Shown one piece after another: positions 1 through 64,000 of a DNA stretch of 64,000 nucleotides; position 1 is the stretch's first letter, and the number at the start of each line of letters is the position of its first letter. Source of the DNA: Sandaracinaceae bacterium (GTDB lineage Bacteria > Myxococcota_A > Polyangia > Polyangiales > JAFGIB01). Where the stretch lies: NCBI GenBank assembly GCA_017881055.1, contig JADGRF010000099.1:1-64000 (forward strand), in the 5' to 3' direction. A program made the position numbers and the translations under genes. The notes under the pieces are model-generated. The model made no database searches and was not told the DNA's origin. It was given only the letters and a program-made list of their open reading frames with translations.

Positions 1-2288
1 GGCCGCAGAACTCATCCGGCGTGCCGACCTCGTCGTGCGCGCGGGCGCGCAGCTCGATCGCTTCGCAGGTTGCGTCGATGCGTGCATCCGCATCCGGGAG
101 CTCCACGGTGTGTCCGGCGCGCGTCTTGCGCCAGCACAGACCCTCGGCGACGGCGAGCCGCAGCACCACTTCGTCGCTGCGATCCAGCGCATCGATCAGC
201 GCGGTGATCGCGAGGTCACCGCCGATCCGCGAGAGCACGCGGGCAATCATGCAGCGCTGCCTGACGCTGCGGGCCGGATCGCGAAGAAGCTCGGCCAACG
301 GTGCTACCGCGTCAGCTGGCACACGCGCCAAGGCGCGTAGCACGATGCTCTGCAGCGTCGCGTCCCCGAGCTTGCCGATCAGCAGCGGCAAGAGGGCGGG
401 GTCCGCGATCTTCGCGCACGCTTCGGCGGCGGCTTTGCGGATCTCGACCTGAGAGTCCGCGAGTAGCGGGGCAAGCAGGTCCGCGTAGCCCGGCAGACCG
501 ATGATCCCCGATCAGCTCTGCCGCCTCCAAGCGCTCGGCGAAGTGCTTGCTGCGCGCACGGCCTTCGAGGTCCGGTCGCGCCAGCGAGTTGCCGTGCTCA
601 CCCCAGTGGCGCGCCAGGCCGATGATCGCGGAATTGCGTAGCGAGCGATCGTTCGAGCCGAGGCGGTCCTTGATGCGCGGCAGCGCCGCCTCTCCGCCGA
701 CTTCGCAGAGCGCGAGCACTGCGGCCTTTCGCACCTCGCGGCGCCCCGATTCGAGCCCGCGTTCGATCACGCCCAGCGCGCCTCCCGCGCGCGCGCGCAC
801 GAGCAGCCTGAGCGCGGCGATCGCAACGTGATCATGCGGACTGTCGACGAGGCTCTCGAGCACGTGCCCGAGCGCGGACAGGTCGCGTTCCTTGATCAGC
901 TCGAGCGTGGCACGCGCGACGTCGGGGTCTTCCGACCGCAGCAACTCTTCGAGCACGGGCGTGGTCGTCGGGCTCTGCAGGATGCGCTCGAGATCGGTCG
1001 GGTCGAGTTGATGTTCGCGCAGCGTGGATGCGAGCGTCTCGCGGTAACGCGGGCGCAGGCGCACGAGCGCCAGCGTGAGCACTGCGCTCAGCAACATCAC
1101 CACGAGCGACAAGCGCTGCACGGCAACGCCCAGGCCGAACAAGGCAAGCAGCAGAAGGCCGGTCAGGCCTTGCGTCGCGGGTGCGATGGCTCCCACGAGG
1201 AGCGGCTGCGCGCGCACGCGGATGCGCGTTGGAAGGGGCAAGAACAGAAGCTCGCGCGAGGGAATGTCCAGCGTCTCAGAGATGGTCATGCGCAGCGAGT
1301 TCACGGCGGCCGACAGCACCAGGAGGGAGAGTGGCGTGGTCACGGCCAGAAAGCTCGCGCCGGCCAGCGCAAGTGGCAGAATCATCAGGCAGTTGATGAT
1401 GCCGAGTCGGTTGAGCAAGCGCGGCACGAGCAGAAACTGAAACAGCAGCTGCGCGAGGCCGACCCAGACGAAGAACGAGCCGAAGAAGCTGGCCAGCTCC
1501 TGCTCGGACTTCGCACTCGCGATCCACTTCATCTGGTAGTCGACGATCACGCCGAGCGAGATCGCGAGCGGGATGACGATCGCCAGATAGCGAACGTACG
1601 GGCGAGCGAATACCACGCGCAATGGCGCACGCTCGGGCTCGCCGTTGTCGCGTGGCGCCTCGTGCACGATCGGCTTGCCGATCCGCACGATCCGGTAGGC
1701 CATCGCGGCGTTCCCGAGTAGCAGCAGCGCGCCGACGTACAAGAGGTTCTTGGTCGCGAGAAACGGCACGACAGCGTGAATGACTTCGCCCGAGACGACT
1801 GTGCCGAGCGCCATGCCGCCCGCAATGAAGCCGTATAGGCGTCGCGCATCGCGCGGCGAGAAGTAGTCGCCCGCGAACGAGAAGAACAACGTGATCGACA
1901 GGATTGCGCACAGCTCCAGCCAGATCACGAGCAGGTAGTAGAGCGATGGGCTGCCGATCTCGACCAGCTGTCGGAAGATTACGACCGAGATCGCAAGCAG
2001 CAGCTGTACACCAATGATCAGCACGCGCCGTGGTAAGCGCGCCGAGAGCGCGTCGAACGCCAGCGCGGCACACACGTTTGCAACTGCCACACCGCCGTAG
2101 ACCAGCGGCAACAAGACTGGGACGCGCGCGGCTGGCAGGTGCGAGAGAAACAGCGTGTCGCCGACTGCGCAACCGACCGTGTAGAACATGCCTACGCCGG
2201 TGAAGAAGCAGAAGAACGCTACGACCAGCTCGGCCTCTTGCGGGCGAATGCCGAACGCCGGCAGGGAGATGTCGAGCAGCCTCCTCAT
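1..2288 (-). CDS. TLC/MFS-like membrane transporter with C-terminal HEAT repeats; frameshifted, 3' end outside window
   Basis: The N-terminal ~410 residues hold about 11-12 hydrophobic helices, starting with a segment rich in Phe (AFFCFFTGVGMFY), resembling the ADP/ATP-translocase (TLC/Npt) branch of MFS-like carriers. From about residue 440 the protein turns into HEAT-like helical repeats (EELLRSEDPDVARATLELI, then AIAALRLLVRA). The frame breaks at a run of four C on the plus strand (506-509). Dropping one base restores an open HEAT frame (GLPGYADLLAPLLADSQVEI and onward) with no stop to position 1, so the gene continues out of the window. The ATG at 2288 is preferred over the TTG at 2294 because a GGGG stretch sits about 9 bases before it. 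It lies 46 bp after the solute-binding lipoprotein gene, probably in one operon. Substrate is unknown; membrane location is clear. Confidence 0.7.
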
Positions 2289-2334
2289 GCGCAATGACCC
2301 CAGAGCCTGGCCATGGTAGCGCAGAGTGCCTGCG

Positions 2335-3168
2335 CTACTCGCAATTGATGGACTGCACGATCCCGACCTGCGCCGTGCCTTCCTGCAGCGCTACGGTCTT
2401 GCCGCACAGGTCGTGCAAGCGCCGGATGTTCGTCGGGTTGCCCAGCTTCACCAGGATGCCCGTGCCGGCCATCATGTAAGGCACGAAGTCCGCGTGCCCC
2501 GCGCGTGCGGGCGTGATGGTCATCGCCGACATCACGATGTCGACCTTGCCACTCTCCAGTGCGGGCAAGAGGTCATCGAAGCCCATCGTCACGATCTCGA
2601 ACTCGACGCCGAGCGCCTTCGCCAACGCCTGTGCGAGCTCGATGTCGGCACCCGCTTCGTGCTTGAGCTCGTCGTAGAACTCCATCGGCGCGAAGGCCAG
2701 CTCGATGCCGACCTGCAGCTTTCCGTCGGCGAGCTGCGGCACGTCTTTGGTTTCCGGCACGACGCCCGGCGTTGCAGGCGGATCGATCTTGCCGATCGCG
2801 AGCGCCCAGTTGCGCAGCACCTGCATGTAGGTGGAGTCGTCCATCGTCTTGCGCAGCGCCGAGGTGATCGCCGCCGTCAGCGGCGTAGCGCCCTTCTTCA
2901 CACCGATGCCGAACGGGCGCGGGTCGAACTGCTCGCGCACGACTTCCAGCGTGCCGGTCGATTCGCGCGCCATGTACGCCATCACGGGGTAGTCGCCGAC
3001 CACGGCCTGCGCCCAGCCGCGTCGCAGCTCGCTCACCGCGCGCGGCGTCGACGCGAACGTGTGGGGCGTCACGGGCTTCTTCGTGATCGAGATGCAGCCG
3101 GTGGCGAGCGACAGCATGGAAGCCGCCCACAGCGCAGCGCGAAGCGACCGCAATTCCCAGGCATTCAT
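2335..3168 (-). CDS. Circularly permuted family-3 solute-binding lipoprotein
   Basis: A lipoprotein signal (MNAWELRSLRAALWAASML then SLATGC, lipid Cys at 25) is followed by a periplasmic amino-acid-type binding domain (SBP_bac_3) whose halves are in reversed order. Residues ~36-125 match the family's second half: TFASTPRAVSELRRG, AVVGDYPVMAY, FGIGVKKG and TYMQVLRNW. Residues ~150-277 match its first half: LQVGIELAFAPMEFYDE, GFDDLLPALESGKVDIVMSA, MTITPAR, and then DLCGKTVALQEGTAQ, where the protein ends. A normal family member runs from LQVGIE to the W-rich end, so the breakpoint lies inside lobe 2. A Pro-rich linker (IDPPATPGVVPETKD) joins the old C- and N-termini. It is divergent from the PilZ gene and precedes the transporter-like gene by 46 bp. 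A role in binding amino acids or related solutes at the outer face is inferred. Confidence 0.85.
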   Translation of the reverse strand: MNAWELRSLRAALWAASMLSLATGCISITKKPVTPHTFASTPRAVSELRRGWAQAVVGDYPVMAYMARESTGTLEVVREQFDPRPFGIGVKKGATPLTAAITSALRKTMDDSTYMQVLRNWALAIGKIDPPATPGVVPETKDVPQLADGKLQVGIELAFAPMEFYDELKHEAGADIELAQALAKALGVEFEIVTMGFDDLLPALESGKVDIVMSAMTITPARAGHADFVPYMMAGTGILVKLGNPTNIRRLHDLCGKTVALQEGTAQVGIVQSINCE

Positions 3169-3331
3169 GGGCGTGAGGCTAGAGCGTCGCGGCGAGCGCC
3201 GTCCAGTTCCCGTGGGGAGTCCGCCCTGCCTGGTGATCTTGCATTTTTCGCAGAATCACGAATATTTCGGCCCCGCGGTGCTTCTCGTGCGTGCAACCGC
3301 TCGCGTAGTGTCGCACGTCGAAGGAGTCCGA

Positions 3332-4024
3332 ATGGAATCGACCGCTCGTAAGTCCACCCGCGCCTCCGTCGAGCTGATCCCGCGCTTTCGCACGCCCGAG
3401 ACGTTCGACTACGTGCAAGGGCGCTGCATCGATCTCTCCGAGGGTGGGATGTTCATCACCGCGAACCTGCCGTGCGAGTCCGGCACGCTGCTGAAGTTCG
3501 AGTGCACCGTCGGCGAGAACCCGAGCGCCGTGAAGGGTGTCGCGCGTGTGGTCTGGCGTCGCACCGGCGACGGGGACCGGCCGAGCGGCATGGGCCTAAA
3601 GTTCGTGAAGCTGGAGCCTGGCAGCCCCGAGGTGATCTCGGGCCTGGTCGAGCATGCGAAGGCGCACGGCATGACCGCGCCCGAGGCCCCGCTCCGTGCG
3701 CAGGTCCGCGTCACCGAGAGCTTCACCTCGCTCCCAGCCGTGCAGCCCGTCGCCGCCGAGACTCCGGCGCCGGCGGTTGCCGTCAGCGCTGCTGCGCCCG
3801 AAGTGAGCGCGGCCGCGGCGCTGGTCGGGGCCGCGAAGCCCGAATCGGCAGTCGACAAGGCTGCTTCCTCGGCAGCTACGGCAGCACCCGTTGCGCCTCG
3901 GCGCGCCGCCGCTCCGTCAGCTGCAACGTCGCCGGTTGCCGAGCCCGCGGCCTCGAGCGGTGCGGCCATCTGGATCGCGCTCGCAGTCGCGGGGGCCTTG
4001 CTCGTCTGGCTGCTGTCGCGCTGA
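3332..4024 (+). CDS. PilZ-domain protein with C-terminal membrane anchor
   Basis: The 230-residue product starts at an ATG with an AAGGAG ribosome site five bases upstream, which decides the start. Residues ~6-100 form a PilZ domain: an R-rich entry (RKSTRASVE), the DLSEGG motif (34-39) and a GMGLKFV strand (86-92). These are the elements that bind c-di-GMP in this family. Residues ~115-205 are an Ala/Pro/Val-rich linker of low complexity, and ~209-228 are a single hydrophobic helix ending in LLSR, so the protein is probably tail-anchored with the PilZ domain in the cytoplasm. It stands alone, divergent from the solute-binding gene and convergent with the Hsp70 gene. A c-di-GMP receptor role is inferred from the motifs; the partner is unknown. 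Confidence 0.85.
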   Translation: MESTARKSTRASVELIPRFRTPETFDYVQGRCIDLSEGGMFITANLPCESGTLLKFECTVGENPSAVKGVARVVWRRTGDGDRPSGMGLKFVKLEPGSPEVISGLVEHAKAHGMTAPEAPLRAQVRVTESFTSLPAVQPVAAETPAPAVAVSAAAPEVSAAAALVGAAKPESAVDKAASSAATAAPVAPRRAAAPSAATSPVAEPAASSGAAIWIALAVAGALLVWLLSR

Positions 4025-4054
4025 ATCCGACTCGATTGTCACGAGAGTCGCGAC

Positions 4055-5197
4055 TTACTCGCCACTAAGCAACGACGACAGGCGCGGGCGCGCCGCGGCG
4101 ATGCTGGCACCGATGCTCACGACGTGCATCGGATCCAGCTCGTAGCGAAGCTTCTTGCCGAAGTACTCGGCGACGGCTTCGCGGACGCCCGGTACCAGCG
4201 TCGCGCCACCGGCAAGAAACACCGCTTGCAGGTCGCGCACGGTGAGGCCTGCTTCGCCGATCACCTGATCGCAGATCGTGAAGGTGCGCCCGATCAGCTC
4301 CGAGCTCAGCGTCCAGACGGCGCTGCGATCCAACGAAAGCTTCGGCAAATCGGGGGGCGCGGCGGGGTCCACGCCTTCCAAGTCGAGCAGCGTGATCGGG
4401 TTCTTCGTGAGCCGCACCTTGGCGCGCTCCGCTTCGAGCGTGAGTCGTGTGAAGGCCTCTCGGTCGGTCTGCAGATCCCAGCCGTGCTTGCGCAGCACCG
4501 TGTTGGATGCCCACAGCGCGATCTGCTGATCGATGTCGTCGCCACCGAGATACGGATCGCCGCCATGCGCGACGACGCGCATCGGCTGCGTGCTGCAATC
4601 CACGATCGCGAGATCGAACGTGCCGCCGCCCAGGTCGTAGACGCATCCGTAGTGCACGTCGTTGCGATCGAGGTACGCGAGCGCCGTGGCGATCGGCTCT
4701 GCGATGCACTTCACGTCGGCGAAACCGGCTGCACGCAGGGCCTGCGTCGTGGCCGCACGCTGCGCCACGCCGAACGACACGGGTACTGAAACGCATGCCG
4801 TGATCTCCTGCGGGGCGAGCCCCGCGTGCCGGCTCATCGCCTGTGCGATCTGGGCTGCAACGTCGGTCGGCGTCACGATTCCTGCGCGCGTGCGAAACCC
4901 GACTCGATCATCGCGGGTCTGCACCAAGTCGAACGGGTAGTGCTCGCGGAACTCGCGCGCGTTGTACGAATTCCAGCTCTCGCCGATCACGCGCTTGGCG
5001 GAGTACAGCGTGTTCTTCACGTCGATGGCGCGGCGCTCGCGCGCAGCCATGCCGACCAGCACTTCGCCATTCGGCAGATACGCCACCACCGACGGTAGGA
5101 TCGGCGAGCTGACCTCTCCGAAGTGTAGGGGCAGGACCCCGGCGTTGGCCGCTGCGACGGTGTTGGTCGTGCCGAGGTCTATACCGACGGTGTACAT
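4055..5197 (-). CDS. Hsp70-family ATPase lacking a substrate-binding domain
   Basis: The 380 residues cover only an Hsp70 nucleotide-binding domain. Visible motifs are phosphate-1 GIDLGTTNT (5-13), the IAEPIATALAY segment, phosphate-2 DLGGGTFDLAIVD near 190, and the adenosine motif LAGGATLVPG near 330. The protein stops at ARPRLSSLLSGE, where DnaK would continue into its interdomain linker and peptide-binding domain, and no remnant of such a domain follows the stop. This is a short Hsp70 relative, not a fragment of dnaK; the full dnaK is at 31108. It is a lone gene convergent with the PilZ gene. A specialised chaperone or ATP-dependent scaffold role is possible; the client is not evident. Confidence 0.9.
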   Translation of the reverse strand: MYTVGIDLGTTNTVAAANAGVLPLHFGEVSSPILPSVVAYLPNGEVLVGMAARERRAIDVKNTLYSAKRVIGESWNSYNAREFREHYPFDLVQTRDDRVGFRTRAGIVTPTDVAAQIAQAMSRHAGLAPQEITACVSVPVSFGVAQRAATTQALRAAGFADVKCIAEPIATALAYLDRNDVHYGCVYDLGGGTFDLAIVDCSTQPMRVVAHGGDPYLGGDDIDQQIALWASNTVLRKHGWDLQTDREAFTRLTLEAERAKVRLTKNPITLLDLEGVDPAAPPDLPKLSLDRSAVWTLSSELIGRTFTICDQVIGEAGLTVRDLQAVFLAGGATLVPGVREAVAEYFGKKLRYELDPMHVVSIGASIAAARPRLSSLLSGE

Positions 5198-5377
5198 GGC
5201 AGAGGGGTGTGTCGATCCCGCCTCGACGACCTAGGGGGCTAGGTAGCAGAAAGTACGCTCCGGTGACAACGCCCGAAGTTCCTCGGTCGCGGCTTCGCCG
5301 TGGCGGGAGCTCGCGGGGGAGGTCGCGAAATCATCGCAGAATTCGCGGTGCTGGGGGTGGTCTAGGCCCCGCGCTCC

Positions 5378-5405
5378 TTGACGCGGCCGCGCCTGCCTTG
5401 TTAAT
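5378..5405 (+). promoter_or_regulatory. Probable sigma-70-type promoter for the SDR gene
   Basis: TTGACG (5378-5383) is followed after 16 bases by GTTAAT (5400-5405). It lies about 50 bases before the SDR start codon, which has its own AGAGGAGAAG ribosome site. The sequence match is moderate and there is no experimental support. Confidence 0.4.
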
Positions 5406-5453
5406 GGTCGCGGTCCGCGGCATCCCATCCCGTGGTTTTAGAGGAGAAGAGAC

Positions 5454-6341
5454 ATGGCCATCAGCTTCAAAGACAGAGTCGTGATCGTGACTGGCGCGGG
5501 CGCAGGTCTCGGCCACAGCCACGCGCTCGAGTTCGCGCGCCGCGGCGCGAAGGTCGTCGTGAACGATCTCGGCGGTAAGGTCGACGGTTCCGGCGGCAGC
5601 AGCGAAGCCGCGCAGAAGGTCGTCGCAGAGATCAAAGCGCTCGGTGGCGATGCCATCGCGAACGGCGCGTCGGTTTCCGACCGTGCTGGCGCCGAATCGA
5701 TCGTCAAGGACGCGATCACCAAGTGGGGCCGCGTGGACGTGGTCGTGAACAACGCGGGCATTCTCCGCGACAAGAGCTTCTCCAAGGTCGAGCTGGACGA
5801 CTTCGAGCTCGTGCTCAAGGTGCACTTGCTCGGCGCCACGTACGTGACCAAGGCCGCTTGGCCCTACATGAACGAAGCCAAGTACGGCCGCGTCGTGATG
5901 ACCACGTCGTCGTCGGGCCTGTACGGCAACTTCGGCCAAGCCAACTACGGCGCGGCGAAGCTCGGCATGATCGGCCTCATGAACACGCTCAAGATCGAGG
6001 GCGCGAAGAACAACATCAAGGTCAACGCGATCGCGCCCGTGGCTGCCACGCGCATGACCGAGGGCCTCGGCATTCCTCCTGAGGTCATGAGCCAGCTCAA
6101 GCCCGAGCTGATCACGCCTGCCGTGGTGTTCTTGTCCAGCGACGACGCGCCGACCGGCACGATCATCGAAGCGGGCGCCGGCTACTTCTCGAAGGTGCAG
6201 ATCATCGAGGGTAAGGGCGTCAAGCTCGGCCAGAACGCGACGGTCGAAGACTTCGCCGCCAACTTCGACAAGATCTCGGACATGTCGCAGGCCAAGGCGT
6301 TCGCCAGCGGCTCCGAAGTGTTCGGCAACATCTTTGGCTGA
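5454..6341 (+). CDS. SDR-family dehydrogenase, 3-hydroxyacyl-CoA dehydrogenase-like
   Basis: A classical short-chain dehydrogenase of 295 residues. The NAD(P) motif TGAGAGLG is at 13-20, NNAG is near 100, and the catalytic YGAAK motif has Tyr165 and Lys169 after a TTSSSGLYGNFG segment. The family-specific run GGKVDGSGGSS and the N-terminal sequence resemble the dehydrogenase unit of the multifunctional beta-oxidation enzyme (MFE-2 type). A 3-hydroxyacyl-CoA substrate is therefore likely but not proven. A strong AGAGGAG ribosome site precedes the ATG. The next gene, a thioesterase-like protein, overlaps its stop codon by eight bases, so the two are probably translated together in acyl-CoA metabolism. 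Confidence 0.85.
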   Translation: MAISFKDRVVIVTGAGAGLGHSHALEFARRGAKVVVNDLGGKVDGSGGSSEAAQKVVAEIKALGGDAIANGASVSDRAGAESIVKDAITKWGRVDVVVNNAGILRDKSFSKVELDDFELVLKVHLLGATYVTKAAWPYMNEAKYGRVVMTTSSSGLYGNFGQANYGAAKLGMIGLMNTLKIEGAKNNIKVNAIAPVAATRMTEGLGIPPEVMSQLKPELITPAVVFLSSDDAPTGTIIEAGAGYFSKVQIIEGKGVKLGQNATVEDFAANFDKISDMSQAKAFASGSEVFGNIFG

Positions 6342-7152
6342 TCAGAACCACGCTGTTCCTCCTCCCACCACTCGTTTCGATCGCGACACGGCGGTCGAGC
6401 TGGCAGAGGCCGGCTCGTACCGCGCTCGCTTCGATGCAGGGTGGTGGGCGGTGGTCGGCCCCAACGGCGGCTACGTCGCGGCGTTGCACCTGCGCGCCCT
6501 GCAGCACGCCTGCGGCGAGGCCACGCGTCAGCCTCGCTCGCTGCACGTTCGCTACCTCGCGGCCGGCACGGAAGGCCCGATCGAGCTCGTCGTGCGCACC
6601 GTGCGCACTGGTCGCAGCGTCACGGTGCTCTCGTCCAGCATCGCGCAGAACGGCAAAGAGGTCAGCAGCGCGAGTGCCGTGTTCGGCGCGCCTGTGTCCG
6701 AGGTGAGCTACTGCGACGCGAGCTTGCCAGTCTTGCCCGCCGCTGACAGCTGCACACCGATGCCGCGCTTCATTCCGATCAACCATCGTTACGACCTGCG
6801 CATCGTGTCCGGTGGGCCGTTTCGCGCAGCGGAACGGGCCGAGGTCAGCGGCTTCATGCGCTTGTCGGAGCCGCGTACGCCTGATGCGCTGATGCTCGCG
6901 GCGTTCTGGGATGCCTGGATGCCGACGCCGCTCATGCGCAAGATCGACGCACGCTTCGGCGGCGCAGCCCCGACCCTCGAAGCCAGTGTGTACTTTCACG
7001 TGCCGCAGCCGACAGCTGCGGACGACGCCTTCTACTTCGCACGTCTCTCGTCGCTAGCCGCCCGCGACGGCTACTTCGAGGAATCCTGCGAGCTCTTCGG
7101 CCCCGATGGCGCGCTGCTTGCGCAAAGCCGTCAGCTGGCACTGCTGTATTAG
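6334..7152 (+). CDS. TesB-like acyl-CoA thioesterase family protein (double hotdog)
   Basis: A 272-residue protein with the layout of a double-hotdog thioesterase. The first half has GWWAVVGPNGGYVAALHLRA, then RSLHVRYLAAG and the TVRTGRSVTVLSSSIAQNGK strand. The second half carries DALMLAAFWDAW and ASVYFHVPQP. These are features of the TesB-like acyl-CoA thioesterase family. The start is a TTG that overlaps the SDR stop codon (TTGGCTGA), which suggests translational coupling. Pairing with a hydroxyacyl-CoA-type dehydrogenase supports a role in fatty acyl-CoA turnover. The exact chain length or substrate cannot be read from the sequence. Confidence 0.75.
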   Translation: MADQNHAVPPPTTRFDRDTAVELAEAGSYRARFDAGWWAVVGPNGGYVAALHLRALQHACGEATRQPRSLHVRYLAAGTEGPIELVVRTVRTGRSVTVLSSSIAQNGKEVSSASAVFGAPVSEVSYCDASLPVLPAADSCTPMPRFIPINHRYDLRIVSGGPFRAAERAEVSGFMRLSEPRTPDALMLAAFWDAWMPTPLMRKIDARFGGAAPTLEASVYFHVPQPTAADDAFYFARLSSLAARDGYFEESCELFGPDGALLAQSRQLALLY

Positions 7153-7260
7153 CTCCGCGGAGAGCCGCAGGCTGCTCCGCGGGTATGTTACTTAGCTCCG
7201 CGGAGAGCCGCAGGCTGCTCCGCGGGCATGTTAAGCCGCAGGCTGCTCCGCAGGTATGTT
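7152..7260 (-). repeat. Dispersed hairpin repeat, three copies (reverse orientation)
   Basis: Two full copies (7152-7190 and 7194-7233) and one partial copy (7234-7260) lie between two convergent genes. Read on the minus strand the unit is TAACATACCCGCGGAGCAGC followed by CTGCGGCTCTCCGCGG. GCGGAG pairs with CTCCGC, then AGCC with GGCT, with one bulged C and a three-base loop. The same unit occurs at 33803, 46007 and 56310. Confidence 0.85.
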
Positions 7261-7262
7261 AC

Positions 7263-7940
7263 TCACTCAACTCCGCCGTACTGCTTGCGATACTCCTGCA
7301 AGCGCGTCAGCAGCTCCGGTGTGAGCACCTGCCTGCCGTCGACTGTGTTCGTGCTGAGATGCGCGATGATCTCGTCCACGTTCACGATCGAGAACGTCTT
7401 CATCCCGTACCTGTCGCGGATCTCGGCCAGCGCGTTCTTCTCGCCCGTGCCCTTTTCCATGCGGTCCACGGAGACGACGAGGCCGACGAGCTTCACGTTC
7501 GCCGCCTCGCGTAGAATCGGCACCGTCTCGCGAATCGAGCTGCCGGCGGTGGTGACGTCTTCGATGATCAGCACGCGGTCGCCGTCGCGCAGCGGATGAC
7601 CCACGAGCACACCGCCTTCGCCATGGTCCTTGGCTTCCTTGCGGTTGAAGCAAAAACCCACGTCGTGACCGTGATGTTCGGCCAGCGCCATCGCCGTGGC
7701 CGTCGCGAGTGGAATGCCTTTGTAGGCCGGTCCGAAGATCACATCGAATTCGCGACCCAGCTCGCGGACGATCGCGGCCGCGTACAGGCGTGCCAACTGA
7801 TTGAGCTGTGCACCCGTGCGGTAGCGTCCGGTGTTGACGAAGTACGGCGTCTTGCGGCCACTTTTTGCGGTAAAATCACCGAAGGTCAGCACGTCGCAGC
7901 GCACCATGAACTCGATCAGCTCGCGTTTCCAGCTCTCCAT
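7263..7940 (-). CDS. pyrE: Orotate phosphoribosyltransferase
   Basis: Forms orotidine 5'-phosphate from orotate and PRPP in pyrimidine synthesis, in the cytoplasm. The 225-residue product shows TAKSGRKTPYFVNTG (24-38), GPAYKGIPL (70-78), the mobile-loop Lys/Glu region NRKEAKDHGEGG (99-110) and the PRPP-binding motif VLIIEDVTTAGSS (123-135). All are typical of PyrE and the length fits the family. The ATG at 7940 is chosen; an upstream TTG at 7961 would only add a short unrelated stretch. The gene is convergent with the thioesterase gene across the hairpin repeats and divergent from the FIST gene. No other pyrimidine gene is in the window. Confidence 0.96.
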   Translation of the reverse strand: MESWKRELIEFMVRCDVLTFGDFTAKSGRKTPYFVNTGRYRTGAQLNQLARLYAAAIVRELGREFDVIFGPAYKGIPLATATAMALAEHHGHDVGFCFNRKEAKDHGEGGVLVGHPLRDGDRVLIIEDVTTAGSSIRETVPILREAANVKLVGLVVSVDRMEKGTGEKNALAEIRDRYGMKTFSIVNVDEIIAHLSTNTVDGRQVLTPELLTRLQEYRKQYGGVE

Positions 7941-8029
7941 TTCGCGCGAGCATAGGCGCAACCTCGCACGCGCGAAAGCGTGCTCGAAGTTAGCGATACG
8001 GCGTCCGCGACCGTATGCTTAGACGCTCC

Positions 8030-9229
8030 ATGACGACCCCGAACCCCAATCGCGAGCTTGCCTTGACCTCGGCCGTGTCCGAGCGTCTCGACACGCGCGA
8101 GGCCGTGCGCGAGGCGGCGAACGCGATTCGCGCGTCGGCTCCCGGAGGTCAGACGCCGGACCTCGTGCTCGCGTTCGTGTCGCCGCATCACGCGAAAGCG
8201 TTCGGGCAGATCGGCGCCTTCATTCGCGAAGAGCTCGGTGAGACCACGTTCCTCGGTGGGAGCGCAGCCGGCGTGATCGGTGCCGGTCGCGAGCTGGAGA
8301 GCCGTGAAGCGATTTCACTCACCGCAGCATTTCTACCGGATGCACGCCTGGTCGTGCACCACATCAGCGACGCGCCCGGCGACGGCTCGCCCGCGGCGTG
8401 GGCCGCCGCGCTCGGGGCACGACCCGACGACCGACGCGCCTGCCTGGTGCTGGTCGATCCGAGCACCTGCGAGTCCGACATGTTGTTGCGCAATCTCGAT
8501 GCGGCGCTCCCCGGGAGCTGTAAAGTGGGCGGTCAAGCGAGCCCGATCGGCGACCGCCCCGCTGCGCTCTTCTCGGGCGCGCGCGTGCATCGCGGTGGAG
8601 CGCTGGTCTGCTTGCTCGACGGCGCATTCGATGTCACCGCCGTGGTTGCGCGCGCCTGTCGTCCGATCGGAGAGGCCTTCATCGTCACGCGCTCGCGCGG
8701 CAACGTGATCCAGGAGTTGAACGCTGGTAAGCCTGCCGAGGTGCTGCGCATGCTGCACGAGAGCCTGGGCGAGCGCGACAACGCGCTCTGGAACACGTCG
8801 CTCTTTCTCGGCGTCGACATGACGCAGACCACCGGCACGCGCAAGCAGGGCGACTTCGTCATTCGCAACGTGCTGGGCGTCGATCGCGAGAGCGGCGCGA
8901 TGGCGATTGACTGCAATTTGCAGAGCTATCAGGTCGTTCAGTTCCACCTGCGCGATCGCGAGACCGCCACTGCGGACCTGACGCGTCAGCTGCGCACGCT
9001 GGGTCTCTCCGACCACGCATCGCGCATCCGCGGCGCGCTCTTGTTCTCCGGCGTAGGCCGCGGCGAACGACTGTTCGGCATGGCGAACCACGATTCGGAC
9101 GAGTTCCTCCGTCGCGTCGGGGCCGTGTCGTTGTCCGGCTTCTTTTGCAACGGCGAGATCGGCCCCGTCGGCGAGCGAAACTTCCTGCACGGCTACACCA
9201 GTGTCTACGCAGTGTTCTCGGCTCGCTAG
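8030..9229 (+). CDS. FIST-domain sensory protein
   Basis: A 399-residue protein with the FIST_N plus FIST_C arrangement. The N-terminal part has DLVLAFVSPHHAKAF, TTFLGGSAAGVIG and FLPDARLVVHHI. The C-terminal part has ALLFSGVGRGERLFG and SGFFCNGEIGPVG, a very typical FIST_C ending. FIST proteins are thought to sense small ligands such as amino acids and often sit with signalling proteins. No transmembrane helix, kinase or GGDEF domain is fused here, so this is a stand-alone soluble version. The ATG at 8030 is used; an ATG five codons upstream is also possible. It is followed convergently by the dienelactone-hydrolase-like gene nine bases away. Confidence 0.88.
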   Translation: MTTPNPNRELALTSAVSERLDTREAVREAANAIRASAPGGQTPDLVLAFVSPHHAKAFGQIGAFIREELGETTFLGGSAAGVIGAGRELESREAISLTAAFLPDARLVVHHISDAPGDGSPAAWAAALGARPDDRRACLVLVDPSTCESDMLLRNLDAALPGSCKVGGQASPIGDRPAALFSGARVHRGGALVCLLDGAFDVTAVVARACRPIGEAFIVTRSRGNVIQELNAGKPAEVLRMLHESLGERDNALWNTSLFLGVDMTQTTGTRKQGDFVIRNVLGVDRESGAMAIDCNLQSYQVVQFHLRDRETATADLTRQLRTLGLSDHASRIRGALLFSGVGRGERLFGMANHDSDEFLRRVGAVSLSGFFCNGEIGPVGERNFLHGYTSVYAVFSAR

Positions 9230-9237
9230 CGAGCCGG

Positions 9238-9948
9238 CTAGCGAACCAAGTGCTCGCGCAAGAAGGTGAGCATCTCCTGCCATGCGCGCCGTGCGTCCTC
9301 GGGGCGATAGGCTGCCGGCCGCGTTTCGTTCATGAACGCGTGCCCCGCACCAGCGACGAGGTGCACCGCGAACGGCTGGGCGCTCGCTGTCAGCTGCGCG
9401 CGCAGGGCGTCGATATCCGTCAGCGGTACGTACACGTCGTGGTCCCCGTAAAACGCCAACACCGGGCAGGTCACATCCCGCGCAGCGTCGAGCGGCACGC
9501 GTGGCTTCTTCGCGAGGTCGAGGCCGTCCGGCGCATGCAAGAGGCCGTGCGAGTGCGAGAGAATGCCGTAGAACACGACTGACGCAGCAACGTCGCGAAC
9601 CCACGCACCCGCGAGCAAGGCATACATGCCGCCCATGCAGAACCCGAGCACGGCGACGCGACCGTAGGGCCGCAGGAAATCCACGCCGGCCTGCACATCG
9701 CCGAGCACGTCCGGATCGGACAGCTCGCGCATGAAGGCGCCGGGCTCCGCGATTTGTAGGCCCGGTGTACGCCGATACAAGTCGATCGCGAGCGTTGCGT
9801 ATCCAGCTGACGCGAGCCTGCGCGCAAGCTCACGGAAGTGATCGTACAGGCCCCACACATCGTGCACGAGCACGACGCCACCGAGCGGCGTGCTCTCTGG
9901 CAGCGCGAGGTCCCCGAGCTCGACCTGTTCCGCCGACACGCCCGTCAC
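9238..9948 (-). CDS. Dienelactone hydrolase family alpha/beta hydrolase
   Basis: An alpha/beta hydrolase of about 236 residues. The nucleophile elbow GFCMGG carries Cys104, and the acid region LAFYGDHDVYVP and GAGHAFMNE supply Asp and His. A Cys-Asp-His triad is characteristic of the dienelactone hydrolase family, as is VLVHDVWGLYDHFRELARRL near the N-terminus. The frame stays open upstream to 10038, but that extension overlaps a well-supported small gene. The GTG at 9948, five bases past that gene's stop, is therefore taken as the start. Coupled translation with the small gene is likely. The natural substrate is not evident. Confidence 0.85.
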   Translation of the reverse strand: MTGVSAEQVELGDLALPESTPLGGVVLVHDVWGLYDHFRELARRLASAGYATLAIDLYRRTPGLQIAEPGAFMRELSDPDVLGDVQAGVDFLRPYGRVAVLGFCMGGMYALLAGAWVRDVAASVVFYGILSHSHGLLHAPDGLDLAKKPRVPLDAARDVTCPVLAFYGDHDVYVPLTDIDALRAQLTASAQPFAVHLVAGAGHAFMNETRPAAYRPEDARRAWQEMLTFLREHLVR

Positions 9949-9952
9949 TGTG

Positions 9953-10207
9953 TCACGAATCGTGCGGCCCGCGACCGAGCGCCCGGATCGCCAAGGCCAC
10001 CTTTTCAGCGTCGCCGCGCTCGGCAGCGCTGCGTGCAATCTGCTCGCAGCGCAGGCGCGTCTCGTTTTCCGCTTCCCGAATCAGGCGGTGGATTGCGTCC
10101 ACCAGGCTCGCTGCTCCTGGCGTCTCGCGCGTCTCGCGTCTGCCGCGAACGTCGTCGCGCTGCGCCGCCAGCCACCCGTTCACCATCCGCGTTACGTGGT
10201 CGGTCAT
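9953..10207 (-). CDS. Small hypothetical protein (84 aa)
   Basis: The ATG is preceded by GAGAGGAACGAC, a strong ribosome site, which supports translation of this 84-residue frame. The product is polar and predicted helical (LVDAIHRLIREAENETRLRC then EQIARSAAERGDAEKVALA) with no signal peptide or membrane segment. Its stop codon lies five bases before the GTG start of the dienelactone-hydrolase-like gene, so the two are probably one operon. I do not recognise a family. Confidence 0.65.
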   Translation of the reverse strand: MTDHVTRMVNGWLAAQRDDVRGRRETRETPGAASLVDAIHRLIREAENETRLRCEQIARSAAERGDAEKVALAIRALGRGPHDS

Positions 10208-10430
10208 GTCGTTCCTCTCGGCACGGCCTAGGCACCTGGGTTGGCACGGGAGGCTCTGATCTGCGCAATTTCCGGCCTATCGCGGCGCCCTCCCCAGGGA
10301 CGCCCAACCTGCCGTGACGTGAATGCCGTTCGACGTTACCCGTTGCGTGTTTACGTTCGTACCGGTGCGGTCGACTTTTTTTCGGCCTCGCTGTCTTGAC
10401 CCCTGTCCGGCCTCAAATCATGTTGCCCCT

Positions 10431-11456
10431 ATGAACCCAGCCTTTGAACGCGCCGCAGACGAACGAGTCAACTGGATCAAGAACATCCCGTTCCTTCTGG
10501 TTCATCTAGTTCCGTTCGCCGCGTTCTACACGGGTGTGAAGCGCTTCGATGTGCTGCTGTGCATCGCGCTCTACCTGTCGCGGATGTTCTTCATCACGGG
10601 TGGCTATCATCGCTATTTCTCCCATCGCGCGTACAAGATGGGCCGCGTGATGCAGTTCCTGATGGCCTTCGGCGGAGCGACGGCCGCGCAGAAGGGGCCG
10701 CTGTGGTGGGCCGGTCATCACCGTCACCACCACAAGTACTCGGACACGCCGGAAGACATCCACTCGCCGCTCAAGGGCTTCTGGTGGAGTCACGTCGGCT
10801 GGATCATGTGCAACAAGTACAACGCGACGGAGCTCGACGCGATCAAGGACTTCGCGAAGTTCCCTGAGCTGCGCTTGCTCAACCGCTTCCACCTCGTGCC
10901 GCCGATCATGCTCGGCGTCGCATGCTTTCTGGCGGGTGGCTGGAGCGCGCTGGTGACCGGCTTCTTTCTGTCGACCGTGCTCGTGTACCATGGCACGTTC
11001 TTCATCAACTCGCTCACGCACCTTTTCGGTCGCCGACGCTACGTTACAACTGACACCAGCCGCAACTCGCTGATCCTCGCGCTCGTGACGCTTGGCGAGG
11101 GCTGGCACAACAACCACCACTACTATCAGTCCACGGCCAACCAGGGCTTCTTCTGGTGGGAGATCGACATCAGCTACTACGTGCTGCGCGTGCTGTCGTT
11201 CTTCGGGCTGGTCCACGACCTGCGCACGCCGCCCGAGCACGTGCTCGAGGCCAATCGCATTCGCGACGGCTACATCGACATCGGCATGTTCCAGGCGAAC
11301 TGGGCGAAGGCCGTCACGTCGCTCGAGAGCGCGCGTCACGGAGCCAGCGCGTATTACGAGCAGCGCAGGCGTGCCGTCGATGAGCTCGTCGAGTCCACGC
11401 GCGCCGCAGGGATCCGCATCTCCAAGATGTCGATCAAAGCGCCCGCAGACTCCTGA
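10431..11456 (+). CDS. Acyl-CoA/fatty acid delta-9-type desaturase
   Basis: An integral membrane diiron desaturase of 341 residues that introduces a double bond into a fatty acyl chain. The three His boxes are HRYFSH (60-65), HRHHH (97-101) within WWAGHHRHHHKYSD, and EGWHNNHHYY near 223. These and the GGATAAQKGPLWW run match the acyl-CoA delta-9 desaturase family (stearoyl-CoA type). Hydrophobic segments flank the boxes as expected. The ATG at 10431 is chosen because the family N-terminus begins here; an open stretch back to 10323 looks non-coding. The C-terminal ~60 residues form a helical tail beyond the catalytic domain. It likely adjusts membrane fluidity. The gene stands alone. Confidence 0.93.
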   Translation: MNPAFERAADERVNWIKNIPFLLVHLVPFAAFYTGVKRFDVLLCIALYLSRMFFITGGYHRYFSHRAYKMGRVMQFLMAFGGATAAQKGPLWWAGHHRHHHKYSDTPEDIHSPLKGFWWSHVGWIMCNKYNATELDAIKDFAKFPELRLLNRFHLVPPIMLGVACFLAGGWSALVTGFFLSTVLVYHGTFFINSLTHLFGRRRYVTTDTSRNSLILALVTLGEGWHNNHHYYQSTANQGFFWWEIDISYYVLRVLSFFGLVHDLRTPPEHVLEANRIRDGYIDIGMFQANWAKAVTSLESARHGASAYYEQRRRAVDELVESTRAAGIRISKMSIKAPADS

Positions 11457-11864
11457 CCGAGCGGGCGCCGCGTGTGACAGGGCTGTCGTGGTACGGGGCG
11501 TAATGGCTTCGCCACGACTCGAGTCCGTCTGGCGCATGCGCTTTCGTATGTCCTAGATCGGGAACGACGCGCCCTCGCTAACTCGGGAGCAAGCCGCCGA
11601 TGTTGCGGCTGAAATGGCGCGTTCCGCCGCGAGAGTCGGACTCCCGCTTGTGTAGGTGAATGTCGGCCCGCGCACGCTGCGTACATGACCTGAATAGTGG
11701 CCCCCAACTTGCGTCCAGCGCCCGTTCGAGCAGCCCGAAGGTCGTGCTAGAAGGCAGGCTTCGAAGTTGCTCGAGTGATCGGGGTGTGGAAGCAACCACG
11801 CCCTTTTTGATTCGGCCAACGGCGTTCCTCGCATCCTGCGAGGACGCGGGAGGAATGGGAGACA
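11457..11864. other. Intergenic region upstream of the cysteine-rich gene pair
   Basis: About 400 bases without a convincing gene on either strand. Near its right end a small perfect inverted repeat, CCTCGCA-tcc-TGCGAGG (11827-11843), lies just before the GGGAGGAATGGGAGAC ribosome-site region of the next gene. It could form a leader hairpin. I could not pick a convincing promoter. The rest shows nothing I can name. Confidence 0.5.
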
Positions 11865-13253
11865 ATGATGCGCTTACAACATGGGCTCATGAAAAGCCTG
11901 GCAGGTTTCGGAGCGATCGGCGCTCTGGCCCTCGCTGCCGCCAGTTGCAGTGAAGCGGAAGCAAGCCAGAACGTCGGGGTCAGCCAACAGGCTCTCAACT
12001 TCGACGATATCGCCGCGCAGTGCGGCCTCGCTTGTCCGGGCGGCACGGACGACAAGGGCGTCACGATCAAGGGCATCGCCGACGGGAACGCTGCCATCTC
12101 CGGCGTCGCTTCGGTCGACTCGTTCTTCGCGTCGGTGATCAACTTCCAGGGCGCAGCAACCGGCGTGGCCGGCGGCATCGATGCGCAGCTCGCCGCGATC
12201 CGCGGCGACTTCGGGATTGCGGCCAGCGACGATCTCGCGGCCAAGCTGCAGGCGCAGATCACCGCGAACGTCGATGGCGAGATCAAGCTCGACGCCGAGC
12301 CGGCCAAGTGCCAGGCCGACGTACAAGCCACGCTGGATGCTACGGCGCGCTGTGACGCCGAGTTCAAAAAAGGCTCCGTAATGGTCGAGTGCAAGGGCGG
12401 TTGCGACGTGGAGCCCGGCATGGTCATGGCCAGCTGCTCGGCCGACGCCGAGCTCGAGTGCACGTTCACGCCGCCGGATCTCAAGTGCTCCGGCAGCTGT
12501 CAGGGCACCTGCGCCGCCGACTTCAAAGTCGCCGCCTCGTGCAGCGGCACGTGCAAGGGCACGTGCAGCGGTAACTGCTCCGCGTACGTGAAGAACACGA
12601 GCGGCGCAGCCGAGTGCAGCGGCAGCTGCGACGGCACGTGCAAGGGCAGCTGCGAGACCGAGTTCGCCGCCAGCGCCACGTGCAGCGGCGAGTGCAAGGG
12701 CCAGTGCACGGTGACCAACCCGAAGGGCGGTTGCACGGCGGGCGCGAGCGCGCAGTGCAAGGCCACGGCGAAAGCGCCGTCCGTCATGTGCGACGGAAAG
12801 TGCGATGGTGAAGTCACGCCGCCGATGGCGAAGGCCGAGTGCCAAGCCAGCGTGAAGGCCGATGCCAAGGTGAACGTGCAGTGCACGCCGCCGCGTGTCG
12901 CGCTGACGTACAAGCTCAAGGTCGTGACGGGCGCTCAGCTCGACGCGCAGGTCAAGTTCGAAGCTGCGCTGAAGACACTGGGCAGCGTGCGCCTCCCGGC
13001 GCTGCTGGCGGAGATCAAGCGCGGCAGCTCGGTGGTCGACGCGGGCGCCAGCCTCGTGACCTCTTCCACCGATCTCGTGAAGGCGTTCGGCGATGCCGCG
13101 ACCTCCACGAGCCTCTCGGTGAAAGCCAAGTTCGGCCTCGTCTGCGCCGGCAATGAACTGCCGAACGTGCCGGCCGTCGTAACCAAGGCGAGCGCCTCGC
13201 TCAACACCAGCATCACGGCCGCCGGTAAGCTCACCGCGGTCTTCAAGAGCTAA
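11865..13253 (+). CDS. Cysteine-ladder lipoprotein, first of two tandem paralogues
   Basis: A predicted lipoprotein: a charged start, a hydrophobic stretch (LAGFGAIGALALAAASC) and a lipid Cys. The next ~110 residues include GIADGNAAISGVASVDSFF and a helical segment. The centre (about residues 150-340) is a cysteine ladder with repeats of C-x3-C, such as CSGSCQGTC, CSGTCKGTCSGNC and CSGSCDGTCKGSC. There are 30 Cys in all, counting the lipid Cys, rich in Gly, Ser and Thr. The C-terminal ~120 residues are helical and free of Cys except one. The next gene encodes a paralogue with all 30 Cys at matching places. Disulfide bonding outside the cytoplasm is likely; metal binding is an alternative. I do not recognise a named family. 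Start is the first of two adjacent ATGs. Confidence 0.85.
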   Translation: MMRLQHGLMKSLAGFGAIGALALAAASCSEAEASQNVGVSQQALNFDDIAAQCGLACPGGTDDKGVTIKGIADGNAAISGVASVDSFFASVINFQGAATGVAGGIDAQLAAIRGDFGIAASDDLAAKLQAQITANVDGEIKLDAEPAKCQADVQATLDATARCDAEFKKGSVMVECKGGCDVEPGMVMASCSADAELECTFTPPDLKCSGSCQGTCAADFKVAASCSGTCKGTCSGNCSAYVKNTSGAAECSGSCDGTCKGSCETEFAASATCSGECKGQCTVTNPKGGCTAGASAQCKATAKAPSVMCDGKCDGEVTPPMAKAECQASVKADAKVNVQCTPPRVALTYKLKVVTGAQLDAQVKFEAALKTLGSVRLPALLAEIKRGSSVVDAGASLVTSSTDLVKAFGDAATSTSLSVKAKFGLVCAGNELPNVPAVVTKASASLNTSITAAGKLTAVFKS

Positions 13254-13282
13254 TCGAGCCCATGAAATTAGGAGACAGAGCA

Positions 13283-14611
13283 ATGAAACGCTTCAGCATT
13301 CATCTCATGGGACTCGCGGCCGTTCTGCTCGTCGCTTCGTGCGGCGGCAAGAACAACCCGCTCAACGCGGGACTCAAAGTCATCGAAGAGCAGTGCGGTC
13401 TCGGCTGCCCGGGTGATACCGTCAGTGGTGTCATGATCAAGGGTATCGCCGATGGCAACGCGGCGATCTCCGGCGTAGCCTCGATCGACGCATTCTTCGG
13501 TTCGGTCGTGAACTTCCAGAGCGCAGCTGACAACGTCAGCGCCGGCATCGAAGGGCAGCTCGCGGCCATTCGCGCCGACTTCGGCATGAAGGTGGACGCC
13601 GACGTAGCCGCCGAGCTCGATGCGCAGATCAAGACCAACCTCAGCGGGGGCTTGAACATCGAATCGCAGCCGGCGAAGTGTGCCGTCGATGCGACCGCGA
13701 CCGTCTCGGCGCAAGCGCGCTGCGAGGGCAAGGTCATGCCGCCGACCGCGATGGTCGAATGCACTGGCGGCTGCACGGTCGAGGCCACTGCAGACGTCAA
13801 GTGCGACGCTGGCGTGGATCTCGAGTGTGAGTTCACCGCACCGACGGTCGATTGCCAGGGTACGTGCGAAGGCACGTGTCAGGCCAAGCTCGACGTCGCA
13901 GCAAGCTGCTCGGGCTCCTGCACCGGCACGTGTAGCGGCACCTGCTCGGCTTACTCCGACGCGGGCGGCACGCAGTGCGCGGGTACGTGCTCCGGCATGT
14001 GCAAGGGCACCTGCGAAGCCAAGGCAGACGCCAGTGCCAAGTGCAACGGCACCTGCAACGGCGGCTGCAAGGTGACGAACCCGACGGGCGGTTGCATGGG
14101 TGCAGCCCACGCCGACTGCAGAGCCAAGGGCAGCGCCTCGGTCATGTGCTCTGGCAAGTGCGACGGCAAGGTCACTCCGCCCTCGGCAAGCGCCGAGTGC
14201 GATGCCAGCGCCAAAGCCGAAGCCAACGTCAACGTGCAGTGCACACCGCCCACGCTCAAGGTCAGCTATACCCTGAAGGCGGGCGTGGACGCGGCGGTGC
14301 AGGCGAAGTTCGAAGCCGGCCTCAAGGCGTTGATCTCGGTGCGTCTGCCAGCGCTTTTGCAGGCCAGTGCCCGCGCGAAATTCGTCGCGCAGGCTGGCGA
14401 GGACTTGGCAGCATCCGCGGGCGACGCGGTCAAGACGTCGATCGAAGCGACGCTCAAGGCTCCGAGCAAGCTGAGCCTCAAGGCTTCGTTCGGTCTCGGG
14501 TGCGCGGCTGCCCAGCTCAAGGAAGTTGGCAACGTCGTCAACACCTCGCGTGAGCGCTTGACCACCAACCTCATGGCGGTCACCGACATCAGCGGCAAGA
14601 TCGGCGTCTGA
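13283..14611 (+). CDS. Cysteine-ladder lipoprotein, second of two tandem paralogues
   Basis: A 442-residue lipoprotein (MKRFSIHLMGLAAVLLVASC, lipid Cys at 20) with the same plan as its upstream neighbour. The N-terminal GIADGNAAISGVASIDAFF is nearly identical, followed by the C-x3-C ladder (CQGTCEGTC, CSGSCTGTCSGTC, CAGTCSGMCKGTC, CNGTCNGGC) and a helical C-terminal part. All 30 Cys align with those of the first protein, while the residues between them have drifted. This indicates an old duplication with selection on the Cys pattern. An AGGAGA ribosome site before this ATG decides the start over the ATG at 13262. The gap to the first gene is 29 bases and a terminator follows, so the pair forms one operon. 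Function unknown. Confidence 0.88.
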   Translation: MKRFSIHLMGLAAVLLVASCGGKNNPLNAGLKVIEEQCGLGCPGDTVSGVMIKGIADGNAAISGVASIDAFFGSVVNFQSAADNVSAGIEGQLAAIRADFGMKVDADVAAELDAQIKTNLSGGLNIESQPAKCAVDATATVSAQARCEGKVMPPTAMVECTGGCTVEATADVKCDAGVDLECEFTAPTVDCQGTCEGTCQAKLDVAASCSGSCTGTCSGTCSAYSDAGGTQCAGTCSGMCKGTCEAKADASAKCNGTCNGGCKVTNPTGGCMGAAHADCRAKGSASVMCSGKCDGKVTPPSASAECDASAKAEANVNVQCTPPTLKVSYTLKAGVDAAVQAKFEAGLKALISVRLPALLQASARAKFVAQAGEDLAASAGDAVKTSIEATLKAPSKLSLKASFGLGCAAAQLKEVGNVVNTSRERLTTNLMAVTDISGKIGV

Positions 14612-14655
14612 GCCCGCGCGGCTGACGCGTGTTCGCACGCTCAGCCGACCTACGG

Positions 14656-14698
14656 CGAAAGCCGGTGCCTCCCTCGGGATGCGCCGGCTTTCGTTTTT
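14656..14698 (+). terminator. Rho-independent terminator after the cysteine-ladder pair
   Basis: A 10-bp stem, CGAAAGCCGG paired with CCGGCTTTCG, is followed directly by TTTTT. It ends the cysteine-ladder operon and may also serve the convergent cyclotransferase gene. Confidence 0.85.
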
Positions 14699-14734
14699 AA
14701 CCTCGGTCCTGGCGCGGATGGCGGCGGTCGTGTC

Positions 14735-15085
14735 TCAGCGCTTGCACCAGTCGCCGCTCGCGATGCTCGGTGCTCGACCGGCGGCAGACCGAGCCATGAC
14801 GTAACCCTCGGCGCTGACGCCTGCGATCCGCAGCGGCTTGCGCTGGTAGATCTCAGGCGCCTCCTCGAACGCGTCGAGCTGGGCCAAGAGCGTCCTGTCG
14901 ACTTCGTAGAGCTCGCCGGTGATCGCCGTCGCGCCGCCTTCGATCAACGCGGGGTAGGGCCCTAGGTCGACGAGCTCGTAGCAGGCCTCGGTCTGCACGG
15001 TGGCCACGTAGCGCGCGCTCTGCAGCTCGCCGTGGAACTGCTGGCCGCGCCGCAGGCTTCCGTACACGAAAATGAGCATCGTCAT
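14735..15085 (-). CDS. Gamma-glutamylcyclotransferase-like (AIG2/GGCT fold) protein
   Basis: A 116-residue protein with the signature FVYGSLRRGQ (6-15), where YGSL forms the gamma-glutamyl binding loop. It also has GPYPALIEGG, ITGELYEVD and LDAFEEAPEIYQR, the last holding the expected catalytic Glu. This is the GGCT/AIG2 fold, which releases 5-oxoproline from gamma-glutamyl amino acids or amines in known members. The length fits single-domain members. The ATG at 15085 is chosen; the open frame upstream of it is compositionally unlike the domain. It is divergent from the L,D-transpeptidase-like gene, with about 110 bases between starts. Confidence 0.85.
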   Translation of the reverse strand: MTMLIFVYGSLRRGQQFHGELQSARYVATVQTEACYELVDLGPYPALIEGGATAITGELYEVDRTLLAQLDAFEEAPEIYQRKPLRIAGVSAEGYVMARSAAGRAPSIASGDWCKR

Positions 15086-15195
15086 GGCCGTGCGCTCGGA
15101 TTCGTAGCGTGCTTCGGGTCTAGCACGAAGACGTCCCGGTCTGGGCCGCGACAAAACTTGCGTGTCCGGCAATTGTGCCCAATGGTCAGCGCGTG

Positions 15196-17463
15196 ATGCC
15201 CGAGCGAAACCTTCGCGCTTGCCTGTGTGCCTTCGCGCTCGCGTGTTTCTCGGGTTGTCCGCAGAGCGCTCGCGATGGGCACGATCCGTCGAGCCAAGCG
15301 AAGTCGGCCCCCGTGCCGGAGCGGCTCGCTCCCGCCCCGCTGCCCACGCCCCCCGAGCAGCCAAAGCTGACGCAGCCCGTGCCTTTGTGGGAGCACGGCA
15401 AGATCGCGCGCGAGATCGAAGGCACGGTCGCCACGCAGCAGGGCTACATGCTGCTCGATCTCGGTGAGTCGTGGACGCCGTATCTGTTCACCGACGGCTT
15501 CACGAACGATGGCAAGCCGGCACCCAGCGCGTACCGGCCGATCTACCTCGCGCTCGCGCGCGGCGAGTATCCCGACAACTACCACGGGGATCGCGCCAAG
15601 GACGACAAGTACCTCGAGCTGTTCGGCATTCTGCCCACGCTCAACCTCGTGCGTAAGCGCATGGAGGTGACCGCGCAGTCCCACTGCGACGCCACGCTCG
15701 ACTTGAAGCCGCTGCAGGACTTCGCGGGCCTGGTCACCTACGAGTCGAACGCGGCTGCGCAGAAGCGCTCGGAAGACTTTCTGTATTTGAAGCGTCGCGT
15801 TCACCAGCTGATGGAGAAACAGCACGTCGACGAGCCGGCGGCGATCGATCGTGAGCCGCTCGCTCAGCGCGACAAAGACGTGGTGGCTCGCTACATGCAG
15901 AAAGCGCCCGAATGGTTCGCGATCGATGCGATGCAGCAGCGCTTCAAGTGCGAGGGCTACTACAAGACGCGCGGCAACAAGTTCGTGCGTGGTGGCATGG
16001 ATTGGGCGACTCACGACTCGCTCGCCGAATTCGAGCGCCGCTACCGCGTGTTCTCGTTCGGCTACATGGGCAAAGAGTCCATGTCGGTGTTGCGCGTGCC
16101 GCCGATGCAAGCCGAGTACGACGCGGTGTTGCGCGTGCTGGTGGAGCGTGCGGCGCATACCGCGGGCGTGATCGAAGACGGCAGCACGAGCACGCTCGCC
16201 AACGGCTCGCCGCGCACGTGGAAAGGCGCCGACGGCAACGAGCACCAAGTGCGCGACATCGTGAGCGAGCTGCGCGAGGCGATCATCGACGCGTTCGGTC
16301 TGCGGACGCCCGAGAGCACGCTGGCTTGGCTGCACGGCCTCGGCAAGCTGCCGAACGACGAGCATCGCTTCGTCGCGATCGCCATCAAGCCGCTGCCCGA
16401 GTACTACAACGGCGACATGCAGCTGACGCTCGACTACGACCGTGGCGACGTCTGGTACGACTTCCCGTACGGCGACCACGGCGAAGAGCTGCAGCAACCC
16501 GTGCAGCGCCGTCCGCAGGTCACGGTCTCGGCGTTGTACGGAGACCAGAAGATCCCGCTCGCGCGCTACGGCACGACGATCGGCGGTTGGCGTACGGAGA
16601 ACGTCGATGGCGTGCTCATGTGGAAGTACAAGGGTTCCCCGGTCGGCCCGCGCGCCTGGGAAGAGATCGTGGCCTCGCCGGTGTGGCTACCGCCCGATGA
16701 CACGCCGCCCAAGGACCTGCTGAAGCGGAACAGCCGCAAGAAGACAGCTGACGACCCGGACTACGTCGTGAACTTTCACGAAGTAGGGCCGAGCTACGCT
16801 TCCGCGTACGGCCTGGTCGCGGCGTATCACCGCACGTATTTCAAGACCGCGTCGGGGCGTACCATCTTGGGCAACGACGAGGGCATCCGTACGCACGGCT
16901 CGGTCGACTACATGAGCATCATGCGCCGGCACTCGCACGGCTGCCATCGCCTGCACAATCACATTGCGCTGCGCTTGATGTCGTTCGTGCTGGCGCATCG
17001 TCCGCATCAGCGGCTAGGCCACGAGCAGATCGCGTTCCACAGGGAGATCCCCTACGAGAACAAGCAATACGTGATCGAGCTGAAGCAGGGCGGGTACGTG
17101 TTCAAGCTCGATCAGCCGCTGTTCGTGAACGTCGAAGAAGGACGCATCCGCGGGCAAGCCCAGAACCCGATCGAGATCGCGATCCCGAAGTACAATGAAG
17201 AAGTCGGCGCGTACATCACGCCGGAGGGAACCGCCGTGCAGGTTCGCAACCGCGCGCTCGTTCCGATTCCGATGCCGACGCTGCCCGACGGCGGTGTGCC
17301 GAACGTGATGATTCCGAGCGCGAACGGCGCTCCGCGTGCCCCGGTTGCAGCGCCGCCACCTTCAGCTCCACTCACGGGAATGCTCACGGAGACAGTGCCG
17401 CGGCCTGTCGTTGCGGGCGCAGCCGGGCCCCGCTCCCCGTTGCCGGTCGTGCCGCCGCGCTGA
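15196..17463 (+). CDS. Large L,D-transpeptidase-like (YkuD-type) lipoprotein
   Basis: A 755-residue lipoprotein. The signal is LRACLCAFALACFSGC with a lipid Cys, then a Pro-rich spacer (VPERLAPAPLPTPPEQPK). Near residues 565-590 lies EGIRTHGS followed by HSHGCHRLHNHIALRL, matching the YkuD catalytic pattern HG...SHGCxRL with the nucleophilic Cys. This implies peptidoglycan cross-linking or attachment activity in the periplasm. The ~500 residues before it are conserved-looking but unrecognised. They include the folded segment FVAIAIKPLPEYYNGDMQL. The C-terminal ~70 residues are Pro/Ala-rich. It is more than twice the size of ordinary L,D-transpeptidases. An ATG eight codons into the longest frame fits the signal peptide best. 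Function is inferred from the motif alone. Confidence 0.75.
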   Translation: MPERNLRACLCAFALACFSGCPQSARDGHDPSSQAKSAPVPERLAPAPLPTPPEQPKLTQPVPLWEHGKIAREIEGTVATQQGYMLLDLGESWTPYLFTDGFTNDGKPAPSAYRPIYLALARGEYPDNYHGDRAKDDKYLELFGILPTLNLVRKRMEVTAQSHCDATLDLKPLQDFAGLVTYESNAAAQKRSEDFLYLKRRVHQLMEKQHVDEPAAIDREPLAQRDKDVVARYMQKAPEWFAIDAMQQRFKCEGYYKTRGNKFVRGGMDWATHDSLAEFERRYRVFSFGYMGKESMSVLRVPPMQAEYDAVLRVLVERAAHTAGVIEDGSTSTLANGSPRTWKGADGNEHQVRDIVSELREAIIDAFGLRTPESTLAWLHGLGKLPNDEHRFVAIAIKPLPEYYNGDMQLTLDYDRGDVWYDFPYGDHGEELQQPVQRRPQVTVSALYGDQKIPLARYGTTIGGWRTENVDGVLMWKYKGSPVGPRAWEEIVASPVWLPPDDTPPKDLLKRNSRKKTADDPDYVVNFHEVGPSYASAYGLVAAYHRTYFKTASGRTILGNDEGIRTHGSVDYMSIMRRHSHGCHRLHNHIALRLMSFVLAHRPHQRLGHEQIAFHREIPYENKQYVIELKQGGYVFKLDQPLFVNVEEGRIRGQAQNPIEIAIPKYNEEVGAYITPEGTAVQVRNRALVPIPMPTLPDGGVPNVMIPSANGAPRAPVAAPPPSAPLTGMLTETVPRPVVAGAAGPRSPLPVVPPR

Positions 17464-17516
17464 TCCGTTGTCTGTTCGCTGACGCAAACGGCGTCGGCGT
17501 CGTCCGATGACGCGCC

Positions 17517-18434
17517 ATGGATCGCATCACGTTGCCTGCGCCTGCCGTCGTCGTGCACCCCGGCGGCGCAGGCTGGCCTGCGGGACTCGACGCCCTGACG
17601 GACGCTCCCGTTCTCCTGCGCGTGGCCGGCACGCTGCCAAAGCTAGATGACGCCGTCGCGATCGTCGGCACGCGCTTCGCGGACCGCGACGCGCTGGCTT
17701 TCACGCGCCGGTTGGCCGCGGCGCTCGCTGCCACGGGCGCGACCATCGTGTCCGGCGGTGCGCTGGGCATCGACGCGGCCGCCCACGAGGGTGCGCTGGC
17801 GGCGGGTGGTAGTACTGTTGCGGTGCTTGCCACCGGCTTCGCGCGCGCGTACCCCCGTGCGCACGGGAGCCTGTTTTCGGAGATCGCCCGTTCGGGTGCG
17901 CTGGTCAGTGAGGCGGCCGACGACGATCTCCCGTTTCAGAGCGCGTTCCTGCGGCGCAATCGGCTGATCGCCGCGCTCGCTCCGACCTTGGTCGTCGCTC
18001 AAGCCCCACTTCGGTCCGGCGCCCTGTCTACGGCGGCCATGGCTAAACGCTTGAATCGAAAGGTGTTTGTGGTTCCTTCGGCGCCCTGGGACCCACGCGG
18101 GGAAGGCTGTTTGGGGCTACTACGCCGGGGGGCCCTGATTTGCACTTCTGCGGCGGATGTCCTATCGGTACGCGCTTCCGAGGCGGGGCCACTGCCTGCC
18201 GCAAGTCCCGGTCGGCGCCGGGCGCGAGCGAAAAATCTCAAGGGTGACGAGCGTTTATCGGATACGAATCGACGTGTGCTGAAGGCTCTCGGGCGCGGGC
18301 TGCGGCACCTGGACGAGCTGTGCAGCGAGCTTGACATGACAGCCTCCGAACTCCAGGAGGCTCTGCTGACCTTAATACTGTCGGGCCTGGCCCTGCGGGC
18401 TCCCGATGGAACGTACGAACGAGTGTTGGACTGA
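17517..18434 (+). CDS. dprA: DNA-processing protein DprA (Smf)
   Basis: A 305-residue DprA/Smf protein, a Rossmann-fold single-strand DNA binder that loads RecA during natural transformation in known systems. Motifs include VAIVGTRFAD, IVSGGALGIDAAAHEGALAAGG, STVAVLATGF, DLPFQSAFLRRNRLIAALA and SGALSTAAMAKRLNRKVFVVP. The C-terminal ~60 residues form a winged-helix (DTNRRVLKALGRGLRHLDEL) as in many DprA proteins. It directly precedes topA (6 bases), the same order as in Firmicutes. The N-terminal SAM-like domain of some homologues is missing, so this is a shorter form. Confidence 0.93.
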   Translation: MDRITLPAPAVVVHPGGAGWPAGLDALTDAPVLLRVAGTLPKLDDAVAIVGTRFADRDALAFTRRLAAALAATGATIVSGGALGIDAAAHEGALAAGGSTVAVLATGFARAYPRAHGSLFSEIARSGALVSEAADDDLPFQSAFLRRNRLIAALAPTLVVAQAPLRSGALSTAAMAKRLNRKVFVVPSAPWDPRGEGCLGLLRRGALICTSAADVLSVRASEAGPLPAASPGRRRARAKNLKGDERLSDTNRRVLKALGRGLRHLDELCSELDMTASELQEALLTLILSGLALRAPDGTYERVLD

Positions 18435-18440
18435 GCACTG

Positions 18441-21197
18441 ATGGCCACCGCGAAGCTAAAGTCGAAGGCAAACCCCGACACGACCAAAGCCGACAAGGCG
18501 AAGGTCAAGCCTGCTCAAGCTGCGTCCGCCGCGCGTGCGGCCACGGGCGCGGTGAAGGCCAAGCCTGCCGCCAAGCCGACCAAGCCGACCAAGACCAAGA
18601 AGGTGGGTGCCGGCGACGCGAAGCCTGCTGCGGCCAAGAAGTCGAAAGCCGGTGCCGCGAAGCTCCCCGAGAAGACCGAGATCATCGATCCGGTCACAGG
18701 CGAGATCAGCGAGGGCCCTGCTGGCGAAGCAGCACCCAAGCGACGCGGTCGCGCGACGACACTCTTGATCGTCGAGTCGCCTGCCAAGGCCATCACGATC
18801 CAGAAGTACCTCGGCGGCGACTACATCGTGGTCGCGAGCAAGGGTCACGTGAAGGACTTGCCCAAGCGCGGCGGTGTCGACGTCGACGACGGCTTCAAGG
18901 AGACCTACGAGGTCATCAAGGAAAAGGGCAAAGAAGAGACGCTGCGCGTCATCAACGACGCAGCCAGGCGCGTGCAGCGCGTCTTGCTCGCCACCGACCC
19001 TGATCGCGAAGGCGAAGCCATCGCTTGGCACTTGATGGAAGAAGTGCAGCGCGAAGCTCCCGGCGTGGAGATTCGTCGCGTGCTCTTCAACGAGATCACG
19101 AAGAAGGGCGTGTACGAAGGCATCGCCAATCCGCGCGATCTCGACGCGCACCTCTACGAAGCACAGCGCACGCGCCGTGTGCTCGATCGCATCGGCGGCT
19201 ATCCGCTCTCGAACCTGCTCTGGAAGAAGCTCGCGTTCGGCTTGTCGGCCGGTCGCGTGCAAACGCCGGCGCTCCGGATCATCGTCGATCGCCAACACGA
19301 GATCGACGCGTTCGTGCCGCGGCCGTACTGGCTGCTCGAGGCGCATCTTCGGGGCAAGAACCCGCCGCCGTTCACGGCGATGCTCGACTCGGTCAACGGC
19401 GAGAAGCTGGAGAAGGTCTCGTCGCGGCCGGCCGCCACGAGCGAGCTCGATGCCAAGCGCTTCAGCGACGACCTGCGCACGGCGAGCTACCGCGTCGCCA
19501 AGATCACCACGCGCGAGCGCAAGGCGCGCGCACCGGCCCCGTACACCACGTCGAAGCTGCAGCAAGATGCCTCCACGCGTTTGGGCATGCAGCCTTCCCG
19601 CGCGATGCGCGTGGCGCAAGCGCTGTACGAAGGTGTCGAGCTGGGCAAGGGCGGCGAGACGGTCGGTCTCATCACGTACATGCGTACCGACAGCGTGCGC
19701 TTGTCGAGCGATGCGGTCGACGAGTGCCGCGCCTACATCGCGAAGCGCTACGGCGCGGACGCGCTGCCTGCGAAACCCAACGAGTTCAAGTCGAAGAAGC
19801 AGGCCCAGGACGCGCACGAAGCGGTGCGTCCGACGCGCATGGATCTGCCGCCGGACGTCGTGCACGAGTACCTGACCGAAGAGCGCTTCAAGCTCTACAA
19901 GCTGATCTGGGATCGCTTCGTCGCCTGTCAGATGGTGCCGGCGGTCTACGATCAAACGGGCGTCGAGATCGAAGCGTTGGTTCGCATACCCGCCGAGCAA
20001 CCTTCGGCTCTCGGCGGTAGCATGCCCGGTGAAGGCAAGCGCTACGGCTTACGCGTGAGCGGCAGCGTCCTGCGCGTGCCCGGTTGGCGTGCGGCCTACG
20101 GTGCAACTGACACGCGTACGCTCGCCGGCGAAGAAGGCGAACAGCTCGACGACGACGATCGCTCGCTGCCGCTGTTGCAAGAGGGCGAGGCGCTCACACT
20201 CGGGGATCTGGGCGTGGTCGTATCGGCCAAGCAGACCGAGCCGCCGCCTTATTTCAACGAGGCCTCGCTCGTGAAGAAGCTCGAGGAAGAGGGCATCGGC
20301 CGTCCGAGCACGTACGCCGAGATCTTGAGCAAGGTTCAGGCGCGCGACTACGTGCGCAAGAACGGCAATAAGCTCGTGCCAACTGACATGGGCCGCCTGG
20401 TTGCGGACCACCTCGTGGCGGAGAATTTCGACCTCGCGAACATCGCGTTCACACGCAAGCTCGAGGAAGATCTGGACGGCATCGCGGAGGCGCGCGGCAA
20501 GCGCATCGACGTGCTCGCGCCGTTCCACATCCATCTGCAGGAGCAGATTGCGAAGAGCCTCGAGGTCAAGGGCAAGTGGTGGCCCGAGCCGGAGTCGATC
20601 AACGAGGCCTGCCCCGAGTGCGGTAAGGCGCTGATGAAGCGCTGGGGTCGCAACGGCCAGTTCATCGGCTGCGAGGGCTATCCGGACTGCAAGTACACGC
20701 GGCCCGTGCCGGTCGAGGGCGAGACCGGACCGGACGCGAACAAGCAGCCGCAGCTGACGGAGTACAAGTGCGAGCTGTGTGCTTCGCCGATGATGAAGCG
20801 CTGGGGCCGCAACGGCTGGTTCCTCGGCTGTTCCACGTATCCGAAGTGCAAGTCGACGCGCTCGATGCCGCTCGGTGTCGCGTGTCCGAAGTGCGGCGGC
20901 GAGATCGTCGAGATCCGCGGCAAGAAGGCGCGCCGTCCGTTCTACGGTTGCAGCAACTACAGCAAAGAGATCAAGTGCGACTTCCGCAGCTGGCAGAAAC
21001 CGGTGCCCGAGTCGTGCCCGGACTGCAACGCCAAGTTCTTGGTCATGGCGGGCAACGCCAACTCGCCGCTCCTGCGCTGCTTGACGGAGGGCTGCGGCTA
21101 TCAGCGCGCCGTGCAGCCGGCGGGCGAGTCTCCGGAAGCCTCGGACGTGATCGAGAGCCCAGATCCCGTCAGCGCCGAAACGCCCACTGGAAGCTGA
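18441..21197 (+). CDS. topA: DNA topoisomerase I with a Lys/Ala-rich N-terminal tail and four zinc ribbons
   Basis: Relaxes negative supercoils by type IA strand passage. The Toprim domain starts near residue 108 (TTLLIVESPAKAITIQKYLG) with the metal motif LLATDPDREGEAIAWHL. The active-site Tyr lies in GLITYMRTDS (about residue 413). Four C-terminal zinc-ribbon units begin at about residue 723: CPECGKALMKRWGRNGQ, CELCASPMMKRWGRNGW, CPKCGGEIVEIRGKK and CPDCNAKFLVMAG. The first ~105 residues are an unusual Lys/Ala/Pro-rich tail (KPAAKPTKPTKTKKVGAGDA) resembling histone H1-like tails, absent from most TopA. It follows dprA by 6 bases and precedes trmFO by 3, clearly one operon. Confidence 0.97.
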   Translation: MATAKLKSKANPDTTKADKAKVKPAQAASAARAATGAVKAKPAAKPTKPTKTKKVGAGDAKPAAAKKSKAGAAKLPEKTEIIDPVTGEISEGPAGEAAPKRRGRATTLLIVESPAKAITIQKYLGGDYIVVASKGHVKDLPKRGGVDVDDGFKETYEVIKEKGKEETLRVINDAARRVQRVLLATDPDREGEAIAWHLMEEVQREAPGVEIRRVLFNEITKKGVYEGIANPRDLDAHLYEAQRTRRVLDRIGGYPLSNLLWKKLAFGLSAGRVQTPALRIIVDRQHEIDAFVPRPYWLLEAHLRGKNPPPFTAMLDSVNGEKLEKVSSRPAATSELDAKRFSDDLRTASYRVAKITTRERKARAPAPYTTSKLQQDASTRLGMQPSRAMRVAQALYEGVELGKGGETVGLITYMRTDSVRLSSDAVDECRAYIAKRYGADALPAKPNEFKSKKQAQDAHEAVRPTRMDLPPDVVHEYLTEERFKLYKLIWDRFVACQMVPAVYDQTGVEIEALVRIPAEQPSALGGSMPGEGKRYGLRVSGSVLRVPGWRAAYGATDTRTLAGEEGEQLDDDDRSLPLLQEGEALTLGDLGVVVSAKQTEPPPYFNEASLVKKLEEEGIGRPSTYAEILSKVQARDYVRKNGNKLVPTDMGRLVADHLVAENFDLANIAFTRKLEEDLDGIAEARGKRIDVLAPFHIHLQEQIAKSLEVKGKWWPEPESINEACPECGKALMKRWGRNGQFIGCEGYPDCKYTRPVPVEGETGPDANKQPQLTEYKCELCASPMMKRWGRNGWFLGCSTYPKCKSTRSMPLGVACPKCGGEIVEIRGKKARRPFYGCSNYSKEIKCDFRSWQKPVPESCPDCNAKFLVMAGNANSPLLRCLTEGCGYQRAVQPAGESPEASDVIESPDPVSAETPTGS

Positions 21198-21200
21198 GCC

Positions 21201-22544
21201 ATGGCGAACGTGGCGGTAGTAACGATCGTGGGTGGCGGCCTCGCGGGCACGGAATGCGCGTGGCAGCTCGCCGAGCGCGGCGTGCCGGTGCGCTTGATCG
21301 AGCAGAAGCCACTCGCGCGTACGCAGGCGCAGACCGGTGACGGGCTCGCCGAGCTGGTGTGCTCCAACTCGTTCCGTGGCGCGGCGCTGGTGAACGCCGT
21401 CGGCCTGCTCAAAGAAGAGATGCGGCGCGCGGGCTCGCTCGTGATCGAGGTCGGCGATGTGTGTCGCGTGCCTGCGGGTGGCGCGATGGCCGTGGATCGC
21501 GAGCGCTTCTCGGCCGAGATGACCCGGCGCATCTCCGCGCATCCGGTGATCGAGCGCGTCAGCGAGATCGTGACGAGCATCCCCGAGGCGCGGCCGTGCG
21601 TGATCGCGACGGGGCCGCTCACCGGTGATGCCCTCGCCAAGGATCTGGAGCGCGTGTTGGGCCAGGGCCAGCTCGCGTACTACGACAGCATCGCGCCGAT
21701 CATCGCGGCGGACTCGATCGATCGCAGCGCCGTGTTCGAGGCGTCCCGCTACGACAAGGGTGGCGACGACGCGTACGTGAACTGCCCGCTCAACCGCGAG
21801 CAGTACGAGGCCTTCGTCGCGGCGCTCGTCGCGGCCGAGAAAGTCGCTCCGCATGCGTTCGAGGAGGCGCGCTACTTCGAAGGCTGCTTGCCGATCGAGG
21901 TCATGGCGGAGCGCGGACCGCGCACGCTCGCGTTCGGTCCGATGAAGCCGGTCGGCTTGACCGACCCGCGCACCGGGCGCTGGCCGTACGCCGTGGTGCA
22001 GCTGCGTCGCGAAGACGCTGACGGCACCGCGTTCAACTTGGTCGGCTTTCAAACGCGCATGACGCAGCCCGAACAGAAGCGCGTGTTCGCGCTGATCCCG
22101 GGACTCGCGGAGGCGCGCTACGAGCGCTTCGGCAGCGTGCATCGCAACACGTTCGTGAATGCGCCGCGCGTGCTGGGTCTGGACCTCTCGTTGCTCGCGG
22201 CGCCAGGCGTTCACCTCGCAGGGCAGATCTGCGGCGTGGAAGGCTACGTCGAGAGCGCGGCTTCCGGCCTGTGCTTGGGCATCGCGCTCGCGGGCCGCGC
22301 GCTCGGCAACGAGCTGCCTACGCCACCGCGCGAGACGGCGCTCGGCTCGCTGCTGTCGCATCTCGCGCGCGAGAACGACGACTTTCAGCCCTCGAACGTG
22401 GTGTTCAGCATGTTCCCATCGATCGACATCGATCGGCGCATCGGCAAGCGCGAGCGCCATGCGGCGCTGGCCGACCGGGCGCTCTTGGCGCTCGACCCGT
22501 GGCTGCGGCAGATTGGCCGGCAGCCGCAGGCGCTTGCGAGCTGA
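21201..22544 (+). CDS. trmFO: Methylenetetrahydrofolate-tRNA-(uracil-5-)-methyltransferase
   Basis: A flavoprotein of 447 residues that makes ribothymidine-54 in tRNA using methylene-THF and FADH2. The FAD-binding [18 protein letters not shown] is at 10-27, with the family hallmarks [35 protein letters not shown] and YYDSIAPII. Later come [20 protein letters not shown] and [17 protein letters not shown], then [15 protein letters not shown]. The length is normal. Its place directly after topA is the same as in Firmicutes. Confidence 0.96.
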
Positions 22545-22563
22545 GTGAGCAAAAGGACGCCGC

Positions 22564-23043
22564 GTGACGGAGTCGAGCCCGAGTCCGAAGAATGCTGACG
22601 GCGCGCAGGCGGATGGACCGGACTTCAACATCCGGGTTCCGCACTGGGTGCGTTACGCGCTCGTGCCTGGCTTCGTCCTGCCGGTGCTGATCCTGGGCTT
22701 CATCTTCTTCAGCGAGCTCGCGCACGACGAGAAGCGTTGTCCGTACGCGCACGTCTCCGTGCAGACGCTGCCTTCGGGCGTAAGCGTGCGCGAGGACGGG
22801 CGCAGTTGCCTGCCGGGGCTGATCGAGCGCCGTTACACGGCGGTGCGCGGCTCGGAGCAGCACGTGATCGGACGGCGCCGCTTCGCGGCCAAGGCGTTCG
22901 AAAAAGGCGCGTATACGTGGCAGGCCTCGCTCGCGCCGGACCGGCAAGTGCTGGTGGCCGTGCACAACGAAGGCCACCCGGACGACAACTTTCGCGAAGG
23001 CACGCCGGACGAGCGCTCGGGCGTAAAGCCCTTCAAGCCGTGA
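22564..23043 (+). CDS. Small single-pass membrane protein, unknown
   Basis: A 159-residue protein starting at a GTG 19 bases after trmFO. Residues 1-30 are polar, 31-51 form one hydrophobic helix (YALVPGFVLPVLILGFIFFS), and the remaining ~105 residues are soluble. They include two Cys (KRCPYAHVSV and GRSCLPGLIERRY) that could pair outside the cytoplasm. I do not recognise a family. It sits between trmFO and xerC in an otherwise conserved gene order and is probably co-transcribed. Confidence 0.75.
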   Translation: MTESSPSPKNADGAQADGPDFNIRVPHWVRYALVPGFVLPVLILGFIFFSELAHDEKRCPYAHVSVQTLPSGVSVREDGRSCLPGLIERRYTAVRGSEQHVIGRRRFAAKAFEKGAYTWQASLAPDRQVLVAVHNEGHPDDNFREGTPDERSGVKPFKP

Positions 23044-23081
23044 AAACTTGCGCAGGCGGCGCTTAGGCGGAAGGCTAGTGC

Positions 23082-24095
23082 GTGGTCTCCTTGCTCCGCG
23101 AAAGGCCTGGGCGTCCGATCGGTCCTGAGTTCGCGGACGAGCTGGATCCGCGCGACGACGTGCTCGCGACGCAGATCGAGCGCTTCGTGACGCATCTGCA
23201 GACGGAGCGGCGCAGCGCGAAGCTGACCGTGATCACCTACCAGCGGGATCTCGAAGCGCTGCGCGCGTTCGCCCGCGAGCGCAAGCTCCCGCTCGATGCC
23301 ACGAAGCTCGAGCTGCTCAACCTGCGCTCGTTCCTCGCATCGTTCGTGGCGCTGAACGCGCCCGCGACGATTGCCCGCAAGATCGCCGCGCTGCGCGCGT
23401 TCTATTGCTTCTTGATGCGGCGCCGCGAGTGCAAGCAGAGCCCGGCCGCCGCGCTGCGACTGCCTAAGGTTCCGCGTCCTTTGCCGAAGTTCCTGTCGAT
23501 CGAAGATGCGAGCGCGGTCGTCGAGGCGCCGAGTCCGCGTTCCGATGGCGAGGTGGAGCAGGCGCTCTCGCTGCGCGACCGCGCCATGCTCGAAGTGCTC
23601 TACGGGGGCGGTGTTCGTGTCAGCGAGCTGGCGGGCCTGTCGCTCGGTCACGTCGATCTTGGCGCCGGTGTCGCGCGCGTGCTCGGCAAGGGCAGTAAGG
23701 AACGCGTAGTGCCGCTCGGTGCGCCCTGCGTCCAAGCCATCGCGGCGTATCTCGAGGTGCGCGGGCGCCTGCGTGACGGGAAGAGCGGCGCGCAGCACCC
23801 CGACGCGCTGTTTCTCGGTCAACGCGGCACGCGGCTTTCGGTGCGCCAGGTGCAGTACCTCTTGCGCAACTACGGCATTGCCACGGTGGGTCGTGCGGAT
23901 CTCCATCCGCACGAGCTGCGTCACACCTGCGCCACGCACTTGCTCGACGCGGGCGCGGACCTGCGAGGCATCCAGGAGCTGCTCGGCCACGCCAGCCTCG
24001 CCACGACCCAGCGCTACACGCACGTCAGCATCGATCGGCTGATGGAAGCGTACGACAGAGCGCATCCGCTCGCGCGCAAGCCGAAGCGCGTGTAG
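23082..24095 (+). CDS. xerC: Tyrosine recombinase XerC/XerD family
   Basis: A 337-residue site-specific recombinase with an N-terminal SAM-like DNA-binding domain and a C-terminal catalytic domain. Catalytic residues can be read: Arg179 (GGGVRVSEL), Lys in GKGSKER near 205, His277 and Arg280 (HPHELRH), His303 (LLGHASLATTQ) and the nucleophile Tyr312 (RYTH). The family resolves chromosome dimers at dif with FtsK. No dif site was found here. The start is a GTG after GGCGGAAGG. Placement before hslVU matches the xerC (codV)-hslV-hslU order of Firmicutes, which supports a housekeeping role and not that of a mobile-element integrase. Confidence 0.93.
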   Translation: MVSLLRERPGRPIGPEFADELDPRDDVLATQIERFVTHLQTERRSAKLTVITYQRDLEALRAFARERKLPLDATKLELLNLRSFLASFVALNAPATIARKIAALRAFYCFLMRRRECKQSPAAALRLPKVPRPLPKFLSIEDASAVVEAPSPRSDGEVEQALSLRDRAMLEVLYGGGVRVSELAGLSLGHVDLGAGVARVLGKGSKERVVPLGAPCVQAIAAYLEVRGRLRDGKSGAQHPDALFLGQRGTRLSVRQVQYLLRNYGIATVGRADLHPHELRHTCATHLLDAGADLRGIQELLGHASLATTQRYTHVSIDRLMEAYDRAHPLARKPKRV

Positions 24096-24132
24096 CCCTG
24101 CGCGCGACCCGTCGGTCGCGAGAGCGCTCCCT

Positions 24133-24160
24133 TGACAGGCCCCCCAAGCGGCCTACGTTC
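24133..24160 (+). promoter_or_regulatory. Possible internal promoter before hslV
   Basis: A perfect TTGACA (24133-24138) is followed after 16 bases by a weak TACGTT. A 7-bp hairpin (CGCGACC/GGTCGCG, 24103-24120) lies just upstream. It may allow hslVU to be expressed apart from the upstream operon. The -10 match is poor. Confidence 0.3.
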
Positions 24161-24188
24161 AGCGCTCCGCACCAGCAGGGGAGCACGC

Positions 24189-24740
24189 ATGGCCGAGTCC
24201 GATACTGCGTTTCATTCTACCACGATCGTCGCCGTGCGGCGCGATGGACGCTCCGCGATGGCGGGCGACGGGCAGGTGTCGCTCGGCCAGACCATCATGA
24301 AGGGCAAGGCACGCAAGGTGCGCCGCCTGGCCGAGGGGCGTGTGGTCGCCGGCTTCGCAGGTGCGACCGCGGACGCGTTCACCTTGCTCGAGCGCTTCGA
24401 GCAGAAGCTCAAAGCCCACCAGCACAACCTGGCACGCTCGGCCGTCGAGCTCGCCAAAGACTGGCGCACGGACCGGTTCCTGCGTCGGCTCGAAGCCATG
24501 CTGATCGTCATGGACGAGAGCTCCATGCTCTTGCTCAGCGGCACGGGTGACGTGGTCGAGCCCGACGAAGGCATCATTGCCATCGGCTCCGGCGGCAACT
24601 ACGCGCTCGCGGCGGGACGCGCGTTGCTTCGGCATACGCAGCTGACGGCGGCAGAGATCGCACGTGAGTCGATGCGCGTTGCGGGCGAGATCTGCGTCTA
24701 CACGAACGACGTGGTCGTGGTCGAGGAGCTACCCGCGTGA
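24189..24740 (+). CDS. hslV: ATP-dependent protease peptidase subunit HslV (ClpQ)
   Basis: The proteolytic subunit of the HslVU complex in the cytoplasm, with 183 residues. The N-terminal nucleophile Thr is in [11 protein letters not shown], preceded by a 10-residue leader ([10 protein letters not shown]), longer than the single Met of Escherichia coli. Other family marks are [43 protein letters not shown] and [16 protein letters not shown]. An AGGGGAG ribosome site precedes the ATG at 24189 and decides the start. The hslU GTG overlaps its stop by four bases. Confidence 0.96.
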
Positions 24741-26155
24741 GCACCGAAGCAAATCCAAAGTCGGTCGCGGGCGGGTTCTCACCGCGCGAGATCGTGAGCG
24801 AGCTCGATCGCTACATCGTCGGGCAGGCCAAGGCCAAGCGCGCGGTCGCGGTGGCGCTGCGCAATCGCTGGCGGCGGCAGGCCGTCGCGCCCGAGCTGCG
24901 CGACGAGATCATGCCGAAAAACATCATCATGATCGGCCCGACCGGCGTCGGGAAGACCGAGATCGCGCGGCGCCTCGCCAAGCTCGCACAGGCACCGTTC
25001 GTGAAAGTCGAAGCCTCGAAGTTCACCGAGGTCGGCTACGTCGGGCGCGATGTCGAGTCGATCATCCGTGATCTTGCGGAGCTGGCGATTGCGATGGTGC
25101 GTGACGAGCAGCGTGCGCGGATCGAAGTGCGCGCCCGCGAAGCGGCCGAAGAGCGGCTGATCGCGCTGCTGATGCAGGCGCAGGCGGCGCAGCTGCCAGC
25201 TGCATCCTCGGGCCGCGGTCCGTTCGTGGTCTCGTCGCATGGCACGGTTCAGAAGCCCGATGCGCTGAGCAGCGATCCGGGCGCGCTGCGCGCGAAGCTG
25301 CGCGCCGGCGCGCTCGACGACGAGAGCGTCGAGCTCGAGCTCTCCGATATGGGAAGCCCGATGGTGTCGATCTTCGGCGGCGGTCACGGCATGGACGACA
25401 TGGAGATGCAGCTCAAAGACATGCTCGGGCAGTTGCCGGGCATGCGCGGGAAGAAGCAGCGCCGCAACGTGAAAGTGAAAGACGCGCGGCGCCTGCTCGA
25501 AGACGAAGAGGCGCAGAAGCTGATCGACATGGACGCGGTCAAGCGCGAGGCCATCGAACGAACCGAGCAAGCCGGTATCGTGTTCCTCGACGAGATCGAC
25601 AAGATCGCGGGCTCGCGTGCGGCGCAGGGGCCCGACGTGTCGCGCGAAGGTGTGCAGCGGGACCTCTTGCCCATCGTCGAGGGCTCGACCGTCAATACCA
25701 AGTACGGGCCGATCAAGACCGATCACATCCTGTTCATCGCGGCGGGTGCGTTTCATGTCTCCAGCGTGTCCGATCTGATCCCCGAGCTGCAGGGCCGCTT
25801 TCCGATCCGGGTCGAGCTCGAGCCGCTGGAAACCCACGACTTCGTCCGCATCCTGCGCGAGCCCAAGAACGCGTTGACGCGGCAGTACGCGGCGCTGCTC
25901 GGGGCGGAGGGCATCGAGCTCTCGTTCACGGACGCCGCCATCGAGGCCATCGCCGAATACGCTGCGAGCGCCAATAGACGGGCCGAAAACATCGGGGCGC
26001 GCCGCCTGCACACGGTCATGGAAGCGCTCCTGGAGGAGCTCTCGTTCACGGCCTCGGAGCTGTCCGACCGCACGATTGTGCTCGACGCCGCGGACGTCCA
26101 CCGCCGCCTTGCCCCGATTATGGCGGATCAGGACCTCGCCAAGTTCATTCTGTAG
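24737..26155 (+). CDS. hslU: ATP-dependent protease ATPase subunit HslU (ClpY)
   Basis: AAA+ unfoldase that feeds substrates to HslV. The 472 residues start with [17 protein letters not shown] and carry Walker A GPTGVGKT (67-74), the pore-loop region [19 protein letters not shown], the inserted I-domain, and Walker B with [10 protein letters not shown]. Sensor-type segments [12 protein letters not shown] and [19 protein letters not shown] follow. The length is slightly above the usual ~443 because of the I-domain. The GTG start overlaps the hslV stop and has GAGGAG inside the hslV end, so translation is coupled. Confidence 0.97.
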
Positions 26156-26189
26156 GGAACTTGAGCTATGCTGCTCGGCTTTCATTGAC

Positions 26190-27089
26190 ATGTCCACGAA
26201 GCAGCCGTTTCCCATGCAAGAGCTGATCGAAAAAGCCATCGTCCTTCACGAGGCGCTGCCGTACATCCGGCGGTTTCATGGCCGCACGTTCGTGATCAAG
26301 TACGGCGGCAGCGCCATGATCGATGCGAGCTTGCAGGAAAGCTTCGTGCGCGACGTGGTGCTCATGAAGTACGTCGGGATCAACCCGATCGTCGTGCATG
26401 GCGGCGGTCCGCAGATCGACGAGATGCTGCGCGGCTTGGGCATCGTGCCGAAGAAGGTCGAAGGCCTGCGCGTCACGGACGACCGCACGATGGAAGTCGT
26501 CGAGATGGTGCTCGGCGGCCGCATCAACAAGCAGATCGTCTCGTTGATCGGTCGGCACGGCGGTCGCGCCGTCGGCTTGTCCGGCGTCGACGACGGCCTC
26601 TTGCTCGCGAAAAAGCTTCCGGCCGTGCAGACCAAGTCGGGTCCGGTCGACACGGGTCGCGTCGGTGAAATCACCGAGGTAAGGCCCGCCGTGCTCACTG
26701 CGCTCGAAGCCGCGGGGTTCATCCCGGTGATCGCACCGCTCGCGACCGATCGCGACGGCAACACGCTGAACATCAACGCCGACACGGCTGCGGGCAAGAT
26801 CGCATCGGCGTTGCGCGCTGAAAAGCTCGTGCTCATGACCGACACCGCGGGCGTCTGCGACAAAGAGGGCAAGCTGATTCACTCGCTCACGGCCAAGCAG
26901 GTGGACGAGCTGCGCGGACGTGACGTGATCACCGGCGGCATGATCCCGAAGGTCGAATGCGCGCTGTCCGCGTTGGCCGGGGGCGTGAACAAGGTTCACG
27001 TGATCGACGGCCGCGTGCGCCATGCGATCTTGCTCGAGATCTTCACCGATCGCGGCATCGGCACGGAATTCGTGCACGAAGGCGCCTGA
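26190..27089 (+). CDS. argB: Acetylglutamate kinase
   Basis: Phosphorylates N-acetyl-L-glutamate, the second step of arginine synthesis. The 299-residue protein has the amino-acid-kinase motif FVIKYGGSAM (Lys37), NPIVVHGGGPQIDEMLRGLG, LGGRINKQIVSLIGRHGG and NINADTAAGKIASALRAEKL, ending with VHVIDGRVRHAILLEIFTD. The region VECALSALAGGVNKVHVI resembles the arginine-sensitive branch, so feedback control by arginine is possible. It starts 34 bases after hslU and heads argB-argD-argF. Confidence 0.96.
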   Translation: MSTKQPFPMQELIEKAIVLHEALPYIRRFHGRTFVIKYGGSAMIDASLQESFVRDVVLMKYVGINPIVVHGGGPQIDEMLRGLGIVPKKVEGLRVTDDRTMEVVEMVLGGRINKQIVSLIGRHGGRAVGLSGVDDGLLLAKKLPAVQTKSGPVDTGRVGEITEVRPAVLTALEAAGFIPVIAPLATDRDGNTLNINADTAAGKIASALRAEKLVLMTDTAGVCDKEGKLIHSLTAKQVDELRGRDVITGGMIPKVECALSALAGGVNKVHVIDGRVRHAILLEIFTDRGIGTEFVHEGA

Positions 27090-27184
27090 GAAGAAGTTTC
27101 TTGATGACATACCGTGGAACAGCCTCCGGCTTTCCGCGGCCCGCGCGCAGTCGTGCACGGGGCGTCCGTGTGAGGTATGCAGCC

Positions 27185-28417
27185 ATGAACAACGAACAAT
27201 TCCTTTCCGTCGCGTCGCAGTCTCTGCTCGGCAATTACCGCTCGGCACCGGTGGTGTTCACGCGCGGCAAGGGCTGTCGCGTCGAAGACGTCGAGGGAAA
27301 GAAGTATCTGGATCTGTGTGCGGGCATCGCGGTGGTCTCGGTCGGGCACTGCCATCCCGAGCTCACGAGCGCGATCGCCGAGCAAGCGGGTCGGCTCATG
27401 CACATCTCCAACTTGTTCTGGAACGATCGCGCGATCGAGCTGGCGCAACAGCTGACGAAGCGCACACCGTTCGCCAAGTTCTACTTCTGCAACAGCGGCG
27501 CGGAAGCGAACGAGACGCTGCTGAAGCTCGCGCGACGCTACCACTTCGAGCAGGGCGACAAGCCGCGGACGAAGATCATCACGGCGCTGGCCAGCTTTCA
27601 CGGGCGCAGCATGGGCGCGCTCACGATGACGGGGCAGGCCAAGTACCAAGAGGGCATGGGCCCGATGGTCGGCGACGTCGAGCACGTACCGTTCGGTGAT
27701 CTCGCCGCGCTGCGCGCGAAGGTCGATGCACGCACGGCCGCCGTGATCCTCGAGCCCGTGCAGGGCGAAGGCGGCGTGGTGTCGGCGACGCCCGACTACC
27801 TGCGGGGCGCACGCAAGCTGTGCGACGACGCGGGTGCGTTGTTCATGCTCGACGAGGTCCAGACCGGCTACGGCCGCACCGGACGCTTCCTCGCGCGCGA
27901 GTGGAGCGGTGTGCTGCCTGACGCCTGCGCGCTCGCCAAAGGCATCGCGGGTGGCTTTCCGCTCGGCGCCGTGGGCGTGACCGAGCGGATCAGCAAGGGG
28001 CTGCCGCCTGGCAGTCACGGCACCACCTACGGTGGCAACCCGCTCGCATGTGCAGCTGCTCTCGCGGTGCTGCGCATCTTCGATCGAGAAAAGCTCGTCG
28101 AGAACGCCGACCGAATCGGCGTGCATTTGGGTGAACGTCTGCGCGCGTTGGCGGGCGATCCCAACCTTGCGGCTGCCGTTGAAGCGCGAGGCATCGGCCT
28201 CTTGCGCGGTCTGTCGATCGCGCCGGCCTTCGAGCCCGGCGCGCTCCTGGCGGAGATTCGCAAGCGCGGCGTCTTGGTCTCGATCGCAGGCGGCAACGTG
28301 CTGCGCTTCTCGCCTCCGCTGTGCGTGACCGCAGACGAGATCGACGAAGGGTTGGCCGTCGTCGAGAGCGTGCTGCGCGAGGCCACTCCCATCAAGGCCG
28401 CAGGTTCACGGAGCTGA
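27185..28417 (+). CDS. argD: Acetylornithine aminotransferase
   Basis: A PLP enzyme of 410 residues converting N-acetylglutamate semialdehyde to N-acetylornithine. Marks are CAGIAVVSVGHCHPEL, FCNSGAEANETLLKLARRY, ASFHGRSMGALTMTGQ, the Asp in FMLDEVQTGYGRTG and the PLP Lys252 in CALAKGIAGGFPLG. GSHGTTYGGNPLACAAALAV completes the class-III aminotransferase pattern. A longer frame upstream overlaps argB and looks non-coding, so the ATG at 27185 is used. It may also act as succinyldiaminopimelate aminotransferase, as known for other ArgD. Confidence 0.95.
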   Translation: MNNEQFLSVASQSLLGNYRSAPVVFTRGKGCRVEDVEGKKYLDLCAGIAVVSVGHCHPELTSAIAEQAGRLMHISNLFWNDRAIELAQQLTKRTPFAKFYFCNSGAEANETLLKLARRYHFEQGDKPRTKIITALASFHGRSMGALTMTGQAKYQEGMGPMVGDVEHVPFGDLAALRAKVDARTAAVILEPVQGEGGVVSATPDYLRGARKLCDDAGALFMLDEVQTGYGRTGRFLAREWSGVLPDACALAKGIAGGFPLGAVGVTERISKGLPPGSHGTTYGGNPLACAAALAVLRIFDREKLVENADRIGVHLGERLRALAGDPNLAAAVEARGIGLLRGLSIAPAFEPGALLAEIRKRGVLVSIAGGNVLRFSPPLCVTADEIDEGLAVVESVLREATPIKAAGSRS

Positions 28418-28419
28418 TC

Positions 28420-29376
28420 ATGTTGCGACATCTCTTGGATGACTTCGATCTCGGGAACGATGGCCTGTTGCCGCTTCTCGATCGTGCCGATCAGATCAAA
28501 CGCTTGCGTGGTCACGCCGATCATCCGCGCCCGCTCGCGGGCAAGAGCATCGGCATGATCATGGAGAAGGCCTCGACGCGCACGCGCATCTCGTTCGAGG
28601 TCGGCATCTACGAGCTCGGCGGCATGGCCGTGGCCATGGCGGGCCGCGATCTGCAGCTTGGCCGCGATGAACCGCTCGTCGACACCGCGCGGGTGCTCTC
28701 ACGCTATCTGCATGGCGTCGTGATCCGCACGCACGCGCACGAGCGCATCGTGACGCTCGCCGCGGCTTCCGCGATCCCCGTGATCAACGCGCTGACGGAC
28801 AAGTTCCACCCGTGTCAGTTGCTCGCCGACTTGATGACGGTGCGCGAGCATTTGGTCCACAAGAGCGGTCCGAGCAAGGGCCGGCACCAAGACCTATCCG
28901 GTCTGCGCGTCGCCTGGGTTGGCGATGGCAACAACATGGCGAACTCGTGGGTGCTCGCCTCCGCGCTCGCCGACTTCGAGCTGGTCTTGGCTTGTCCGAA
29001 GGGCTACGAGCCGCAGGCCGACGTGCTTGCACGCGCAGACGGCACGCGTCGCGGTCGTCGCATCGTGACCGACGACATCGATGCCGCCGTCCGCGGCGCC
29101 CACGTCGTGACGACCGATGTCTGGGCGAGCATGGGTCAAGAAGAAGAGCGCGAGGTCCGAAAGCGGGCGTTTGCTGGCTATTGCGTGACCGAGAAGCGCA
29201 TGAGTTTGGCCGCGCCGGATGCGGTTTTCCTGCACTGCTTGCCGGCGCATCGCGGCGAGGAAGTCGAAGGCGCCGTCATCGACGGGCCGCGCTCCGTGGT
29301 CTGGGACGAAGCGGAAAATCGCCTGCACGCGCAGAAGGCGCTGCTCGAGCTGCTCTGCTCCCCCGCACGTTCGTAG
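28420..29376 (+). CDS. argF: Ornithine carbamoyltransferase
   Basis: Makes citrulline from ornithine and carbamoyl phosphate. The 318 residues show the carbamoyl-phosphate motif STRTR (52-56), HPCQ near 130, GLRVAWVGDGNNMANSW and the ornithine-binding HCLPAHRGEEV. TDVWASMGQEEE is also typical. The ATG lies three bases after the argD stop, so argBDF form one transcript. The anabolic role follows from the neighbours. Confidence 0.95.
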   Translation: MLRHLLDDFDLGNDGLLPLLDRADQIKRLRGHADHPRPLAGKSIGMIMEKASTRTRISFEVGIYELGGMAVAMAGRDLQLGRDEPLVDTARVLSRYLHGVVIRTHAHERIVTLAAASAIPVINALTDKFHPCQLLADLMTVREHLVHKSGPSKGRHQDLSGLRVAWVGDGNNMANSWVLASALADFELVLACPKGYEPQADVLARADGTRRGRRIVTDDIDAAVRGAHVVTTDVWASMGQEEEREVRKRAFAGYCVTEKRMSLAAPDAVFLHCLPAHRGEEVEGAVIDGPRSVVWDEAENRLHAQKALLELLCSPARS

Positions 29377-29495
29377 CGTCCTGCTAGCGATCCGGCCTGC
29401 GCGCAAGTGCGACAGTTGGCGACATTCCCGCCTTCGCGTTGGCCCAGCGAAATGCGGCGGCCGAATGGTAGAGTCTGTCGAGATCCGCGATAGCG

Positions 29496-31043
29496 ATGGC
29501 CCCCAGAGTTCCGAGCCTGATCTCCGGCATCAACGTGTACGCGCTGCCGCTCAGCACGAAGGAAGGCTTCGTGCTGTCGCGCATCGACGGATCCTCGAGC
29601 GTCGAAGACATCTCCATCATGGTGGGGATTCGACAGGAGGAGCTGCTCTCGATCCTCGAGCGTCTCGCCGAGCTCGGCGCCGTCCATCTCTCGTGGTTCA
29701 CGCCGCGCAAGTCTGCCGCGTCGAACAAAGGCGGCGCTGCATCCTCGCCGAGCAAGGGTGGAGGAGGCGCGCCATCGGCGCCACGGCGCGCTGACTCCGC
29801 GGTCGCACGCATGCTGACGCCGCCGGACGAGCCGCTCTACAAGCCGGCGGAGCTGGATGAGCCCGCCGAGATCTCGCTCGAAGTAAAGAAGCGCATTCTG
29901 AATGCGTTCTACGCGTTGGAAGAGCGGAACTACTACGAGCTGCTCGGCGTGCCGCGCGACGCCGAAAAGAAGGCGATTCGCTCTGCGTACTTCGAGCTGT
30001 CGCGCTTGTTCCATCCGGACGCGTTCTTCGGCAAGAAGCTCGGTTCGTTCAAGACCAAGATGGAGGTCGTGTTCAAGCGACTCACCGAGGCGTACGAAGC
30101 GCTCGGTCGTGCCGCCAAGCGCAAGGAGTACGACGACTACCTCGCTGCGACGATGCAGACGACGGTGCTGCGCGAAACGCTCGAACAAGTCAGCGTGCAC
30201 GCGACGCCGCCGACGCCCATTCCGGAGAGCGAGCCTGCGCCGCCCCCGCGTCAACCGCTGCGCGCAGTGCTTCCGCCAGCAGGGCCCGAGGCCAGCATTC
30301 CCTCCGCCGCCAGCTTGCGTCCACCTGCAACGCCGGATGAGCGTCGCGCGCTGGCCCGCGAGCGCCTGCGCCGACAGCTGCGACCGGACTCGGACCCGAG
30401 CGCGCCCGCGCCCGAGAAGAAGGTCGCGAGCGAGCCGCCGCCGCCGAGCAGTGGTGATTCGAAAGTGCGCCGTGACAGCGCCATTACCGGTCTTCGCAAG
30501 AGCTTGCGCGCCGCACGAACCGTGACGGGTGGTGGGGATGCGGTCATCGAGCACATCAAGCGCGCGAAGGCAGCCGAGCAGGCGGGTGATCTGCTCGGCG
30601 CGGCTGGCGCGCTCCAGTCGGCGCTCGCGCTCGATCCCGAGCGCCCGGAGATTCAGCAGCAGTACGACCGTGTGAGCAAAGCCGTTTCCCGCTCGCTCGC
30701 GGAGAACTACGAGAAACAGGCTCGTTACGAAGAGAAGATGGGCAAGTGGCAGGCAGCCGCGTTGTCCTGGGCCCGCGTGGCCGATGGGCGTCCTGAGGAC
30801 GCGAACGCAGCGCGATCCGCAGCCGAAGCACTGCTCAAAGCAGGTGGGGACCTACATCGTGCACAGAAGTATGCGCAGCACGCCGTCGATCTGCTGCCGG
30901 CGGACCCCGCCCAACTGGTGGTGCTGGCCCGCGTGTTTCTCGCAGCTGGTCTGCGTCTGAATGCGAAGCGAGAGCTAGAAAAAGCCGTGAAACTGGATCC
31001 TCGGGATGAGATGATAAGGAATCTTTTGAACGAAGCGCGGTAA
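29496..31043 (+). CDS. J-domain co-chaperone with N-terminal small module and C-terminal TPRs
   Basis: A 515-residue protein. Residues ~10-62 form a small module (GFVLSRIDGSSSVEDI, then QEELLSILERLAELGAVHL) that also occurs in the protein encoded after dnaK. A Gly/Ser-rich linker follows. A J-domain spans ~144-210 (NYYELLGVPRDAEKKAIRSA) with an intact HPD at 173-175, so it should stimulate an Hsp70 ATPase. Next comes a long Pro/Ala-rich linker, then TPR-like helices from ~355 (AGDLLGAAGALQSALALDPE, AALSWARVADGRPEDA). The full-size dnaK starts 64 bases downstream, so that Hsp70 is the likely partner. No signal peptide or membrane segment. Confidence 0.85.
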   Translation: MAPRVPSLISGINVYALPLSTKEGFVLSRIDGSSSVEDISIMVGIRQEELLSILERLAELGAVHLSWFTPRKSAASNKGGAASSPSKGGGGAPSAPRRADSAVARMLTPPDEPLYKPAELDEPAEISLEVKKRILNAFYALEERNYYELLGVPRDAEKKAIRSAYFELSRLFHPDAFFGKKLGSFKTKMEVVFKRLTEAYEALGRAAKRKEYDDYLAATMQTTVLRETLEQVSVHATPPTPIPESEPAPPPRQPLRAVLPPAGPEASIPSAASLRPPATPDERRALARERLRRQLRPDSDPSAPAPEKKVASEPPPPSSGDSKVRRDSAITGLRKSLRAARTVTGGGDAVIEHIKRAKAAEQAGDLLGAAGALQSALALDPERPEIQQQYDRVSKAVSRSLAENYEKQARYEEKMGKWQAAALSWARVADGRPEDANAARSAAEALLKAGGDLHRAQKYAQHAVDLLPADPAQLVVLARVFLAAGLRLNAKRELEKAVKLDPRDEMIRNLLNEAR

Positions 31044-31107
31044 CCGAGCTCGCGAAACAGCTTCGGCTTTTCGTGAATTGATGAGCGCTATTCGCAATGG
31101 AGTCTGG

Positions 31108-32934
31108 ATGGAGACTGTAATCGGCATAGATTTGGGCACCACGAACTCGTGCGTTGCCGTCGTCGAAGGCGGTCAGCCCGTCGTGATCGCCAACCGCGGC
31201 GGCTACAAGACGACTCCATCCATGGTTGCGATCACCGAAGCAGGTAAGCGCCTGGTCGGACACATCGCCAAGCGCCAAGCCGTCACGAACGCCGAGCACA
31301 CCGTGTTCGCAGCCAAGCGCTTGATCGGTCGCAAGTGGGACAGCCAGCAGGTTCAGAACGCGGTCACCAACTGCCCGTATACGATCGTCAAAGGTCCGCA
31401 CAACGACGTGCGTATTCAGCTGCGCGGCAAGGTGTACAGCGTGCCGGAAGTGAGCGCGATGATTCTTCAGGAGATGAAGATGATCGCGGAAGACTATCTC
31501 GGCCACTCGGTCGAGAAGGCCGTGATCACCGTGCCGGCGTACTTCAACGACGGCCAGCGCCAGGCCACTAAGGATTCTGGTCGCATCGCCGGTCTCGACG
31601 TGATCCGCATCATCAACGAGCCAACCGCGGCGGCGCTCGCGTACGGCTTCGGCAAGACCCAAGACAAGACCGTGGCGGTCTACGATCTTGGCGGCGGCAC
31701 GTTCGATATTTCGATCCTCGAGATCAGCGGCACCGGCGTGTTCAAGGTCGTGAGCACCGCCGGCGATACGTTCCTCGGCGGCGAAGACTTCGACCTGCGC
31801 ATCATCCAGTGGCTCGTCGACAGCTTCCGCGACGAGCATGGCATCGATCTGCGCGAAGACCGCATGGCGCTGCAGCGCTTGAAAGACGCTGCAGAGAAAG
31901 CCAAATGCGAGCTGTCGGCGGTCGAGCAGACCGAGGTGAACTTGCCGTTCATCATCTCCAATGCGCGCAACGAAGCGCTGCACTTGCAGCGCGCGCTCGG
32001 TCGCCCGCAGCTCGAAGAGCTCACGCGCGATCTCGTCGAGCGTACGGTGCAAACCTGCGAGCAGACGCTGGAAGAGGCGGGGCTCGACAAGGACGAGATC
32101 GAAGAAGTGATCCTGGTCGGCGGTATGACGCGCATGCCCCTGGTGCAGCGCTGCGTGGAGAAGTTCTTCGAGCGCGAGCCCAGTAAGGGTGTGCACCCGG
32201 ATGAAGTCGTCGCGCTCGGCGCCGCCATTCAGGGCATGGCGCTGACGCAAGAGCAGTCCGAGATGATCCTGCTCGACGTCACGCCGCACACGCTCGGCAT
32301 CATGGTCGTCGGTGGCTACTTCGAAGAGCTGATCCCGCTCAACACCACGGTGCCCACGTCGCGCTCGAAAGTGTTCACGACGGTTCGCGACAACCAGACC
32401 GCGGTGAAGATTCTCGTGATGCAGGGCGAATCGCATCGCGCCGACGAGAACGAGCTGCTCGGCGAGTTCATCTTGACCGGGTTGCGCAAGGCGCCGATCG
32501 GCCAAGTCGAAGTCGAGGTGACGTTCGAGATCAACGCAGACGGCATCGTCAGCGTGCACGCCAAGGATCTCGAGACCGGTCAGCAGCAGTCCATCACCGT
32601 CACAGCGACCAGCGGTCTCACGGTCGATGAGATCCAGAACATGGTCAGCGAGGCGAAGGATTTTGCGGTCGCGCGTCGTCAGAGCGATGAAGCCGAAGGC
32701 GTGACGCAGGACGCGCAGAAGCTGATAGCGCAGATCGAGCAGCTCTTTCCCGAGGTCGAGCAGGTCGTCGCGGGCAGCGACTTCGGTCGCGACGCAATCG
32801 AGAAGGCGCGCGGCGTAGTGGAGAAGGCGCGCGCGCTGATCAAGGCCGGCAAGCTCGACGAGCTGTCGGAGCAGATCGATGCGCTCGCACGCACGCAGCG
32901 CATGTTCAAAGGCGTCGTGGGCAAGGTCAGCTGA
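31108..32934 (+). CDS. dnaK: Chaperone DnaK (Hsp70)
   Basis: Full-length Hsp70 of 608 residues. ATPase motifs are VIGIDLGTTNSCVAVVEGG, ITVPAYFNDGQRQATKDSG, NEPTAAALAYG, DLGGGTFDISILE (near 193) and VILVGGMTRMPLVQ. The linker region MILLDVTPHTLGI leads into a peptide-binding domain (LIPLNTTVPTSRSKVF, DNQTAVKILVMQGE) and a helical lid. The C-terminal tail lacks the usual EEVD-like or Gly-rich end of housekeeping DnaK and stops at GVVGKVS. The ATG at 31108 has GGAG close upstream; an ATG at 31081 in the same frame has none. Its neighbours are a J-domain protein and a partner sharing that protein's module, with no grpE or hrcA, so this may be a specialised copy. Confidence 0.95.
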   Translation: METVIGIDLGTTNSCVAVVEGGQPVVIANRGGYKTTPSMVAITEAGKRLVGHIAKRQAVTNAEHTVFAAKRLIGRKWDSQQVQNAVTNCPYTIVKGPHNDVRIQLRGKVYSVPEVSAMILQEMKMIAEDYLGHSVEKAVITVPAYFNDGQRQATKDSGRIAGLDVIRIINEPTAAALAYGFGKTQDKTVAVYDLGGGTFDISILEISGTGVFKVVSTAGDTFLGGEDFDLRIIQWLVDSFRDEHGIDLREDRMALQRLKDAAEKAKCELSAVEQTEVNLPFIISNARNEALHLQRALGRPQLEELTRDLVERTVQTCEQTLEEAGLDKDEIEEVILVGGMTRMPLVQRCVEKFFEREPSKGVHPDEVVALGAAIQGMALTQEQSEMILLDVTPHTLGIMVVGGYFEELIPLNTTVPTSRSKVFTTVRDNQTAVKILVMQGESHRADENELLGEFILTGLRKAPIGQVEVEVTFEINADGIVSVHAKDLETGQQQSITVTATSGLTVDEIQNMVSEAKDFAVARRQSDEAEGVTQDAQKLIAQIEQLFPEVEQVVAGSDFGRDAIEKARGVVEKARALIKAGKLDELSEQIDALARTQRMFKGVVGKVS

Positions 32935-32991
32935 CGCGAGCGCGGGACCAAGCGCGGGACAAAGCGCGAGATTGAGCAATAGAGTTGGTGA

Positions 32992-33795
32992 GTGTCACAG
33001 AAGCCCAAAAATCGTAGTCCGTCTACGCCGCATGGGGCGTTCTCCGGAGAGAGTGCGAAGCCGGCAGCGCCCAAGCCGCTGGCGGACACGGAACGGAAGC
33101 GTTCGTTGAGCGGCACGCTGCTCGGAGTCAGCTTCCCGCCGCCGCCCATGCCGTCGGGTAGCGACGAGGTCGTGCTCGACGACATCCAACACAACGAGCG
33201 TGACCGGCTGTCGAGCTCGTTTCCCGCACCGCTCGGCCAGAGCGAAGAGCACGACGCGTGGACGGTCGACCGCCTGTCGCGACAGAGCACCGTCCCGCCC
33301 GTGCGCCACGATGACTTCGATCGTCTACGTCAGCTTTCCGCCAGCCCGCTCGACGACACGGCTCCGGACGCAGCGGGCGGCGGCGCGCTGGATCTCATCG
33401 ATCGCTCGCGCCCCTCGCAGCAGCTCGACATGACCGGCGAGATGGAAGAGTTGTACGCGCTCGACGACCTGACCGGTGCGCTGCGCGCCGCCGAGCTCAT
33501 CCTCGGTCGCCAACCGAACCACGAGCAGGCGCGACGCTGCGCCGAGAACTGCCGCAAGCGCCTCATTCAGCTTTACACGTCCAAGATCGGACGTATGGAC
33601 TCGGTCGCAGCGCTGTCACTCGGCGAGTCCCAGCTGCGCTGGCTCGGCCTCGATCACCGCGCCGGCTTTCTGCTCTCGCGCGTCGACGGCGTCTCTACCG
33701 TAGAGGAGCTGCTCGACATCTGCGGCATGCCCCGCCTCGAAGCCCTGCGCACGCTGGTCGACTTGCTCGAACGCGGCGCAATTCGGCTTCAGTAA
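32992..33795 (+). CDS. Protein sharing a C-terminal module with the J-domain protein
   Basis: A 267-residue protein with a disordered N-terminal half (Ser/Pro-rich, SFPPPPMPSGSDEVVLDD) and a structured C-terminal half. The latter has a helical pair (TGEMEELYALDDLTGALRAA, LGRQPNHEQARRCAENC), then the module GFLLSRVDGVSTVEELLDIC and LEALRTLVDLLERGAIRLQ. That module aligns with residues ~10-62 of the J-domain protein encoded before dnaK. GTG start; 57 bases after dnaK, so probably in the same transcript. The family is not one I can name. A role in recruiting or regulating DnaK is inferred from position only. Confidence 0.75.
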   Translation: MSQKPKNRSPSTPHGAFSGESAKPAAPKPLADTERKRSLSGTLLGVSFPPPPMPSGSDEVVLDDIQHNERDRLSSSFPAPLGQSEEHDAWTVDRLSRQSTVPPVRHDDFDRLRQLSASPLDDTAPDAAGGGALDLIDRSRPSQQLDMTGEMEELYALDDLTGALRAAELILGRQPNHEQARRCAENCRKRLIQLYTSKIGRMDSVAALSLGESQLRWLGLDHRAGFLLSRVDGVSTVEELLDICGMPRLEALRTLVDLLERGAIRLQ

Positions 33796-33802
33796 CCTGA
33801 TA

Positions 33803-33941
33803 GCAACCCGCGAAGCAGCCTTCGGCTCTTCAGTAACATAGCCGCAAAGCAGCCTTCGGCTCTTTGCGGATGACAACCCGCAAAGCAGCCTTCGGCTCTT
33901 TGCGGATGACAACCCGCGAAGCAGCCTTCGGCTCTTTGCGG
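33803..33941 (+). repeat. Dispersed hairpin repeat, four tandem copies
   Basis: Copies lie at about 33803-33830 (right arm decayed), 33834-33869, 33871-33905 and 33907-33941, with a period of about 36 bases. The unit is TGACAACCCGCAAAGCAGCC followed by TTCGGCTCTTTGCGG. Here the stem is GCAAAG/CTTTGC, where the copies at 46007 have GCGGAG/CTCCGC, so both arms changed together. The array sits between the dnaK-partner gene and argG. Confidence 0.88.
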
Positions 33942-33989
33942 AGGCTCCGTGTTGCGTCTTTTCCTCGCCGGGATATGCTGCGCGCCGCC

Positions 33990-35207
33990 ATGGCTCCCCG
34001 CGATCAAAACATCAAGAAAGTCGTGCTTGCCTACAGCGGTGGTCTCGACACCTCCGTAATTCTCACCTGGCTCAAGGAGACCTACGGCTGCGAGGTCATC
34101 GCGTTCTGCGCGGACGTCGGCCAGGCCGAGGAGCTCGCGGGTGTCCCCGAGAAGGCCAAGCGCACTGGCGCTTCGACCTGCATCATCAAGGACCTGCGCG
34201 AGGAGTTCGTGAAGGACTTCTGCTTTCCGATGCTGCGCGCCAACGCGCTCTACGAAGGCGAGTACATGCTGGGCACGTCGATCGCGCGTCCCGTGATCGC
34301 CAAGGCGCTCATGGACGTGGCGAAAGAGCACGGCGCCGACGCCATCTCCCACGGCGCGACCGGCAAGGGCAACGATCAGGTCCGCTTCGAGCTGACCGCG
34401 ATGGCCATGGATCCGAGCATCAAGGTCATCGCGCCCTGGCGCGAATGGACGCTCAAGTCCCGCACCGATTGCATCGACTACGCGACCAAGCACGGCATCC
34501 CGGTCACCGCGACCAAGGAAAAGCCGTACTCGACCGATCGCAATCTGTTCCACGTGAGCTACGAGGGCGGCATTCTCGAGGATCCCTGGCGCGAGCCGGA
34601 CGAGAGCATCTTCCTCACCACCACGAACCCCGGTGCCGCGCCCGATCAGCCGCGCTATGTCAACGTGCGCTACGAAGACGGCGACCCCGTTGCAGTTGAC
34701 GGCGATCGGCTCTCGCCCGCGCAGCTCCTTGCTCGCTTGAACGAGCTCGGCGGTGAGCACGGCGTGGGTCGCGCGGACATCGTGGAGAACCGCTTCGTCG
34801 GCATGAAGTCGCGCGGCGTGTACGAGACGCCTGGCGGCACGATCCTGCACAAGGCGCATCGCGCGGTCGAATCGATCACGATGGATCGCGAAGTGACGCG
34901 CCTGCGCGACTCGCTCATCCCCGAGTACGCCGCCATGGTGTACCGCGGCTTCTGGTTCGCGCCCGAGCGCTTGGTGCTGCAGGCGATGATCGACGAAGCT
35001 CAGAAGGGCGTGACCGGCGAAGCCCGCATCAAGCTCTACAAGGGCGGCGCCTACGTGGTCGGTCGCCGCAGCGAGAACTCGCTCTACGACGAGAGCTTCG
35101 CCACGTTCGAACGCGATGAGGTCTACAACCAGGCTGACGCCACCGGCTTCATCCGCTTGAACGCCCTGCGCCTGCGCATCCGCGCCCTGCGCTCGAAGAA
35201 GGCCTGA
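33990..35207 (+). CDS. argG: Argininosuccinate synthase
   Basis: Joins citrulline and aspartate with ATP to argininosuccinate. The 405-residue protein has the PP-loop [55 protein letters not shown] and [19 protein letters not shown]. Length and motifs are normal. The ATG at 33990 matches the family N-terminus; an ATG five codons earlier is possible. It is separate from argBDF by the chaperone genes and follows the hairpin array, so it probably has its own promoter, which I could not place. argH is not in the window. Confidence 0.96.
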
Positions 35208-35369
35208 GCGCGCCCGGCCCGCCGGAGGGCTGCCAAGAAGTCCAGCCGGTTTCCGTGAATTGCCCAGGAAATTGCTGGAAAACTCTCTGTGAACATTTTT
35301 TGCGTAGCGCGCATTGGCGTCGTGATTTCGCCCGGCTCGTGCGATGATCCATCGGACTGAGGATAGGTT

Positions 35370-36662
35370 TTGGAAGGCGGCTCATTAGGGGAGCCGGGAG
35401 CCGAGCTGCTTGGCGTCCTGGCGTGCATCGTGACTGGTGCCATTTACGCGGCGATCGACGAGTCGATCACTGCGATTGGTGAGCCGCGTCTGCGAGCCGT
35501 CCGCGAGGGCAACGACGCCAACGCGCGCGTCGCTGCGCGCTACCTCGATGCCCCGTCGCGCATCAAGCTGCGCCTCTTGTGTGGTCGCATCCTGTGCCTC
35601 GCCGGCACTTCCATGCTCGCATACGACGTGGCGGAGCACTGGCTCAGCTCGCCGTTCGTGCGCGTGCTCGGGGTCGCGCTTGCGGCGCTCTGTTACGCCG
35701 CTGCCGTCGGCATCAGCAGCACGGTGTCCGCGCATCGCGCCAGTCGCTTGGCCTTGCCGCTGTTGCGCTTTGGCCGGCCGCTCGAGCTGTTTGCGTTGCC
35801 CTTCGCGATCCCGCTGCAGTGGGCGATCCGCGTGATCGAGACGATGTTTCCCGCGCGTCCGGGCGACATTCCGGAGCGCGTGACCGAGCTCGACGTCGAG
35901 CACATGATCGACCAGGGCGCCGAGCATGGTTCGATCCCGGCGCAGAACGCCGAGCTCTTGCGTAGCGTGCTCGAGTTCGGCGACACGATCGTGCGCGAGA
36001 TCATGGTGCCGCGCACCTCGATGGTCGCGATCGACATCTCCACGCCGCTCGACGAAGTGATCGAGTTGCTCACCGCCGAGGGGCACAGCCGCTACCCGGT
36101 CTACCGTGAGCGCATCGACCAGGTCGAAGGTACACTCTACGCGAAGGACCTGTTCCGCTTCATCCGCGAGGGTGGCCAAGCCGGCAAGCTCGCGGACTTG
36201 ATCCGCCGGCCGGTGTTCTTCACCGCGCATTCGCAGAAGATCTCGGTGCTGTTGCGCCAGATGCAGGCGCGTCGCGTGCACGTGGCAATCGTGGTCGACG
36301 AGTTCGGTGGCACGAGCGGCATGGTCACGCTCGAGGACATCATCGAGGAGATCGTCGGCGAGATCCGCGACGAGCACGACACCGACGAGACGCCCGTGCG
36401 GCAGATCGGCCCTGATCGCTACATCGCGAACGCCGATGTCTCGCTCTACGACTTGGCCGAGATCACGGGCCTGGAGCTGCCGGAGCAGGTGCGTTCGTAT
36501 GAATCGCTGGGCGGCATGCTGATCGACATGGCGGGCCGCGTGCCGAAGAGTGGCGATAGCATCGAGGTCGGCGGTCACGAGATCATCGTGCGCGCCGCCG
36601 ACGAGCGCCGAGTGTCCCGGGTAGAAGTCGTGAAGCGCAAAGAGTTGCCGCCCGCGGCTTGA
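35370..36662 (+). CDS. CorC/HlyC-like CBS-domain membrane protein (hemolysin family)
   Basis: A 430-residue protein with a membrane N-terminal half (about three to four helices, e.g. LGVALAALCYAAAVGISSTV and LFALPFAIPLQWAI, the DUF21/CNNM-like part). A tandem CBS pair follows, about 200-330 (VREIMVPRTSMVAIDISTPL, GHSRYPVYRERIDQVEGTLY, VDEFGGTSGMVTLEDIIEEI). A CorC_HlyC domain (~345-425) is at the end. The family is linked to magnesium and other cation export and to nucleotide sensing through CBS. The start is a TTG at 35370. The name hemolysin is historical. It stands alone after argG. Confidence 0.88.
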   Translation: MEGGSLGEPGAELLGVLACIVTGAIYAAIDESITAIGEPRLRAVREGNDANARVAARYLDAPSRIKLRLLCGRILCLAGTSMLAYDVAEHWLSSPFVRVLGVALAALCYAAAVGISSTVSAHRASRLALPLLRFGRPLELFALPFAIPLQWAIRVIETMFPARPGDIPERVTELDVEHMIDQGAEHGSIPAQNAELLRSVLEFGDTIVREIMVPRTSMVAIDISTPLDEVIELLTAEGHSRYPVYRERIDQVEGTLYAKDLFRFIREGGQAGKLADLIRRPVFFTAHSQKISVLLRQMQARRVHVAIVVDEFGGTSGMVTLEDIIEEIVGEIRDEHDTDETPVRQIGPDRYIANADVSLYDLAEITGLELPEQVRSYESLGGMLIDMAGRVPKSGDSIEVGGHEIIVRAADERRVSRVEVVKRKELPPAA

Positions 36663-36672
36663 CACTCGACGC

Positions 36673-37320
36673 CTAGTACTCGACCCAGCTCTGCTCGAAG
36701 TCGGCGCCGTCCATCTTGGGCGAGACGATCGTGAAGTGCGCGATGCGGCCTTCGGGTGACTCGCCGACCGAGCCGACGTTGATCAGCTGCACCTCGTCGA
36801 GCATGCGATTCCACGGCACGTGGGTGCCGCCGCAGATCACGATGTCAGCGGGGTCGTCGTCGAGCATGGCCCGAAGCTCTTCGTCGTCCAGGTCGTGGCT
36901 GATCGTCTCGAACGGATCCTTCGGGCTGCCGTGCACGAGCAAGATCTCGCGACCGTCGATCATCGGGATCCGAATCTGACGTGGCAGCTGCGACAGCCGT
37001 TTCTGCACGAGCTCACCCAGCGAGGTCTGCGTCTCTGCGAAGACGCGTATCTTCTCGGCTTCAGTCTCGTCGCTCGCGTGCAGCGTGTTGGCCTTGACGC
37101 GTGCGAGCGCCAGGTCACTCGGTCCAAGCAGACAGCGCGCGCCGATCGCCGAAAGACGCATCCAGGTCTCGAGCGGGGCGTTGCCACCGAGCAGGAGATC
37201 GCCCGTCACGAAGATGTCGACGACGGCGCGTCGCGCCAGCTCGGCGAGCACCGCCTCGAGCGCCGGCAAGTTGCCGTGCACGTCCGAGAACACCGCCAAC
37301 GGCTGCGAAGCCGGCGCCAT
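36673..37320 (-). CDS. Metallophosphoesterase (YfcE/calcineurin-like)
   Basis: A 215-residue protein with metal-binding motifs: AVFSDVHGNLPALEAVL (Asp13, His15), VTGDLLLGG (Asp), LLVHGSP and ICGGTHVPWNR. These are the DxH, GD, GNH/GH and GxTH signatures of two-metal phosphoesterases, here of the small YfcE-like class. INVGSVGESPEGRIAHFTIV is the usual ending of this class. The substrate is not evident. The ATG at 37320 is used; an open frame further upstream looks non-coding. It is convergent with the CBS gene. Confidence 0.88.
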   Translation of the reverse strand: MAPASQPLAVFSDVHGNLPALEAVLAELARRAVVDIFVTGDLLLGGNAPLETWMRLSAIGARCLLGPSDLALARVKANTLHASDETEAEKIRVFAETQTSLGELVQKRLSQLPRQIRIPMIDGREILLVHGSPKDPFETISHDLDDEELRAMLDDDPADIVICGGTHVPWNRMLDEVQLINVGSVGESPEGRIAHFTIVSPKMDGADFEQSWVEY

Positions 37321-37453
37321 GCGCGACGAAGGGGGATTGGAGGACTGGGTGGGCACGATTCGGGGACTGGCTCTTAGCCGCAAAGACCGTCCGACGCATC
37401 CGGCGTGGCCCACTTGGCGGAGAATTTCGTAGGACTACGTAGTCAAATGTAGG

Positions 37454-37936
37454 ATGGAGCTCGGAACTCAGATTGTGGTCAGCGAAAAGCTCAAACCCCT
37501 GGTCAAGGCCCGCTCTGTCGCGCAGCTCATCGAGCACCGCTCGTATCGCTTGAGCCACGCGCTGGAAGAAGCGCTGTTTCGCCACGCCGACGTGCTCTCC
37601 GAGGGCGGAATGCGCGCGCCGGCGGCGGGGCAGAGCACCTACTTCGGCAGCACCATGATCTCGATCGATCTGCGCAAGCTCGGTCGCTTCGCGCACGGTA
37701 CCGATGACGCCGCGCTGCAGCGCGCGTTGCTGCAAACCATCGACGGATCAGTTCGCGTGCGTCTGCGTGCGATGCGCATGGCGCGCGCCGAAGCTGCACG
37801 ACGTGTGCACAGGCGCACGCTGGGCACGGCCCTCTGCGAAATTCGCATGCGTATGAGCGGCGTGCATCTGCACATCGACGTCGACCTCGAGGTCCCGCTC
37901 GGCGTATCCTCCCGCTCGGTTCGGCCGGGTAGGTAG
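37454..37936 (+). CDS. Hypothetical protein (160 aa)
   Basis: A soluble, basic protein of 160 residues with helical stretches (RSVAQLIEHRSYRLSHALEE and RVRLRAMRMARAEAARRVHR). It ends in a small beta-like segment (GVHLHIDVDLEVPLGVS). No signal peptide or membrane helix. The stop codon overlaps the GTG of the MerR-TPR gene by one base, so the pair is co-translated and likely functionally linked. I do not recognise a family. Confidence 0.75.
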   Translation: MELGTQIVVSEKLKPLVKARSVAQLIEHRSYRLSHALEEALFRHADVLSEGGMRAPAAGQSTYFGSTMISIDLRKLGRFAHGTDDAALQRALLQTIDGSVRVRLRAMRMARAEAARRVHRRTLGTALCEIRMRMSGVHLHIDVDLEVPLGVSSRSVRPGR

Positions 37937-38940
37937 TGCGGGTGGGCGAAGACAACATCATTCACGTCGACTTCGTGTCGCGCATGGGCCGGCGTCTGGT
38001 CCCGACGCGTGCAGAGGCGCAAGACTACGAAGCGCCCGAGCAGCACGAGCCAGTGCGCGACCCGCTCGGCGATCTCTATTCGCTGCGCGACGTGGCCAAG
38101 CTGTTCAAGCTGAGCGAGAGCCGGCTGCGTTACTGGGAGAAGAGCGGCTTCATCACGCGCTCCGGCGAAGTCTCGAGCAAGCGTTACTACACGTTCCAAG
38201 ACTTGATCGGGATCCGTGCCGCGAAGGACCTGCTCGACGAAGGCGTGGCGCTGCGCAGCGTGCGCAAGAGCTTGGCCGCGTTGCGTGAGTCGCTGCCGAA
38301 GGTCCCGCGCCCGCTCAGCTCGCTGCGCATCATCGCCGACGGACAAAGCTTGCTCGTGCGCGACGATCGTGGCGCCTTCGACGCACAGACCGGCCAACAG
38401 CTGCTGAACTTCGACGTGAGCTCGCTGCGCGATGACGTGGTTCGGGTGCTCAAGCGCAGCGGTCGCGAGAACGAGCATCGGCGCGCGTACGAGCATTATC
38501 TCGAGGGCTGTAAGCTCGACGAAGGCGAGGCCACGTGGGATGCGGCGGAGGCCGCGTACCGGCGTGCAGTCGAGCTCGACCCGTCGCTCTCGAACGCGTT
38601 CACCAATCTCGGCAACCTCATGTTCAAGCGCGGACGCTTGAGCGAGGCCGAGCAGTGCTATGCGCGTGCATTGAAGGTCGACCCCGAGCAGCCCGAGGCG
38701 TTCTACAACCTGGGCTTTTTGCTCTACGACCGCGGCGAGCTGCAGAAAGCCATCGGTGCGTTCGAGAGCGCGATCGCAACCGATCCCAGCTTCGCGGATG
38801 CCCACTTCAATCTGGCGATGGCGTACCAGGATCTGGCGAAGCCAGACCGCGCCCGCCCGCATTGGGAGGCGTATCTGACGCTGGACCCGAACAGCCCGTG
38901 GGCCGAGATTGCCGAGAGGCATCTCCGTAGCAAGGGCTGA
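37936..38940 (+). CDS. MerR-type HTH protein fused to TPR repeats
   Basis: A 334-residue protein. Residues ~46-115 are a MerR winged helix (YSLRDVAKLFKLSESRLRYW then KRYYTFQDLIGIRAAKDLLD). Instead of the usual coiled coil and effector domain, the C-terminal half (~190-330) holds four TPR-like repeats (AAYRRAVELDPSLSNAFTNL, AEQCYARALKVDPEQPEAFY, AIGAFESAIATDPSFADAHF). A middle segment (LRIIADGQSLLVRDDRGAFD) may be a small beta domain. DNA binding regulated by protein contacts is inferred. It is translated with the preceding hypothetical gene and converges on the giant TPR gene one base away. Confidence 0.88.
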   Translation: MRVGEDNIIHVDFVSRMGRRLVPTRAEAQDYEAPEQHEPVRDPLGDLYSLRDVAKLFKLSESRLRYWEKSGFITRSGEVSSKRYYTFQDLIGIRAAKDLLDEGVALRSVRKSLAALRESLPKVPRPLSSLRIIADGQSLLVRDDRGAFDAQTGQQLLNFDVSSLRDDVVRVLKRSGRENEHRRAYEHYLEGCKLDEGEATWDAAEAAYRRAVELDPSLSNAFTNLGNLMFKRGRLSEAEQCYARALKVDPEQPEAFYNLGFLLYDRGELQKAIGAFESAIATDPSFADAHFNLAMAYQDLAKPDRARPHWEAYLTLDPNSPWAEIAERHLRSKG

Positions 38941-41900
38941 TCAGCCTTTGCGTGGCAGCGGCGGCGGGCCGGAACGAAGTGACTGGCTGGTGCCGGGCAA
39001 CGATGTCGGCAGCGGCGGTGGCGGCGCAGCGGCGGTCGTACGGCCGGGCAGCGGCGGCAAGCTGCTGCGCCCCGCACGGTTGCCCGGCAGCGGCGGCGGC
39101 AGCGACGGCAAACGCGTTGCAACTGACGGGAGCGGCGGTGGCGGCGGCGCGGAGACGCCGGAGCTGCGCGGCTTGGGCAGCGGCGGGGCCGCCGAGCGCA
39201 TGCGTGCCGCGCCCGCAGGGCCCTGAGCTGCTGGTAGCGGCGGAGTCGTCGGCGCCGCGACGGGCGCATCTTCTGTTTCACGCTCGGGAGCGGGCGGCGG
39301 GTACGAGCGCGAGCGACGCGCGGGCAGGGACGGGGGCTTGGTGAGACGTGGCGGCGGCGCACTCGAGCTCAGCAATCCGGCCTCCTCGGCAGCCGGTGCC
39401 GCGGCGGTGTCGTCGCCAAAGTCTTGGCCGTGGTCCTGATCTTGGTGATCCCTGGGTTCGTCGATGTCGACCGCTATGTCTTTTGTGTCTGACGTGTGCG
39501 CAGCTGGCGGTGCGGCCAAGAGGGCGTCCAGCCGTGCGAGATCCCCGGCCAAGGGCTCGCGCTCGGGCAGCACGCTCACCGCATCGGCACTGTCGTGCTG
39601 TGCGGGCTCCGTACCGAGCGCAGCGTCGAGATCGCGCGCCAACAGCTCCGGTGCGGACGTCGTGGCCTCGGTCTCGGCATGCTGGAACGGTTTGTCTGCC
39701 GCCGTTGGCGGCACGGCCTCGGCGTCGTCTGCCGCCGACGGCGGCACGGTCTCGGCGTCGTTGTCGTCGTCCACGTCGGTCGCTGTGGGCTCGGGCGCCG
39801 TTGGCTCGGCTGCGGCGGAGGTCGCTGCCGCTTCTTCGGTTTCGGTAGCAGCATGCTCACCGGTCGGCTCGTCATCGCCGAACAGCTCCGCGTTCGAGCG
39901 CGGGGATGGGGCGATCGGGCGCTCGAGCCGCAGCACGGCGCCCGCGGCGTCGGCGTCGTCCGGCGAGAAATCGAGCACCTTGCGCCAGGCGTCGAGCGCT
40001 TCCCAGCGGTTCTTGAGATCGTGCTCCCAAGTGGAAGCGCTCTCTTTCAGCAAGCCCAGCTTTTCGTCCGCGTTCTTCACGCGTTGCAGCTGCTTGTGGA
40101 TTGCGAGCAGTAGGTCCTGGAAGCGCTTGGCCGTGTGTAAGCTGGCACGCACCTTGGCCGCCGCCTCCGTGTCGTCGGGGCGAAGCTGTGACAGCCGCGC
40201 GAACGCGTCGGCGGCATCCTGCGGCCGGCCAAGCGGACCTTCCAAGAGACGGGCGCGTCGTGCGAGCAGCAGCGCGGCGGTCTTCGGATCGAGCGCGTCG
40301 TCGATGGCGCGAGACAGGTGAGCATCCAGCGCATCCAAGCGCTTCCATTCGATCGCGCGTTCGAGCAGCACGGCATAGAGATCGTCCCGCAGCGGGAAGA
40401 ACCCGAGCCCCTGACGCAGGACATCGAACGCCGCGCGCTCGTCTGCGAGCTCGCCCTTGAGCAGCTCGTGCGCCTGGAGGATCAACGCCGTACCCGTATC
40501 CGGATCCGCCTTTTCCGCCAGCTCGCGATGCGCGCGCGCCAGGAAACGCAGTGCCGAGTCGGCGCTGCGGTCGGGGCGAAGCTCGTCGAGCTCGCTCGCC
40601 GCGCGAATCACGTCGGCGGACAACATGGGCTCGGTCTTGGCTACGGCCAGCGCCGATTTCAAATACGTGTTGGCTCGCTCGCGGTCTTCGAGCGCGGAAT
40701 CACACAGGCGCGCCGCACGCAGCAACAGCTCCACCTTGCCCTCGTCAGCAGCCGTCCTGCTGCGCCTGCGGTCGTAGACCACGAGCAGCTCTTCGGTGCG
40801 TCCGGCGCGCCGTGCCAGCTCTTCGGCACGCGCGAGCAAGTGGTCGTCGCTCGGCGAAAGGCCACAGGCTCGCAGCACGCGGTCGAGGGCTTCGGACGAG
40901 TCGTGTGCGCGCTCGTCCAGCAGCTGCGCGTGACGCAGCAGCAGCTCGACACGCTCGCCGTCGTCCGCCGCGAGCTTCAGCAGCTTGTCGTAGACCGGGT
41001 TCAAGCGCGGGAAGGCGCCGACGCGGGCCGCGTATTCTTCCACCTGCGCGAGGTAGTCGCGGCTTTTCAGATCGGTTGCCAGCATGCGCAGCGCGGCTTC
41101 GAGCGCCTGCGCTGCATCGTGCACGTCGTCCGCGAGAATCTTCGCTGCGGCGCCCCAGTGTCGGGCCTGTACTTCGGGGTCGGCGGCTTCTTGAGCTGCG
41201 CGCACGCACAGCGCGGACAGCTCGGTCGAGCGTCCGCTGGCGCGCGCGATCTCCGAGAGCAGCGCGAGCGCATCCTCTTGGCACTCTTCCACTAACGGTG
41301 CAAGCCGCTGCCACGCGCCGTTCACGTCGTGCAGCGACTCGTGCGCGAGGCGCGCCGCTGCCAGCGTCGCGGCTTCGCGTGCTTCGAACTCGTCCTCCCA
41401 CGAGGCCAACGCGTCGAGCGCTGCGAGCAGCTCGGCATCGCGCTGCTTGCCCGCGAGCCTGTCGCGTAGCCGCCGGCGCGGCACGACGTTGCGTTCGTCG
41501 TCCTTACTCCAGCGCGCGAGCACCAGAAGGGCGCGCTCCGCGTGTTCCTCGCCGCGCAGCTCGGTCTCGTACAGATTCGCCAGCTTCTCGGCCAGAGCGA
41601 CGCGTTCGTCACGGTTGCCGGAAGTTTCCAGCTGCTTGTGAAGCGCACTGGCCAGGCCGGCCGTGTCGCCCAGCCGCTCGCACAACGCTGCAAAGCGCGT
41701 GAGCGCCGGCTCGAACTCGGGATCGAGCCGCTCGACGATCTCCCGGAGCGCGCCGAGCGCTTCCCTCGGCCGTTCCAGCTGCGTCTCGTAGAGCTCGGCC
41801 AGCTCGAACAATAGGGCGCGTCGCTCGCCAGGCGCGCTGATCAGCGCCGCCAGGCGTGGCAGGAGCGCTGCGAGCTCGGTCGGGTGGTTCTGGCTGCGCT

Positions 41901-44472
41901 CGTGCTCCACGAGAAAGCGCAGGGCTTCCTCGTCTTCCTTGGCGGCGAGCACACCGCGATACGCCTCGGCGGCTTCGAGCGGTTGCTCCAGGCGATCGGC
42001 CAGCATACGCGCGATCCGTCGGTACAGCTCGACGCGTTGCGCCGGCTCCTTCTCGATCAACACGCGTTCTCGCAGCAACTCGACGAGGTCCACGTAGCGG
42101 CCGCGCCGCTCGAACATGTCGGTCAGCGCGGAGAGCGCGCCTTCGTGACTCGGCTCGAGATCGAGCGCGTTGCCGTAGCACTCCGCAGCTTTGTCGACGT
42201 CGTCCAGGCTCTGCTCCGCGAGCTCACCCATACGGATGAAGATCGCCGGCCGCTCGGCGCGCGCGGCGACCAGCGCGCGCCGCTCCAGCGTGGACAAGAG
42301 GCGCGCGACGTTCCCGCTCTTCTCGTCGATGCGCTGCATGCGGTCGAGCGCCTCGGTGTCTTTCGAACGCATCGCCAGGATCTGCTGGTTGGCCTCGAAT
42401 GCGCCGTCTTCGTCGTGCAGCTTGTCTTCGAGCGCGACGGCTAGCGTGCGCAGTAGTTGCAGCTTCTCGCGCTCGTCGCTCGTCTCCTCGATGCGCTCAC
42501 GCAAGAGCGGCACGGCATCGGCGAAATTCTCGACCGTGATCAGCATCTCGCACAGCTCGTCGCGCGTCGCCGTGTCCGGCGAGAGCGCGAGCAGTTGGCG
42601 CAACGCTTCGGCGGCCTCCACCAAGTCCTTGCGCTTGTCGCGGTGAATCGCCGCGATCTGTCCAATCAGCTCGATCTTTTCCTTCGGGCTCGTGGCCGCG
42701 AGCGCTTCACGCTCGAGCACCGCCGCGAGGTCGTCCCAGCGCTGCGCCTTCTGCAACAGGCGTTTCAAGCTCTTCACGGCTTCGCCGTCGGCCGGATCGA
42801 GCGCAACCACGCTCTGCCAGGCTTCGATCGCTCCGTCGCCGTCCTTCAGCTTGCCTTCACACAGCCCCGCGACTTCACGCAGTCGCAGCTTGCGTGCGTC
42901 CACCGACAGCACACCGGCGCGCGTCGACTCCAACAGTAAGTCACGCAGCGCCGCGTGATCGCGATTCTTGCGGTAGTAGCTCTCGAGCAACGAAAACGCT
43001 TCGGGATCCGCCGGATCGAGCTCGAGGATTTCGCGACAGCACGCGGCCGCTTCGTCGTTCTTGCGCGCCGAAACCAGCTCGTGCACCGCGCGCCGCAGCT
43101 GCAAAAGGCGCGGGGACGCGTCGAGCGGTCGCTCGCCGGAGGGTCTGCGCTTGCGGCCGGGGCGGTCGGTCGCTCGGTCCGTGCCGCCGAGAGCTGCCTC
43201 GCGCACGTCGAGATCGTCGCGCACTGCCGCTGATGGCGGCAGGGGCTCTTCGTGCGGGATTGCGGCGGGCGGCGCAGGCAAGCGTCCATCTCGCTTGTGT
43301 TGCAGCTGCAATAGATATTCGGCCACCTGCGCATCCGCGCGCGCCTGCTGCAGACAGTAGATGGCGTCGTCGATCTGCCCACTCTTTTCGTAGGCGCGCG
43401 CTAGGTACACCCTGCGCTGATCGACCTCCGGACCTTCGCCGGCCTGCGCGAGGTAGGCGACCCAGAACGGCGGCAGTACGTCCGCTCGACCGAGCTGCGG
43501 TGCCAGCTGCTCGAGCATTGCCAGCGCGCCATCGTGTTGCGGGGACGCGCCGAGCGCGGCCTCCAGGTAGGCCAGCGCCGCCTCGGGGTCCACGCCCTGG
43601 GCGATCTGGTAGTACAGCTCGGCGACGCGGCGCTGATCGCGCGCTGCATCTTCGCCATCCATGCGCTCCGCTCGCTGCGACAGGTACTTCGCGAGCTGAT
43701 GCATCACTTGGATGTCGCCGGGCGCGATTGCGAGCGCCGAACGCAGCGCGTGGATCGCACCGTCGATATCCCCGAGCTCGCCCGCGGAGACTTCCGCCAA
43801 ACGCGCATAGAGTTGCAGCTTGCGGCCCGGATCGGTCTCGGCCTCGGCCTCGAGGGCGTACATCTTCACAGTCAACGCGACGTCACCGGACTCTTGCGCG
43901 AGCTTGCGCACCGCGTGGGCCGCGCCCGTGTGCGAAGGATCGAGCGCGAGCGCGCGTTGGTAGCAGGGCTCCGCGACGTCGGGGCGCTCGAATGCGGTCT
44001 TCCACAGGTCGCCGAGGCGCGTGTAGAGGTCCGCGAGATAGTCCGGCGCGACTTCCAGGGTCTCCAGCACGCGCAGGTGGGCGTCCAAGAACTCCGCCAG
44101 CGCCTGAGGCTCCCCTGCTTCCTCGAGGAAGGTAATCAGCTCGAGCGCGGTCTCCTGGTTCTCCGGATCCGCTTCGGCTGCCTTCAGGTACAGCGCACGA
44201 GCCCGCTCGAAGTCGCCAGCGCCTTCGCGGCAGGCGCGCGCGCCTTCGCGGAGAGCTTCGCTCGCGATCACCGAGCTGGTTTGAAAACCGGCCCAACCCT
44301 CCACGAGATTGACTAGCGACGCGAGGTCGCCCGAACTCCGGTAGTGAGCCTTGAGCTCGTCGTACGCTTGGGAGTCGTTCGGGTCTCGGCGCAGTCGGCT
44401 GACGAGCTGCTCGGCAATGGCATCCACAGCCGAGGGAAGATACCACGGTTCATCCCTCCTTGCGTCACGCAT
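38941..44472 (-). CDS. Giant TPR-repeat protein (1843 aa) with PPLP-rich tail
   Basis: From the N-terminus to about residue 1500 the protein is a continuous series of TPR-like helical pairs. Examples are AFERPDVAEPCYQRALALDP, AACCREILELDPADPEAFSL, DKAAECYGNALDLEPSHEGA and RWEALDAWRKVLDFSPDDAD. Residues ~1510-1690 are acidic and low in complexity (DVDDDNDAETVPPSAADDAE). The last ~130 residues are Pro-rich with seven PPLP motifs (TPPLPAA, APPLPKP, PPPPPLPSV, LPPPLPG, LPPLPGR, PPPPLPTS, GPPPLPRKG). No signal peptide or membrane helix, so it is probably a cytoplasmic scaffold. PPLP is the ligand motif of GYF and some SH3/WW domains, which suggests a docking tail. It is divergent from pdxH. Confidence 0.85.
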   Translation of the reverse strand: MRDARRDEPWYLPSAVDAIAEQLVSRLRRDPNDSQAYDELKAHYRSSGDLASLVNLVEGWAGFQTSSVIASEALREGARACREGAGDFERARALYLKAAEADPENQETALELITFLEEAGEPQALAEFLDAHLRVLETLEVAPDYLADLYTRLGDLWKTAFERPDVAEPCYQRALALDPSHTGAAHAVRKLAQESGDVALTVKMYALEAEAETDPGRKLQLYARLAEVSAGELGDIDGAIHALRSALAIAPGDIQVMHQLAKYLSQRAERMDGEDAARDQRRVAELYYQIAQGVDPEAALAYLEAALGASPQHDGALAMLEQLAPQLGRADVLPPFWVAYLAQAGEGPEVDQRRVYLARAYEKSGQIDDAIYCLQQARADAQVAEYLLQLQHKRDGRLPAPPAAIPHEEPLPPSAAVRDDLDVREAALGGTDRATDRPGRKRRPSGERPLDASPRLLQLRRAVHELVSARKNDEAAACCREILELDPADPEAFSLLESYYRKNRDHAALRDLLLESTRAGVLSVDARKLRLREVAGLCEGKLKDGDGAIEAWQSVVALDPADGEAVKSLKRLLQKAQRWDDLAAVLEREALAATSPKEKIELIGQIAAIHRDKRKDLVEAAEALRQLLALSPDTATRDELCEMLITVENFADAVPLLRERIEETSDEREKLQLLRTLAVALEDKLHDEDGAFEANQQILAMRSKDTEALDRMQRIDEKSGNVARLLSTLERRALVAARAERPAIFIRMGELAEQSLDDVDKAAECYGNALDLEPSHEGALSALTDMFERRGRYVDLVELLRERVLIEKEPAQRVELYRRIARMLADRLEQPLEAAEAYRGVLAAKEDEEALRFLVEHERSQNHPTELAALLPRLAALISAPGERRALLFELAELYETQLERPREALGALREIVERLDPEFEPALTRFAALCERLGDTAGLASALHKQLETSGNRDERVALAEKLANLYETELRGEEHAERALLVLARWSKDDERNVVPRRRLRDRLAGKQRDAELLAALDALASWEDEFEAREAATLAAARLAHESLHDVNGAWQRLAPLVEECQEDALALLSEIARASGRSTELSALCVRAAQEAADPEVQARHWGAAAKILADDVHDAAQALEAALRMLATDLKSRDYLAQVEEYAARVGAFPRLNPVYDKLLKLAADDGERVELLLRHAQLLDERAHDSSEALDRVLRACGLSPSDDHLLARAEELARRAGRTEELLVVYDRRRSRTAADEGKVELLLRAARLCDSALEDRERANTYLKSALAVAKTEPMLSADVIRAASELDELRPDRSADSALRFLARAHRELAEKADPDTGTALILQAHELLKGELADERAAFDVLRQGLGFFPLRDDLYAVLLERAIEWKRLDALDAHLSRAIDDALDPKTAALLLARRARLLEGPLGRPQDAADAFARLSQLRPDDTEAAAKVRASLHTAKRFQDLLLAIHKQLQRVKNADEKLGLLKESASTWEHDLKNRWEALDAWRKVLDFSPDDADAAGAVLRLERPIAPSPRSNAELFGDDEPTGEHAATETEEAAATSAAAEPTAPEPTATDVDDDNDAETVPPSAADDAEAVPPTAADKPFQHAETEATTSAPELLARDLDAALGTEPAQHDSADAVSVLPEREPLAGDLARLDALLAAPPAAHTSDTKDIAVDIDEPRDHQDQDHGQDFGDDTAAAPAAEEAGLLSSSAPPPRLTKPPSLPARRSRSYPPPAPERETEDAPVAAPTTPPLPAAQGPAGAARMRSAAPPLPKPRSSGVSAPPPPPLPSVATRLPSLPPPLPGNRAGRSSLPPLPGRTTAAAPPPPLPTSLPGTSQSLRSGPPPLPRKG

Positions 44473-44605
44473 AGGAAGAAAAGTTCACAACGTTCTCCGC
44501 GGCCACCTCTGCCGCTGGAATTTTGCCTTGAAAAGCCGCGGCGAAAGCGGCAAACCTCGCCTGGGCCGCGGTTCGCGTGCGCACTGCCCATGCGAAGGAC
44601 TCACG

Positions 44606-45214
44606 ATGGAACCGAGCGACCTGGACCGCGGGCACGACCTCGACCCGATTGCTCGCTTTCTGGCTTCGCTCGAGCGTGCTCGCGCAAGCGAGAGCTTCGA
44701 CGCGACGCGCGCCGCGCTCGCGACGACCTCGAGCGATGGCGCGGCCTCCGTGCGCTTCGTTCTCGTGAAGATCGTCGATGCGCGCGGCTTCACGTTCTTC
44801 ACGAACTACGAGAGCGACAAAGCGCGCGACCTCGCGCACAACCCGCGCGCAGCTTTGGCGTTCCATTGGGCGACCCTCGGTGAGCAAGTGCGGGTGCGCG
44901 GCGTTGCAGCTCGCGTCTCGGCGGAAGAGTCCGACGCGTATTTTGCGACGCGCCCGCGCGAGTCACGGCTCGGCGCGTGGGCCTCGGCGCAGAGTCGAGC
45001 GATCGCCGACCGCGACACGCTCGATGCCCAGCTCGCGCGCGTCGAAGAACGCTTCGCATCCGTCTCGAACATCCCGCGCCCGCCGCACTGGGGTGGCTTC
45101 CGCATCGTGCCCGACAGCATCGAGCTCTGGCACGACCGCAGCGGCCGACTACACGACCGCGTTCGTTTCACGCGCAGCGGCAGCGCGTGGCTGCGCGTAC
45201 GCCTCCAACCCTGA
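44606..45214 (+). CDS. pdxH: Pyridoxamine/pyridoxine 5'-phosphate oxidase
   Basis: An FMN enzyme of 202 residues that makes pyridoxal 5'-phosphate. Motifs are VRFVLVKIVDARGFTFFTNY, ESDKARDLAHNPRAALAFHW and QVRVRGVAARVS. Further on are ESRLGAWASAQS, RPPHWGGFRIVPDSIELW and the C-terminal DRVRFTR-AWLRVRLQP. The order and the RP-PHWGG-R ending match PdxH. The ATG at 44606 is preferred over upstream starts because the family N-terminus begins there and GAAGGAC precedes it. It is divergent from the giant TPR gene. Confidence 0.94.
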   Translation: MEPSDLDRGHDLDPIARFLASLERARASESFDATRAALATTSSDGAASVRFVLVKIVDARGFTFFTNYESDKARDLAHNPRAALAFHWATLGEQVRVRGVAARVSAEESDAYFATRPRESRLGAWASAQSRAIADRDTLDAQLARVEERFASVSNIPRPPHWGGFRIVPDSIELWHDRSGRLHDRVRFTRSGSAWLRVRLQP

Positions 45215-45418
45215 AGCGCGCGCTGCCAGGGCGCGTGACGATCTTCCGCGTTCGCTGAACTGCACGCGCGCGGTGCTGCGCACATAGCTTGGATGCAGCT
45301 GCGCCTGTGGTCGCTGCGCCGTACGACTCTGTGTCACGTCACGACGCAGGATCCGGGAGGCTCGCCCGACGCGCGCGCGTAGCGAGCGTCGCCGCATGCC
45401 AACGAACCACTTGAAATC

Positions 45419-45550
45419 GTGGTGTTTACTGGACCGACGAGGCGCCCCGAAGCGCTGCGTAGGCTGACGGAAGAGGACGCGCGTAGGTTCGTGGATTACA
45501 TCGCGTACCTGCACGCACAGAACGCGCAAATGCGCGCAATTCCGCTTTGA
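45419..45550 (+). CDS. Possible small protein (43 aa), uncertain
   Basis: A GTG-started frame of 43 codons with a protein-like helix (EALRRLTEEDARRFVDYIAY). No good ribosome site is visible and no family is recognised. It may be chance. It lies upstream of the cold-shock promoter. Confidence 0.25.
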   Translation: MVFTGPTRRPEALRRLTEEDARRFVDYIAYLHAQNAQMRAIPL

Positions 45551-45576
45551 ACCGAGCGCATTCCGCGCGGCGTTGC

Positions 45577-45604
45577 TTGACTCGTTTTGCTCCGACACTA
45601 ATCT
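45577..45604 (+). promoter_or_regulatory. Likely promoter of the cold-shock gene
   Basis: TTGACT (45577-45582) and TAATCT (45599-45604) are separated by 16 bases. It would give a leader of about 125 bases before the ATG at 45734, in line with the long leaders of cold-shock genes. The -10 match is partial. Confidence 0.4.
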
Positions 45605-45733
45605 TCTGTCGCACGCACGAGGGGGAAGTCAGTTTCACACTCGTTTGCAACGCGGTCGCCGGGGGGATTCCGGTGAGCGCACCTTGTACCGAAACGGGTG
45701 GCGTTCTGGCCGCCACAGATGGAGGAAGTAACA

Positions 45734-45940
45734 ATGGCTCTCGGAACAGTTAAGTGGTTCAACGACGCGAAGGGGTTCGGCTTCATCAAGCAAGACGATG
45801 AGTCCGACGTGTTCGTGCACTATTCGCAGATCGCGGGGGATGGATTTCGTACTCTCGAAGAGGGTCAGGCCGTTCAGTTCGAGCTCAAGGAGGGACCGAA
45901 GGGTCTCTTCGCCGAGAACGTGACGAAGGTCGAGAGCTGA
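45734..45940 (+). CDS. Cold-shock protein, CspA family
   Basis: A 68-residue OB-fold RNA/DNA chaperone. RNP1 is KGFGFI in [17 protein letters not shown] and RNP2 is VFVHYSQI; the [15 protein letters not shown] and [12 protein letters not shown] segments are standard. GGAGGAAG eight bases before the ATG fixes the start. It is monocistronic, with a long leader and a strong terminator after it. Which paralogue (cspA to cspI type) cannot be told. Confidence 0.96.
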
Positions 45941-45968
45941 CGACCGCGGGTTCGCGAACTCGTGTTCG

Positions 45969-46005
45969 GAAAGCCGCACGGTAACTCGTGCGGCTTTCTC
46001 GTTTA
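45969..46005 (+). terminator. Rho-independent terminator after the cold-shock gene
   Basis: A 12-bp perfect stem, GAAAGCCGCACG paired with CGTGCGGCTTTC around a GTAACT loop, is followed by TCGTTT. Confidence 0.88.
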
Positions 46006-46006
46006 A

Positions 46007-46081
46007 TGGCATACCCGCGGAGCAGCCTTCGGCTCTCCGCGTTTAGTGACATACCCGCGGAGCAGCCTTCGGCTCTCCGCG
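46007..46081 (+). repeat. Dispersed hairpin repeat, two tandem copies
   Basis: Copies at 46007-46041 and 46047-46081 read TGRCATACCCGCGGAGCAGC followed by CTTCGGCTCTCCGCG. They lie between the cold-shock terminator and a convergent hypothetical gene. Same family as at 7152, 33803 and 56310. Confidence 0.88.
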
Positions 46082-46110
46082 TAGACCGTGATTGTGTGCA
46101 GCTGACGCGC

Positions 46111-46542
46111 TCAGTCGGTGACGCACTTCGGCATGGTCAGCGCGCACCGCAGGTCGGCTATCAATGTCGTGAGGTCGGTCGTGGACTTGCTGAACGTGAG
46201 CTCGTGCCAGACATCGAGCACGCGCGACGCGTCGACTGGATCATGCAGCGTTCGGCTCGTCGCCGAGCTTTCGCGAAAGCCGTGGGTCGTCGCTCTCCCT
46301 TCCACGCCGCGTCGCACGCGCGCGAACAAGTCGTTCTCGCCGTCAGTTGGAAAATCAGAGCGCTGGCTGCGCACGATGAACGAGACCGTGATCGCGTCTG
46401 CGACGTGCACGGAGACTTGAGCGTCCATCAAGTGAGAGCGCACGCGCTCCGCTAGCTGAATCGTGCTGCCCTTGGCCCGAAACATTTCGAAGCCAGCGTC
46501 GAGCACTGCCTTCTTCACGACATCGAAGGTGAGGATACTCAC
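46111..46542 (-). CDS. Hypothetical protein (143 aa)
   Basis: A soluble 143-residue protein starting at a GTG. It has a helix-rich start (ILTFDVVKKAVLDAGFEMFR), a beta-like centre (VSVHVADAITVSFIVRSQRS) and a C-terminal helix with two Cys (IADLRCALTMPKCVTD). There is no signal or membrane segment. I do not recognise the family. It is divergent from the small PilZ gene. Confidence 0.65.
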   Translation of the reverse strand: MSILTFDVVKKAVLDAGFEMFRAKGSTIQLAERVRSHLMDAQVSVHVADAITVSFIVRSQRSDFPTDGENDLFARVRRGVEGRATTHGFRESSATSRTLHDPVDASRVLDVWHELTFSKSTTDLTTLIADLRCALTMPKCVTD

Positions 46543-46673
46543 CCCGGTCGAGCTCCGCGTACGCCCATGTGCGAGAGGTTATCACCTGCCGCAAGCATGC
46601 GGCAAACTGCGATGACACCGTGTATCCTCGCGCGAGCGGCGCAGCCCTCTCGGGATGCGGCGCATGCCCCAAC

Positions 46674-46964
46674 ATGGCCGAGCGCCGATCTTCGCATTCC
46701 GATCATCCGGGACGTCGCGCCGCGGATCGCTATCCGCAGCACGCGGACGTCGAGGTCTTGGAGCCATGGAACGCGCACGGTGTGGTGATCAACGCCAGCG
46801 ACAGCGGTCTGCGCATCGCGCTCGATCGCGACTTGCCGGTTGGCGTCGTCTGCGTGATCGAAATCGCCGTGGAGGAGGGCAAGACCGTCGAGATGGCGCG
46901 TGTTGCCTGGACGCGCGAGCTGCCTGACGGTTTTCTGGCCGGCCTGGCGTTCGTACGCGACTGA
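46674..46964 (+). CDS. Small PilZ-like domain protein
   Basis: A 96-residue stand-alone PilZ-like domain: GRRAADRYPQHADVEVLEPW at the start, NASDSGLRIALD in place of the DxSxxG motif, and VARVAWTRELPDGFLAGLAF-like ending (observed as MARVAWTRELPDGFLAGLAF). The N-terminal RR.. and N-S-xxG residues suggest possible c-di-GMP binding, but the motif is weaker than in the protein at 3332. The start at 46674 gives a clean domain; the frame remains open further upstream without domain character. Confidence 0.75.
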   Translation: MAERRSSHSDHPGRRAADRYPQHADVEVLEPWNAHGVVINASDSGLRIALDRDLPVGVVCVIEIAVEEGKTVEMARVAWTRELPDGFLAGLAFVRD

Positions 46965-47159
46965 CGCGCGAGGGTGGCGTTGGCGGCGTTGTCCCGAAAC
47001 GATAAACGCCGTCCTGGCGCGGCCCTTTTGCAGCCTCACGGCAATTCAGAGGCGCTCGCGCGCGCCAGCTTGCGACCCGCAAAAGGCCCATGTAGATTTA
47101 TGTGAGTCCAACGGGTGTACCTGATTGTCGGGACGCTACGGCTGGCGAGGTAGGTTCAA

Positions 47160-47564
47160 ATGCAACTACGAATGTTCTGGTCGAAGATCCACCGGGCGGT
47201 GATCACGCATGCCGATCTTCACTATGAAGGTAGCTGCACGATCGACGCCGAGCTGCTGGACGCCGCGGACATCCTGCCCAACCAGGAGCTGCACATCTGG
47301 AACATCACGCGCGGCACGCGCCTGGTGACCTATGCGTTGCCGGGCCCGCGCGGCTCGGGTGTCATCTGCATCAACGGGGCCGCCGCCCACGGCAACGTGC
47401 CCGGCGACCTCGTCATCCTTGCCACCTTCGGCGAGATGAGTCGCGAAGAAGCCCGCTCGCACCAACCCAAAGTCGTCCGCGTAGATCGCGAAAACAAGCT
47501 AGTCGGCATCCGCGAAGAGACGCCGGGCCCGCAAATGCCCGAACTCCTCGATGAGTATAATTAA
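47160..47564 (+). CDS. panD: Aspartate 1-decarboxylase
   Basis: Makes beta-alanine for pantothenate. The pyruvoyl enzyme is formed by self-cleavage between Gly24 and Ser25 in [14 protein letters not shown]. Lys9, [20 protein letters not shown] and [20 protein letters not shown] are all family features. The 134-residue length is normal. GAGGTAGG precedes the ATG. No panB or panC nearby. Confidence 0.96.
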
Positions 47565-47576
47565 CCGTAGCGCGCC

Positions 47577-47957
47577 TTGGGCCCTATCCGCGGCTTACGT
47601 CCTCGCTCGTCTCGGTCATGCACGGGAGTGCACTCCCTCAACTCGCTGCGGGCGCGCTCGCGGCTAGGACCCAATTCGCGCCGCTCGCGTCTTCCCATCT
47701 GGGGGAGCAGAGGCTCGCGCGTCGGGTCCGGCCTCTTCCCATCGTGGTGCGAGCGAAGCGCCGCACGCGCCGGAGGCCTCTTCCCATCGTGGTGCGCGCG
47801 AAGCGCCGCACGCGCCACTTGATGGTGTAACGTCCGTGCGGCAGGACCGGCGAAGTGGATTTGCTTCGATCCGCGAGCGCGCCCGGAGCGAGGCGAGGGA
47901 GTGCACTCTTGTGCATGACCGACCCGAGCGAGGACGTAAGCCGCGGATCGAAGCAAA
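47577..47957. repeat. Compound inverted-repeat element beside tRNA-Leu
   Basis: Two 76-base arms, 47588-47663 and 47871-47946, are inverted copies of each other with few mismatches. Each starts CCGCGGCTTACGTCCTCGCT when read inward from its outer end and contains a GAGTGCACTC palindrome. Each arm is itself bounded by a short inverted repeat: TTTGCTTCGATCCGCG at 47860 pairs with CGCGGATCGAAGCAAA at 47943, and TTGGGCCCTATCCGCG near 47577 pairs with 14 of 16 bases at the left arm's inner end. Between the arms are two direct repeats. No protein-coding frame is convincing. It looks like a small non-autonomous element. Confidence 0.75.
47731..47817. repeat. Two 41-base direct repeats inside the inverted-repeat element
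   Basis: GCCTCTTCCCATCGTGGTGC is followed by G(a/c)GCGAAGCGCCGCACGCGCC. It occurs at 47731-47771 and again at 47776-47816, with a period of 45 bases and a single internal difference. Confidence 0.85.
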
Positions 47958-47976
47958 GCCACGAGCCGGGGAATTA

Positions 47977-48059
47977 GCCGGGATGGCGGAATGGCATACG
48001 CAGGCGACTTAAAATCGCTCGCCTTAATCGGCATGCGGGTTCGAGTCCCGCTCCCGGCA
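47977..48059 (+). tRNA. tRNA-Leu (anticodon UAA)
   Basis: The acceptor stem GCCGGGA (47977-47983) pairs with TCCCGGC (48052-48058), followed by discriminator A. The anticodon arm has loop CTTAAAA with anticodon TAA. There is a long variable arm (class II, GCCTTAATCGGC) and a T arm GCGGG-TTCGAGT-CCCGC. CCA is not encoded. A short terminator follows. Confidence 0.96.
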
Positions 48060-48081
48060 CTAGAAATCTAGACGTTTTTTT
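48060..48081 (+). terminator. Short terminator after tRNA-Leu
   Basis: CTAGA-aa-TCTAG followed by ACG and seven T. The stem is only five base pairs, but the T run and position support termination. Confidence 0.55.
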
Positions 48082-48151
48082 GACTGCGGATCGACGGCCA
48101 GGCATTGCTCTTGTCAGTTGCGCTTGCGCGCACCGAACAGGAGAGCGGGCA

Positions 48152-48364
48152 ATGGGACACGAAGAGCTTTTGACGCGCGTACGTGGGCTTTTGCGCGAGG
48201 CGATCGAGCTGCGCTACGAGGGCACGCTGCACGCCAAGAAGGTGCAAGCCCAGGCCTACGCGGACGGCTACATGCGCGCGCTCACGGACGCCCACAAGGT
48301 CGACCGCGGCGAGCTGCTGGCGCTGGTCACGGAAGAACGCTCGAAATTCCTAAACGCTCGCTGA
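48152..48364 (+). CDS. Small hypothetical protein (70 aa)
   Basis: A helical, soluble 70-residue protein (ELLTRVRGLLREAIELRYEG, AQAYADGYMRALTDAHKVDR). The ribosome site GGAGAG lies about eight bases before the ATG, which supports the start. It is convergent with the PfkB-like gene. No family recognised. Confidence 0.75.
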   Translation: MGHEELLTRVRGLLREAIELRYEGTLHAKKVQAQAYADGYMRALTDAHKVDRGELLALVTEERSKFLNAR

Positions 48365-48376
48365 GCGTGTGGTGGC

Positions 48377-49297
48377 TCAGAACGCCGTCAGGCGGCGGAA
48401 GTGTTCGAAGCGATCGTTCACTTCGTGCGGCGTGGCCGACGTCAAGCGTTCGGTGCTGACGCCTTCGACGCAGAACGACGCGAGCACCGAGCCGTAGACC
48501 ACGGCTTTGCGCAGGTTGGTCGTCGAGAGATCGTTGCTGCGTGCCAGGTAGCCGATCAGCGCGCCCGCGAACGTATCGCCGGCGCCGGTCGGATCGGCCA
48601 CGCCGCCCAGGGGCAGCGCAGGTAGGCTGAACACGTCGTCGCCTTGAAAGAGCAGGGCGCCGTGCTCGCCTTTCTTGATGATCACCGTCTTGGGGCCCGC
48701 CGCGAGCAGCGCACGCGCTGCGCGCACCAGGTTGCCTTGGCCCGAGAGCTGGCGCGCCTCCTCGTCGTTCAGCACGAGCAGATCGACGCGCTTACAGAGC
48801 GCGATCAGCTCCGCGTGACGGATGTCGATCCACAGGTTCATCGTGTCGGCGAGCACGAAGCGCGGCCTGTCGATCTGCTCGAGCACGTCGATCTGCAATG
48901 TGGGATCGATGTTGCCGAGCATGACGAACGGCGCCGCTCGGAATGCTCCGGGAATCTTCGGCTTGAAGTTCGCGAACACGTTGAGATCGGTGCGAAGCGT
49001 CTCGCGCGAGGAGAGATCCTCGCTGTAGCGACCCTCCCAGTGGAACGTGTCGCCGTCGGCGATCTCGAGGCCCGCGAGATCGACGCCGCGATCGCGCAAC
49101 AGGCGCGTGGCCGAATCCGGGAAGTCTCGGCCGACCACGCCGACCAGCTGCACGGGGCCGAAGTGCGCTGCTGCGATCGAGGCGTAGGTGGCGGAGCCTC
49201 CGAGCACTTTCTCGTGGCACTTGCCGCCGATGTGCAGGGTGTCGAACGCGACCGAGCCGACGATCAAGGTGGGACGTGTGCTGTGCATCGAGTTCAC
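48377..49297 (-). CDS. PfkB-family sugar/nucleoside kinase
   Basis: A 306-residue ribokinase-fold kinase. The N-terminal motif is VLGGSATYASIAAAHFG, the anion-hole and catalytic Asp are in GGVADPTGAGDTFAGALIGY, and VIIKKGEHGALLF is the usual strand before it. The GTG start overlaps the mtnP stop by four bases (GTGA). Coupling to mtnP suggests that it acts on a product of methylthioadenosine or nucleoside salvage. The true substrate is not readable. Adenosine- or ribose-type kinases are alternatives. Confidence 0.9.
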   Translation of the reverse strand: MNSMHSTRPTLIVGSVAFDTLHIGGKCHEKVLGGSATYASIAAAHFGPVQLVGVVGRDFPDSATRLLRDRGVDLAGLEIADGDTFHWEGRYSEDLSSRETLRTDLNVFANFKPKIPGAFRAAPFVMLGNIDPTLQIDVLEQIDRPRFVLADTMNLWIDIRHAELIALCKRVDLLVLNDEEARQLSGQGNLVRAARALLAAGPKTVIIKKGEHGALLFQGDDVFSLPALPLGGVADPTGAGDTFAGALIGYLARSNDLSTTNLRKAVVYGSVLASFCVEGVSTERLTSATPHEVNDRFEHFRRLTAF

Positions 49298-50163
49298 TCC
49301 GCAGGTAGATACTTACCGATCAAAGGCGCAAGAGCTTCGCGCGTGACTTTCGAGATCTGCGAGGGCGAAGTGATGATCGCGTCTTTGAGCGCGCTCGCCG
49401 CGGGGCTTCTGCTGGCGTCGGGCAGACGGGAGGCGAGCTCGCGCACGATCGAGCGTGCGGTGCTGACGTTCTTGGTCAGCACCGCGATCACGGCCTCGAC
49501 GGTGACGGCTTCCTCGCTCTGGTGCCAGCAGTCGTAGTCGGTCGACATCGCGAGGCTCGCGTAGGGAAGCTCGGCTTCCCGCGCGAGCTTGGCCTCGGGC
49601 AGGTTGGTCATGCCGATCACGTGTGCACCCCAGCTGCGGTACATGTTCGACTCGGCGCGCGTGGAGAACTGCGGACCTTCCATGCACACGTACGTGCCGC
49701 CCTTGTGCAGGCGCGCGCCCACGGCCTTGGTCGCGCTCGCCACGGCTTCGGTCAGTGCGGCGCAGGTCGGATCACCGAAGCCCACGTGCGCGACCACTCC
49801 ATGGTCATCGAAGAACGTGCTCGCGCGATCGCGTGTGCGATCGATGAACTGATCGACCAACACCATGTCGCCGGGATGGATGTCTTCGCGCAGCGAGCCC
49901 ACGGCCGACACGCTGAGCAGCTGGTGCGCGCCGAGCTTCTTCAACGCGAAGATGTTCGCGCGGTAGTTGATGCGATGCGGCGCGATGCGATGTCCGCGGC
50001 CGTGTCGCGGCAGGAACAAGAGCGTGGTGTTGCCCAGGCGTCCGCGCACGATCGCGTCTGAGGGCACACCGAACGGCGTCTGCACGTGGACCTCTTCCAC
50101 GCCCTCTAGGCCTTCGAGCTCGTACAGGCCGCTTCCGCCAATGATTCCTAGCGTGGTGCTCAT
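49294..50163 (-). CDS. mtnP: S-methyl-5'-thioadenosine phosphorylase
   Basis: A 289-residue phosphorylase that splits methylthioadenosine to adenine and methylthioribose-1-phosphate. Family marks: LGIIGGSGLYELEGLE, FLPRHGRGHRIAPHRINYRA, VSAVGSLREDIHPGDMVLVD, GTYVCMEGPQFSTRAES, IGMTNLPEAKLAREAELPYA and STDYDCWH. The MEGPQFSTRAE and NLPEA...STDYD pattern favours MTAP over general purine nucleoside phosphorylase. AGAGGGAAATC precedes the ATG. The PfkB-like gene follows with overlap. Confidence 0.93.
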   Translation of the reverse strand: MSTTLGIIGGSGLYELEGLEGVEEVHVQTPFGVPSDAIVRGRLGNTTLLFLPRHGRGHRIAPHRINYRANIFALKKLGAHQLLSVSAVGSLREDIHPGDMVLVDQFIDRTRDRASTFFDDHGVVAHVGFGDPTCAALTEAVASATKAVGARLHKGGTYVCMEGPQFSTRAESNMYRSWGAHVIGMTNLPEAKLAREAELPYASLAMSTDYDCWHQSEEAVTVEAVIAVLTKNVSTARSIVRELASRLPDASRSPAASALKDAIITSPSQISKVTREALAPLIGKYLPAE

Positions 50164-50223
50164 GATTTCCCTCTGCCGGGAGCGCTCTTAGCACGAGGAC
50201 GGCGCCTGCAACACCAGGGCTTT

Positions 50224-51726
50224 TCACTCGCCCGCGTCGTTCCCGGAAGCAGCGTCGGCGGTCGCGGCGTCAGACCCTCCGCGCGGGCTGCCGGCGTCTG
50301 GGGGCGGCGGCTTCCACGTGCCCGCCGGAACTACGATGCGCAGGGTTCGCTCTTCGAGCACGACGCCATCGCCCAGCACGCGCACGGCGACCCGGAAGCG
50401 CTGCGCCACGTCCCTCGGGGCGAGCTGGTCGTTGCGAAGCGTGATGCGAAAACCCAGGCGAGCGCCCGTGTGCACGTCGACGTAGGTATCCGGCTTGCCG
50501 TCGTGCGCGCCGCTTGGCAGCCGATCGGCGGTCTTCGGTGCGATCACGCCGCGAGCCTGAGTCAAAGGGTGGACCTCGATGCTTTGAATGAAGCCGAGTG
50601 GGTCGTCGGCTACCAGCGCGTGCACTTCGCTGAACTGAAGCTGGTCGAGCAGGCCGATCACGGCGTCGCTAGCCGTGGATGCGAGACCGGTGCCGTCGTC
50701 ACGCACGTCGAACACGAGGGGACACGTGCCCTCGAACGTGGGCAGCGCGCCGCCCTTGATGCCCATGGGGCACTTGCCGTTCGTGGGGTCGATCGTGGCG
50801 AGCGTTTGCCACGCGATGCGCGAGAGCTCCGCGCGCAGGCCGAGGTACGGGTCGCCCGCGCGACAAGCGTCGTCGGTGCAGGCCGTGCTCATGATGCCGA
50901 TCAAGCGGGCTCCCAGCTTCTGCAACGCAATCGAGGCCTGGTCCATGCTGTGCGTGCCGGTGAGCCCACCTGTTTCGTACTCGGCCGGGGTGTGCGCACG
51001 CACGTCGGTCACGTGCATCACGACTTTCAATGCGAGCGGCCGAAAGCCGACGCCGCCGAGCGTCCCGCCGCCAACAGCGGCAGGGCCGCGCCAAGGTTCG
51101 ATGTAGGTGATGCTTGCGTTCGCGTAACCGACACCAGTCGCGACTTGGTACAGCGCCTCGGCGCCCGCTTCCGGATCGTCGCCGCCGCGGTCGAGCGGCT
51201 GATCGAGCATGGCGACGGCGCTGGTCACGCGCGCGATGTCGCTCGTGATTGGGGTGAGCAGCCGGAACGGGCGATCGCCGGTCGGCGGCCGACCCACGCC
51301 GAAGGGCGCCACCGGGAAATCCGCGAAGCTGGAGACGCCGAAGCTGACCTGCGGCACGCGACTCACCAGCGTCGAGATCACATTCGTGCGCAGCTCGCGT
51401 TGCAGCGCGTCGATCTCCTGCGAGATGCTGGCGGTGGTGTCGACGTCGAGCTGCAGATCGAGCTCGGAGAGCCCCGCCTTCAGCTGCAGGTCGTAGTTGG
51501 TGTCACCGGCTCCGTAAGGCACTTCGACCTCGGCGTCGGCGCTCGGCCAGATCGGCGTGGCGCCGCGCGTCTCACCGGGCGAATGCACTTTACCCGCGTC
51601 GTCGCCCGCGTCGTCGCCCGCGTCGTCGTCACCCGCGGGCGCACCGGTGCTCACGCCGCCGCTCCGGGCACTGCCGCCGCAGCCCACGAGCACGGCGCAG
51701 AGCGTCAAGCAAAAAGCTACGCGCAT
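50224..51726 (-). CDS. vWA-like lipoprotein with DDAG repeats
   Basis: A 500-residue lipoprotein (MRVAFCLTLCAVLVGC, lipid Cys at 16). A short acidic repeat follows (GDDDAGDDAGDDAGK), then a von Willebrand A-like domain: DLQLDVDTTASISQEIDALQ (a MIDAS-like DxTxS), VSFGVSSFADFPV, and LALKVVMHVTDVRAHTPAEY. Four Cys (STACTDDACRAG, NGKCPMG, EGTCPLVF) may form disulfides. The C-terminus is Pro/Asp-rich (GTWKPPPPDAGSPRGGSDAA). It is probably surface or periplasmic and divalent-metal dependent in binding. The ATG at 51726 fits the signal; the open frame upstream is not coding-like. It is divergent from the double-FHA gene. Confidence 0.8.
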   Translation of the reverse strand: MRVAFCLTLCAVLVGCGGSARSGGVSTGAPAGDDDAGDDAGDDAGKVHSPGETRGATPIWPSADAEVEVPYGAGDTNYDLQLKAGLSELDLQLDVDTTASISQEIDALQRELRTNVISTLVSRVPQVSFGVSSFADFPVAPFGVGRPPTGDRPFRLLTPITSDIARVTSAVAMLDQPLDRGGDDPEAGAEALYQVATGVGYANASITYIEPWRGPAAVGGGTLGGVGFRPLALKVVMHVTDVRAHTPAEYETGGLTGTHSMDQASIALQKLGARLIGIMSTACTDDACRAGDPYLGLRAELSRIAWQTLATIDPTNGKCPMGIKGGALPTFEGTCPLVFDVRDDGTGLASTASDAVIGLLDQLQFSEVHALVADDPLGFIQSIEVHPLTQARGVIAPKTADRLPSGAHDGKPDTYVDVHTGARLGFRITLRNDQLAPRDVAQRFRVAVRVLGDGVVLEERTLRIVVPAGTWKPPPPDAGSPRGGSDAATADAASGNDAGE

Positions 51727-51866
51727 GGCACACCCACGAGCAGATGGTGCGTCACGGCCGGACAAAGGCAAGCGTCGGGAAAGGTATGACTTTCTCGGGA
51801 TTTGACACCCTCGGGGCACTGCGTAGCATTCGAGCTTAGCCTGCGGCCTGGGACGCGAACTCCACG

Positions 51867-53522
51867 ATGGTCAGACTCGTCATTTCCGACAACGAAGGTG
51901 CCACGACCGTGGTGCCGCTGCTGCGTGACGAGATCACCATCGGCCGCAAGGAGGGGAACACGATCCGTCTGACGGAGCGCAACATCTCTCGTACGCACGC
52001 GCATCTGCTGAAGCAGAACGGCGTGTACAAGCTACGTGATCTCGACTCCTACAACGGCGTGACGATCAACGGCCGCCGCGTGCAGGGCGAGTCGGACGTC
52101 AACACCGGCGATCAGATCCAGATCGGCGACTACACGATCTTGGTCGAGGAAGAAGCGGCGAAGGTCGCGCCGCCCGAGCCGCCCGCTGCGTCGAAGCGTC
52201 CGGTCACGCCCGCGCGCTTCATGATGCTGAGCGATCCTTCGCCAGGCGTCGAGTTTGCGTTCCCCACCGAGCGTGCCGTGCGCTTGGGTCGGTCCGAAGA
52301 CGTCGATTGTCCGATCAACCATCGCTCGGTGTCGCGCGAGCACGCCGAGGTGCGCTGCACGGGCGGCACGTACAGTTTGCACGATCTCGGCAGCGCCAAC
52401 GGCGTGAGCGTCAACGGCCAAGTCGAGAAGGAGCACGTGCTCAAGTCGGGCGACGTGATCGAACTCGGACAGGTTGCGTTTCGTTACGTGGAACCTGGCG
52501 AGCACTACTTCTTCGATCCCGCGGAGGTCGCGCGTTACCGCAGCACCGTGGTGGGTAAGCAGCGCGCGAACCTGAAGCTTGCTGCGATGGTCTTGGGTGC
52601 GGCGTTGGTGATCGCGGTGGTGGTGGTGATGAGCGGCGGCGAGGAACCGATCGCCAAGGAAACCGTCACCCCGTTGCACGGTACGCAGCCCGCAGCCGGA
52701 GCGACGCTCGCGGACGACGGCTACGACAAGGCCGTCAACGCATGCCGATCGGCGCTCGCTGGAATGCGCTTCGCGGAGGCGCTCGCGCACGCGACACTCG
52801 CGCTGAAGGTGCGCTCCGGGGCAAGCGACGCAACGGCGTGTCAGACGCAAGCCCAGTCGCAATACGAAGAAGAGCAAGCCTACGTTCGTGGCAAGTCTGC
52901 GTTGCAAGCGGGCGATCCCGAAGCGGCGTACCAGGAGCTCACGCGCTTGTCGCCGAGCAGTCCGTTCCGCTCGAAGCCCGAGGTCGCGCTGGCCACCGAG
53001 CAAGCGGCGCGCGCGCGGCTCGCGCACGCGAAGACGCTGTTGTCGAGCAATCGTGCCGAGGCGGTACGCATCGCGCAGAGCGTCGCAGCCATGACCGACG
53101 CTCCGACCTCGATCGTGAGCGCAGCGGAGCAGCTGCTTTCGGAAGCACGCAAAGAGTCGGCGCAGGAACCGTCGTTCGTCGCGCGCTCTGCGCCGACGCG
53201 CGGGTCCGCAGCTGCCGCTCCGCATGCCACGCATGCCGCGCGTGCCGCGCCGGCTACGCCACGTGCTGCGGCTGCGCCATCGGCCGGGTCCACGATGGAC
53301 GTGGCCAGCGCGTGCTTGGCGCGGGGCGACAACGACTGCGTGATTCACGCGCTCAACGGCCGCGCCAACAGCGCGCAGGAGCTGGGCCTCTTGATCGAGA
53401 CCTATCGCGCGATGGGTGACACCAAGCAGGCGCAGAAGAACATGGCCGTGTATGTGAAGCGATTCCCAACGGCACGCCGCGCCGATGCCTATCGTCGCAT
53501 GCTCGAGTTGCAGGGACAGTGA
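51867..53522 (+). CDS. Double FHA-domain membrane protein
   Basis: A 551-residue protein. FHA domain 1 is at ~20-95 (DEITIGRKEGNTIRLTERNI, SRTHAHL, YNGVTINGRRV) and FHA domain 2 at ~135-205 (RAVRLGRSEDVDCPINHRSV, SREHAEV, SANGVSVNGQ). Both keep the GR, S-R-x-H and N-G residues that bind phosphothreonine. One membrane helix follows at ~235-256 (LKLAAMVLGAALVIAVVVVM). The rest is helical with TPR-like segments and an Ala/Pro-rich stretch. It is likely an adaptor for Ser/Thr kinase signalling, with the FHA part cytoplasmic. It is followed by the OmpA/TSP3 gene on the same strand. Confidence 0.88.
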   Translation: MVRLVISDNEGATTVVPLLRDEITIGRKEGNTIRLTERNISRTHAHLLKQNGVYKLRDLDSYNGVTINGRRVQGESDVNTGDQIQIGDYTILVEEEAAKVAPPEPPAASKRPVTPARFMMLSDPSPGVEFAFPTERAVRLGRSEDVDCPINHRSVSREHAEVRCTGGTYSLHDLGSANGVSVNGQVEKEHVLKSGDVIELGQVAFRYVEPGEHYFFDPAEVARYRSTVVGKQRANLKLAAMVLGAALVIAVVVVMSGGEEPIAKETVTPLHGTQPAAGATLADDGYDKAVNACRSALAGMRFAEALAHATLALKVRSGASDATACQTQAQSQYEEEQAYVRGKSALQAGDPEAAYQELTRLSPSSPFRSKPEVALATEQAARARLAHAKTLLSSNRAEAVRIAQSVAAMTDAPTSIVSAAEQLLSEARKESAQEPSFVARSAPTRGSAAAAPHATHAARAAPATPRAAAAPSAGSTMDVASACLARGDNDCVIHALNGRANSAQELGLLIETYRAMGDTKQAQKNMAVYVKRFPTARRADAYRRMLELQGQ

Positions 53523-53644
53523 CGCACGTCGGTAGCTATGTTCCGCGAGCCCATGACACCGGCTCGCGTTTGACACTCGAAAAAGGAACATGGTACTCCG
53601 CACACGCGCGGGGTCCGGTTTCGTAAGGTGGAGCGAGAGCGAGC

Positions 53645-55729
<2,085 letters not shown>

Positions 55730-55740
55730 GCGCTGGACCC

Positions 55741-56301
55741 ATGGCACGCGAGCAATTCGTGGGATTCATGCGGGGGGCCATCGTGTCCCTGCCGCAAAGC
55801 TTGAAAGCGGCACTTCGCGTCGCTGAAGATCCGGACATCTCGGACGATGGCCGCGCGCTCGTCGCCGGCGCTTTGGTGCACTGGCTGTCGCGCACCAACA
55901 CCATCCCCGGCGTGCGCGGCGCCGCGCTCGCGTACGTCGACGACGTGCTCGTGCTGCTGCTGGCGATGGAGCGGCTCACGCAGATGGCGCCGGATGCGGT
56001 GGACCGGCTGAAAGCCGACGCGCCCGAGCTGTTCGACACGCTGGCAGACGACCTCGCTGTTTCGCGCGCGTATCTCGGCAGCGGCATGAAGGTGATCGAG
56101 CACGCGCTGGAACGTCTCTCGAAGCTCAAGCACATGGGTCGCACGGCGGCGCAGTGCGTGAAGGACGAAGCCTCCGCGACGATGCTCTACGAAGAAGTGC
56201 ACGCCGCGCTGATCGACTTCGATCTGGAGCCGGATGCCGTCGGTCGCGAGCTGAAGGAAATCGACGCGATCGTCGAGGACCTGAAGAAGAAGAGCAGCTG
56301 A
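55741..56301 (+). CDS. DUF1232-like (YkvA-type) membrane-associated protein
   Basis: A 186-residue protein. A DUF1232-like segment is seen at ~35-80 (DGRALVAGALVHWLSRTNTI, PGVRGAALAYVDDVLVLLLA), where the family typically has a membrane helix ending in P-D-x-x-P and DD. Here the P-D-x-x-P part reads TNTIPGVRG, so it is a variant. The C-terminal half is a long helical region (VIEHALERLSKLKHMGRTAA). The ATG at 55741, eleven bases after the OmpA gene, suggests one operon. Function unknown. Confidence 0.7.
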   Translation: MAREQFVGFMRGAIVSLPQSLKAALRVAEDPDISDDGRALVAGALVHWLSRTNTIPGVRGAALAYVDDVLVLLLAMERLTQMAPDAVDRLKADAPELFDTLADDLAVSRAYLGSGMKVIEHALERLSKLKHMGRTAAQCVKDEASATMLYEEVHAALIDFDLEPDAVGRELKEIDAIVEDLKKKSS

Positions 56302-56309
56302 GCTGTTAG

Positions 56310-56380
56310 TGACATACCCGCGGAGCGATCGATCACATGCCTGCGCAGCGGCCTTCGGCTCTGCGCAGCGGCTCTCCGCG
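56310..56380 (+). repeat. Nested hairpin repeats (one copy inside another)
   Basis: The outer copy begins TGACATACCCGCGGAGC (56310-56326) and ends CGGCTCTCCGCG (56369-56380). A second unit, CACATGCCTGCGCAGCGGCC followed by TTCGGCTCTGCGCAG (56334-56368), interrupts it. The inner stem, CTGCGCAG/CTGCGCAG, differs from all other copies yet still pairs. It lies between two convergent genes. Confidence 0.8.
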
Positions 56381-56387
56381 TAGCTGC

Positions 56388-58067
56388 TCAGGCTGCGCGC
56401 GGGACTTCGAGCTCGCGCGTGAGCCAGGCGAGTAGTCGCGGCAGCTCGGTCGCGGGGTCCTGTGAGACGCTGATGCACTCGGTGCGCGTCACGCGGTCTT
56501 TGCGTGTGCACGGGCGACGGCGGGCGTCGGGCAGGGCGTAGGCGAGCAGCGCGTCGGCCGGGCTGCCTTCGCGGCTGACCGCGAGCCAGGCGAAGGCGCG
56601 GGTGGGGCGGCCGCGGAAGCTGTCCTCGGCCAGGGTGATCTCGAGCTTACCCATACCCGCCGGCACACGTCCGGGCAGGATGCGCAGGCGTGGCGAGACG
56701 ATGCGCCCGTCCGGGGTCTCGTGCACGACCAGCTGCAGGGTTGCTGGCAGGCCGCGCAGGCTGCGTAGCTGCTGCTGCAGGTCCGCGAGGCGGCCGAGCG
56801 CACGTTGGCAGCTGTCCGGCTGCGACGCGCGCGTCGCTGTCACGAACAGCACGCTGACCAGGCACGCGGCGCAGACGGCCAGGTCGACCAGCTGCGGGTC
56901 GCGGCTTGCGCCGCCCGTGGCCACGAGCACGAGCCATGCGCCATGCACGAGGGCCAGTAGGGTTGCGCCGATCGGGGTCGTGGCATCGAGCCAGGCGGCC
57001 GGGCCCGTGAGCCGCGACAGCTCGCGCGTCCGGAAGCCGAAGTCCGCCCGCGTGACGTCCCGAAAGACGCGATCGTCCGGCGCTTCGCCGCGACGAAAGC
57101 CGCGGTCCAGCGCGAACGTGATGGACACGACAGCCAGGAGCGTCGAGAGCAGGCTCGCGCTCTCGAACAGGAATCCCGAAGCAGCCGCCGCGGCGAGCAC
57201 GACCACGGTGCGCGTGACGCCACCGGGCACGCCGAACAGTGGAATCACGTGCAGGTCGGCTTTGGCGGCGTCGACGCGAACGAGCTTGCGCTTTGCGAGC
57301 GCGACTAGGCCCAGCGACGTGAACAACAGCGTGAGCAGCCAGGCGGGTCGTCCTTCGGTGCTGCGGGTGGGGGGGTGCAGCTGCGCCGTGCCGGCGGTCG
57401 CGCTGGGCGCCGAAGGATAGGCGCTGGCGGGCGCGTCGAGCACGGCTTCGAAGATCTGGCCGCGCATGAGCTGCGGGCGAGTCAGCTCGATCTGGGTGGT
57501 GGCCTGATCGAGGTCCTGCACTTGGGCTTCGCCGAGCGCGTCGCCGCCGTCAGCGGCAGGGCGAGACCCGTGCGGCGAAAGGACCACCACGCGCACGTTC
57601 GACAGGCCGACATCCCAGCTCGGCAGCCCAACCCGGACACGCAGCGTGCGCGCGTCAAGCTTGTCGGCAGCGCGCAGTGGCATGGGGGTGAGGTAGCTGA
57701 CGTGCAGCGTGTAGTCGCCGCGGCGCGGCGCCGTGTGCTTGTTCTCGAACCTGAGCACGACGGTCGTCGGCTCGGGGGTGGTGACCGCCGGCGTGTAGCG
57801 CTCGCCGGTCGCGGCCTCGAACACGGGTGGCGCATCGGGTGCGAGCGCGAAGCCCGAGTCGAGCCCCAGCAGCTCGAAGCGCGACAGAAAGCCGGCTGCC
57901 ACGCGCACTTGGACGCTGAGCTCGATCCGTGTCTCGGGCTTGCGCACGTCGACCTGCGCGCTGAGGCCAGTGACGCGCGCGTCGGTCCAGGCCTGCACGG
58001 GCGCGGGCAGCGCGGACGTGGTCAGCCAGAGCAGCGTGGAAGCCAAGAGCAAGCGACTGCGTGACAC
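56388..58067 (-). CDS. Exported/membrane protein with N-terminal beta domain, unknown
   Basis: A 559-residue protein starting at GTG. A signal peptide (LLLASTLLWLTTSALPAPVQA) is followed by a beta-rich extracytoplasmic part (~30-240: ELSVQVRVAAGFLSRFELLG, TTVVLRFENKHTAPRRGDYT). A membrane part has about four helices (LLTLLFTSLGLVALAKRK to LVDLAVCAACLVSVLFVTAT). The C-terminal ~150 residues are soluble (LRILPGRVPAGMGKLEITLA). I do not recognise a family. It is the last gene of a minus-strand run from the SctL/FliH-like gene and may be unrelated to it, given the ~80-base gap. Confidence 0.75.
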   Translation of the reverse strand: MSRSRLLLASTLLWLTTSALPAPVQAWTDARVTGLSAQVDVRKPETRIELSVQVRVAAGFLSRFELLGLDSGFALAPDAPPVFEAATGERYTPAVTTPEPTTVVLRFENKHTAPRRGDYTLHVSYLTPMPLRAADKLDARTLRVRVGLPSWDVGLSNVRVVVLSPHGSRPAADGGDALGEAQVQDLDQATTQIELTRPQLMRGQIFEAVLDAPASAYPSAPSATAGTAQLHPPTRSTEGRPAWLLTLLFTSLGLVALAKRKLVRVDAAKADLHVIPLFGVPGGVTRTVVVLAAAAASGFLFESASLLSTLLAVVSITFALDRGFRRGEAPDDRVFRDVTRADFGFRTRELSRLTGPAAWLDATTPIGATLLALVHGAWLVLVATGGASRDPQLVDLAVCAACLVSVLFVTATRASQPDSCQRALGRLADLQQQLRSLRGLPATLQLVVHETPDGRIVSPRLRILPGRVPAGMGKLEITLAEDSFRGRPTRAFAWLAVSREGSPADALLAYALPDARRRPCTRKDRVTRTECISVSQDPATELPRLLAWLTRELEVPRAA

Positions 58068-58148
58068 AGCGCGGGATGTTAGCCGCCACGCCCACGTCTC
58101 CGTAAATTCCTGACACGTCTCGCGTCGACCAACGTGTCAACCAACGTC

Positions 58149-59144
58149 TCAACCAGGCACCGCTCGCAGCCAGGCGGGCATGAACAGCAGCACGAACAGG
58201 CCGAGCGTGAGTCGGGCGAGTATGCGCCGGCGCGGCGAGAGCTCGTGGTCGTCGGTGGGCGGGTGTTCGTGATCGCTGCGCCGCGCGAGAAAGCCCAGGA
58301 CGAGCGACCATACCAACCATTGCATGCCCGGCGCGAATGCGTCCTGCAGAGCTTCGCCGCGTGCGCCTGCAAAATAGGCCGGCAATCCGTACGCCAACGA
58401 CACCGCCGCCGCCAGCGGCAGCAGCGCGCGACGGAGCAGCTTCGAGTAGCGCTGCTGGCGCTCGCCGAACAGCGCGTACGCGACATGGCCGCCGTCGAGC
58501 TGCACCGCGGGGATCAAGTTGATCATCGTGACGAGTAGGCCGGCCCAGCCTGCGAACGCCGTGGGCGAGAGCAGGATGTCCGAGCCCTCCGGGATCGGGC
58601 CTTTGAGCAGGCGCAGGAGCGCCAGGTAGAGGAGCGAGTGGCCTTCCTGCAGATGGGCCGCGTGCGGAGTCGGACCGACCTGCGACTGCACGATGCCGTA
58701 GGCAAGCACGGGGATGGCCACCGCCAAGCCCGCGAGCGGTCCCGCCGCGCCGATGTCGAAGAGCGCATTGCGCTGAGCGATTCGGCCCTTCATCAGGATG
58801 ACTGCGCCCATCGTGCCGAGCGGCGGGAACGGCATGGGCACGAAGAACGGCGGCGAAGCGGGCACGCGGTGGATGCGCGCGGCGATGTAGTGACCCAGCT
58901 CGTGGGCGAGCAGGATCGTCATGAGCGGGATCGAGTACGAGAGGCCGCGCGCTAGCTCGTGCAGCGTGAATTTCTCGGCCCCCGCGTTCAGCGCACCCAC
59001 CCAGGTAGTCGAGACCAGCGTCAGGCCGAACAACACGAACGACAGGTGGAACCTTCTTTTCGGCTCGCCCGCGCGCGCGAGCTCGGGCTCCTCAACCAGG
59101 TGCTCCAAGTCCGTATCGTCGTTCGGTTCGTTCCAGTCGCTCAT
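58149..59144 (-). CDS. Site-2-protease-type membrane zinc protease (M50)
   Basis: A 331-residue intramembrane protease. The zinc motif HELGH is at 81-85 in ILLAHELGHYIAAR, and the second motif is NLIPAVQLDGGHVAYALFGE near 215. Six or so hydrophobic helices are visible. The N-terminal ~30 residues are acidic and cytoplasmic. This is the short M50 form without a PDZ domain. It would cut membrane proteins near the bilayer; the substrate is unknown. The ATG overlaps the SctL/FliH-like stop (ATGA), so translation is coupled. Confidence 0.92.
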   Translation of the reverse strand: MSDWNEPNDDTDLEHLVEEPELARAGEPKRRFHLSFVLFGLTLVSTTWVGALNAGAEKFTLHELARGLSYSIPLMTILLAHELGHYIAARIHRVPASPPFFVPMPFPPLGTMGAVILMKGRIAQRNALFDIGAAGPLAGLAVAIPVLAYGIVQSQVGPTPHAAHLQEGHSLLYLALLRLLKGPIPEGSDILLSPTAFAGWAGLLVTMINLIPAVQLDGGHVAYALFGERQQRYSKLLRRALLPLAAAVSLAYGLPAYFAGARGEALQDAFAPGMQWLVWSLVLGFLARRSDHEHPPTDDHELSPRRRILARLTLGLFVLLFMPAWLRAVPG

Positions 59145-59722
59145 CGGGGATCCGTCTGCAGTGCGCGTGCGAGCTCGTCGACCCGGGTCTCGACGCGTGC
59201 GTCGAGCTCGCCGAGGCTCGACTCCACGACGCAGCCACCACGCTGCAGGCTGGCGTCGCAGCGAAGCTCGACCGCGCCTTGGATGTCGAGCCGCTTGCCG
59301 TGTTCGTCAATCCTGGCGCGTAGCGCGGGCTCGTCCTCGGGGTTCACGCGCAGCACGATGCAACGCGCGCGACGCACGCGTGCGAGCAGCGGTGCGACCA
59401 GCGCGTGAATGCGTTCGGGATCCGCGGCGAACGCTTCACCCACCAGACGCTTCGTGATCAGCGACACGGCTTGCACCGCCGACGCCTCGATTTCCGCGAC
59501 GGCCTCCGCTCGTGCGCTGGCGATGTCGAGCAGCGCGCGCGCGGCGTGCTCACGAGCCTGCGCGCGACCCTGCTCGAGCCCCTGCTGCAGCGCATCGCGT
59601 TCGAGCTGCGCGGCCCGTTCGGTGGCTCGCTCGACGATCGACGCCGCAGTTTGTTTCGCGTCGTAGACGGTTGCGGGCAGGAGGCGCCGACCCTGATGCT
59701 GCGCGCGGATCACGCGACCCAT
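59141..59722 (-). CDS. SctL/FliH-like type III secretion stator protein
   Basis: A 193-residue protein with the layout of the FliH/SctL (HrpE/YscL) family. The N-terminal part is a long Ala/Glu/Arg/Gln-rich helix (ERAAQLERDALQQGLEQGRA, QAREHAARALLDIASARAEA) ending in AVSLITKRLVGEAFAADPER. A C-terminal alpha/beta domain follows (CIVLRVNPEDEPALRARIDE, CDASLQRGGCVVESSLGELD). The last pattern, D-x-L-x-x-G-x-x-V-E-S-x-x-G-x-x-D, is typical. These proteins hold the secretion ATPase. No ATPase or other type III gene is in the window. Confidence 0.78.
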   Translation of the reverse strand: MGRVIRAQHQGRRLLPATVYDAKQTAASIVERATERAAQLERDALQQGLEQGRAQAREHAARALLDIASARAEAVAEIEASAVQAVSLITKRLVGEAFAADPERIHALVAPLLARVRRARCIVLRVNPEDEPALRARIDEHGKRLDIQGAVELRCDASLQRGGCVVESSLGELDARVETRVDELARALQTDPR

Positions 59723-59738
59723 GAGGGCCTCGGGTAGG

Positions 59739-60065
59739 TCATGCTCGCGGGCTCCGTGCTTTGCTTCGCGGTTCGGTCCGGGCCTCGGCCCTCAGCAACG
59801 AAAGTCGCGTCGCTCGCGTCGGTTGGTCCACTTGGTCTACGAATGCGGCCACGAGCTGCCGTACGCGCTCGCGCCGCGTGGACTTGTCGAGTCGTGCGAG
59901 CTCGTGTGCCAGCGTGTACAGCTCGGGCTGCGCGTGCTGATGCAAGCCGCGCTTGGCCAACACTGCCTCGCTGTCTTGCGCGATCGTCGCGGCGAGCGCG
60001 AAGCCTGCGGGGCTCTTTTCGGGCCAGTCCATGGTTCCTGCTCGGTCTCCGGTCGGCCTCGACAT
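59739..60065 (-). CDS. Small hypothetical protein upstream of the SctL/FliH-like gene
   Basis: A 108-residue soluble protein with a helical centre (GFALAATIAQDSEAVLAKRG, ARLDKSTRRERVRQLVAAFV) and a basic C-terminus. It is 16 bases upstream of the SctL/FliH-like gene on the same strand, so it is probably co-transcribed. Its ribosome site is weak. It might be a cytoplasmic partner of the secretion-like protein, which is inference from position only. Confidence 0.55.
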   Translation of the reverse strand: MSRPTGDRAGTMDWPEKSPAGFALAATIAQDSEAVLAKRGLHQHAQPELYTLAHELARLDKSTRRERVRQLVAAFVDQVDQPTRATRLSLLRAEARTEPRSKARSPRA

Positions 60066-60126
60066 AGCACACCGTCACGCGGCAAGTCGGACAGCGCCGG
60101 TCGTTTTCTGGTACCCTGGGCGCACT

Positions 60127-61413
60127 GTGCCAAAGGAAGCCGCGATCCGGTTCTGGCCCAAGACCGACGTAGGTCGGGTGCGCGACGCCAACGAGGATTC
60201 GTTCCTCGTCGACGAAGGCCTTGGGCTCTTCGTGGTGGCCGACGGCATGGGCGGTCACGCTGCGGGCGAGGTAGCGAGCAACGTCGCCGTGCACGCAGTG
60301 CGCGACACCGTGGCGCGCGAGCGCGAGCTGATCGAGCGCTTCGAGCGCGGTGAGCCCAACGCGAGCCGACAGGACGTGCTGCGCCTGCTCGAGCTCGGCG
60401 TCCAGAACGCCTGCGCCGCCGTGTACAACGAAGCGCAGAAGGATCCGAACAAGCGCGGCATGGGGACGACCATCGTCGTGCTCTTGCTCGTCGGCACGCG
60501 CGGCTTCATCGCGCACGTCGGGGACTCGCGCATCTACGTGTGTCGCGGGGACTCGCTGCACCAGCTGACCGAGGATCACTCCCTGATCAACGAGCTGCTC
60601 AAGCGCGGCCGCCTCACGCCGGAGCAAATCGGCAAGCTCAACATGAAGAACGCCGTCACGCGCGCTGTCGGCGTGTACGAGAGCGTGGAAGCCGACACGC
60701 TCGACTTCGACGTGCTCGCGGGCGATCGCTACTTGCTCTGCACCGACGGCCTGACCGAGTACACGCAGCCGAACGACATCCTGCGCGTGTTCCGGGAAGC
60801 GCCAGAGGAGAAGTCCGCGCAGACCTTCATCGACCTGGCGAACCAGGGCGGCGGCAAAGACAACATCACCGCGGTCGTGGTCAAGGTGCCCGACACGCGT
60901 GGGCTCGATCGGCTCGCGAACGAGGTCAACCTCAAGCTCGAGACGCTGCATCGCATGCCGCTGTTCCGTCACCTCACGTACCAAGAGCTGGTGCGGGTGA
61001 TGAACATCACGGATGTCCGCGCCTACGCGCCCAACGACGTGATCCTGGGCGAAGGCGAAGACGGCGACGAGATGTTCATCGTCCTGACCGGCGGCGCACG
61101 CGTGCACTCGGGCGACGCCAAGATCACGGTGCTCGGCCCCGGCCAGCACTTCGGCGAGATGGCGTTGGTCGACAAGGCCCCGCGCAGCGCCAGCGTATCG
61201 AGCGAAGGTGCGAGCAAGCTCATGGTCATGAAGCGCCGCGACTTCTTCGACATCGTGCGCAAAGACCACGACGTCGCGGTCAAGCTGCTCTGGGCGTTCT
61301 TGGGCGTGCTCACCGAGCGCTTGCGCAACACGTCGCGTGACTTGGGCGAGGCCCGTGAGCAACTCGCGCTGCGCGCGCTCGACGAAATGGTCGCGGACGT
61401 CGAAGACGCCTGA
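60127..61413 (+). CDS. PP2C-type Ser/Thr phosphatase fused to a cyclic-nucleotide-binding domain
   Basis: A 428-residue protein. The PP2C domain (~5-250) has DVGRVRDANEDSFLVD, VVADGMGGHAAGEVASN, FIAHVGDSRIYVCRGD, LLCTDGLTEYTQPNDI and GGGKDNITAVVVKV, giving all metal-binding Asp residues. The cNMP-binding domain (~285-395) has NDVILGEGEDGDEMFIVLTG and the phosphate-binding cassette HFGEMALVDKAPRSASV with its Arg, so cAMP or cGMP binding is plausible. It starts at a GTG after the divergent small gene. A FecR-like lipoprotein gene overlaps its stop by one base, so the two are coupled. It likely reverses Ser/Thr kinase phosphorylation in response to a cyclic nucleotide. Confidence 0.92.
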   Translation: MPKEAAIRFWPKTDVGRVRDANEDSFLVDEGLGLFVVADGMGGHAAGEVASNVAVHAVRDTVARERELIERFERGEPNASRQDVLRLLELGVQNACAAVYNEAQKDPNKRGMGTTIVVLLLVGTRGFIAHVGDSRIYVCRGDSLHQLTEDHSLINELLKRGRLTPEQIGKLNMKNAVTRAVGVYESVEADTLDFDVLAGDRYLLCTDGLTEYTQPNDILRVFREAPEEKSAQTFIDLANQGGGKDNITAVVVKVPDTRGLDRLANEVNLKLETLHRMPLFRHLTYQELVRVMNITDVRAYAPNDVILGEGEDGDEMFIVLTGGARVHSGDAKITVLGPGQHFGEMALVDKAPRSASVSSEGASKLMVMKRRDFFDIVRKDHDVAVKLLWAFLGVLTERLRNTSRDLGEAREQLALRALDEMVADVEDA

Positions 61414-62450
61414 TGTCTGCCAAAGCGCGTGTCCTGTTCGCGACCATGCTGCTGGTTGCCACCGCGTGCACGCCGAAATCGGCTGAACGCGCGAGGGTCG
61501 ACGAGCATGTCCCAACGCAGCCGGTTCCGTCAGCTGCAACGGAAGCGGTGTCTGAGCCTGCGCGCGTCGTTCCTTCGGAAGACGCGCGAGCCGCGCCGGG
61601 CGTAGCCGCTCGAGTCGCAAAAGTGACGGGCCAGGCGACGCTGTTCGGCTCACCCGAACCACTGAGCGTTGGTTTGCTGTTGTCACCGGGAGCGCTCGTG
61701 GTCACCGAGAACGGCGCTGAGCTGACGCTGGATGCCGGTGACGGATCTCGCTTCGTGCTCGACGAAGGCACGCTCGCGCTCTTGGCACCCGAGGACGACA
61801 ACGCGCTGGTGTTGATCCATGGCAGCGTGCACGTGCTCGGCTCGGGCCCCGCGTCCGCCGCCGCGCGACGACCGCTACGCGTGGCCAGCGAGCTTGCGTC
61901 GTGCGAGAGCCTGCGCGCGGTCGAGGCCTTCATGCGGGTCGAGGGTCCGGGGCGGCTGTCCATCGCCGTATTCTCCGGAGCGCTTGCCTTGGATCTGGAC
62001 TCTGCATCGGGCGCCTCTACGCAGCTGCCTGCCGGCCGCATGCTCGAGGTCTCCGTGCGCGGAACGAAGCTCGACAACGCTCCGCGGGACGTGAGCGCTG
62101 CTCGCACGTTGTTCGTCGCGCAGAAGTCGACGCCATCAGTGACAGGTCGCGCGGGCCTCTCCGCATCGTTCGCCCAGTCGAGCGCCGAGCTTACGGCCGA
62201 GCGCAATGCACAGAAGCTGGCGTCCGACGCGCAGCGCGCCGCACACGCGTCCGGCGCCGTGGCGCGCGTTCATGCATTGCAGACCGAGATCGTGGAGCGC
62301 GCGGAACACGTGATCGCGCATCGACGCCGGCTACGTACGCTCTACGAGCGCCGGTTGGCCGCGGCTTGCGAAGGCGCGCTCGAGGCGTGTGCGGCCGAGG
62401 TCCGGAAGCTCGCGGCCGAATACGTGGCCAGCGGCGCGCACGCTTCGTGA
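61413..62450 (+). CDS. FecR-like lipoprotein
   Basis: A 345-residue lipoprotein (VLFATMLLVATAC, lipid Cys at 19). After an Ala/Pro/Glu-rich spacer comes a FecR-like domain (~65-145: VAKVTGQATLFGSPEPLSVG, LLSPGALVVTENGAELTL, VLDEGTLALLAPED). A second beta-rich segment follows, then a long C-terminal helix (VHALQTEIVERAEHVIAHRR) with two Cys (CEGALEACAAEV). The FecR domain usually acts as a periplasmic sensor or ligand-binding fold. The ATG overlaps the PP2C stop by one base. Confidence 0.82.
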   Translation: MSAKARVLFATMLLVATACTPKSAERARVDEHVPTQPVPSAATEAVSEPARVVPSEDARAAPGVAARVAKVTGQATLFGSPEPLSVGLLLSPGALVVTENGAELTLDAGDGSRFVLDEGTLALLAPEDDNALVLIHGSVHVLGSGPASAAARRPLRVASELASCESLRAVEAFMRVEGPGRLSIAVFSGALALDLDSASGASTQLPAGRMLEVSVRGTKLDNAPRDVSAARTLFVAQKSTPSVTGRAGLSASFAQSSAELTAERNAQKLASDAQRAAHASGAVARVHALQTEIVERAEHVIAHRRRLRTLYERRLAAACEGALEACAAEVRKLAAEYVASGAHAS

Positions 62451-62460
62451 GCGTGCTGGG

Positions 62461-63357
62461 TCAGCGTCGTGCTGCGGGAGAGCCGTGAGCCTCGCGAGTT
62501 GCCAATGACAGACGCTCGTAGCTGATCATCGCGCCGAGTGGCCGCTCGCCCCCGAACATGGCGAGCCACGCGGCCGTGTCCGTGTCGGAATTGCCGTGAA
62601 AGCCGCCTTCGACCAGCAGCCGCGCGTACTCGTCGGGCTCGAGCAGCGTGCGCACGGGCTCACCGAGCGCGCGCATGCCGAGCGAGACCAGCCACTTCGT
62701 GTGGCGCATCCAGATCAGCGCGGGGGTCGCGTACGTCGTCGCGAGCTCGCTGCCGGCGGCCGAGCGCTCGGCCACGGCCTGCAATGTCGCTCGGATCGCA
62801 GCGCGCTCCAGGTATGGCACGACGCCCTCCCAAATCCAGAACGTGCGCCGGCTCGGGTCGTGCCCGTGCTCGTCGAGCCGCAGCGACAGCGAGTCGTGCG
62901 TGAAATCGACTGGGACGTAGCATAGCGCGTCGGCCCGCAGGGGCAGGCTCGCGGCGCGCGCCCGCTTGTTCGCCTGCGTGTCGGGATGGTCGACCTCGTA
63001 AACCGTGGCAGATGACAACGCGTCGAGTCGATGCGCGCGCGTGTCGAGGCCTGCACCCAGGATCACGATCTGATCGATGCCGCGGGCCAGGGCGCTCCCC
63101 GCCGCGCGATCGATCGCGAGCGAACGCAACGCCAGATGATCGACCAGGCCGAAGCTCGCGAGCGCGATGGCGCGCGGTAGAAAGGGCGCGACCCGCGCGC
63201 CACGGTCGAGCGCGGAGAGCGCGCGGTTCACCGTGCGGGGCAACAGCACGCGCGCGGCGCGGTCACCGGGATCGCACGCGGCCGCGCCGGCGCTCGAGGC
63301 CAGCGCGCGTGCGGAGGCAACGAAGATCGCGGTGACGCTCGGCAAACCAGCGCGCAT
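62461..63357 (-). CDS. LCMT-like class I SAM-dependent methyltransferase
   Basis: A 298-residue methyltransferase of the leucine-carboxyl-methyltransferase-like group (PPM1/TIGR00027). The SAM-binding motif is IVILGAGLDTRAHRL (near 96-110), then VYEVDHPDTQANKRA, YVPVDFTHDSLSLRLDEHG and FWIWEGVVPYLERAAIRATL. ASGIARGIDQ-type residues before the motif (observed as GSALARGIDQ) also fit. The methyl acceptor is unknown; several members act in secondary metabolism. A very short open frame sits just upstream. Confidence 0.88.
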   Translation of the reverse strand: MRAGLPSVTAIFVASARALASSAGAAACDPGDRAARVLLPRTVNRALSALDRGARVAPFLPRAIALASFGLVDHLALRSLAIDRAAGSALARGIDQIVILGAGLDTRAHRLDALSSATVYEVDHPDTQANKRARAASLPLRADALCYVPVDFTHDSLSLRLDEHGHDPSRRTFWIWEGVVPYLERAAIRATLQAVAERSAAGSELATTYATPALIWMRHTKWLVSLGMRALGEPVRTLLEPDEYARLLVEGGFHGNSDTDTAAWLAMFGGERPLGAMISYERLSLATREAHGSPAARR

Positions 63358-63369
63358 GCTCGAACGTGC

Positions 63370-63447
63370 TCACACCTTGAACGAGACCTTGGTCGCGGGA
63401 AACGCCATGACCGTGCCGTCTTCGATCTGCATGTCGAGCTCGCTCAC
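63370..63447 (-). CDS. Possible very small protein (25 aa) upstream of the methyltransferase
   Basis: A GTG-started frame preceded by GGAGGGCGGAG encodes 25 residues (MSELDMQIEDGTVMAFPATK-like). It ends 12 bases before the methyltransferase start. The ribosome site is good, but the frame is too short to be sure; it could be a leader peptide or chance. Confidence 0.25.
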   Translation of the reverse strand: MSELDMQIEDGTVMAFPATKVSFKV

Positions 63448-63626
63448 CTCCGCCCTCCGCGCCCTCTCGCGCTCCCCATCCGAACGCAGACGATACCATG
63501 CGCGTGGCTGCGGAACGCGCGCCGCATCGGCTCGAACGGCTCGGCCCCACAGTCACCTACCTCGGTCGCCTGCCGCGTCGGCGCAGGTGCGTGCGCTTTC
63601 CGATCCGTGGTATTGAGCCGGCGCTC

Positions 63627-64000
63627 ATGGGGAACCGCGCGCGTATCACGCGTCTCTCGGCGGCGGTCGTGACTGTCGCGACCGCAACGCTTGCCACGCT
63701 CTTCATGGGGCCGCTCTGCGCGCGCGCGCGCGCAGAGGAGGCGGCGCCGCGCGTGATGTCCGAGCCGACCGAGTACACCGATGTCATCGACGCGTTCGAC
63801 GCTCCGGACCCGTTCGACATCAACATGCATCTGGCGTTCATGCGCAGCGTCGAGTCGTCGTCGATCGATCGCGAAGTCGCGGGCGGGCCAGGCACCCGCT
63901 ACACGCACGTCGCAGACAGCACGCAGACGCTCAACTCGCTTCTGCTGGGTGTCGACGTTGGTCTGTACCAGGACCTGATGGTCTTCGTGCGCCTCCCGCT
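63627..64000 (+). CDS. Exported protein, N-terminal part only
   Basis: The frame starts at an ATG giving a signal peptide (MGNRARITRLSAAVVTVATA then TLATLFMGPLCARARA). It stays open to the end of the window (124 codons seen). The mature part begins EEAAPRVMSEPTEYTDVIDA and includes INMHLAFMRSVESSSIDREV and LLLGVDVGLYQDLMVFVRLP. The last segment looks like alternating beta strands of an outer-membrane protein of the transporter or porin type. An ATG at 63498 in the same frame is possible but would bury the signal peptide. Confidence 0.65.
   Translation, partial: MGNRARITRLSAAVVTVATATLATLFMGPLCARARAEEAAPRVMSEPTEYTDVIDAFDAPDPFDINMHLAFMRSVESSSIDREVAGGPGTRYTHVADSTQTLNSLLLGVDVGLYQDLMVFVRLP

Follow-up and report, generated by a model that had tools for sequence, protein, structure and literature searches.

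A circularly permuted family-3 solute-binding lipoprotein with a conserved NTT-HEAT neighbour in Myxococcota

We analysed a stretch of 64,000 nucleotides (the window) at the start of contig JADGRF010000099.1 from a Sandaracinaceae bacterium (assembly GCA_017881055.1). Near its beginning, a 277-aa open reading frame (ORF) on the reverse strand encodes a lipoprotein related to the family-3 solute-binding proteins (SBP_bac_3), followed on the same strand by a gene for a membrane protein with an NTT/MFS domain and HEAT repeats (Table 1). The latter gene is cut by the contig start and has an apparent frameshift near position 508, which may reflect either faulty sequencing or genuine decay. Scans of window positions 2200–3400 turned up no promoter or terminator.

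Table 1 Features of the lipoprotein gene and its downstream neighbour, with full-length counterparts of the neighbour. Positions are those of the window unless a locus is named.
Feature	Position	Strand	Basis
NTT/MFS membrane domain and HEAT repeats, downstream partner	1..2294	-	Pfam, orthologue comparison
Circularly permuted family-3 solute-binding lipoprotein, 277 aa	2335..3168	-	ORF reading, Pfam, phmmer, orthologues, AlphaFold
Signal peptide and lipobox (LATGC); predicted lipidation Cys25, kept in all five orthologues	3094..3168	-	Alignment; lipobox by inspection
Old C-terminal half, residues 31–123: most of lobe 2 and final helices	2800..3078	-	phmmer, orthologue alignment
Pro-rich linker, residues 126–147, bridging old C- and N-termini	2728..2793	-	Sequence, alignment
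Old N-terminal half, residues 148–277: lobe 1 and start of lobe 2	2338..2727	-	PF00497, phmmer, alignment
Asp59, in old C-terminal half	2992-2994	-	Orthologue alignment
Arg222, in old N-terminal half	2503-2505	-	Orthologue alignment
Cys255, invariant	2404-2406	-	Orthologue alignment
Cys276, two residues before stop, invariant	2341..2343	-	Orthologue alignment
Full-length NTT/MFS-HEAT proteins with two cNMP-binding domains, beside permuted lipoprotein	L057:5156-8746, L058:9707-13303, L060:832-4428		

The first-pass annotation had proposed that this protein places the C-terminal half of the family before the N-terminal half, and homology searches bore this out. With phmmer against solved structures, residues 149–267 aligned to residues 10–128 of AncQR (4zv1; i-Evalue 1.2e-25) and residues 38–121 to residues 146–230 of the same chain (i-Evalue 1e-7); because both blocks match one chain in reverse order, the swap is far beyond chance. 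Half-profiles built from ordinary proteins only detected the C-half (3.2e-6) and the N-half (1.8e-30), again in the order C–N. Among the ORFs analysed in which both halves were detected, this order occurred only in the window protein and its orthologues, five in all, and in one other protein (L044, below); ordinary ORFs read N–C, and one tandem ORF read N–C–N–C. The SBP_bac_3 profile PF00497 scored 105 bits, above its gathering score of 26.4, at residues 151–246, and as a result of the permutation it matched only profile positions 1–96 of 132 in one stretch. No NCBIfam model matched above cut-off. The window protein is a permuted SBP_bac_3 homologue, its halves reversed, and not a canonical member. 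A Pro-rich linker joins the old ends, as had been described. The protein also ends where the missing half would have continued: the stop is real, the orthologues end at the same Cys, and in the approximately 46 bases between the stop (2335) and the next gene the domain does not continue, ruling out a missing downstream part.

The cut lies in lobe 2, in agreement with the first reading, in a loop after the helix that follows QEGTAQ and before the strand of PHTF, not at the hinge. The accompanying suggestion that it could alter hinge motion or ligand choice found no support, as the hinge is uncut and the amino-acid-anchoring residues are kept. Arg222 and Asp59 are invariant in the alignment of all five orthologues; we take these to be the positions that bind the ligand carboxylate and amino group, respectively, in glutamine-binding protein (GlnBP), and by analogy they are predicted to anchor a ligand amino acid. 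To judge from the sequence, Cys255 and Cys276 probably form a disulphide holding the new C-terminus in place, and the same Cys pair is present in an unpermuted Rhodococcus relative. That relative reads CGRPLGVQAGTAQ...DCPE-GQAIQIRTFPTN, with the old junction falling between NCE and ...TKKPVTPHTFAST, and the comparison indicates next to no loss or duplication at that point. The protein is predicted to be exported and lipidated at Cys25.

AlphaFold modelling from the five orthologues alone gave a mediocre pLDDT of 71.2. Once the alignment was extended with half-length rows of ordinary homologues, which inform each half and not the contacts between halves, it gave one confident domain (pLDDT 92.8, pTM 0.83). 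The model thus predicts a single complete two-lobed domain, as the permutation reading had anticipated. In Foldseek searches with this model, ordinary family-3 structures aligned mostly over about 78 residues at 0.7–2 Å (AncQR over about 135 columns). The best-ranked near-full-length collinear match was OpuAC of B. subtilis, aligned over 256–261 columns against targets of 257–268 residues, but with a TM of about 0.4 (0.41) and an rmsd of about 10 Å, so that the match speaks for a similar order of elements only and not for close superposition. A few more distant folds (11te, 5u4o) likewise aligned over most of the length.

Natural permutation is already documented for the type II periplasmic-binding fold: glycine-betaine-binding proteins, OpuAC (2B4L) among them, have been published as permuted forms of each other (PMC2395249). 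OpuAC, compared with ProX, shows an event of the kind seen in the window protein, in a fold shared with it, but OpuAC belongs to another sequence family, with 13–14% identity and different partner genes, and the OpuAC Pfam family did not match the window protein at E<=0.001. The two proteins coming from different sequence families, the permutation described here is independent of that in OpuAC.

The same half order, cut point, lipobox Cys and terminal Cys were found by alignment in four further genomes, at 66% (G002), 59% (G006), 54% (G004) and 53% (G192) identity to the window protein. The N-terminus of the G192 copy lies at a contig edge. Together with the window genome (G000), these carriers are draft assemblies, 93–98% complete, from five species that span two families, G192 being from the other family of the same class. 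The protein is patchily distributed, occurring in 4 of 7 genomes of the family, 4 of 184 of the order and 5 of 318 of the class. The G006 copy corresponds to public record JAPPOT010000609.1, from a Myxococcales MAG; a scan of public genome contigs for the permuted protein returned one record, identical to the G006 contig, and plasmid searches returned no close permuted relative.

In a tree built from sequences restored to canonical order, the five permuted orthologues formed one clade (support 98/93) beside actinobacterial and alphaproteobacterial proteins, and a 100/98 branch separated them from the sampled ordinary Myxococcota proteins. The half order, the recurrence of the same termini in five separately assembled genomes, the single-domain model and this monophyletic clade support a natural circular permutation of a family-3 solute-binding domain. 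A second permutant, so far a single example, was found in another Myxococcota genome (G311; L044:1495-2346, reverse strand): an SBP_bac_3 lipoprotein that starts ITTLEQLGGKAFAVPTGT and ends GGISALVRQ, with uninformative gene neighbours. It is cut at the lobe junction, whereas the window protein is cut inside lobe 2, and it falls on the opposite side of the 100/98 branch, though it is a long row there. Because both cuts and tree positions differ, the two permutants apparently arose in separate events.

A tandem ancestor, suggested at the outset, was not seen in the window's own family, order or class; tandem cases were confined to other lineages. These include SBD1-SBD2 of E. faecalis. In tandem proteins of this GlnPQ type (6h30), and in tandem SBP genes, the C-half of the first copy followed by the N-half of the second resembles the order of the window protein, but they keep all four halves, unlike the window protein, and by analogy offer a possible route to a permutant only. 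As no tandem form was found in the window's lineage, we infer the duplication route rather than observe it. A pair of ordinary family-3 binding-protein genes in tandem, with overlapping frames, was also noted in genome G178 (L052, 1171-2984, reverse strand). On plasmids of Roseomonas gilardii and Terrarubrum flagellatum (L073, L074), SBP genes lie in the same frame 9–15 bases apart. There, tblastn bridged the in-frame neighbours as one permuted match, a caution for automated permutant searches.

The first-pass annotation had also held permuted members of the family to be little described. Among openly licensed papers, we found no report of natural permutation in family 3; for the type II fold, cases are published (PMC2395249). 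Permutation in this very large amino-acid-binding family is thus apparently undescribed, and apparently occurs twice here, at different cut sites. GlnBP, the arginine-binding protein ArgBP and AncQR have homologous halves, the type II fold and the Arg/Asp ligand-anchoring positions in common with the window protein, which differs from them in its swapped half order, its predicted anchoring via lobe 2 and a genome that lacks a PAAT permease.

In all five carriers, the next same-strand gene downstream, about 46–72 bases away, encodes an NTT/MFS-HEAT protein. This partner gene is cut by contig ends in G000 and G006; full-length, it encodes 1196 aa in G002 and 1198 aa in G004 and G192. All three full-length partners contain HEAT repeats and two cNMP-binding stretches, in the order NTT/MFS, HEAT, cNMP-binding, and are 47–49% identical across their length. 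For their membrane domain, MFS_1 fell below cut-off in G002 and G192, TLC was just above cut-off in G002, and neither was found in G004. An NTT match of at least 500 bits occurred in 3 of 379 genomes of the phylum, the same three in which the permuted protein occurs (next best, 162 bits); these come from few lineages and, with G000 and G002 sharing a genus, cannot count as three independent instances. No SBP lies upstream at five NTT-HEAT paralogue loci of more distant kinship in Myxococcota. The upstream neighbour varies, being a PilZ gene in G000 and G002 and a hydroxyacid dehydrogenase in G004 and G006. In the window, positions 3332-4024 of the forward strand encode a divergent PilZ-domain protein whose tail is Ala/Pro-rich and which has a C-terminal hydrophobic segment.

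A PAAT permease (TIGR01726) was found in none of the five carriers (the control matched in 11 of 14). Among ABC permeases the search covered the PAAT family, and a non-PAAT importer partner is possible. In four of the five carriers (G000, G002, G004, G192) SBP_bac_3 matches nothing but the permuted protein, and G006 has one further match (C170). These features, namely that PAAT permeases are missing, that the SBP_bac_3 protein stands alone in four carriers and that the NTT-HEAT neighbour is fixed, are new; the partner gene and the missing permease had gone unremarked in the first-pass annotation. NTT-HEAT-cNBD fusions are described as widespread and functionally uncharacterised, with no binding-protein partner mentioned in the accessible text (PMC5381601). 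The partner gene shares this architecture, with its cNBD duplicated, and the stable pairing in genomes without a PAAT permease offers a handle on the role of the fusion class.

Taken as a whole, we consider it fairly probable that the protein is a selected natural permutant, derived from trimmed tandem copies, lipid-anchored, amino-acid-binding and serving the neighbouring membrane protein. The demonstrated part of this explanation comprises the swapped order, the conserved ends, the occurrence in five species of two families, the confident single-domain model, the lack of a PAAT permease and the fixed neighbour. Probably, an ordinary binding protein existed as two in-frame tandem copies, from which trimming left the C-half of copy one and the N-half of copy two. 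The product would be secreted and lipid-anchored through Cys25, so that the new N-terminus would itself place the membrane tether on lobe 2, via about a dozen residues, instead of on lobe 1; this shift of the anchor may be what selection kept. The domain would close on a polar amino acid in the usual manner and act as a substrate-delivery or sensing subunit of the neighbouring membrane protein, whose state would be combined on the cytoplasmic side with cyclic-nucleotide and HEAT-mediated signals. Most likely, then, the permuted protein would be an extracytoplasmic amino-acid receptor for its NTT-HEAT neighbour. Counting against this partnership, characterised NTT proteins move nucleotides, and an amino-acid receptor would not obviously be useful to them. 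More tentatively, it could be a dedicated extracytoplasmic subunit of the NTT/MFS-HEAT-cNBD protein, the two forming a new binding-protein-dependent secondary transporter or receptor to which an anchor on lobe 2 is suited.

The lipoprotein could instead be a pure amino-acid sensor that takes no part in transport, with the NTT-HEAT-cNBD protein a signalling receptor rather than a carrier. The HEAT repeats and two cNMP-binding domains of the partner, the lack of a PAAT permease, the lack of any other binding protein in four carriers and the uncharacterised function of the fusions (PMC5381601) are consistent with this; the membrane domain, however, resembles a complete NTT/MFS domain, and we regard a sensor without transport as rather unlikely. 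It is improbable that the protein serves an ordinary ABC importer whose permease is encoded elsewhere, the NTT-HEAT neighbour being incidental. PAAT importers are the normal clients of family-3 proteins, the ligand-binding residues are kept and the carrier genomes are incomplete drafts, but no PAAT permease was found in any of them, and the downstream neighbour is constant while the upstream neighbour changes. That the swapped order stems from misassembly or marks a gene in decay, as a draft contig with an apparently frameshifted neighbour might hint, is extremely improbable and was rejected, since order, ends and Cys are identical in five separately assembled genomes and, as first claimed, both halves are intact, with one unbroken frame, a confident fold and dN < dS in each half (values that are rough at such distances and base composition).
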